From positions 1 to 36,044 of the forward strand of contig CALMFL010000310.1 of NCBI GenBank assembly GCA_937862595.1: a stretch of DNA of 36,044 bases, read 5' to 3'. The notes below the pieces were generated by a model, which saw only the letters and a list, made by a program, of their open reading frames with translations, did not search any database and had not been told where the DNA came from. The stretch's first letter is position 1, and every line of letters starts with the position of its first letter. This DNA comes from an uncultured Fidelibacterota bacterium (GTDB lineage: Bacteria > Fidelibacterota > Fidelibacteria > Fidelibacterales > Fidelibacteraceae). The translations under genes were made by a program, and so were the position numbers. This document shows, piece by piece, positions 1-36,044 of the stretch.

Positions 1-951
1 ATGGGGATCGTAGTGCGCGGGGAGAAGCATTCCTTCCATGTTGAAAAAGCGGTCCCTCACGTCGCTGACCGTTCCGCACTCCCATAAAATACGGTAAAGA
101 TCAAGGGAAACCTGCCGCCCGTAGTTGCGTGTCAGAAGCGCGCCCAGCCAGGCCGCCCTTGCTTCGGGAAAATGGGCCGGCCGGGTCCGGGAACGGGTCC
201 AGCGTATCGTATCCTTTGCTTCCACATTTCCATCAAACCCCGCCAACGACTGCAGCAGCGGCGATATGTTTTCCGGGGCCATGCGTTCATAACAGTAATC
301 TTCCCAGGGAAAGCGCATGAACAGCGCCACCATGTTCGCTTCGTTATAGCGGTATCCGCAGGCCTTGAATACACCCCAGTACAGCATCACATCCCAGGGG
401 AAACGCCGGCGGTTCTCATAAAAATAACGGACCTTTGCATCCACCCGTTTCCATCCGTTCTCATTAAGAACGGCAAAATAGCTTTCCTTTTCCGCGCGGA
501 AAACGGCACAGGACGATCCCGGCGCGACCTCAAGCGCTTCTTCCAGGGGAATATGGCAGACGGGAATGGCGCGTCCGCATTTGCAGCGCGACCGCGACCT
601 TCCTTTCGCGGGATGAAATACCACATGCAGGACACAGGCGTCATAGCGTTCGTCGCGATGATGTCCGTGGGCATACCAGTCCACGGCATGATGGTGCACC
701 TCGATGTCGCCGTGGAGCAATTTCCCCCCGAGCAGAACCCGTGCGCCGATAAAATCGGGACCGTCGCTGTTGTTGTGGCGGCCCGGGCAAAGAATGCGTA
801 TGTCCTCTCCCTCTTCGGACAGCCGCGGTGTTTTCCACAGCGTACGTTTCCAGGCATGCTGGAGGCGAAGTTCCGGCACATAGGGTTCGCGGGGCTCGAA
901 CAGTTCGAGGTAGGAACCGAATGCGGGGCGGTAGGTCGTTTCGTTTTCCAT
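1..951 (-). CDS. DUF2851-like protein, 3' end truncated at window edge (317 codons visible, no stop)
   Basis: Manual reverse-strand translation from ATG at 951 is open to base 1: MENETTYRPAFGSYLELFEPREPYVPELRLQHAWKRTLWKTPRLSEEGEDIRILCPGRHNNSDGPDFIGARVLLGGKLLHGDIEVHHHAVDWYAHGHHRDERYDACVLHVVFHP... The LQH-W, PGxxNxxxGPDFxxA, GDIEVHH, W..HGH..D..YD.CVLHVVFH pattern resembles DUF2851. Not in the ORF track because it lacks a stop in the window. Confidence 0.8.
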   Translation of the reverse strand, partial: MENETTYRPAFGSYLELFEPREPYVPELRLQHAWKRTLWKTPRLSEEGEDIRILCPGRHNNSDGPDFIGARVLLGGKLLHGDIEVHHHAVDWYAHGHHRDERYDACVLHVVFHPAKGRSRSRCKCGRAIPVCHIPLEEALEVAPGSSCAVFRAEKESYFAVLNENGWKRVDAKVRYFYENRRRFPWDVMLYWGVFKACGYRYNEANMVALFMRFPWEDYCYERMAPENISPLLQSLAGFDGNVEAKDTIRWTRSRTRPAHFPEARAAWLGALLTRNYGRQVSLDLYRILWECGTVSDVRDRFFNMEGMLLPAHYDPH

Positions 952-1000
952 GCGAAAATTTAACCGCATTTTCGACAAAATCACAGCGCATATCCGGGGG

Positions 1001-1016
1001 TGTGACGGGCATCACA
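1001..1016. promoter_or_regulatory. CRP-type palindrome TGTGACGGGCATCACA upstream of the DUF2851-like gene
   Basis: Exact TGTGA-N6-TCACA inverted repeat in the intergenic region between the Crp/Fnr gene and the DUF2851-like gene, about 50 bp upstream of its start. Confidence 0.45.
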
Positions 1017-1066
1017 TTCGCTTTTTCCGGGGTCTTTTTTGTCGCGAATTTTACCGTGGAAAATTT

Positions 1067-1743
1067 CTACTGAACATAGCGGGAAAGGCGGGTTTTATCC
1101 AAGATCCGAATATTCCGCCCCCGGGCGCTGATGATCTTTTCCTTATCCAACTCCCGCAACTCCCGGGTCAGCGAGGGTCGGGTTACGCCAAAGAGGTCCG
1201 CTAATTTTTCGTGCGAGTAGGGCAGTTCGACCGTAAGCGTGTTTTTTCTCTGCGACTGCTTGAGCAGATAGTGGGCGATTTTTCCTTTGATCGTCTGAAA
1301 AGAAAGGAACTTGATCTTTTCGGAAAGGAACTGGGCGCGTCCGCTCATGATGTTCAGATGGTTTGTCAGGACCGTTTTGTTCATTTGCAGCAGGCGGATA
1401 AAAGAATTTTTGTTGAAATAGATGCATTCCGATTCCCGGTTCGCGATCACGTCGACCGGGTAGCAGGTGTCCTGCCCGAAAAGGAAGGCGGGCGCCAAAA
1501 GCTGGTTCCCTTCAACATCTTCGATCTTGATGACCTTTCCCGAATAGTTGACCATTTCGCCGCGAACGCTTCCCCGCAACAGAACATACTGGCCCGTCAC
1601 CGGCTCGCCGTCGCGGACGATCGTGTCCCCTTTTTGATAACTGTTCCGCTGATAGCTGATTTCCTCAAGCAGTGCGCGGACCTCGGGGCCTTCCAGCCCC
1701 CGGAACAGGTCGTTCCGTGCAAGCAGTTCATAGGTTGTCACAT
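1067..1743 (-). CDS. Crp/Fnr family transcriptional regulator (HcpR-like)
   Basis: ORF 1067..1774; cyclic-nucleotide-binding-like N-terminus ([24 protein letters not shown]) and C-terminal HTH ([28 protein letters not shown]). GTG at 1743 preceded by GGAGG is preferred over the upstream start, which would lie in the palindrome. Divergent from hcp. Confidence 0.85.
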
Positions 1744-1767
1744 TTCCTCCAAAAAAGAACCGTTGCG

Positions 1768-1781
1768 GTAACATATGTTAC
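1768..1781. promoter_or_regulatory. Perfect palindrome GTAACATATGTTAC in the regulator/hcp divergent intergenic region, putative operator
   Basis: 14-bp perfect inverted repeat; a TATAAT hexamer lies at 1789..1794. Confidence 0.65.
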
Positions 1782-1866
1782 AGACAAATATAATACTTAT
1801 CCTTTATATTGCGATAATAATTTAACCTGCCGGCCTTCCGCCATGCAGAAAACAAAGGAGCGAACC

Positions 1867-3513
1867 ATGAGTATGTTCTGTTATCAGTGCCAGGAAACCG
1901 CAAAAGGAACGGGCTGTACCGCCGTCGGCGTTTGCGGCAAGACCGATGAGGTGTCGAATCTTCAGGATCTTCTGATCTTTGTCGTTAAGGGGGTCTCCTT
2001 TCTCGCCCATCTCGGCCGGGAAAAGGGCCTGATCCTGGAAAAAGCGGATAAATTTGTTTTTGAAGCCCTGTTCACCACGATCACAAATGCGAATTTTGAC
2101 GGGGACAAGATCCTTTCAAAAGTAAAGGAAGGGTTTTCTGTGCGTGATTTCGTGGTCCGCGAATTGCGCGAGAACGGGGTTGAACTGCCCGGGACGCTTC
2201 CCGAAAACACCGTGTGGCGTGCGGATCAGGATGCCGGCTTGATCCTGAAAAGCCTTTCCGTGGGAATATTAAAAGAAGAGAACGAAGATATCCGCTCGCT
2301 GAAAGAGCTTGTTGTTTACGGACTTAAGGGCATGGCCGCCTATGCGGAACACGCCTACAATCTCGGATACAAGAACGACGGGGTCTTTGCCTTCATGCAC
2401 CGCGCGCTGAGCGCTACGCTCGATCCGGCGCCCGAGCTCGACGACCTGGTGCGGCTGGTGCTGGAATGCGGCAGCAACGGCGTGTCCGTCATGGCCTTGC
2501 TGGACAAGGCGAATACCGAAAGCTACGGCGCCCCCGAGATCACCCGGGTCAATATCGGCGTCCGCGGGAATCCTGCGATCCTTATCAGCGGACATGACCT
2601 GAAGGACATGGAGGAACTGCTTGAACAGACACAGGGAACCGGGGTTGACGTTTACACTCACAGCGAGATGCTGCCGGCGAACTACTATCCCGCCTTTAAA
2701 AAGTATGAGCATTTTGTCGGCAACTACGGCAATTCCTGGTGGAAGCAAAAAGAAGAGTTCGAATCCTTCAACGGGCCCGTACTGTTCACAACGAACTGCA
2801 TTGTTCCGCCCAAGACCTCTTACAAAGACCGGATCTATACCACCGGTTCGTCCGGCTTCAGCGGCTGTACGCACATTCCGGACCGCGTGAACGGCAAGCC
2901 GAAAGATTTTTCCGCTATCATTGAACACGCAAAACGCTGCCCCGCCCCCAAAGAGATCGAACGGGGTGAGATCGTGGGCGGTTTTGCGCACAATCAGGTC
3001 CTGGCCCTGGCCGACAAGGTTGTGGATGCCGTAAAATCCGGCGCTATCCGGAAATTCGTTGTCATGGCGGGCTGCGACGGGCGGATGAAGGACCGCGCTT
3101 ACTATACGGAATTTGCCGAAAAATTGCCGAAGGATGTCGTGATCCTGACGGCAGGGTGTGCGAAATACCGCTACAACAAACTGCCTCTGGGCGACATCGC
3201 CGGCATCCCGCGCGTTCTGGACGCAGGACAGTGCAACGATTCCTATTCTCTGGCCGTGATCGCGCTCAAACTTAAAGAGGTCTTCGGACTGAACGACATC
3301 AACGATCTGCCGATCGCATACAATATTGCGTGGTATGAGCAGAAGGCGGTCATCGTTCTTCTCGCCTTGCTTTCCCTTGGCGTTAAGAACATTCATCTAG
3401 GGCCGACCCTGCCCGCGTTTCTTTCCCCCGCCGTTGTTAAGGTTCTGGTGGAGAATTTCGGCATTTCGGGCATCGGCGACGTGGATTCGGATATGAAAGA
3501 GCTCATCGGATAA
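1867..3513 (+). CDS. hcp: Hydroxylamine reductase / hybrid cluster protein
   Basis: Start [25 protein letters not shown] with CX2CX8CX5C N-terminal cluster motif; later [47 protein letters not shown] typical of Hcp. AAAGGAG upstream of ATG 1867. Confidence 0.95.
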
Positions 3514-3541
3514 ATCAAGCCGGCAGATGATGCTCTCCCAT

Positions 3542-3576
3542 AAAAAAGCGGAAACGCCTGTTCCCGCTTTTTTTAT
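3542..3576 (+). terminator. Rho-independent terminator downstream of hcp
   Basis: AAAAAAGCGG aaacgcctgttc CCGCTTTTTTT: complementary arms followed by a T tract. Confidence 0.75.
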
Positions 3577-3721
3577 TGTCCTCACTTTCCGGCTTTTTTG
3601 GGGGACTGTTTTCGGTTTCCGGGCCCTTGAATTTTACCCTTTGGGCACGCCAAGCTTTTTCCTTTTTCGTTTTCATTTCCGGCGATATATTCGTAAAATG
3701 CACGCTATTTGGGAGATTGTA

Positions 3722-4750
3722 ATGATAACACCTGACGCGGAAATACTTCAACAGTGGAAAGAACTTGAACAGCGGATCCGCTTCGCCTCATCCTTTGTTA
3801 TAACGACTCATCAGAATCCGGATGCCGACGGCATCGGATCGGAGCTGGCGCTTTATCGCGTGCTGAATAAGCTCGGAAAAGAAGTCCATATTCTCAATAT
3901 ATCTCCCACGCCCGGCAACCTGACATTTATGGACCCAAAACGTCTTTGCCGGAGATATGTGCCGTCGAAACATCAGCCCCTGCTTGCCCGCGCCGACATA
4001 CTGATCGTTCTGGATGCGGGGTCTTTTGCGCGTATCGGCCAGCTCGGCCAGGATGCGCTTGCCGCCAAACGCCCTGTCGTTGCTATCGACCACCATCCCA
4101 AAGAGAACAATCCCCTATACCTTCAGGAGATCGTGAATTCCGGAGACTGCTCGGTGGGGAAGCTGATCTATGAATTCATCATGAACACGCATCCGGACCT
4201 TATGGACCGGGATATCGCGACCGATCTGTATATCGCCATTGCGGGCGACACGGGAAATTTTCGTTACGGCAATACCACGGCGCGATCCCACCGGATCGCA
4301 TCGGAACTGATGCAATACGGCATTGATGTTTATGGCATCTATTGCAAGTTGTTCGGAAATATTTCCCGCAGCGGCATTCAGCTTTTTTCTTCCGTTTTGC
4401 AGAACATCCATTTTTCGGAAGACAAGCGCGTTGTCTGGTTCGTGATCACCCGGCAGATGCTCCACGACAACGATGCCGACGACATGGATACGGACGGCAT
4501 TACCGATTTCCTGCGCATGATCTCGGGCGTGGAAGTAAGCATCATGTTCAAGGAACGTTTAGACGGCTCAACGCGTATCAATTTCCGTTCGAAAGGGGCG
4601 GTCTCCACAAACGGGATCGCGCGCCGTTTCGGCGGGGGTGGGCACGAACATGCAAGCGGGATCGTCAGCGTACTCCCTCTGAACGAATTATACCCCGAGG
4701 TCGTCGAGGCGATGGTCGAACACGTGAGGAAAACCTTCAATGAAAATTGA
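3722..4750 (+). CDS. DHH/DHHA1 phosphoesterase (bifunctional oligoribonuclease/PAP phosphatase NrnA-like)
   Basis: MITPDAEILQQWKEL...TTHQNPDADGIGSELAL, AIDHHPKENN, AGDTGNFRYGNTT, FGGGGHEHASG motifs. ATG 3722 preceded by GGGAG; the ORF-track start (3527) extends too far upstream. Confidence 0.88.
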   Translation: MITPDAEILQQWKELEQRIRFASSFVITTHQNPDADGIGSELALYRVLNKLGKEVHILNISPTPGNLTFMDPKRLCRRYVPSKHQPLLARADILIVLDAGSFARIGQLGQDALAAKRPVVAIDHHPKENNPLYLQEIVNSGDCSVGKLIYEFIMNTHPDLMDRDIATDLYIAIAGDTGNFRYGNTTARSHRIASELMQYGIDVYGIYCKLFGNISRSGIQLFSSVLQNIHFSEDKRVVWFVITRQMLHDNDADDMDTDGITDFLRMISGVEVSIMFKERLDGSTRINFRSKGAVSTNGIARRFGGGGHEHASGIVSVLPLNELYPEVVEAMVEHVRKTFNEN

Positions 4751-5585
4751 GATCGCCGAACATTGCGGCTTCTGTTCCGGCGTAAAAAATGCCGTGGACA
4801 TGGCGAATGCCGCCCTGGATACCTACGGCAGGGTCGCTGTGCTGGGTGATTTGGTCCACAACAAGGTCGTTGTGGACAAGCTTAAGGCGCGCGGGTTGGT
4901 GTATGTGGACCGCCTTGAAGACGTCGGGGAAATGCCCCTTCTGCTTCGTGCCCATGGAACCGATGCGGAACTGATCCGCAAGGCGGAGGCGCTGGGACTG
5001 CATATTCTTGACGGGACCTGCCCTCTGGTAAATGAAATACACCGCCGCGCAATGGAACTTGAGAACGAAGGCCGGCAGATCATTGTGATCGGGGATAAAG
5101 AGCACGATGAGGTGCTGGGGATCGTTTCCCGTCTGCGGGATTATTGCATCGTCTCTGCGCTTTCCGACCTGAAGGCCTGTACGCTGAAATCACGCACGGG
5201 TGTCGTCGTTCAAAGCACTCAGCGCCTGGACAGGGTATTGAAAATACTGCCGGGCATATTGACAACGTCGCGCGATTGCCGTATCATTAATACGATATGT
5301 GAACCGACCCGGAGGAATCAGGAAGAGATCCACGCACTGGCAAAACACAACGATTGCGTTCTTGTTATCGGGGATCCTCATTCGGCGAATTCCAAACGCC
5401 TGTTTGCCGTTGCACGGTCGCTCAACAGGAACAGCCATATGGTTGCCGGGGTCGGGGATATCGATCCGGACTGGTTCCGCGATTGCGCATCGCTGGGAAT
5501 TACCGCGGGCGCCAGCACACCGGGAAGTCTGATCGAAAGCATAAAAGAATATGTAAAAAACTTAAACGGAGATAAAACGAAATGA
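4740..5585 (+). CDS. ispH: 4-hydroxy-3-methylbut-2-enyl diphosphate reductase
   Basis: [68 protein letters not shown]; overlaps the DHH gene by 11 nt. Confidence 0.93.
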
Positions 5586-6463
5586 AAAAAGGCACCTATG
5601 AGGTAAAGGTCGGATTGGCTGAAATGCTTAAGGGCGGCGTTATCATGGATGTGACCAATGTGGAGCAGGCGAAGATCGCCGAAGATGCCGGCGCTTCGTC
5701 CGTCATGGCCCTGGAACGCATTCCTGCGGATATCCGTGCCTTCGGCGGCATTGCCCGCATGAGCAATCCCGAAATGATCCTTAAAATAAAAGAAGCGGTT
5801 TCCATTCCCGTTATGGCAAAATGCCGCATCGGCCACTTTGCCGAAGCGCAGATCCTGCAGGAGATCGGCGTGGATTTTATTGACGAATCCGAGGTCCTCA
5901 CCCCGGCTGACGAGGAAAATCATATCTGGAAACAGGATTTCCATGTTCCTTTTGTCTGCGGATGCCGCAATCTCGGTGAAGCCCTCCGCCGGATCGGAGA
6001 GGGTGCGGCAATGATCCGGACAAAAGGCGAACCCGGAACCGGCGACATCGTGGAAGCCGTCCGTCATATGCGTAAGGTCGTAGGCGAGATCCGGCGGCTC
6101 ACGATACTGGACCAAAGCGAGCTCATGGCGGAAGCTAAAAATCTCGGCGCTCCCTTCGCCCTTGTTGAATGGATCGCAAAGAATGGCAAACTGCCCGTTC
6201 CGAATTTTGCCGCAGGCGGTATCGCCACGCCCGCTGACGCCTCTCTTATGATGCAGCTCGGCGCGGAAGCGGTCTTTGTCGGGTCGGGAATATTCAAGTC
6301 CGATGACCCCAAACAGCGCGCCGAAGCTATCGTCAGGGCAGTGACACACTATAATGATCCATCGGTTCTTGCCGAAGTGTCCAAGGGCCTGAAGGATGCC
6401 ATGTCCGGCATTTCGGCCGCAGGACTCGATGACAGTGAAAAAATGGCAAAACGCGGCTGGTAG
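5582..6463 (+). CDS. pdxS: Pyridoxal 5'-phosphate synthase lyase subunit PdxS
   Basis: [46 protein letters not shown]..., [31 protein letters not shown] overlap with ispH. Confidence 0.97.
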
Positions 6464-6476
6464 GAGTTACCCTTCG

Positions 6477-7082
6477 ATGACAAAACCACGTATCGGTGTT
6501 TTGGGTATTCAGGGTGCCTATGCGCGTCATGCCGAAATGATCGTTTTGGCGGGCGGCGAATCGGAGATCGTGAAATACCGCGAACAGCTTGACGGATTGG
6601 ACGGCCTTATCATCCCGGGCGGGGAATCGACGACCATGACAAAAGTCCTTGGTTTTCGCATCACCCATGATGACATTCTTGCTTTTGCTCAGCATAAGCC
6701 GGTTTTCGGCACCTGTGCGGGGCTGATCCTGATCGGCGGCGGCGTCACGGATCCGCGCGTTCGTCAGCTCGGTCTGATCGATGTGAACATTTCACGCAAT
6801 GCTTACGGCTCGCAGAAAGATTCCTTTGTTTCGGATATTTCGCTGGAATTTGACAGGGGCGTTCCTTTTCACGCCGTGTTTATCAGGGCCCCTCTCGTTT
6901 TGTCTGTCGGGGGAAACGTAACGGTGCTCAGCGTGCATGAAAACGCACCGGTCCTGATTGGGTCCGGCATGCATTTGGGGGCGACCTTTCACCCCGAATT
7001 GACGCATGACACGCGCATTCACCGGTATTTCATTCAAACCGTTAAGGAGGTAAAAGATGGAAAAACAACCGGGTCGCAATAA
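6477..7082 (+). CDS. pdxT: Pyridoxal 5'-phosphate synthase glutaminase subunit PdxT
   Basis: MTKPRIGVLGIQGAYARHAEM, GGESTTMTKVLG, FGTCAGLILIGG, ATFHPELTHD; GGAG upstream of ATG 6477. Confidence 0.95.
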   Translation: MTKPRIGVLGIQGAYARHAEMIVLAGGESEIVKYREQLDGLDGLIIPGGESTTMTKVLGFRITHDDILAFAQHKPVFGTCAGLILIGGGVTDPRVRQLGLIDVNISRNAYGSQKDSFVSDISLEFDRGVPFHAVFIRAPLVLSVGGNVTVLSVHENAPVLIGSGMHLGATFHPELTHDTRIHRYFIQTVKEVKDGKTTGSQ

Positions 7083-7758
7083 TATTTTTCGTATCGTTCT
7101 TGCAGTCGTTTTCATTTGTTTCGGCGTGGTTGCCCTGGGTAACAATGTCGGATGGTGGGATATTGACGACCTCTTTTTAGATTGGTGGCCTCTGATCCTG
7201 GTCCTACTGGGATTCATTACGATCTTCGCTCCGGGCGGATCCTGGCCGGGCGGCGTTTTCCTTGTGTTTATCGGCATTCTCTTCCTGCTTCACACCCATG
7301 GGGTTTACGATATCAGCGATCTGATATGGCCGGCGATGCTGGTCATGGTAGGCGTGATGGTCTGGCCCCGAAAGAGACGGAACTCAGCACCCTGCGGGGA
7401 CGGGACCGTTCACGAGACCGGAGAAGACCACGTCTTCAATATCAACACGCTCTTTCACGCCCAGCACGAGGTCATCAATGACAAACAGCTTTCCGGGGGT
7501 CACGCAACCGCAGTCTTCGGAAACCTTGAGATCGATCTCCGTCAATCCGATCCAAGGGAAAACGCATATTTTGAAGCATCGGCTATTTTCGGCAATATCC
7601 GGATCTTCGTGCCAGTGAACTGGAATATCACCCGTGCGGGAGGTCCCGTTTTCGGAAAAGTGGAAGATAAACGGCTTAAGTCGGCAGACGCTTCATTCAT
7701 GCGTTCTGTCACGTTTGAGATGAATGCAATCTTCGGACATGTGGAAATTTCCAATTAG
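7057..7758 (+). CDS. LiaI/LiaF-like membrane protein with C-terminal LiaF-type domain
   Basis: N-terminal transmembrane repeats (FRIVLAVVFICFGVVALGNNVGWWDIDDLFLDWWPLILVLLGF) and C-terminal AVFGNLEIDLRQ / AIFGNIRIFVPVNWNI beta repeats; overlaps pdxT by 26 nt, GGAGG upstream. Confidence 0.75.
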   Translation: MEKQPGRNNIFRIVLAVVFICFGVVALGNNVGWWDIDDLFLDWWPLILVLLGFITIFAPGGSWPGGVFLVFIGILFLLHTHGVYDISDLIWPAMLVMVGVMVWPRKRRNSAPCGDGTVHETGEDHVFNINTLFHAQHEVINDKQLSGGHATAVFGNLEIDLRQSDPRENAYFEASAIFGNIRIFVPVNWNITRAGGPVFGKVEDKRLKSADASFMRSVTFEMNAIFGHVEISN

Positions 7759-7793
7759 CCGCTCCCGGGCTAATGATCAACATTGAAGCATCC

Positions 7794-10373
7794 ATGGTAA
7801 AACTTAAATCCGTTCTGATCTTTTGTTCTATGGCAGCCGCATTTCTGAATGCGGCCGTCTGGACGGTTCCGGACAGTATTGCGACCATTCAGGATGCCGT
7901 CAGCATCGCCGCTTCCGGAGATACGGTGCTGATCATGCGCTCTTTCCAGAACAGAGGGAACGTTGAGATCGTTGGAAAATCGATCTCCCTTCTTTCCAAC
8001 AATTATATCAAGAATCCCTCGTCCTATAATTTTTCCTCGGGCGTAGCGCTCTACGATACCTCCGCTTCCGCACCCTTGCTTTTGATCGACCATGCCGACA
8101 GCACAGTCATCATGGGTCTATTGTTCGACCTTGCCGGCGGCGCGAACGCAGGAGGCATCCGCATTCTGGATTCAAAAGGCGTCCGGTTGACGGGCGTTCA
8201 CCTGAAAGGCAACTCCCTGACACTTGTAAATTCAAGCGTTGAAATGACTCGTTCGCGGCATTATCAATTCTCGGATCCTGCCTCTCCGGCCTTGTCGCTC
8301 GACCGGTCGTCCCTTGCGGCGTGGAATTCGGTCTGGGTCTCTCAGAGCGCCTCGGTTCTGCTCTCCGCCGTGAATTCAAGTTCGCTTTCTTTCAGCAACG
8401 TTGCCGCGTATAATAATCAGTTTTCTTCCGCCTTGATCCAAACGTCAGCATCAAGCCATCATTATGATTTCGTTACCTTACACAACAATGCTTCTCCCGA
8501 TCCTGCGTGGTCGGCGGCCGGATCTGATATCACGATTGAGAACTCTGTGTTTTCACACACCCTTCCGCCCGATACCGTTCAGTTTCTCGTCCGTTATTCT
8601 GCGGTCGCGGGCGGATTTCCCGGAGAAGGCAATATTGCGGAAGATCCGGAAATTGATCCCGCCCTGGCCTGGCCGGCGCTGTCTTCCGTGTCGCCCTGCA
8701 TCTCTTCCGCCGATCCCGATACGGCGGGCATACCCCGCACGGACCTTCTGGGCGCAAAGCGCCCCGACCCCGACTGGGCGCCTCCCGACATGGGCGCCTA
8801 CGAATCTCCCCGGCACGTTCTTCTGAATCCCGATCATCATTTCTTAATTTCTCCGCTGGGGGACGATATTTGGGGGAACGGCAGCAGCGGGCGCCCCTTT
8901 GCCGGCATTCAGCGCGCCGTTGACTATGCGCAGAACGGCGATACGCTCATTGTGCTGCCCGGGACGTATACGGGAAACGTTCTGATCAGCGAAAAATCCC
9001 TTACGCTGGGGTCCCGGTTTATTTTTCACGGCAATCCCGCGGCGGCCGATTCGGTCGTGCTTTTCCCCGATACCTCGGGCTATGCATCCGTGATCACCGT
9101 CCTCAATGCGGATTCCGTTGCCGTCCGCGGACTTACGCTTAGCGGCGGCAGCGGTCATTTTTATTATAACAACTACACCTACGGGGGCGGGCTGTACTGC
9201 GAGAACAGCACCTGCTTCCTTGAACAAACAAAGATCACGAACAACCGGGCCGATTTTTCCGGCGGGGGCATTTTCGCTTACTCCTCCACACTTCATCTTG
9301 ATCATGTTGAGCTGACGGACAATGCCGCATATCTCGGCGGTGCGATCAGTCTGAATCAAAGTACGGCAAATATTGAATATACGGTCATTCGGGACAATAC
9401 GGCGTCTTCCGGCGGGGGTATCTTTGCGGAGAACCTTTCCCGTGTTGTGCTTTTTTATGGGGATCTTTCCCGAAATACGGCGCATTCGGATTCGCTTTCG
9501 GCGTTCTTTCAAAAACCCGCCGCCGTATCTCAATACGGCGGGGGTCTCTATGCAACCAATAGCGATCTCCGGATCCATAACACTCTGATCAGCGAGAACA
9601 TCTCAAAAAACAAAGGCGGGGCGATCGCTGTCCGCAGCGGTGAGGTGGCCCTCCTGCAATCCACCGTCGCCGATAACGCCGCGCTTTCGGATTCCTGCGG
9701 CGTTCTCTTTTTCGACCAGCAATCCGATCCGGTGAGGATCGTAAATTCAATCGTCTGGAATCCCGATGAGATCGATTGCGAATGCCGATATACCGAACTT
9801 GAACTCAGCCATTCGGACATGCGGGGAGGACTTAACGGCATCCTGCTTGACGGGACCGGCAATGACGATATCACGGCAATAGCCTTGTTTGAAACAGACC
9901 CGCTCTTTGGATCCGACTATAGGCTGTCTCCGTCGTCTACGCTTTTATCCTCCGGAATTCCCCAGTACGTGCGCAACGGATATTATCTCTTAAATTACGA
10001 ACCTTCTTTCTACTCCGGCAGCGCACCCGGCCTTGGATATGCCGGCGCCGATCCCCCCGTTTCATTTTCGCTTTCACGGGTGCTTGTCGGACTGGAGCCT
10101 CTTCCTGAAGATCCCGATCTTCTGGCGGCTTATCCCAATCCTTTTAACCCCCAAACGAATCTCGAATTCACGCTTGCTTCTCCGGGAAATGTAGAACTTA
10201 TTATTTACAATCTCCGTGGAGGGTATGTTTTAACCTTGCTCAATACCGCTTTGCCCGAGGGACGTTACCGTCAGATCTTTAACGCCTCAGACTTACCCTC
10301 CGGCGTATATCTTTGCCGCTTAAGGCAGGACGGCGTAACGATCGCAACCCAAAAGCTGATGCTGGTAAAATAA
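7794..10373 (+). CDS. Secreted right-handed parallel beta-helix protein with C-terminal T9SS-type sorting domain
   Basis: Signal peptide MVKLKSVLIFCSMAAAFLNA; beta-helix repeats (NNRADFSGGGIFAYSS, DNAAYLGGAISLNQS, DNTASSGGGIFAENL); C-terminus AYPNPFNPQTNLEFTLASPGNVELIIYNLRG...LPSGVYLCRLRQDG. Start could be 7773 instead. Confidence 0.85.
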   Translation: MVKLKSVLIFCSMAAAFLNAAVWTVPDSIATIQDAVSIAASGDTVLIMRSFQNRGNVEIVGKSISLLSNNYIKNPSSYNFSSGVALYDTSASAPLLLIDHADSTVIMGLLFDLAGGANAGGIRILDSKGVRLTGVHLKGNSLTLVNSSVEMTRSRHYQFSDPASPALSLDRSSLAAWNSVWVSQSASVLLSAVNSSSLSFSNVAAYNNQFSSALIQTSASSHHYDFVTLHNNASPDPAWSAAGSDITIENSVFSHTLPPDTVQFLVRYSAVAGGFPGEGNIAEDPEIDPALAWPALSSVSPCISSADPDTAGIPRTDLLGAKRPDPDWAPPDMGAYESPRHVLLNPDHHFLISPLGDDIWGNGSSGRPFAGIQRAVDYAQNGDTLIVLPGTYTGNVLISEKSLTLGSRFIFHGNPAAADSVVLFPDTSGYASVITVLNADSVAVRGLTLSGGSGHFYYNNYTYGGGLYCENSTCFLEQTKITNNRADFSGGGIFAYSSTLHLDHVELTDNAAYLGGAISLNQSTANIEYTVIRDNTASSGGGIFAENLSRVVLFYGDLSRNTAHSDSLSAFFQKPAAVSQYGGGLYATNSDLRIHNTLISENISKNKGGAIAVRSGEVALLQSTVADNAALSDSCGVLFFDQQSDPVRIVNSIVWNPDEIDCECRYTELELSHSDMRGGLNGILLDGTGNDDITAIALFETDPLFGSDYRLSPSSTLLSSGIPQYVRNGYYLLNYEPSFYSGSAPGLGYAGADPPVSFSLSRVLVGLEPLPEDPDLLAAYPNPFNPQTNLEFTLASPGNVELIIYNLRGGYVLTLLNTALPEGRYRQIFNASDLPSGVYLCRLRQDGVTIATQKLMLVK

Positions 10374-11734
10374 TGGCGACATTTGATCATAGCGACACGA
10401 TCGCGGCGATTTCAACTCCGCCCGGACTGGGCGGGATCGCCGTCATCCGGATATCCGGCGGCGACTCCCTTTCGATTGCCCTTAGCGGATTGTCCCTTTC
10501 TGCTCTGGAACCCCGCTATGCCCACTTTGCCGCCGTGATCGATCCGGAAAACAGCGAAAAGCTGGACGATGTGGTCGTCACGTATTTTAAGGGACCCGCC
10601 TCCTATACCGGTGACGACACGGTTGAGATTTCCTGTCATGGCGGGCTCAGCGCGGCACCGGCCATCCTTGCCCTGTATTATCGTCTTGGAGCCCGCCCCG
10701 CCCTGCCCGGCGAGTTCACCCGCAGGGCTTTCGTGAACGGAAAAATGGATCTTGTTCAGGCGGAAGCCGTTGCGGACCTGATCCATGCCGTTTCCGGGAG
10801 CGGCCAAAAGATCGCCGCGCGCACCCTTTCCGGATCCCTTTCAGAGAAAATCGATTCGCTTCGCGGTGAACTTACCGACATCGCCTCGATCCTGGAATTG
10901 GAACTTGACTTCTCCGAACAGGAGATCACACCGATTTCACGCGAGCTGATCACAAACAAGATCTCGGCGGCGGAAGAACACATTTCGATCCTGGCAAATT
11001 CTTACGGCGCCGGAAAGATCCTGCGCGAAGGCGCGCTTGTCCCGATCGTCGGCCGCCCCAACGCCGGCAAATCAAGCCTGCTGAACGCCCTGCTTGAAGA
11101 GGAACGTGCGATCATTTCACACATTCCGGGGACGACCCGTGACAGCATTGAAGAATCGTTTCTGCATCAGGGCTTTCTTTTCCGCCTCGTGGATACGGCG
11201 GGACTGAGGGACACGGACGATCCCATTGAAAAAGAGGGTGCGGAGCGCGCGGTCAGGATCCTTGAGAAAGCAGACCTGGTGCTCCTTGTCGTGGATCTCT
11301 CCCTTGGGGACGGTTACCGTTTTGAAAAAGAATTCCTCGCCGCCCGGGCTCATGTGCCGGTGATCGCGGTATTTAATAAAATGGACCTTTCTTCGATGTC
11401 TGACCCCTTCCCGAGCACTTATGCTGTTCATATTTCCGCAACACGGCATGAAAATCTTGACGCCCTTCTTTCCCTGATGCTGGATTGCGTCCGCACACAT
11501 TATCGTGTTGACGGAAATTCAATTGCGATCACAAAGCAGCGGCACCGTCACGCCCTGCTCTCGGCGCTAACATCCCTTGGAAAGGCAAAAGAAGCGCTCA
11601 TCCGGTCTCTTTCCAATGAGTTTATTTCCCTTGACATACGGGAAGCCATCCGTTCCCTTGATGATATTACCGGTAAAACGACATCGGAAGATGTTCTGAA
11701 CAACATCTTCGATCATTTCTGCATTGGAAAATAA
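10373..11734 (+). CDS. mnmE: tRNA uridine-5-carboxymethylaminomethyl modification GTPase MnmE
   Basis: DTIAAISTPPGLGGIAVIRISG, GRPNAGKSSLLNALL, IPGTTRDSIEE, DTAGLRDTDDPIEKEG, C-terminal FCIGK; TAATG overlap with upstream gene. Confidence 0.97.
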   Translation: MATFDHSDTIAAISTPPGLGGIAVIRISGGDSLSIALSGLSLSALEPRYAHFAAVIDPENSEKLDDVVVTYFKGPASYTGDDTVEISCHGGLSAAPAILALYYRLGARPALPGEFTRRAFVNGKMDLVQAEAVADLIHAVSGSGQKIAARTLSGSLSEKIDSLRGELTDIASILELELDFSEQEITPISRELITNKISAAEEHISILANSYGAGKILREGALVPIVGRPNAGKSSLLNALLEEERAIISHIPGTTRDSIEESFLHQGFLFRLVDTAGLRDTDDPIEKEGAERAVRILEKADLVLLVVDLSLGDGYRFEKEFLAARAHVPVIAVFNKMDLSSMSDPFPSTYAVHISATRHENLDALLSLMLDCVRTHYRVDGNSIAITKQRHRHALLSALTSLGKAKEALIRSLSNEFISLDIREAIRSLDDITGKTTSEDVLNNIFDHFCIGK

Positions 11735-11829
11735 AACTGCTTTCCGGCTCCTTTGTATTACAGAGATCCCCTTTTTTCTCCTTCCTTATCTGTTTGCGAT
11801 CCATGTGCAAATAATGTAGATTCCTCACA

Positions 11830-13662
11830 ATGAAAACAGCATATGACATTGTCGTTGTCGGTGGCGGCCATGCCGGCGTCGAAGCGGCATTGGCTTCGGC
11901 TCGTCTTGGGAAAAACACCGCCCTGGTCACACTGGACAAAAAAGCCATTGCGCGCATGAGCTGCAATCCCTCTATCGGCGGACTTGCAAAAGGCCACCTC
12001 GTCCGGGAGATCGATGTCCTGGGGGGAGAAATGGCAAAGGCCATTGATGCGACCGGGATCCAGTTCAAGCTTTTAAATCTCTCAAAAGGCCGTGCCGTCT
12101 GGGCGCCGCGCGCACAGGCGGATAAGCGGCTCTACGAACGCTACATGCAAGATGTCATCGCACGCTGCCCGAACCTTGATGTCATCGAAAGTGATGTGCA
12201 AAAACTGGATCTCGCGAACGGCATTTTCAAGGGGATCTGTTTGCAGGACGGAACCCTGATCGGCGCTTCCGCCTGTATTTTGACCAATGGTACGTTTTTG
12301 CGCGGCAAGATCCATATCGGGAACATTCAGATCCCGGCGGGGCGCTACGGCGAATTACCCTCTATCGGGATTTCAGACCAGCTGAAAGATAACGGCTTCA
12401 CCGTCGGGCGCCTGAAGACCGGAACGCCCTCGCGCATCAGCAAACGATCGATCGATTTCTCCCGCCTCGAAATTCAGGAAGGGGACGTCTCCCCAAAACC
12501 TTTTTCTCATTCCACGCGCGGCTTCAATCCGCCCAACGTACCCTGCTGGCTAACCTATACAAATTCCGCCACCCATGATATTCTCCGGTCGGCGCTTGAC
12601 CGGTCCCCCCTCTATACGGGAAAGATCGCCGGCGTGGGACCGCGCTATTGCCCCAGCATTGAGGACAAGATCGTCCGTTTTTCGGATAAGCTCTCGCATC
12701 AGCTTTTCCTGGAGCCCGAATGGGCGGGATCTTCGCAATGGTATGTCAATGGTTTTTCATCTTCGCTTCCCATCGATATTCAGGTTCGCGGGTTGCGAAG
12801 CATTGCGGGACTGGAAAAGGCCGAGCTGATCAAGATCGGGTATGCGATCGAATACGATTATTTTCCTTCTTATCAGATCAAGCGGTCCCTTGAGACAAAA
12901 GCGGTCAGCGGCCTTTATTTTGCAGGGCAGATCAACGGCACCAGCGGCTATGAGGAGGCGGCCGCGCAGGGACTGATGGCGGCCGTCAATGCAGTAAGAA
13001 AACTGGAAGATAAAAAACCGGTGATCCTTGAACGTCATGAGGCTTATATCGGCGTTCTGATCGACGATCTTTGCTCCAAGGAAACCTCGGAACCTTACCG
13101 CATGTTCACAAGCCTTGCCGAATACAGGCTTTTGCTTCGCTGGGATAACGCACACCTCCGCCTGCTTGAGGCGGCCCGCGAGATCGGACTTCAATCCCCG
13201 GGCATGCTCGAACAATTTGAAACTGTTCGAAATGAATCCCGTGCCATTGTCCGGCTGCTTGAAAAAACGCGTATCACAGATGTAAACCCCCTGAACTTGT
13301 CCGTCGGACAATCGACGTCCCTGGCTCATATGATACGTCAGCAAAAAATCGACGAGGACCATATTTCCGATCTTCAGAAATACTATTTTCCCGACTATCT
13401 GCTCGATTCCATCGACCAGGCCTATGTCCTGACCCGATACGAAGGATATATAGATCGTCAATTCAAGCAGGTTCATCAAATGCACCAGCTTGAGGCAAAA
13501 AAAATACCTGCGGGGTTCATGTATGAAAAGATCTCATCCCTTTCAAACGAGGGACGTGAAAAACTCATTAAATTCCGCCCCGAAACCATTGGTCAGGCGA
13601 GCCGTATTCGCGGTATTTCTCCCGCGGATATTCAGGTCCTTCTGATCTTCCTTGCAAAATAA
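11830..13662 (+). CDS. mnmG: tRNA uridine-5-carboxymethylaminomethyl modification enzyme MnmG (GidA)
   Basis: YDIVVVGGGHAGVEAALASARLG, SCNPSIGGLAKGHLVREIDVLGGEM, GRAVWAPRAQADK, GTFLRGKIHIG, YCPSIEDKIVRF. Confidence 0.97.
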   Translation: MKTAYDIVVVGGGHAGVEAALASARLGKNTALVTLDKKAIARMSCNPSIGGLAKGHLVREIDVLGGEMAKAIDATGIQFKLLNLSKGRAVWAPRAQADKRLYERYMQDVIARCPNLDVIESDVQKLDLANGIFKGICLQDGTLIGASACILTNGTFLRGKIHIGNIQIPAGRYGELPSIGISDQLKDNGFTVGRLKTGTPSRISKRSIDFSRLEIQEGDVSPKPFSHSTRGFNPPNVPCWLTYTNSATHDILRSALDRSPLYTGKIAGVGPRYCPSIEDKIVRFSDKLSHQLFLEPEWAGSSQWYVNGFSSSLPIDIQVRGLRSIAGLEKAELIKIGYAIEYDYFPSYQIKRSLETKAVSGLYFAGQINGTSGYEEAAAQGLMAAVNAVRKLEDKKPVILERHEAYIGVLIDDLCSKETSEPYRMFTSLAEYRLLLRWDNAHLRLLEAAREIGLQSPGMLEQFETVRNESRAIVRLLEKTRITDVNPLNLSVGQSTSLAHMIRQQKIDEDHISDLQKYYFPDYLLDSIDQAYVLTRYEGYIDRQFKQVHQMHQLEAKKIPAGFMYEKISSLSNEGREKLIKFRPETIGQASRIRGISPADIQVLLIFLAK

Positions 13663-13906
13663 TTTTTTAGCCGACAAGATTTCTGCCTTCATAACTCCCC
13701 GCTGCGGGGCGATCGTCCGATCTTCGATATAAAAGTATGACCTTCCGTAATAAAAAGTATTCCATGGGGTAGAAATATTTATGATTAAATAGTTCATTAA
13801 TCGCTTGTTTTTCGTTTTTTGTCTTTTTAGATTGGTGCCAGTTAAAGGATACGTTGTGTAGGAAGAAGAAAAATCCATCATTACATCGCGGCCTGTTTAC
13901 AAAACG

Positions 13907-13959
13907 CTATCGAATGCTTGTGCGTTTGATTATTCGATAGTGTCACAAAGACAACGCAC
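13907..13959 (+). promoter_or_regulatory. Possible H-type pseudoknot/leader structure upstream of the RRM gene
   Basis: CTATCGAAT (13907-13915) pairs with ATTCGATAG (13932-13940); GTGCGTT in the loop (13920-13926) pairs with AACGCAC (13953-13959), 7 nt before the AAGGA Shine-Dalgarno. Confidence 0.4.
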
Positions 13960-13977
13960 GAACAATAAGGAATGAGT

Positions 13978-14253
13978 ATGAATATCTATGTGGGAAACCT
14001 TCCCTACGACTCGACTGAAGAAGAGATCAGCCAACTGTTTGCAGAATTTGGCACTGTTTCAAGCACCAACATCATCAAAGACAAAACCACCGGTAACTCC
14101 AAGGGTTTCGGCTTTGTTGAAATGGATGACGACACCGAAGGACAAAAAGCGATCGACGAATTGAATGGCGCAGCCCTCAGAGGCCGCAACCTGAAGATCA
14201 ACCTCGCTCGTCCCCGGACAGAACGCCCCAGAGCTCCTCGCAAGACCTGGTAA
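13978..14253 (+). CDS. RRM-domain RNA-binding protein
   Basis: MNIYVGNLPYDSTEEEISQLFAEFG (RNP2) and SKGFGFVEMDD (RNP1). AAGGA at 13967-13971 fits ATG 13978 better than ATG 13972. Confidence 0.93.
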   Translation: MNIYVGNLPYDSTEEEISQLFAEFGTVSSTNIIKDKTTGNSKGFGFVEMDDDTEGQKAIDELNGAALRGRNLKINLARPRTERPRAPRKTW

Positions 14254-14277
14254 AAAACCAATTTCGATAGTACTCGA

Positions 14278-14307
14278 ATCACGCTTCATTTATCCATGAA
14301 GCGTGAT
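14278..14307 (+). terminator. Perfect 12-bp hairpin downstream of the RRM gene, probable terminator
   Basis: ATCACGCTTCAT ttatcc ATGAAGCGTGAT followed by TTCTGTTTTCC (weak T tract). Confidence 0.65.
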
Positions 14308-14498
14308 TTCTGTTTTCCCTTCACTTTTGTCCGGAAATAATTTTGTTTAGGCAATACTTTATTCTTCTTTATTTGCCTGCATATTTTGACGGCAGCCGGT
14401 GTTGATAAACGGACTAATGCGCCGCTCTTAGGACGCGATTGCTTAATGTTCTGTCTGTTGATCGGGTGTGGATAACTATTGCTTGCCGGAAATGTTGT

Positions 14499-17477
14499 TC
14501 ATTGTTTGTTGAAAATCGCGATCGCCTTCCCGGTTTTCCCATCCATTTTTACCGTAATGGGCCGGGTGGAATGAAGGTGTTTGAAGTAGGTGTGCCTGCC
14601 GGTTTCTTTTATGTTATATAAGAGATCCCAGTTAATATAGTCTTCGTGACCTCCCCGGTACGGTATCGAAAAGTATCCGATCTTCATGGCGACGACATTG
14701 TGAAAGAAATGGGTTCCCTGGGAGGGGGGTATGTCAAAGCCTTTGATCCCGGATTCCACGATGACTCTCGCCTGGCTGATCTCCCCAAACTGGATCGGTA
14801 TGCCGAGAAAACGGTCTTTGCTCCCCCAGCGTCCCGGACCGATAAGAATATAATGGCGGTCCTCTTCTTTCATTTTCTGGTTGATCGCGCTTAACTCGGT
14901 TTGAATATTCAGCGTTTCAATCGTTGAGAACAATTCCGGCGGACACCAGATGATATCGTGAATATCACGTATTTCTCCGTTTCCCATGCCTTTTTCGGTA
15001 TATAATATTATATCGTTCGTATCATAGCTCTTCTTTTCAACAAGCGTATTGCTGCTGGAAACGGCAAGCGGGCGGATCTGAAGTAAATAAAATATCGGAT
15101 TGTTATCCGTTTTATCCACCCGGTTAAGATCCAGCGCAAATTCGATCTCGACCGGCATTCCCATGGCCGCCTCTCCGATCTCAAGAAGGCGTTTGATGAT
15201 ATTGCTGAGCGGATAGTGTCCGTATTTCAAGATATTGTCAAAGGTCACAATGCGCGGTCCTTTTTGATCCAGTCCGGGCAGGATGCGGTTATTCTCATAA
15301 TCAAAGACGGAGGCGATGTGCGGCAGACGTCCGTGTTCTTCTGCTGTGGAAATCGGCAATTTCACAAGGGTTGAGGATTCCGTCCCATATAATCCCATTT
15401 TATTGCTGGTTAGGTCCAGTGCGTAAAATTCCCGCTGTGTCGCTGACAGCATCTCTCCCATCGACATGAGATAAACCTTGGGGTGCTCCGGGCTGAATCG
15501 AAAAACATTGCCGCCTTCGATCACCATTTTCCCAAGACCCACGGCAAGGGAGGCCATCCCGTCCGTGTGTTTTTGCTTGTCAATGGGATAGAAATTGTAC
15601 GATTGCGCAACGCCGCTGATATGGGGATAATAATAGTTGTCGTTCCGGGTGCCGACGACCTCCTGAATGATCACGGCCATTTTTTCTTCGTCCACCTGGT
15701 GGCCGATATGTTCAATATATTGCTGTGTTCCGACGCTGTATGCAGAAGCGTAGATCAGCTTGATCGCATCCATCAGTTGCTTTTTTCGCTCCGCGATGTC
15801 GGGGTCATTGTTTGCGAGCATGTAGGTCCGATAGATTCCCGCGAAGGGCTGAGAATAGCTGTCCTCCAAAAGGGAGGAGGAACGAACCGCCAGGGGATAG
15901 TGGATTCTCTCAAGAAGACGTTCGAGCTTTCGCTCAAGTGATTCGGAGAGCGAGCCTTCCAGAAACACCCGGTCGATGTCCCCGTCCTCCATCTCTTCAT
16001 TGATTTTTCTGTCGATCCGGTTTTGTTCTATGAACGCGTCATATTCGTTGATGCCGATCGCCGCCGTGTTCGGTAACCGGATGCTCACGCCCTCGAATAT
16101 CTGATCGGGGTCCATTCGCGTTAACAGGGTGTTCAGGAACGCCAGACCACGGCCCTTGCCCCCAAGCGACCCTTCGGAAAGCAGAATGATCTCGTCTTCC
16201 TCGGGGAGTGAATACTGGTGAAATTTGATGATCTCACCGCGGTTCCGTTTCTTCTGTATGTCAAGAACGCGGGCCACAAGATAGTTTCTCATGTCTTCCG
16301 GGGTATCAAAATCCTTCGTTTTCATTCGCCGGATATTCCGTGCAAGCTCGATCTCGCCTCGCGCCATCAGCCAGGCGCTGAAATGATTTTTCTCGGCATG
16401 ATAGATCACGCTTTCCTGCGGCATGATCTGGAGTTTTTCCTCGAATTCCGCCAGATATCCGGCCCGATCGATAATATTTCCTTTTTTATCGCGGAAAATG
16501 AAATCCCCGAATCCCAGATTTTCGGTAATGAAGGTCCTTAGCCTGTGTAAAAGATGGCGGCTGTGCTTATGAAGAAAGGCGCAATTTGCCTTTCCCGCTT
16601 TTTCGGCATTGGACATATCCGAGGACATGATGACCGTGGCCAGATCGCTCCCTTCCTTTTGGATCTCTTCCAGCAGGTGCAGTCCCGCCTCTTTATCGTC
16701 AGCACCCGCTCGCGGGAAGCGCATATCCGTAAAGATCGCCACAACGTTATTTTTAAAACGGTGGAAAATATCTGTCGCTTCTTCATAATTTTTCGCCAAC
16801 ACCACCTTCGGCCGTACTCTCATGCGATAGCGCTTTTCTTTTTCGTTCAATTCTTCAATGATCAAATGCTGGGTTTGCTTCATGATCTCTTCATACAGCA
16901 AGGGCATGAACATGGAATAAAAATGCGGAGAATCTTCGACCAGCAGGATAACCCGAACGAGTCCGATTCGCGTATCGCGGACAATGTTTTTTTTATCTTC
17001 CGTGGATTTAATGATCGCAAGAAAAAGATTGGCGTCGCCCCGCCAGACAAAGATATCGTCAAAATTCATCCCGGCTTCCGAACGTTCTTCAACAATGCTC
17101 AAATCCGCCATCGAAGTCAGCAGCAAAACAACGGGCAGCCCTTTCTTGTTGTCGCGTACGTGCCGCAGCACATCAAAAGGACTGACCTTTCCGCTGTGAA
17201 GCGTGGTAATAACAAGATCGTATTCGTTTGTATTTATTAGATTTATAGCTAATTCACCGGTGGGGGCGGCCTCGATCTCGGGAGGCGAGGAAAGGTTCAG
17301 TTCCATATATTCGCCAAACACCTGTTCTCCCAACAGGGCGTCCCGCTCGAACACAAAAGCATCGTAGATCGTGGAAATGAGCAAAATGCGCTTCACGCGG
17401 AATTGCATCAGCTTGCGAAATACATCGTCTCCATATTTGTACTTATTATAGTAATCTATAATGTCAAACTCTTTCAT
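14499..17477 (-). CDS. Receiver-domain protein fused to a PEP synthase/PPDK N-terminal (ATP-grasp-like) domain
   Basis: 992 aa from ATG 17477 (the ORF-track start at 17486 is TTG). Two receiver-like segments, then LSEGSLGGKGRGLAFLNTL, LAVRSSSLLEDSYSQPFAGIYRTYM, PVEIEFALDL...FYLLQIRPL as in PEP synthase/PPDK N-terminal domains. ATGA overlap with dapF. Confidence 0.8.
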   Translation of the reverse strand: MKEFDIIDYYNKYKYGDDVFRKLMQFRVKRILLISTIYDAFVFERDALLGEQVFGEYMELNLSSPPEIEAAPTGELAINLINTNEYDLVITTLHSGKVSPFDVLRHVRDNKKGLPVVLLLTSMADLSIVEERSEAGMNFDDIFVWRGDANLFLAIIKSTEDKKNIVRDTRIGLVRVILLVEDSPHFYSMFMPLLYEEIMKQTQHLIIEELNEKEKRYRMRVRPKVVLAKNYEEATDIFHRFKNNVVAIFTDMRFPRAGADDKEAGLHLLEEIQKEGSDLATVIMSSDMSNAEKAGKANCAFLHKHSRHLLHRLRTFITENLGFGDFIFRDKKGNIIDRAGYLAEFEEKLQIMPQESVIYHAEKNHFSAWLMARGEIELARNIRRMKTKDFDTPEDMRNYLVARVLDIQKKRNRGEIIKFHQYSLPEEDEIILLSEGSLGGKGRGLAFLNTLLTRMDPDQIFEGVSIRLPNTAAIGINEYDAFIEQNRIDRKINEEMEDGDIDRVFLEGSLSESLERKLERLLERIHYPLAVRSSSLLEDSYSQPFAGIYRTYMLANNDPDIAERKKQLMDAIKLIYASAYSVGTQQYIEHIGHQVDEEKMAVIIQEVVGTRNDNYYYPHISGVAQSYNFYPIDKQKHTDGMASLAVGLGKMVIEGGNVFRFSPEHPKVYLMSMGEMLSATQREFYALDLTSNKMGLYGTESSTLVKLPISTAEEHGRLPHIASVFDYENNRILPGLDQKGPRIVTFDNILKYGHYPLSNIIKRLLEIGEAAMGMPVEIEFALDLNRVDKTDNNPIFYLLQIRPLAVSSSNTLVEKKSYDTNDIILYTEKGMGNGEIRDIHDIIWCPPELFSTIETLNIQTELSAINQKMKEEDRHYILIGPGRWGSKDRFLGIPIQFGEISQARVIVESGIKGFDIPPSQGTHFFHNVVAMKIGYFSIPYRGGHEDYINWDLLYNIKETGRHTYFKHLHSTRPITVKMDGKTGKAIAIFNKQ

Positions 17478-18262
17478 AAAGCCCAAACCCCTTTAAAAAC
17501 AAACGCCGCGGGTCCTTCGAGCCAAATATTTTCATAGCGCTCGCCGCCACGAAATTCAAACCGAACCTTGAGCGTCCCACCGAGCGCATTTATCGTATAC
17601 GCTTCCCGGAGCTTGCCGTGATGGTGGTGCACGATCGCAGCGGCGATCGAACCCGTACCGCAGGCCAGCGTCTCATTTTCCACGCCGCGTTCATAGGTTC
17701 TGATCGAGATCGTTCCGTCTTTTTCATCGTGAATAAAATTCACGTTACAGCCGTCCGGAGCGTAGGAACTGCGTTCTCTTATCGCTTTCCCGCGACGGTA
17801 TACGTCCATATCCACAAGTTTATCCACATATTCAACATGGTGCAGAGAACCCGTGTCCACGGCGTATCCCTTTCCCGTTTTACGGATGCCGTTAACGTTT
17901 TTCATTTTCAGCGCGATCCGCCCGTCAGGAATAAAAAAGGCTTCGTGGTCTCCGTCGACAGCACTAAAATCAACCCGGGATAAGCCGTCAACCATTCCCA
18001 GCTCGCGAGTGAAGGCAACGATGCACCGCCCTCCGTTTCCGCACATCGTCCCCTCATATCCGTCGGAGTTATAATAGGCCATGTGAAAAATTTTATCACT
18101 GGAATTTTGCAGAAGCATCAGGCCGTCCGCACCGACCCCCGTGTGGCGGTCGCAAAGACGGCGAATCGTTTCGTGGTCCTTGCCCGGGAAGGATCCCTTG
18201 CGGTCGTCAATCAGGATAAAGTCATTTCCCGCACCGTGATACTTGGAAAAAGACAGGTTCAT
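17474..18262 (-). CDS. dapF: Diaminopimelate epimerase
   Basis: FSKYHGAGNDFILIDDR, CDRHTGVGADGLMLL, MCGNGGRCIVAFT, YERGVENETLACGTGSIAAAI. Confidence 0.95.
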   Translation of the reverse strand: MNLSFSKYHGAGNDFILIDDRKGSFPGKDHETIRRLCDRHTGVGADGLMLLQNSSDKIFHMAYYNSDGYEGTMCGNGGRCIVAFTRELGMVDGLSRVDFSAVDGDHEAFFIPDGRIALKMKNVNGIRKTGKGYAVDTGSLHHVEYVDKLVDMDVYRRGKAIRERSSYAPDGCNVNFIHDEKDGTISIRTYERGVENETLACGTGSIAAAIVHHHHGKLREAYTINALGGTLKVRFEFRGGERYENIWLEGPAAFVFKGVWAL

Positions 18263-18333
18263 TTTGCCTCCGGAATGTCATCTCCCGAAAATATAGGGTT
18301 TCCTCCGGACAATACCAACTACCAAAAACAACA

Positions 18334-18349
18334 TGTTTCACGTGAAACA
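18334..18349. other. parS: parS centromere site 1 (TGTTTCACGTGAAACA)
   Basis: Exact 16-bp palindrome identical to the classical chromosomal parS core; in the dapF/mfd divergent intergenic region. Confidence 0.9.
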
Positions 18350-18408
18350 GAGTCCCCGCATCGGGATTTTTCAATTTACATGCCCTTCCTTTTTTTGTAT
18401 GTTTCCGC

Positions 18409-21400
18409 ATGACAGAAATGAACAATAAAATTGTTTCACGTGAAACATCCGATATCGGGGAAATTCTGTGTCTCTTTCGGGAGGACCCCGCATTTATGTC
18501 GGCCTTCTCTCTTTTGCGTCATCGTGAATCCCTGGTTCTGAATACTTCGAATCCTTCCTTTCTTCTTTTCTGGCTGCGGGTTGCGCGTGAAAAAGGTTAT
18601 CTTCCGGTCGTTTTGACCGGCACCGAACTTGAGGGGGAGTCCTTTTACGCGGATGCGCTTGCGTTCTTCCGGGATGAAAAGATCGCGTGGCTGCCTCTTT
18701 ATGATACCGGGGCTTCTCCCGGAGGCCGTTCGGGCATAGAAAATCACGTCAGCCGCTTCCTAGACGATCTTTACAGGGATAATCTCGAGCTTGTCATTTC
18801 TTCACGGCAGGTTTTCGGCTTCTCGGTTCCGGACCAAAAGGGCTTGCGCGAACACATGCTTCACCTGAGGGCCGGAGAACATGTATCTTTCTCCGGGCTG
18901 CCGCCCCGCCTGGCCGAGATGGGTTATCAGCGTGCGGATATTGTTGAATACTGCGGAGAATTCACGGTCCGGGGCGGGATCGTCGACATCTATCCCTATG
19001 GTGAAACGTACCCTCTTCGGCTGGAATTTTTCGGGGATACCCTGGAGTCGCTGCGGCGTTTTAACCCCAACGATCAGATCACCTTCGAATCCTGTGAAAA
19101 TGCGCAGGTGCGGCCGGCGTCATTTTCAGCCTTTTCCCGGTCGACCGTTGCGGACATCCTGCCGGCCAATACGCTTGTCATTTCCCTGGCGGACGATAAA
19201 CATCCGGATAACGAGCCGGCCTATGTTCCCGGCCTTGCTTTCAAACAGGTGGTCTTTAACGGAAGTGCCGTCGGTTCCGATGTCGTCCTGCCGGTCCTCG
19301 CCGCGGAGGTGCCGCGGGATGTGAACGACAGTTCCTGGTATGAAAACCTGCTTTCTCAGAAGAAACGCCTTTTTGTGTTTTCGGAACATGAGCTTGTTCG
19401 GGCTTCGTTGTTTGAAAAACTGGGGGATCACGCCGCCTACGTAAACGCCAATGTGCGCTTCGGATTTCACTATAAACCCCTTGATCTGATCTTGCTTTCG
19501 GGACGTCAGTTCTATCACAAGGAGCGCTATGCCAATCCGAACAGCCGGTTTATCCCCGAACAATCAACGCGTGTGGACTCGGTGGAATCGCTGCGGTACG
19601 GCGACGTGGTTGTTCATGTTGATTACGGGGTCGGCATATACCGCGGCATCGAAATGCTGGATTTCCGCGGGATCCGCCAGGAATCCATGGTGATCGAGTA
19701 CCAAAACCGGGATAAAGTGTTCGTTCCTATCCGGTTTATGAACAAGATCTTTCGCTACAGTTCGGATAACGCTTCTCACGTTGCCATTGATCAGATCGGC
19801 AGTTCGCGATGGGAACAGGCAAAAGCAACGACCCGCAAACACCTCCGGCAGGCTGCTTTCGACCTGATCTCCCTCTATCGCGACCGCAAACAGCTTCCGG
19901 GTATTTCATTTGAAAAAGATACGCCGGACTTGCTTCGCCTTGAAGCCTCGTTTCCTTATGAAGAGACGCGTGATCAGCGCATTGCGATCAATGAAATAAC
20001 CGCCGATATGGAGAAACCGGGCATTATGGACCGCCTGATCTGCGGCGATGTCGGTTTCGGAAAAACCGAGGTCGCTATCCGTGCGGCGTTCAAAGCGGTG
20101 TACTCCGGAAAGCAGGTCGCCGTTCTTGTCCCGACAACGGTTTTGTGTTTTCAGCATTACGAATCCTTTCGTGAACGGTTGTCCTCTTTCGGTATCCGGG
20201 TCGATCACGTCAACCGTTTTGTTTCGGGCGCCCGGCTGGTCAAGCTGATGCACGATCTTGCCGCAGGTGCGATCGACGTCCTTGTCGGCACCCATAAAAT
20301 ATTATCTAACACGATGTTATTTAAGGACTTGGGTTTACTTGTGATAGATGAAGAGCATCGTTTCGGGGTCAACCATAAAGAGAAGATCCAAAACATGAAA
20401 CGCCGCGTGGACGTGATCACGCTGACCGCAACGCCGATCCCTAGGACGCTTCAGCTTGCGCTGGCGGGATTGCGGGATATCACCAAGATCGACACGCCGC
20501 CCAAAGAGCGTCTTCCCATATCCACGAAGATCATTTACTGGAAGGATGAAGATATCCGGATTGCCATTGGCCGTGAACTCGAACGCAACGGGCAGGTTTT
20601 CATACTGAACAACAATATTTCAGAACTGCCGGTGATGCGGGATAAAATAGCCGCTCTTTTCCCGGGCAGTACGGTCCGCTATGCACACGGCAAAATGCAC
20701 GGACCGGAACTTGAAAAAACCTTGCTTGATTTTCATCATCACCGTTTTGACATTCTCATTTCGACGACCATCATTGAATCCGGCATTGACGTACCCAATG
20801 CGAATACGCTGATCGTGCTGAATGCCCACACCTTTGGTCTTTCCCAATTGTATCAGATCCGCGGGCGTGTCGGACGGTCGTATAAAAAGGCTTTCGCCTA
20901 TCTTGTGATCCCGCGCGGAAAACATGTCAATCCGGTCGCCATGAAGCGTCTGCAGACACTTGAATATTACACCGACCTGGGGTCGGGATACCAGATCGCC
21001 ATGCGCGATCTTGAGATCCGGGGTGCCGGCTCGCTGTTCGGCGTTGAACAAAGCGGTCATATCAATCGTTTTGGATTTGCCTATTATAATCGGATGTTCT
21101 CGGAAGAGGTGGCGGCCGTCAAATCCGGAAAGCAAACATCCCTCCCGGCGGGGGCCGAGAGTCCGGATATTCAGCTGTCGCATCCCGCCTATCTTCCCGA
21201 AACATATATTGACAATAAAGATATCCGCATTGCGTTTTACCGCGAACTGAGCGACGCGCTCAACGACCCCGGTGAGCGTAAAAAAAGCCTGCAGCGCATT
21301 GAACATCTTGAGGTTGCCTGCCGGGATCGTTTCGGCCCGCTTCCGCCCGAAGCCGAAAACCTGTTTCACGACGCACGGCTGGCTCACTGGCTCTCGGCGT

Positions 21401-21612
21401 ATCATGTTGACACGCTAAGCCTTATAAAGGACGCGGTGCTCATGACGTTCAGCGCAAGCCTTCCCCCCGAAGAGATCCGAAACGCCGCCGGGCGGCTTTT
21501 ATATCTCATGAATGAACATAAGATCGCTATTTCCTTCATTTCAAAGCAGCAGCTTGTTGCACGGGTGGACCCTTGTTTTCTTGCCGCGTTTAAAGCGGGA
21601 ACATTTCATTAA
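18409..21612 (+). CDS. mfd: Transcription-repair coupling factor
   Basis: 1067 aa; UvrB-interaction-like N-terminus, HVDYGVGIYRGIEML (RID), GDVGFGKTEVAIRAAFKAV, VIDEEHRFGVNHKEKI, TATPIPRTLQLALAGLRD, QIRGRVGRS; start may be 18409 or 18418. Confidence 0.97.
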   Translation: MTEMNNKIVSRETSDIGEILCLFREDPAFMSAFSLLRHRESLVLNTSNPSFLLFWLRVAREKGYLPVVLTGTELEGESFYADALAFFRDEKIAWLPLYDTGASPGGRSGIENHVSRFLDDLYRDNLELVISSRQVFGFSVPDQKGLREHMLHLRAGEHVSFSGLPPRLAEMGYQRADIVEYCGEFTVRGGIVDIYPYGETYPLRLEFFGDTLESLRRFNPNDQITFESCENAQVRPASFSAFSRSTVADILPANTLVISLADDKHPDNEPAYVPGLAFKQVVFNGSAVGSDVVLPVLAAEVPRDVNDSSWYENLLSQKKRLFVFSEHELVRASLFEKLGDHAAYVNANVRFGFHYKPLDLILLSGRQFYHKERYANPNSRFIPEQSTRVDSVESLRYGDVVVHVDYGVGIYRGIEMLDFRGIRQESMVIEYQNRDKVFVPIRFMNKIFRYSSDNASHVAIDQIGSSRWEQAKATTRKHLRQAAFDLISLYRDRKQLPGISFEKDTPDLLRLEASFPYEETRDQRIAINEITADMEKPGIMDRLICGDVGFGKTEVAIRAAFKAVYSGKQVAVLVPTTVLCFQHYESFRERLSSFGIRVDHVNRFVSGARLVKLMHDLAAGAIDVLVGTHKILSNTMLFKDLGLLVIDEEHRFGVNHKEKIQNMKRRVDVITLTATPIPRTLQLALAGLRDITKIDTPPKERLPISTKIIYWKDEDIRIAIGRELERNGQVFILNNNISELPVMRDKIAALFPGSTVRYAHGKMHGPELEKTLLDFHHHRFDILISTTIIESGIDVPNANTLIVLNAHTFGLSQLYQIRGRVGRSYKKAFAYLVIPRGKHVNPVAMKRLQTLEYYTDLGSGYQIAMRDLEIRGAGSLFGVEQSGHINRFGFAYYNRMFSEEVAAVKSGKQTSLPAGAESPDIQLSHPAYLPETYIDNKDIRIAFYRELSDALNDPGERKKSLQRIEHLEVACRDRFGPLPPEAENLFHDARLAHWLSAYHVDTLSLIKDAVLMTFSASLPPEEIRNAAGRLLYLMNEHKIAISFISKQQLVARVDPCFLAAFKAGTFH
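18432..18447. other. parS: parS centromere site 2 (TGTTTCACGTGAAACA), inside the mfd coding sequence
   Basis: Exact 16-bp parS core; encodes VSRET in codons 9-13 of mfd. Confidence 0.9.
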
Positions 21613-21696
21613 GCCGTCTCTTCCAAGGCTGTAAATTAAAAACATTTCATTTTGAGAGCCTGTGTGTTAAATTTCCATGAATAAAACGGAGTGTAT

Positions 21697-23382
21697 ATGA
21701 AGCGATCCTTCTTAATTCTTTTTTTTCTGGCCCTAACCTTATCGTCATGCACCTTTTTGTCCAAAGAGGACGTGGCGGCGATCGGCAAGCATAAGATCAG
21801 CCGGGGCGAGCTGTACCGGTTCATTCCCGAAGAAACGTTTAAGGCCCTGGGCCCGGATGAAAAGAAGCAGCAGGTGGACCTGATCTGCGACAGTTATCTT
21901 TCACGTCATTTTCTTGAGGATTCCGGAGATCTTGATTCGGGTGAAGTAAAATGGGAGATCGAGGTCTGGAAAACCCTCGAATATGCCAATCGGGCATATC
22001 AGCACCTGGTGATCAATAAAATTTTAACGCCGGAAGCCGAACGCGACTTGTACGATCGTCTAAAATATGAGATCAACGTCAGCCATCTTCTGATCGGTTT
22101 CAATAATTCCCGGAGTCTGAACGCACGAACGCGCGAAGAGGCCGCGGCGCTTGCGGCCGAGATAAAAGAAAAGATCACCGGCGATAATTTTGAAGAACTG
22201 GTTTCTCTTTATTCCGACGACGCCAGCAAGGCAGAGAACAGAGGGCATCTTGGATGGGGCGGAAGCGGACATTGGGTCATTGATTTCGAAGACGCAGCGT
22301 ATTCTCTCCATCCCGGGGAGATCTCCGGTCCCGTTGAAACCGACTTCGGTTTTCATATTATCAGGATGAACGAGCGCCGCGAGATCCCCGTTGATCCTTT
22401 TGAGACCCTTCAGAGCGAACTTCGCGAGATCGCTTTCAATAAATGGCGCCTTCGTTTTATGCTCCGTGAAAATGCCGTATTCGACTCGCTGGTTATGACG
22501 AATCCCATCGTCTATGACGATTCCATGCTGGTGCGCTTTATGGATCGTTTTTCGCGCCTTTCTGTCAATGTCTTCTATTCGGAGCAATTTACCGCCTTTG
22601 ACATTCTGGACATATTCGAGGACACGCTCACGGTGGGCCGGATCGGCGATACGCCGATCGACAAAGCCTGGATCTACCGGTATTTGAAAGTGCTGAACCT
22701 TCAGATGCCGCCGCGCTTTACCGATATCGCCTCCTTTAAGAGTTTTGTTGAGCATAACAAATTAGGCGATTACCTGAACAAGGCCGCTAAAAACCTTGGT
22801 GTTGAACGGTCGAAAGATTATATCCATACCTACAATGTCTATCTTGCGAAAAAATCCTCTTCGCTTTTTGACAAGCTTTATGTTTTCGATGCTATGAACC
22901 CCGATAGCCGGCAGCTGGGAGAGTTCTACGAACAAAATAAAGAACGGCTTTATCTTAACGAAGCGACAGTCCAGGTCCGCGAGGTCTTGCTGGGCGACTC
23001 TCTGTTTGCCGAAGAGATCCTTTCGCGCGCCCGTGCCGGAGAAAGTATGGCCGACCTTGCCGCCGCATACAGTGTCCGCAACATCGGCAAAAACAAACAG
23101 GGACTGATACCGCCCGTAAAACGACATCAATACGGTGAAATGGGGCTGGCCGCCTTCAATATGAAAGACGGGGAAATTGCCGGTCCTTTCCGCATTGGAA
23201 AGCATTTTTCGGTTATTCAGCGCATCAACAGGATACCCGAAAGCGTCAAATCGAAACAAGAGGTCCAATACCGCCTCTTAACGGATTTCCGTCGTGAACA
23301 TTCGGCGGAAAAACGTGCCGAACAACGGGAAATGCTTCGAAAAAAATATCGCGTGAGGATAAATCCATTATACATAAAATAA
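21697..23382 (+). CDS. Parvulin-type peptidyl-prolyl isomerase lipoprotein (one clear and one degenerate PpiC-like region)
   Basis: Lipoprotein signal MKRSFLILFFLALTLSSC; INVSHLLIGFNN...GHLGWGGSGHWVIDFEDAAYSLHPGEISGPVETDFGFHIIRMNERR. The ORF-track start at 21691 is GTG; ATG 21697 preferred. Confidence 0.87.
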   Translation: MKRSFLILFFLALTLSSCTFLSKEDVAAIGKHKISRGELYRFIPEETFKALGPDEKKQQVDLICDSYLSRHFLEDSGDLDSGEVKWEIEVWKTLEYANRAYQHLVINKILTPEAERDLYDRLKYEINVSHLLIGFNNSRSLNARTREEAAALAAEIKEKITGDNFEELVSLYSDDASKAENRGHLGWGGSGHWVIDFEDAAYSLHPGEISGPVETDFGFHIIRMNERREIPVDPFETLQSELREIAFNKWRLRFMLRENAVFDSLVMTNPIVYDDSMLVRFMDRFSRLSVNVFYSEQFTAFDILDIFEDTLTVGRIGDTPIDKAWIYRYLKVLNLQMPPRFTDIASFKSFVEHNKLGDYLNKAAKNLGVERSKDYIHTYNVYLAKKSSSLFDKLYVFDAMNPDSRQLGEFYEQNKERLYLNEATVQVREVLLGDSLFAEEILSRARAGESMADLAAAYSVRNIGKNKQGLIPPVKRHQYGEMGLAAFNMKDGEIAGPFRIGKHFSVIQRINRIPESVKSKQEVQYRLLTDFRREHSAEKRAEQREMLRKKYRVRINPLYIK

Positions 23383-24143
23383 AATATCTCTTCCTTTTCC
23401 TCTCGGCCATGATCTTCATTGCCGCCTGCGGCCGCGTTGTCTTTTCGGCAGATCCCTGCGTTGCGCGTGTCAATTTCCACGTTCTTCGTCTTTCCGCTAT
23501 CCGTTCGTCCCTCGGTCCGGACGCCACTGCCGAAGAACAAAAGCGCTTCGCCGAACAGTGGGCCGACCAGAAGGTCCTTTACCTGAATGCAAAAAAACAT
23601 TTTCGTCTCGATTCCGGAATGCGGGAACAGCTCCGCAGCTATAAGGAGGACTTGCTGATCGCACGTTACAACGACGCGTTTGTGCGTCAGAAAATATTCA
23701 TTAGTGAAAATGACGTGCTGAACTATTATCAGAAACACCGCGGTGAATTCACGGCGGACCGGCGCGCCGTTTTTGCGCAGGTGTATACCTGCGCTGATCC
23801 TGAAACCGCACATGATATTTTGAATGCCTTAAAAAAAGAAAGCCGCGGCGCGGTTCAGCCGGATTTGCGGCTGTTGCGGGAAGGGGAATGTGTTGAAAAC
23901 ATCGACGTGGCGCTCTTCGCCAAAAACAACCCTTCTCTCGTCGGACCCATCCATTCCGGGGGTATCTATTATGTTATCTCTGTGCTTGAACGCTATGAGC
24001 GCAATTCAACGTTTCGCGTGGAACATGTTCGAGAGGATATCATACAAAGGCTGCACATTGAGGAATACATAAAAACCTCGCAACAAAAATTAAAAGACCT
24101 AAAGGAACGCTTTAATGTCAAAATTTTCGAAATTCCTGCTTAG
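23367..24143 (+). CDS. SurA/parvulin-associated lipoprotein; probable non-AUG (ATT) start
   Basis: Track ORF begins at ATG 23409 inside the signal peptide. Extending in frame to ATT 23367 gives (M)IHKIKYLFLFLSAMIFIAAC, a complete lipoprotein signal, with GAGG at 23355-23358. SurA-N-like helical region follows. Confidence 0.65.
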   Translation: MIHKIKYLFLFLSAMIFIAACGRVVFSADPCVARVNFHVLRLSAIRSSLGPDATAEEQKRFAEQWADQKVLYLNAKKHFRLDSGMREQLRSYKEDLLIARYNDAFVRQKIFISENDVLNYYQKHRGEFTADRRAVFAQVYTCADPETAHDILNALKKESRGAVQPDLRLLREGECVENIDVALFAKNNPSLVGPIHSGGIYYVISVLERYERNSTFRVEHVREDIIQRLHIEEYIKTSQQKLKDLKERFNVKIFEIPA

Positions 24144-25401
24144 CGCAGCCTTGCTGACGCTTGCTACACTGCTTCCCGCACAGCAGATGATCGACGGAAT
24201 TGCCGCGATCGTGGGTGAAGATATTATCCTGTATTCCGAAATGAACCAGTATGCCTTTGAGATCGCACAGCAGAACGGGCTGGACATACTCAAGAACGAG
24301 CGGGCGTTCGCGGAAATCCAGAAGCAGGCTTTGCGTTCCATTATTGACTCAAAGATCCTGCTGCTTCAGGCGGAAGCCGATTCGATCGAGATCAACGAGC
24401 GTAACGTCCAGGCGACGCTGGAACAGCAGATCCTGCAGTATGTGCAAATGGCCGGCTCGGAAGAGACCCTTGAAATGTATTTTGACATGCCGATGAAAAA
24501 GATCCGGGAATTGCTGTATGAGCGCATTAAAAGCTCCATGATATCCCAGCAGCTTCAAAGCGAGAAATTCGCCAAAATTAAAATATCCCGCCCCGAAGTG
24601 GTCGATTTTTTTGAGTCACACCGTGATTCGCTGCCCGACCTTCCCGAGCGAATTGATGTGGACCATATTCTCATAACCGAAAAGCCCTCGCCCGAATCGC
24701 GGAAGAAAACCCTGGACGTGCTTTTTCAGATACGGGACGATATTGTTTCCGGCAAGATCGCGTTTGAAGATGCCGCCCGCGAATATTCTCAGGATCCCGG
24801 TTCCGCCGAAGAGGGCGGAGATCTTGGATTTGTATCCAAAGGAACCTTTGTTCCTGAGTTTGAAAAGACCGCCTTCGGCTTGAGCGCCGGGGAAATATCC
24901 GAGCCGGTGGAAACACAATTCGGTTTTCATCTTATCCAACTGTTGGAAAAGCGCGGGGAGCTCATTCACACCCGACATATTCTGATCCCCATCACCACCT
25001 CCGAAGCAGACAATCAATATGTTATAAACATGTTATCCACAATTCGCGACAGCCTCCTTTCCGGGGGTGATTTTACGGTATTTGCCCGCAAATACAGCGA
25101 GGATCCGGACGTTTCGGCCAACGGCGGGCATCTGGGTGTGTTTGCGCTTGACAATCTTCAGATCCCGGAATTCGGCGACGTTGCAAAAACACTTATGCCC
25201 GGAGAAATTTCCGAGCCTTTTCTTTCTCCCTATGGATTTCATATCTTGAAATTAAACAAGTATTTACCTTCGGAAAAAATAACCCTTAAAAGCCATTATC
25301 CCACTCTTGAAAATATGGCGCTTAATCAAAAACAATCCGCTTTTTGGGATTCCTGGATGGATAAACTTTACGGAACATACTATGTGGAGATCAAATTCTG
25401 A
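24115..25401 (+). CDS. SurA-like periplasmic peptidyl-prolyl isomerase with two PpiC domains
   Basis: Signal peptide MSKFSKFLLSAALLTLATLLPAQQ; MIDGIAAIVGEDIILYSEM typical of SurA; DVDHILI...GGDLGFVSKGTFVPEFEKTAFGLSAGEISEPVETQFGFHLIQLLEKR and HTRHILI...GGHLGVF...PYGFHILKLNKY. Confidence 0.9.
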   Translation: MSKFSKFLLSAALLTLATLLPAQQMIDGIAAIVGEDIILYSEMNQYAFEIAQQNGLDILKNERAFAEIQKQALRSIIDSKILLLQAEADSIEINERNVQATLEQQILQYVQMAGSEETLEMYFDMPMKKIRELLYERIKSSMISQQLQSEKFAKIKISRPEVVDFFESHRDSLPDLPERIDVDHILITEKPSPESRKKTLDVLFQIRDDIVSGKIAFEDAAREYSQDPGSAEEGGDLGFVSKGTFVPEFEKTAFGLSAGEISEPVETQFGFHLIQLLEKRGELIHTRHILIPITTSEADNQYVINMLSTIRDSLLSGGDFTVFARKYSEDPDVSANGGHLGVFALDNLQIPEFGDVAKTLMPGEISEPFLSPYGFHILKLNKYLPSEKITLKSHYPTLENMALNQKQSAFWDSWMDKLYGTYYVEIKF

Positions 25402-25461
25402 ATAATGAACAATGTTTACGCCTTACCGCGTGCGCTGTTGTTTCTCCGTTCTTTCGTTATG

Positions 25462-25491
25462 TTATCCACATTTTCCACAATGTTTTCCACT
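25462..25491 (+). other. Tandem DnaA-box array within a candidate oriC (25402-25636)
   Basis: TTATCCACA (25462-25470, perfect), TTTTCCACA (25471-25479, 1 mismatch), TTTTCCACT (25483-25491, 2 mismatches), all same orientation, followed by AT-rich DNA up to dnaN. Confidence 0.6.
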
Positions 25492-25636
25492 TTATAAAAC
25501 AATCACAAATTACTTGTTTTAAGGGGGATTCGTGAGTTGTTCACGAAATTCACATGATTAAGAATTTTATTATGTGTTTTAAAGAAAAAGATATTAAATT
25601 AGTTACCGTAAATATTATTATTCTCAGAGGTGATAA

Positions 25637-26749
25637 ATGAAGTTTACCGTTTCAAAAGAAAAATTTTTTCATGTGTTGCAAAAGGTCTCCAACGTAACGC
25701 CGATACGTTCGACTTTACCCATACTCAGTTGCATTCTTTTTACCGTAAAAGATAACATTCTAAAAATGCGGTCTACCGATCTTGAGATCACCATGACGGC
25801 AAGCTGTCAGGTGAAAATGGAAGAAGAGGGGGCGATTGCCATTCCAAGCAAGATCATCAAGGAAATCACCGGCGAACTTCCCGATACCGACTTGTATTTT
25901 CATATTGAAGACGAACAGGTCATCATTACAACCGGCGTGGGCGGGGAATATAAGATCATGGGTTATCCCGCCATGGAATTTCCGACAGAACCGGTGGTTG
26001 ACGACAGTAAAATGGTTACCCTGCAGGCAGATAAATTTAAACGCATCGTTGATAAAACCGGTTTTGCCGTAAGCCGGGATGAAATGAAGGTTGCGCTGAA
26101 CGGTGTTCTTTTTCAATTTCTAAGCGCAGAATTACGTGCGGTTTCAACCGACGGACACCGCCTGGTGAAATATACCTTGAAAGAATTTCAGGGAGCCGAG
26201 GATATTAAAGACATTATTGTCCCCCCGAAATTTTTGAATTTATGCGTCGCCAGCATGCGAAACGTGGATTTTGTGACCCTGCGCATCGGAGCCAACCATG
26301 TCATGCTGGAGCTTGAGGACACCACGATCTATTCGCGCATTATCGAAGAAAGATTTCCGGACTATGAAAGCGTTATTCCGGCCGAGAACGACAAAAAGAT
26401 CCGTGTGAACATTGACGATCTGATGTCCGTCGTTAAGCGCGTCGGTATTTTCGCAAGCAAGAACACCCGGCAGATATCCTTGTCTTTTTCACAGAACAGC
26501 GCACTGATCAAAGCGGAAGACATTGAAACCGCTTCGACCGCAAAAGAAAGCATCGAGCTGGAATATCAGGGAGATAATTTTGTCATCGGATACAATTCGG
26601 ATTACCTTCGTGAAATGATCCGGCATATCGACGGCGACCGGGTGGAGATACATCTGAAAAATGCGTTGATGGCCGGACTTTTCTTCCCGACGGAACAGCT
26701 TCCCGATGAAGAAATCCTCTTCCTGCTGATGCCGATCCGCCTGATATAA
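25637..26749 (+). CDS. dnaN: DNA polymerase III subunit beta (sliding clamp)
   Basis: MKFTVSKEKFFHVLQKVSNVTPIRSTLPILSCILF, STDGHRLVKY, terminal LFLLMPIRL. Confidence 0.97.
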   Translation: MKFTVSKEKFFHVLQKVSNVTPIRSTLPILSCILFTVKDNILKMRSTDLEITMTASCQVKMEEEGAIAIPSKIIKEITGELPDTDLYFHIEDEQVIITTGVGGEYKIMGYPAMEFPTEPVVDDSKMVTLQADKFKRIVDKTGFAVSRDEMKVALNGVLFQFLSAELRAVSTDGHRLVKYTLKEFQGAEDIKDIIVPPKFLNLCVASMRNVDFVTLRIGANHVMLELEDTTIYSRIIEERFPDYESVIPAENDKKIRVNIDDLMSVVKRVGIFASKNTRQISLSFSQNSALIKAEDIETASTAKESIELEYQGDNFVIGYNSDYLREMIRHIDGDRVEIHLKNALMAGLFFPTEQLPDEEILFLLMPIRLI

Positions 26750-26774
26750 TTCATAAAAAACATTAGGGGTTGAA

Positions 26775-27458
26775 ATGAAACGTATCCTCATTGTGCTGAT
26801 ATTTGGACTTTTATTTTTCTCCTGCTCCTCGTTCGTGTATTATCCCAACGGTGCGAACGCGCCGCTTCTGACGGAGAAAGACGAAATGCAGCTTGCCCTG
26901 GGGATTAAGGGTTTTGGCGGCGATATCCGGTCGGCATACGCCCTCACAAACCATTTTGGGGTTCAGGCGAATTTGAACCTGTTGAATATTGCCAATACCG
27001 AACTCGGAACCGAATACCGGAACGGGAATTACTATGCGGAAGCGGCGGCCGGGTTTTTTACCCCGGTTCTGCCTTTTCTGGTGATCGAGGCGTATGCGGG
27101 CGGCGGCCTCGGGAGAACGTTCTCTCATAATCTGGATAACGGCTCAATGCGCACCACCGATTATGGAAAAATATATCTGCAGCAGGACATCGGACTCCGT
27201 ACGCGTTTTGTAGATTTCGGAATTGCCGTCCGGGAAGCCTTTGTTCACGCCTATATGACCAAACGAGACGGCGTTGATCAAAATGTGGACGAAATGGATA
27301 TTTTTATTGAACCTATCCTGTTCCTGTCGGTCGGTCCGGAAAAATTCAAGATCAACGCGCAGGCGGGCATTTCCGACGGCATGCTCTCCTGGATCAACAG
27401 CTACGCCCCGTTTATCTTTTCGCTGGGCGTCGAATCCAGGTTTTCGCTAAAAAAATAA
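26775..27458 (+). CDS. Small lipoprotein, possibly outer-membrane beta-barrel-like, uncharacterised
   Basis: Lipoprotein signal MKRILIVLIFGLLFFSC; alternating beta-like glycine/aromatic pattern, between dnaN and recF. Confidence 0.65.
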   Translation: MKRILIVLIFGLLFFSCSSFVYYPNGANAPLLTEKDEMQLALGIKGFGGDIRSAYALTNHFGVQANLNLLNIANTELGTEYRNGNYYAEAAAGFFTPVLPFLVIEAYAGGGLGRTFSHNLDNGSMRTTDYGKIYLQQDIGLRTRFVDFGIAVREAFVHAYMTKRDGVDQNVDEMDIFIEPILFLSVGPEKFKINAQAGISDGMLSWINSYAPFIFSLGVESRFSLKK

Positions 27459-27572
27459 TCACGCCGGGTTAATATTTCCGCACCCCTCCCCGTTTCCGCA
27501 GTTGGTTTTCTTTAAATTAACGCGTATTTTTATTGCCGGGAATTCTTATAATCGCATAACGGGCAAACAGGC

Positions 27573-28670
27573 ATGCTCAAAAATTTGACCGTTAAAAACT
27601 TCCGGGTTTTTAAGGAAATATCGGTAGCGTTTTCACCGGGGATCAATATTATTCTGGGAAAAAACGGCGTGGGCAAAACCTCTATCCTGGAGGCGGTCTA
27701 TTTTATTTGTTTCACCAAGTCATTCAAGGCACAGCAAGATGTCGACATGGTCAGGATCGGGGAGTCGCACTTTCAGATCCGAACGGAGTGGGAGGAAAGC
27801 CGGGTAAAGGAAGCTCAGGGAAATTTTCTCAAACAAAAAGGCAAACGCTTCATTTTTGATCGTGAGACCATGACCCGCATGGCCGACATTATCGGCATTT
27901 TCCCGTTGGTATTCCAGTCCCCCGAGGATTACCGCGTAACCGCGGGGCCCGGTATCGAACGGCGCATGTATTTCGATCGCTTCATATCCCAGATATCACG
28001 GCCCTACCTGCAGGACCTGATGCTTTACCGCCGTCTGGTGAAGAGCCGGAATGCGCACTTGAAAGAACTGGGCGAAAAGAAACAGTATCGCTATACCCGC
28101 CAGCTTGAGGCCTATGACGTTCAATTATCGCCGCCCATGTTCCGGATCGTTGCGATGCGCGAAGGGTATGCGGAGCTGTTCAACCGCCACCTCGGGGAGC
28201 TTTACGCCGGGGCGTTTTCCGACGGGACCCAGGCGCACATCGCCTACAAGCCGTCGATCGCGGCAAAAACAGAGGAAGAGTTCAGCGCCGCACACCTCGG
28301 GCAGACGCGGGAAAACATCGAAAAAGAGATCGTTTTACGCCGGACGCTTTGGGGACCGAACTACGATAAATACATCTTTTACCGGAACAGCACCCCGCTC
28401 ATCCATTACGCCTCCCAGGGGGAACACAAATTATGGATGACCCTTCTCAAGCTTGCGGAGGGAGAGATCATTTCCGAGATCCGGCAGGAAGAGCCGGTCT
28501 ATCTTTTTGACGACCTTTTCGCCGAACTCGACGTAAACAACAGCCGGCGCATTATCGAGCGGGTGATGCACAAAAAACAGGTTCTGATAACCACCACCGA
28601 CCTGAACGACCTGCGCCGTCACGGGATGGACGCGGAGGGCGGAAAACTGAACATTATAGAGATCTCGTAA
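27573..28670 (+). CDS. recF: DNA replication and repair protein RecF
   Basis: MLKNLTVKNFRVFKEISVAFSPGINIILGKNGVGKTSILEAVYFICFTKSF, LIHYASQGEHKLWMTLLKLAEGE, YLFDDLFAELD. Confidence 0.95.
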   Translation: MLKNLTVKNFRVFKEISVAFSPGINIILGKNGVGKTSILEAVYFICFTKSFKAQQDVDMVRIGESHFQIRTEWEESRVKEAQGNFLKQKGKRFIFDRETMTRMADIIGIFPLVFQSPEDYRVTAGPGIERRMYFDRFISQISRPYLQDLMLYRRLVKSRNAHLKELGEKKQYRYTRQLEAYDVQLSPPMFRIVAMREGYAELFNRHLGELYAGAFSDGTQAHIAYKPSIAAKTEEEFSAAHLGQTRENIEKEIVLRRTLWGPNYDKYIFYRNSTPLIHYASQGEHKLWMTLLKLAEGEIISEIRQEEPVYLFDDLFAELDVNNSRRIIERVMHKKQVLITTTDLNDLRRHGMDAEGGKLNIIEIS

Positions 28671-28735
28671 AATCCGGAAATAAAAACATTTATTAATCCT
28701 GCGAAAAACGCTATATTTTCAACCTGGGAAAGCAC

Positions 28736-29563
28736 ATGGAAAAAACACATAAGCAACGACTGGTCATTGGATTCATTGGGGCGCCGATCATCCTGGCGGC
28801 CGCGTGGTTCGGCGGACTATGGTTTTTGGGACTCTTTTGCCTGATCGCGGGCTTTTCCGTTTATGAACTGCTGAAAATGGTGCACTACCCGCCGCGCGTT
28901 TTGATGATACTGGCCCTGGTCGTCACGCCGATGTGCCTTTATGCAATGTATCGCGAGCGGCTGGATATCGTATTGCTGATCCTTCTGTTTGCCGCGATCT
29001 TCACCAATATCAGCCTGCTGTTCTATAAAAAGACCGAGTACCTGAAAATGTCATTCGTAGGACCCGGATCGGTCATCTATCCCGGTTTGTGCCTGGGCAC
29101 CATGATCCTTATCCGGAATGCCGTTGTTCCAGGACCCTATGCCGATATTCTCGGAAGGAACATCACCCTTGCCGTGATCGCGGGAGTTTTTTCAACCGAT
29201 ATCGCAGCGTTCTATTTCGGAAGGATGTTCGGTAAACATCCCCTGTTTCTTTCCGTCAGCCCCAAAAAGACCATCGAAGGGGCAATAAGCGGGATGGCGG
29301 CGTGCAGTCTGTTGATGCTGATTCTCTGGCGGATCGATTTCATACCCCTGTTCGGCCTGTTTGACTATCTGGCGATCGCGATCTGCGCCGGGATATTCGG
29401 ACAAATGGGCGACCTGGTGGAATCGAAAATGAAACGGGAGATCGGCATAAAGGATTCATCCAACATTCTGCTCGAACACGGCGGGTTCCTTGACCGCTTT
29501 GATTCCCTTTCAGTCGTGGCGCCGCTGTATTGGATCTATGTGTATTTAAAATTTTTCGTTTAG
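28736..29563 (+). CDS. cdsA: Phosphatidate cytidylyltransferase
   Basis: Multi-pass protein with VFSTDIAAFYFGRMFGKHPLFLSVSPKKTIEGAISGM and GDLVESKMKREIGIKDSSNILLEHGGFLDRFDSL signature. Confidence 0.93.
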   Translation: MEKTHKQRLVIGFIGAPIILAAAWFGGLWFLGLFCLIAGFSVYELLKMVHYPPRVLMILALVVTPMCLYAMYRERLDIVLLILLFAAIFTNISLLFYKKTEYLKMSFVGPGSVIYPGLCLGTMILIRNAVVPGPYADILGRNITLAVIAGVFSTDIAAFYFGRMFGKHPLFLSVSPKKTIEGAISGMAACSLLMLILWRIDFIPLFGLFDYLAIAICAGIFGQMGDLVESKMKREIGIKDSSNILLEHGGFLDRFDSLSVVAPLYWIYVYLKFFV

Positions 29564-29671
29564 GGTGGTTTTTTCTGGAAAAAACCCTACATTACACACT
29601 TGATTTGAAATTTGTTGGAAACCAGCACTTACAATCAGTTATCGCCTGATAAATGTTAAAATGAGGATTTT

Positions 29672-31489
29672 ATGAAACCGGAAGCAATCAGATCCATTCT
29701 TGCAACGGATTGCGGGAGCACGACAACGAAGGCCATCCTGATCGAAAAACAGGGTGACGAATATCGCCTGGTTGTCCGGGGAGAAGCGCCCACGACCGTT
29801 GAGGCTCCTTTTGAGGATGTTACAAAAGGGGTGTTGAATGCAGCAAAAGAAGTGGAAGAATTATGCGGTCGCCAGATATTGGACAACGACAGGATCATTA
29901 CCCCGCAAAAGGGAGATAAGGGCGTCGACATTTATATCTCGACCAGCTCGGCCGGAGGCGGTCTGCAGATGGTCGTATCGGGTATCGTCAAGGCGATGAG
30001 CGCGGAATCCGCAGAACGCGCAGCCCTGGGCGCCGGAGCCATCGTGATGGACGTTCTGGCCTCCAACGACGGCCGCCTGCCGCACGAAAAGATCCAGCGG
30101 ATCCGCCACCTGAGGCCGGATATGATCCTGCTTTCCGGCGGGACCGATTCGGGGAATATCAAGGGCGTCGTGGAAATGTCGGAATTGCTGAAAGCCGCCA
30201 ACCCCAAACCCCGGCTCGGGATCAACTATAAACTGCCGGTGATCTATGCGGGCAACCAGAAGGCAAACGGCGAAATCGAGAAAAACCTCGGCGAAGATAC
30301 CGACCTGAGCATTGTTCCGAACCTTCGCCCCGTCCTGGAAAGGGAAAATCTCGGACCGGCGCGCGACAAGATCCACGACCTGTTCATGGAACATGTCATG
30401 GCGCAGGCGCCGGGATACAAAAAACTGATGGCCATGACCGACGCGCCCATTATGCCCACGCCGGGCGCGGTGGGCGAGATCATGCAGGTGATCGCCAAAA
30501 AGGAAGGGATCACCGTGGTCGGCGTCGATATCGGAGGCGCGACCACCGACGTATTTTCCGTTTTTAAAGACCTTGAAAAAGGGGAACCCGTTTTCAACCG
30601 GACCGTAAGCGCCAACCTCGGAATGAGCTATTCCATCTCCAACGTGCTGGCCTCCGCAACCCTGCCCAATATTTTGCGCTGGGTGCCCTTCGAAATTGAC
30701 GAGGTAGACCTGCGGAACCGCATCGGCAATAAAATGATACGCCCCACCACCATCCCGCAATCCCTTGAAGAGCTGAAGATCGAACAGGCCATTTCGCGCG
30801 AAGCCCTGCGCCTTTCGTTCATCCAGCATAAAGCCTTTGCCGTGGGGCTGAAGGGCGTACAGAAAGAACGTACCATCTCCGACGCGTTTGACCAGTCCTC
30901 CTCGGGAGAAACCCTGGTCAACATGATGGACCTTGATATCCTGGTCGGTTCCGGGGGTGTTTTGTCACACGCCCCGCGCCGCCACCAGTCCGCACGCATG
31001 ATGATCGACGCCTTCCTGCCGGAGGGAATCACTCAGATCGCCGTGGATTCCATTTTTATGATGCCCCAGCTGGGCGTGCTGTCAAGCGTGCATGAAAAAG
31101 CGGCCACCGAAGTATTCAACAAGGATTGCCTGCTTCGCCTTGGAACCTGTATTGCGCCCGTCGGACCGATCAAGCCCGGGAAAGAATATGTCCATGTGAA
31201 ATTTACCCTTCCCGACGGAACGCAGGTCGACAAGTCGTATGTTCTGGGAGAAATGGAGCTGTTCGAAGCGCCCTATGAGGCGATCGAAGCCGAGATCACC
31301 CCTGCGCGCGGCATTGATGCCGGAGCAGGACCGGGACAGACGGTAAAAACGATGATTTACGGCGGACTGGTGGGCATTATCATCGACGCCCGCGGGCGGC
31401 GCCCCTTCGTCCTGCCGGAGAATCCCGGGGAACGGGTGAAGAAACTCCAGGAATGGAGTCTGGCTGTCAAAGAATTTGAGAATGCTTAA
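29672..31489 (+). CDS. GlmL/MutL-family ASKHA ATPase (glutamate mutase L-like accessory protein)
   Basis: ATDCGSTTTKAIL, STSSAGGGLQMVV, DMILLSGGTDSGN, VGVDIGGATTDVFSVF, ANLGMSYSISNVL; GAGGA upstream of ATG. Confidence 0.85.
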   Translation: MKPEAIRSILATDCGSTTTKAILIEKQGDEYRLVVRGEAPTTVEAPFEDVTKGVLNAAKEVEELCGRQILDNDRIITPQKGDKGVDIYISTSSAGGGLQMVVSGIVKAMSAESAERAALGAGAIVMDVLASNDGRLPHEKIQRIRHLRPDMILLSGGTDSGNIKGVVEMSELLKAANPKPRLGINYKLPVIYAGNQKANGEIEKNLGEDTDLSIVPNLRPVLERENLGPARDKIHDLFMEHVMAQAPGYKKLMAMTDAPIMPTPGAVGEIMQVIAKKEGITVVGVDIGGATTDVFSVFKDLEKGEPVFNRTVSANLGMSYSISNVLASATLPNILRWVPFEIDEVDLRNRIGNKMIRPTTIPQSLEELKIEQAISREALRLSFIQHKAFAVGLKGVQKERTISDAFDQSSSGETLVNMMDLDILVGSGGVLSHAPRRHQSARMMIDAFLPEGITQIAVDSIFMMPQLGVLSSVHEKAATEVFNKDCLLRLGTCIAPVGPIKPGKEYVHVKFTLPDGTQVDKSYVLGEMELFEAPYEAIEAEITPARGIDAGAGPGQTVKTMIYGGLVGIIIDARGRRPFVLPENPGERVKKLQEWSLAVKEFENA

Positions 31490-31526
31490 TTGAGGCTCGG
31501 CTTCAAGGAATTAAAAAGGAGAATAT

Positions 31527-32654
31527 ATGGCACATGCATATACGCCCGGACTTAAGGTAATACCGAAAACGGTTGTTCATAAAACGCGCCGCCTTCCCAT
31601 GAAGGGAGAGGTAACGGTGAAAAAAGGCGACAACATCAAAGCGGATGACGTCGTCGCGACGACGAACCTTCCCGGAAATGTCGTACCGGTCAATCTCGCC
31701 AATATGCTGAATATCGAAGCAAGCGAGATCATGGAGATCCTGATCAAAAAACCGGGCGATACGATCAAAGAGGGCGATATCATCGCCGAGACTCCCGGAC
31801 TGTTCGGGTTCTTTAAGACCAAGGCGCACGCACCCGCAAGCGGGACGCTGGAGGCGGTATCCGGCATCACCGGACAGGCCATCATTCGCGAAGCGCCCAT
31901 TCCCGTCTCGGTCCAGGCCTATATTGACGGAAAGGTTACCGCGATCATCGAGGATGAAGGCGTTGAGGTCAGCACCATGGCGGCATTCATTCAGGGGATC
32001 TTCGGGATCGGCGGCGAACGGCGCGGTGAAATAAAAGTGATCACCCCGGATACGACGACGACGATCACCGACGATATGATCCATGACGACTGCAAGGGCA
32101 AGGTCCTGGTGGGCGGATCTTTTCTGACCCATAAGGCCTTTATGAAAGCACAGCGCGTCGGCGCCACGGGAGTGGTTGTCGGCGGATTCAACTACAGCGA
32201 CATCAAAAAGATCGTCGGGTATGACATCGGCGTTGCCATTACGGGACAGGAAGAGATCAACACGACGCTGATCATTACCGAAGGATTCGGCGAAGTCCAC
32301 ATGGCGCAGCAAACTTTTGATCTGTTAAGGGCGCATGAAGGCCGGATGGCTTCCATTAACGGCGCCACGCAGATACGGGCGGGCGTGATCCGGCCCGAGA
32401 TCATCATTCCGATCGAAGGGAACGAAGACCTGAAAGAAAAGCATGCCGAACTGTTCGGCATGGAACCCGGCACCGAAGTTCGGGTGATCCGCGCGCCTTA
32501 TTTCGGCATGCTGGGCGAAGTAACGGCGTTGCCCCATGAACTTCAGCGCCTGGAATCGGGTTCTCTGGCCCGTGTGGCAAAGGTTAAGCTCTACGAAACG
32601 CAAAAAGAGGTACTCCTTCCGCGCGCCAATCTGGAGATGATCGAAAAAACATAG
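31527..32654 (+). CDS. Conserved protein with barrel-sandwich (lipoyl/biotinyl-like) N-terminal region and KOW-like C-terminus, adjacent to GlmL-like ATPase
   Basis: VTVKKGDNIKADDVVAT...PGDTIKEGDIIAETPGLFGFFKTKAHAPASGTLEAVSGITGQAII (barrel-sandwich pattern); GTEVRVIRAPYFGMLGEVTALP (KOW-like); GGAG before ATG. Confidence 0.7.
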   Translation: MAHAYTPGLKVIPKTVVHKTRRLPMKGEVTVKKGDNIKADDVVATTNLPGNVVPVNLANMLNIEASEIMEILIKKPGDTIKEGDIIAETPGLFGFFKTKAHAPASGTLEAVSGITGQAIIREAPIPVSVQAYIDGKVTAIIEDEGVEVSTMAAFIQGIFGIGGERRGEIKVITPDTTTTITDDMIHDDCKGKVLVGGSFLTHKAFMKAQRVGATGVVVGGFNYSDIKKIVGYDIGVAITGQEEINTTLIITEGFGEVHMAQQTFDLLRAHEGRMASINGATQIRAGVIRPEIIIPIEGNEDLKEKHAELFGMEPGTEVRVIRAPYFGMLGEVTALPHELQRLESGSLARVAKVKLYETQKEVLLPRANLEMIEKT

Positions 32655-32663
32655 GGATCCCTT

Positions 32664-34085
32664 ATGAAAAACACAAATCGCCTGCTGCTTTTTCTGCTCG
32701 TTATCATCATGGCGACAGGATGCAAACCGATAGACGACCATATCGCAAAGGGACAGTTTGCCATGGCACAAAAAAAGATCAAGCGCATGATCGCATCGGA
32801 CCGGCTGAGCCCGAGGGAAAAGATCGAAATGGAAAACAAAGCGGACCTGATGCATCGTATCGAGATCGATTTCAACAAATCGCTCGAAGACATTCTCCCG
32901 TTCATTCATCAGTATTATCCTGACGTCACCCCGGCGCAGATAAAAAAATGGGAAAGCGAAAAATCACTGGAAAAAATGACCCTAAACGGCAAAGACCGAT
33001 ATTTTGTCCGGGCGGCTCAAAATTTGTTCCGCATCGACAGCGAAGCAAAAAAACGTAAAATCGAAACGGATGGCGAAACAAAAGACAAGCTTGATGTGTT
33101 CATTGAAAAAAATCTTCCGGAAGTCCTCACTTACCTGAAGAGCACCTCCGGCACAACAGGAAAACCCGTCCGCATGAAATTCACCTATACCCTTACCGTC
33201 GATGCCGATGCCGTTCCCCGCGGAGAAACGGTCCGCTGCTGGCTGCCGTTCCCGCGTGAGGGAGGCGCGCGCCAGAGCGACGTGAAGCTCCTTTCGGCCA
33301 GCTGCGAGGACTACGTGATCGCCCCGAACAATTATTTACAGCGGACGCTTTATATGCAGAAGCCCGCCGTTGCCGGCGAACCGACGGTCTTTGAGATCGC
33401 CTTCTCCACCACCGCCCGCCCGCAATGGTTCGACCTGGAAAATCTTGACATCAAACCGTATCAAAAGGATTCCGGGCTTTACCGGAAGTACACCGAAGAA
33501 CGATACCCGCATCTGACCTTTACGCCTTCGGTAAAAGCGCTTTCCCGGACGATCGTCGGCGACGAGACCGACCCTTACCGGATCAGCCGGAAGCTGTTCC
33601 ATTACATCAGCGCCCATTATCCCTGGGCCAGCGCCCGGGAGTATTCGACGATCGAACACATTCCGGACTATGTCATCGAGAACAAACACGGAGACTGCGG
33701 ACAGGTCACCCTGCTCTTTATGGTCCTTGCCCGCTATAACGGCATACCCGCCCGCTGGCAAAGCGGTTGGATGCTGCATCCCGGAAGCGTGAACCTGCAC
33801 GACTGGTGCGAGGTCTATTTTGAGGGTGTCGGCTGGGTCCCCGTCGACCAGTCGTTCGGACGGAGAGAACTGCAGGATCCCGATCAGGCCGACTTCTATC
33901 TGGGCGGACTGGACGCCTACCGCCTGATCGTCAATGACGATTACGGCATGCCGCTCTTCCCCGACAAACATTATCTGCGGAGCGAAACCGTTGATTTTCA
34001 GCGCGGAGAAGTGGAGTGGCGCGGCGGCAATCTGTATTTCGACACCTGGGATTATCACATGGAAGTAGAGTATTTAAATCAATAG
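32664..34085 (+). CDS. Transglutaminase-like domain lipoprotein
   Basis: Lipoprotein signal MKNTNRLLLFLLVIIMATGC; catalytic-type motifs KHGDCGQVTLLFMVLARYNGIPARWQSGW, HDWCEVYFEGVGWVPVDQSFG. Confidence 0.88.
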   Translation: MKNTNRLLLFLLVIIMATGCKPIDDHIAKGQFAMAQKKIKRMIASDRLSPREKIEMENKADLMHRIEIDFNKSLEDILPFIHQYYPDVTPAQIKKWESEKSLEKMTLNGKDRYFVRAAQNLFRIDSEAKKRKIETDGETKDKLDVFIEKNLPEVLTYLKSTSGTTGKPVRMKFTYTLTVDADAVPRGETVRCWLPFPREGGARQSDVKLLSASCEDYVIAPNNYLQRTLYMQKPAVAGEPTVFEIAFSTTARPQWFDLENLDIKPYQKDSGLYRKYTEERYPHLTFTPSVKALSRTIVGDETDPYRISRKLFHYISAHYPWASAREYSTIEHIPDYVIENKHGDCGQVTLLFMVLARYNGIPARWQSGWMLHPGSVNLHDWCEVYFEGVGWVPVDQSFGRRELQDPDQADFYLGGLDAYRLIVNDDYGMPLFPDKHYLRSETVDFQRGEVEWRGGNLYFDTWDYHMEVEYLNQ

Positions 34086-34098
34086 AAAGGAATATTAA

Positions 34099-35121
34099 AT
34101 GAAAAGGATCTTACTGATTATGGCAGCAGCAGCAATGATGTTTACGGCCTGTTCGGACAAGCCCGCCCTTACGCCGGCACAGATCGACTTCTTTACGGCA
34201 ATGGGAGAAAAAATCCCCTACATGAAACCCGATACGACCGTTGTGCTTGCCGCGACCTCAAAATTCGAGATCAGGAACACGGATATTATGGATAATGTGT
34301 ATCAGGGAATGCGCGGGGACATCAGCATTATCAACAATGTCGACCCCTCCCGGATCGAAGCCTTCATCATGCAGATCGTCACATTGAAAGCCCAGCAGGA
34401 CATCCTGCTCGCCGAGGCTAAAAAAGAAGGATTGACCGTATCAAAAGACACCGTAGAAGCCTTCATTGAAAAGAACCTCTATGCCCCTAACGGCGGCAAA
34501 GAAGCATTTCTTGAACAGCTGAAACTCCAGCAGGTCGACATTGAGTTCGTACGCGACGACACCCGCAAGAATATGCTGATCATGAAGTACATTGAAGAGA
34601 TCGCGCTCGCCGGTGTGAATGCGGACGTATCCGATCCGGAGATCAGGACTTATTTTGAAGAGAACAAGGAACAGTATTCCCAGGAAACCGCCACGGTTCG
34701 GCACATTCTCTTCCTGACCCAGGGCAAGGGCGATCTGGAGAAAGCCACCACCAAAGAACTGGCGGAAAACGTGCTGGATCGCGCGCGCAGCGGTGAAGAT
34801 TTCATTCTCCTCGTGTCCGATTACAGCGAAGATCCCGGTTCGAACACAAACGGCGGCCTCTACGCCGATTTCCCGCGCGGCCGCATGGTCCAGGCGTTTG
34901 AAGATGCGAGTTTCACGCTTCCCGTGGGCAGTATCAGCGATCTGGTGGAAACCCCCTACGGATACCATATCATCAAGGTCGAAGACCGCAAATCCGGCAA
35001 AAAACTGGAAGAGGTTCGCGAACAGATCGAAGCCATTCTTTCCGAGCAGAAAAAAGAAGCGGCCTTCCCCCCTGTTCTTGACAGCCTTGTGACCGCATAC
35101 GAATTCCGTTTTACCCTTTAA
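34099..35121 (+). CDS. Parvulin-type peptidyl-prolyl isomerase lipoprotein
   Basis: MKRILLIMAAAAMMFTAC lipobox; TVRHILFLTQG...YSEDPGSNTNGGLYADFPRGRMVQAFEDASFTLPVGSISDLVETPYGYHIIKVEDRK. Confidence 0.92.
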   Translation: MKRILLIMAAAAMMFTACSDKPALTPAQIDFFTAMGEKIPYMKPDTTVVLAATSKFEIRNTDIMDNVYQGMRGDISIINNVDPSRIEAFIMQIVTLKAQQDILLAEAKKEGLTVSKDTVEAFIEKNLYAPNGGKEAFLEQLKLQQVDIEFVRDDTRKNMLIMKYIEEIALAGVNADVSDPEIRTYFEENKEQYSQETATVRHILFLTQGKGDLEKATTKELAENVLDRARSGEDFILLVSDYSEDPGSNTNGGLYADFPRGRMVQAFEDASFTLPVGSISDLVETPYGYHIIKVEDRKSGKKLEEVREQIEAILSEQKKEAAFPPVLDSLVTAYEFRFTL

Positions 35122-35137
35122 AAAAACGGCACAGCAT

Positions 35138-35170
35138 AAAAAGGCGTCCGTTTCGGCGGATGCCTTTTTT
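35138..35170 (+). terminator. Rho-independent terminator downstream of the parvulin gene
   Basis: AAAAAGGCGTCCG tttcgg CGGATGCCTTTTTT: 13-bp stem with one G-U pair, T tract. Confidence 0.88.
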
Positions 35171-35285
35171 ATTGAAAAAAGATTTTATATTTTGCGGAAT
35201 TCAGAAACAAAGCGTAGGAGATGTGCGATAAATTTTTATATTATTATTGAAAAACACACGGGCAATCATGGAGAAAGAGAATATT

Positions 35286-36044
35286 ATGGCGTTCATAAAG
35301 AGAAATAAAAGAACCATTATACTGTCAATGGTCCTGCTGGCGCTTGTTCTGAGCATCTCGCAAATATCAAGGCTGAAGGCGGACGCAAAAGACATTTATG
35401 AAAAACTGCAGGTGCTGACGGATATCATCGGCATCGTCAATGAGAATTACGTTGAAGATGTCAACTGGGACAACACCATGGAAGGAGCCTATCGGGGGTT
35501 ATTGGAAGAACTGGACCCGCACTCAACCTTCATCCCGGCCAAGCGCTTTGAATCCGTCAAGGAAGAATTTGAAGGAGAGTTCCAGGGCATCGGCATCGAA
35601 TATGATATTATCGACGGATATATTACCGTCATTTCACCCATCATCGGCACACCCGCGGAACAGGTCGGCCTGCAATCGGGAGATAAATTCCTGAAGATCG
35701 ACAATGAATCCGCCTACAAGATCACCCGCGACGAGACAAAAAACCGGCTGCGCGGGAAAAAGGGAACCAAGGTCGTCGTGAACGTTTTGCGGCAGGGGAC
35801 CAAAGAACCCTTTGACGTGGTCATCACCCGGGATGACATTCCCCTGTATTCGGTGTCGGGTTATTTTATGATCGACAAGGAGACCGGCTATGTCCTTCTG
35901 AACCGGTTTTCCGAGAAGACCCACAAAGAATTCACAGACGCCATGGAAGCGCTTCTTGCCGAAGGAATGCGCACCGTGATCCTGGACCTTCGCTATAACA
36001 GCGGCGGCTACATGAACCAGGCGATCGACATCCTGGATGAATTT
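35286..36044 (+). CDS. S41 family (C-terminal processing) peptidase, truncated at window edge
   Basis: Open to base 36044 and absent from the ORF track: MAFIKRNKRTIILSMVLLALVLSISQIS...LEELDPHSTFIPA...EGEFQGIGIEYDIIDGYITVISPIIGTPAEQVGLQSGDKFLKIDNES (PDZ)...VILDLRYNSGGYMNQAIDILDEF. ATG 35268 is an alternative start. Confidence 0.92.
   Translation, partial: MAFIKRNKRTIILSMVLLALVLSISQISRLKADAKDIYEKLQVLTDIIGIVNENYVEDVNWDNTMEGAYRGLLEELDPHSTFIPAKRFESVKEEFEGEFQGIGIEYDIIDGYITVISPIIGTPAEQVGLQSGDKFLKIDNESAYKITRDETKNRLRGKKGTKVVVNVLRQGTKEPFDVVITRDDIPLYSVSGYFMIDKETGYVLLNRFSEKTHKEFTDAMEALLAEGMRTVILDLRYNSGGYMNQAIDILDEF

Follow-up and report, generated by a model that had tools for sequence, protein, structure and literature searches.

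A probable chromosomal replication origin next to dnaN, with dnaA encoded elsewhere, in a Candidatus Neomarinimicrobiota genome

We found that the intergenic region between surA and dnaN (25402..25636, 235 bp, unstranded) very likely constitutes the chromosomal replication origin of a Candidatus Neomarinimicrobiota bacterium or directly includes it. The region lies within the window (the whole 36,044-bp stretch analysed, which is contig C310 of the MAG referred to here as G000; 1.99 Mb, 360 contigs, 87% complete), and the proposal draws on the skew minimum at 25513, the weakest duplex and conservation in the genus. The gap shows DnaA boxes, a weak duplex and conservation, a GC-skew switch is found at dnaN in the genome of the window and in related genomes, and this switch supports the earlier note, which had regarded the region upstream of dnaN as a candidate origin or at least as origin-proximal.

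The gap interrupts a rightward run of genes comprising mfd, ppiC, a 244-aa gene, surA (a surA-like peptidyl-prolyl isomerase; 24115..25401, + strand; PF00639, PF13616), dnaN (DNA polymerase III beta subunit, the sliding clamp; 25637..26749, + strand; Pfam PF00712/PF02767/PF02768, TIGR00663), a 227-aa protein (26775..27458, + strand), recF (27573..28670, + strand; TIGR00611) and cdsA. These Pfam and TIGR matches confirmed that dnaN and then recF follow the gap, as had been read from the sequence. Leftward in the window mnmE, mnmG, an RRM-like protein (so labelled from a reading of its translation), a PPDK-like gene and dapF are listed, the last two being oriented leftward. The 227-aa protein between dnaN and recF matched none of the Pfam and NCBIfam profiles; it occupies the same place in congeners G001, G004 and G007.

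Three DnaA boxes, all in the same orientation (+ strand), were located in the gap: box 1 (TTATCCACA, 25462..25470), a perfect consensus with 94% mean pairwise identity across nine congeners; box 2 (TTTTCCACA, 25471..25479), which is unconserved in the genus (39% pairwise identity), its equivalent being box-like only in G006 and G009 among the congeners; and, separated from box 2 by an ATG, box 3 (TTTTCCACT, 25483..25491), which lies 21 bp from box 1 and is kept in position in 9/9 congeners (79% identity). The earlier description of three same-orientation boxes packed almost end to end therefore stands in its exact positions and orientation, but not for the middle box as a conserved element, and, judging from the genus alignment, the end-to-end look stems partly from this non-conserved box. 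A TTCACGAAATTCACA-type sequence is also conserved in that alignment at the edge of the AT-rich block (25537..25554, + strand), where TTGTTCACGAAATTCACA could be read as possible weak tandem boxes. The further perfect TTATCCACA noted previously at 25033-25041 is real, though it sits within the surA coding sequence.

The box-density scan that the earlier note had suggested revealed an excess at the gap: the window contains 6 copies of TTWTCCACA vs. 0.61 expected, two same-strand boxes within 30 bp arose in 0/300 first-order Markov simulations, and a same-strand TTWTCCACA pair within 30 bp is found at only 4 places in the 2.0-Mb assembly (1 in the dnaN gap, 2 at dnaA on contig C208 and 1 at dnaB on contig C167). 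The cluster at the dnaN gap, with three boxes in 30 bp of which two are conserved in the genus, is thus beyond chance. Box clusters upstream of dnaN occur in other families too, and 21-bp box pairs precede dnaN in G011, G034, G038 and G057, which belong to other genera and families. Conservation across the genus (nine congeners) and, for the boxes, the recurrence of 21-bp pairs in other families suggest that boxes 1 and 3, like the AT-rich block, have a function.

The strongly AT-rich stretch reported after the boxes proved to be the weakest duplex in the window. Across the 36 kb, the least stable windows of 60, 100, 150 and 235 bp start at 25562, 25546, 25491 and 25449, respectively, so that an easily melted AT-rich stretch adjoins the boxes at all scales from 60 to 235 bp, and the 60-bp window from 25562 is 85% AT. 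In the alignment of the gap, which comprised nine congeners, mean pairwise identity rises from 44% in the 5' spacer and 60% in the spacer after box 3 to 88% in the AT-rich block (25539..25600, unstranded), a candidate unwinding element and/or dnaN promoter with an invariant AAAAAGATATTAAATT core. A small leader ORF beginning at an ATG in this block and overlapping the dnaN start was considered and rejected, because the conservation extends to wobble positions and congeners do not maintain the reading frame. A sigma-70 promoter scan of the dnaN strand gave nothing above chance, and Rfam returned one sub-threshold match inside surA, which we took as chance. The search for DnaA-trios proposed in the earlier note, carried out on what we take to be the relevant strand, yielded none beyond background: no run of three canonical trios was found in the genus, and under a permissive published rule, for which the background is high (47% of positions pass in such AT-rich DNA), runs in the genome of the window reach 2 at most. 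The dnaN gap does not, then, carry at least three tandem trios within 16 bp of a box, and from its sequence we would file it as a predicted DnaA-type oriC of the dnaN-adjacent kind and not as a BUS origin.

The cumulative GC-skew analysis, which had also been suggested, placed the switch at dnaN. The raw cumulative minimum of the window falls at 25513, inside the surA-dnaN gap. For comparison we used 1.2 Mb from G015, a relative assembled as a single contig (2,788,509 bp), and 50-100 kb around dnaN in several other genomes. As gene orientation on its own shifts the balance of G vs. C, the raw change points of the other genomes are spread over the interval from dnaA to dnaN, and we therefore fitted an orientation-corrected model, with orientation-by-codon-position effects and one strand switch. 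When 13 genomes of the phylum were pooled, the log-likelihood gain was 279.4 at dnaN, 217.7 at -7.25 kb (parS) and 126.4 at -13.25 kb (the usual dnaA position), values that give relative support and no probabilities, as neighbouring sites are not independent. Pooling five genomes of the genus put the change point +250 bp from the dnaN start (support -500 to +2500), with gains of 28.1 at dnaN, 15.9 at -7.25 kb and 2.7 at -13.25 kb. The window alone is statistically weak after correction (gain 4.5, support -7750 to +10000), and the resolution is therefore supplied by the relatives. Best corrected points relative to dnaN were +250 in the genome of the window, 0 in G007, +2000 in G008 and G011, +250 in G029 and +500 in G034; others fell farther upstream (-2000 in G026, -1750 in G028, -5500 in G025), and G038 gave no corrected skew signal. 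For G015, the sampled skew is positive from 0 to ~1.05 Mb, mixed to ~1.4 Mb and mostly negative to ~2.78 Mb; its uncorrected minimum lies 405 bp into dnaN (448 kb around the origin), its corrected best point is +500 in one fit and +2000 (support -1500 to +2500) in another, and its gain is 72.1 at dnaN vs. 51.4 at dnaA. The window minimum, the pooled change point and G015 together place a GC-skew switch at the site, and the switch is at dnaN, not dnaA, in the genus of the window and in relatives from several families.

Box pairs alone are no mark of an origin, since they also precede dnaA and dnaB. A scan of ten congeneric genomes returned 28 paired-box places (vs. 2 in a reversed-pattern control), 12 at dnaA, 7 at dnaN, 5 at dnaB and 4 elsewhere, the dnaB upstream positions in relatives having been obtained by pattern search. 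In the genome of the window, two perfect boxes lie ~100 bp upstream of dnaB, the replicative helicase gene (G000:C167:2271-2291; locus L242 about 1501-1521), and the dnaB pair is also present in at least four congeners (G003, G005, G006 and G009). That 24 of the 28 places are upstream of dnaN, dnaA or dnaB resembles a DnaA regulon, the AAAAAGATATTAAATT core before dnaN is similar to the TTTTTGATATTAATTT carried by the dnaB leader and could be a promoter element, and DnaA boxes in E. coli are transcriptional sites (PMC11317965). DnaA probably regulates dnaA, dnaN and dnaB, and we therefore retain, as a rather unlikely alternative, that the boxes are an operator only, through which DnaA regulates dnaN-recF transcription (as maybe that of dnaA and dnaB), and that the origin is elsewhere within a few kb of dnaN. 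However, the skew switch falls at the dnaN operator rather than at that of dnaA, no DNA in the window is less stable than the AT-rich block, and the two roles are compatible, since the origin and the dnaN/dnaA promoter coincide in known bacteria. Among the three box clusters, skew marks only the one at dnaN as the origin, and the same sequence probably serves as a DnaA-responsive dnaN promoter as well.

The parS site that had been placed 7 kb away was borne out as two perfect copies of TGTTTCACGTGAAACA (18334..18349 and 18432..18447, unstranded), about -7.3 and -7.2 kb from dnaN, both between dapF and mfd and conserved in congeners; parS is near dnaN in most genomes examined. Uncorrected change points of several genomes, which fall between -4 and -10 kb, raised the alternative that replication starts at the parS/mfd-dapF divergence ~7.3 kb upstream of dnaN (around 18.3 kb), where genes diverge, mfd pointing rightward and dapF and the PPDK-like gene leftward, and where both parS sites are found. 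Once orientation was modelled, however, the gain there dropped (218 vs. 279 at dnaN in 13 genomes, 15.9 vs. 28.1 in the genus); moreover, only a single perfect box lies nearby in the window (17820) and the PPDK-dapF insertion is genus-specific, leaving this location very improbable. The leftward PPDK-like/dapF pair (14499-18262) lies between mnmG and mfd, opposing an otherwise rightward conserved block, and is missing from that position in G015, G023, G028 and G034. The parB gene is on a separate contig (C154); in G015, 472 kb separate it from dnaA.

Locating dnaA, as the earlier note had advised, showed that the single copy in the MAG is on contig C208 among unrelated neighbours, with an AhpC-like gene on one side and a gene without an assigned family, then an EamA transporter and UmuD/UmuC-like genes on the other; no dnaA was found upstream of dnaN within 25 kb in the window, 31 kb in G007 or 36 kb in G001. 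By a tally made by hand, dnaA and dnaN share a contig in 25 relatives, where they are divergent in every case and for the most part separated by 11-15 kb, with the block yidC-mnmE-mnmG-mfd-ppiC-surA between them running toward dnaN, and the phylum commonly has the order mfd-ppiC-surA-dnaN-recF. From this block order, surA-dnaN is therefore the ancestral arrangement, retained in most genomes examined, and the suggestion that a parvulin/SurA cluster had replaced the usual dnaA is not upheld, this adjacency being the phylum norm; judged by gene order, it is dnaA that has moved away from the distal end of the block, which is peculiar to the genus of the window. Four perfect TTATCCACA boxes with closely conserved spacing across the genus lie upstream of dnaA (L088:14040-14212, G000:C208), the first of which reaches into the listed dnaA ORF at its 5' end. 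Of the signs that the earlier note had held would count against an origin at dnaN, the stronger box cluster beside dnaA is thus present and the skew minimum there is not. That the origin travels with dnaA, at this four-box cluster, is extremely improbable and was rejected on skew: the dnaA contigs of the genus (22, 49, 40, 22 and 9 kb) carry one skew sign throughout, the fit is poorer with a switch at dnaA than with none, and, when the exact dnaA position was tested in relatives with dnaA 11-15 kb from dnaN, dnaN was preferred in 7/7 informative genomes.

Taking the surA-dnaN gap as the origin, we propose that DnaA, encoded elsewhere, would bind the same-orientation boxes at 25462-25491, spread toward dnaN and melt the AT-rich block, presumably at ~25539-25600, where the helicase would be loaded and from which forks would depart both ways; ParB bound at the pair of parS sites, 7 kb distant, may then help to segregate the new origins. 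Several findings speak against placing the origin here: besides the weak signal of the window alone, the more distant best points in G025, G026 and G028, the absent signal in G038, the box pairs at dnaA and dnaB and the missing DnaA-trios, the conserved boxes are few (two), and members of family f5 have a skew minimum at dnaN and no canonical box upstream of it. The f5 origin sequence may differ.

The rpmH-dnaA type of oriC is Pseudomonas-like, and the phylum resembles it in retaining the dnaA/yidC-mnmE-mnmG neighbourhood and parS, but its skew switches at the dnaN end of the block and not between dnaA and rpmH. A dnaN-adjacent oriC without dnaA is already known in cyanobacteria, where oriC usually adjoins dnaN with dnaA encoded elsewhere (PMC6323995, PMC4674748, PMC7198777), and where it is the GC-skew shift point in Synechococcus elongatus PCC 7942 and has three DnaA boxes in Cyanothece ATCC 51142 (PMC7198777, PMC4674748, PMC6323995). 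The gap is similar in lying beside dnaN (25637) with dnaA outside the neighbourhood (on C208), in having few boxes and an AT-rich stretch before dnaN, and in its skew shift. Unlike in cyanobacteria, the gene order here is surA-dnaN-recF, the phylum is another one, most of which keeps dnaA linked, divergent and 7-15 kb off, and the box type is mainly TTATCCACA, the best conserved, whereas that of cyanobacteria is TTTTCCACA, of which the gap holds a single, unconserved copy. In Bacillus subtilis the unwinding half, incC (dnaA-dnaN), is directly before dnaN (PMC6669920), and the gap is like this incC/BUS arrangement in having an unwinding region before dnaN, boxes of one orientation that lead into AT-rich DNA and a second cluster at the dnaA promoter (PMC6669920, PMC4447404); it is unlike it in that no DnaA-trios were detected and in that 13 kb of genes lie between the two clusters in the phylum, while in the genus of the window the clusters are on separate contigs. 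We tentatively suggest, as one possible history, a bipartite origin taken apart: the ancestor of the phylum would have had box clusters at dnaA and dnaN flanking the conserved 13-kb block and fired at the dnaN side, and the dnaA cluster would have moved to another chromosomal site in the genus of the window, where the origin would work without its dnaA half and without DnaA-trios.

Our literature search found no published Marinimicrobia origin. An origin fixed at dnaN would correct the custom, followed for G015, of placing the start of such genomes at dnaA and would allow growth-rate estimates from metagenome coverage. It would also make this a second phylum, besides cyanobacteria, in which origin and dnaA are separated, and one that retains intermediates, dnaA being linked in most families and gone in the genus of the window.

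The f5 genomes are represented by G043 (C53 and C88), G052 (C11) and G036 (C14); a raw skew minimum lies near dnaN in G043 and G052, and in G043 dnaN-recF-gyrB are on a contig other than dnaA...surA, with the break at the surA-dnaN junction. Finally, G003:C187:5310-5344 and G005:C59:18903-18937 are identical to each other over 35 bp and carry two DnaA boxes (TTTTCCACT...TTGTCCACA).
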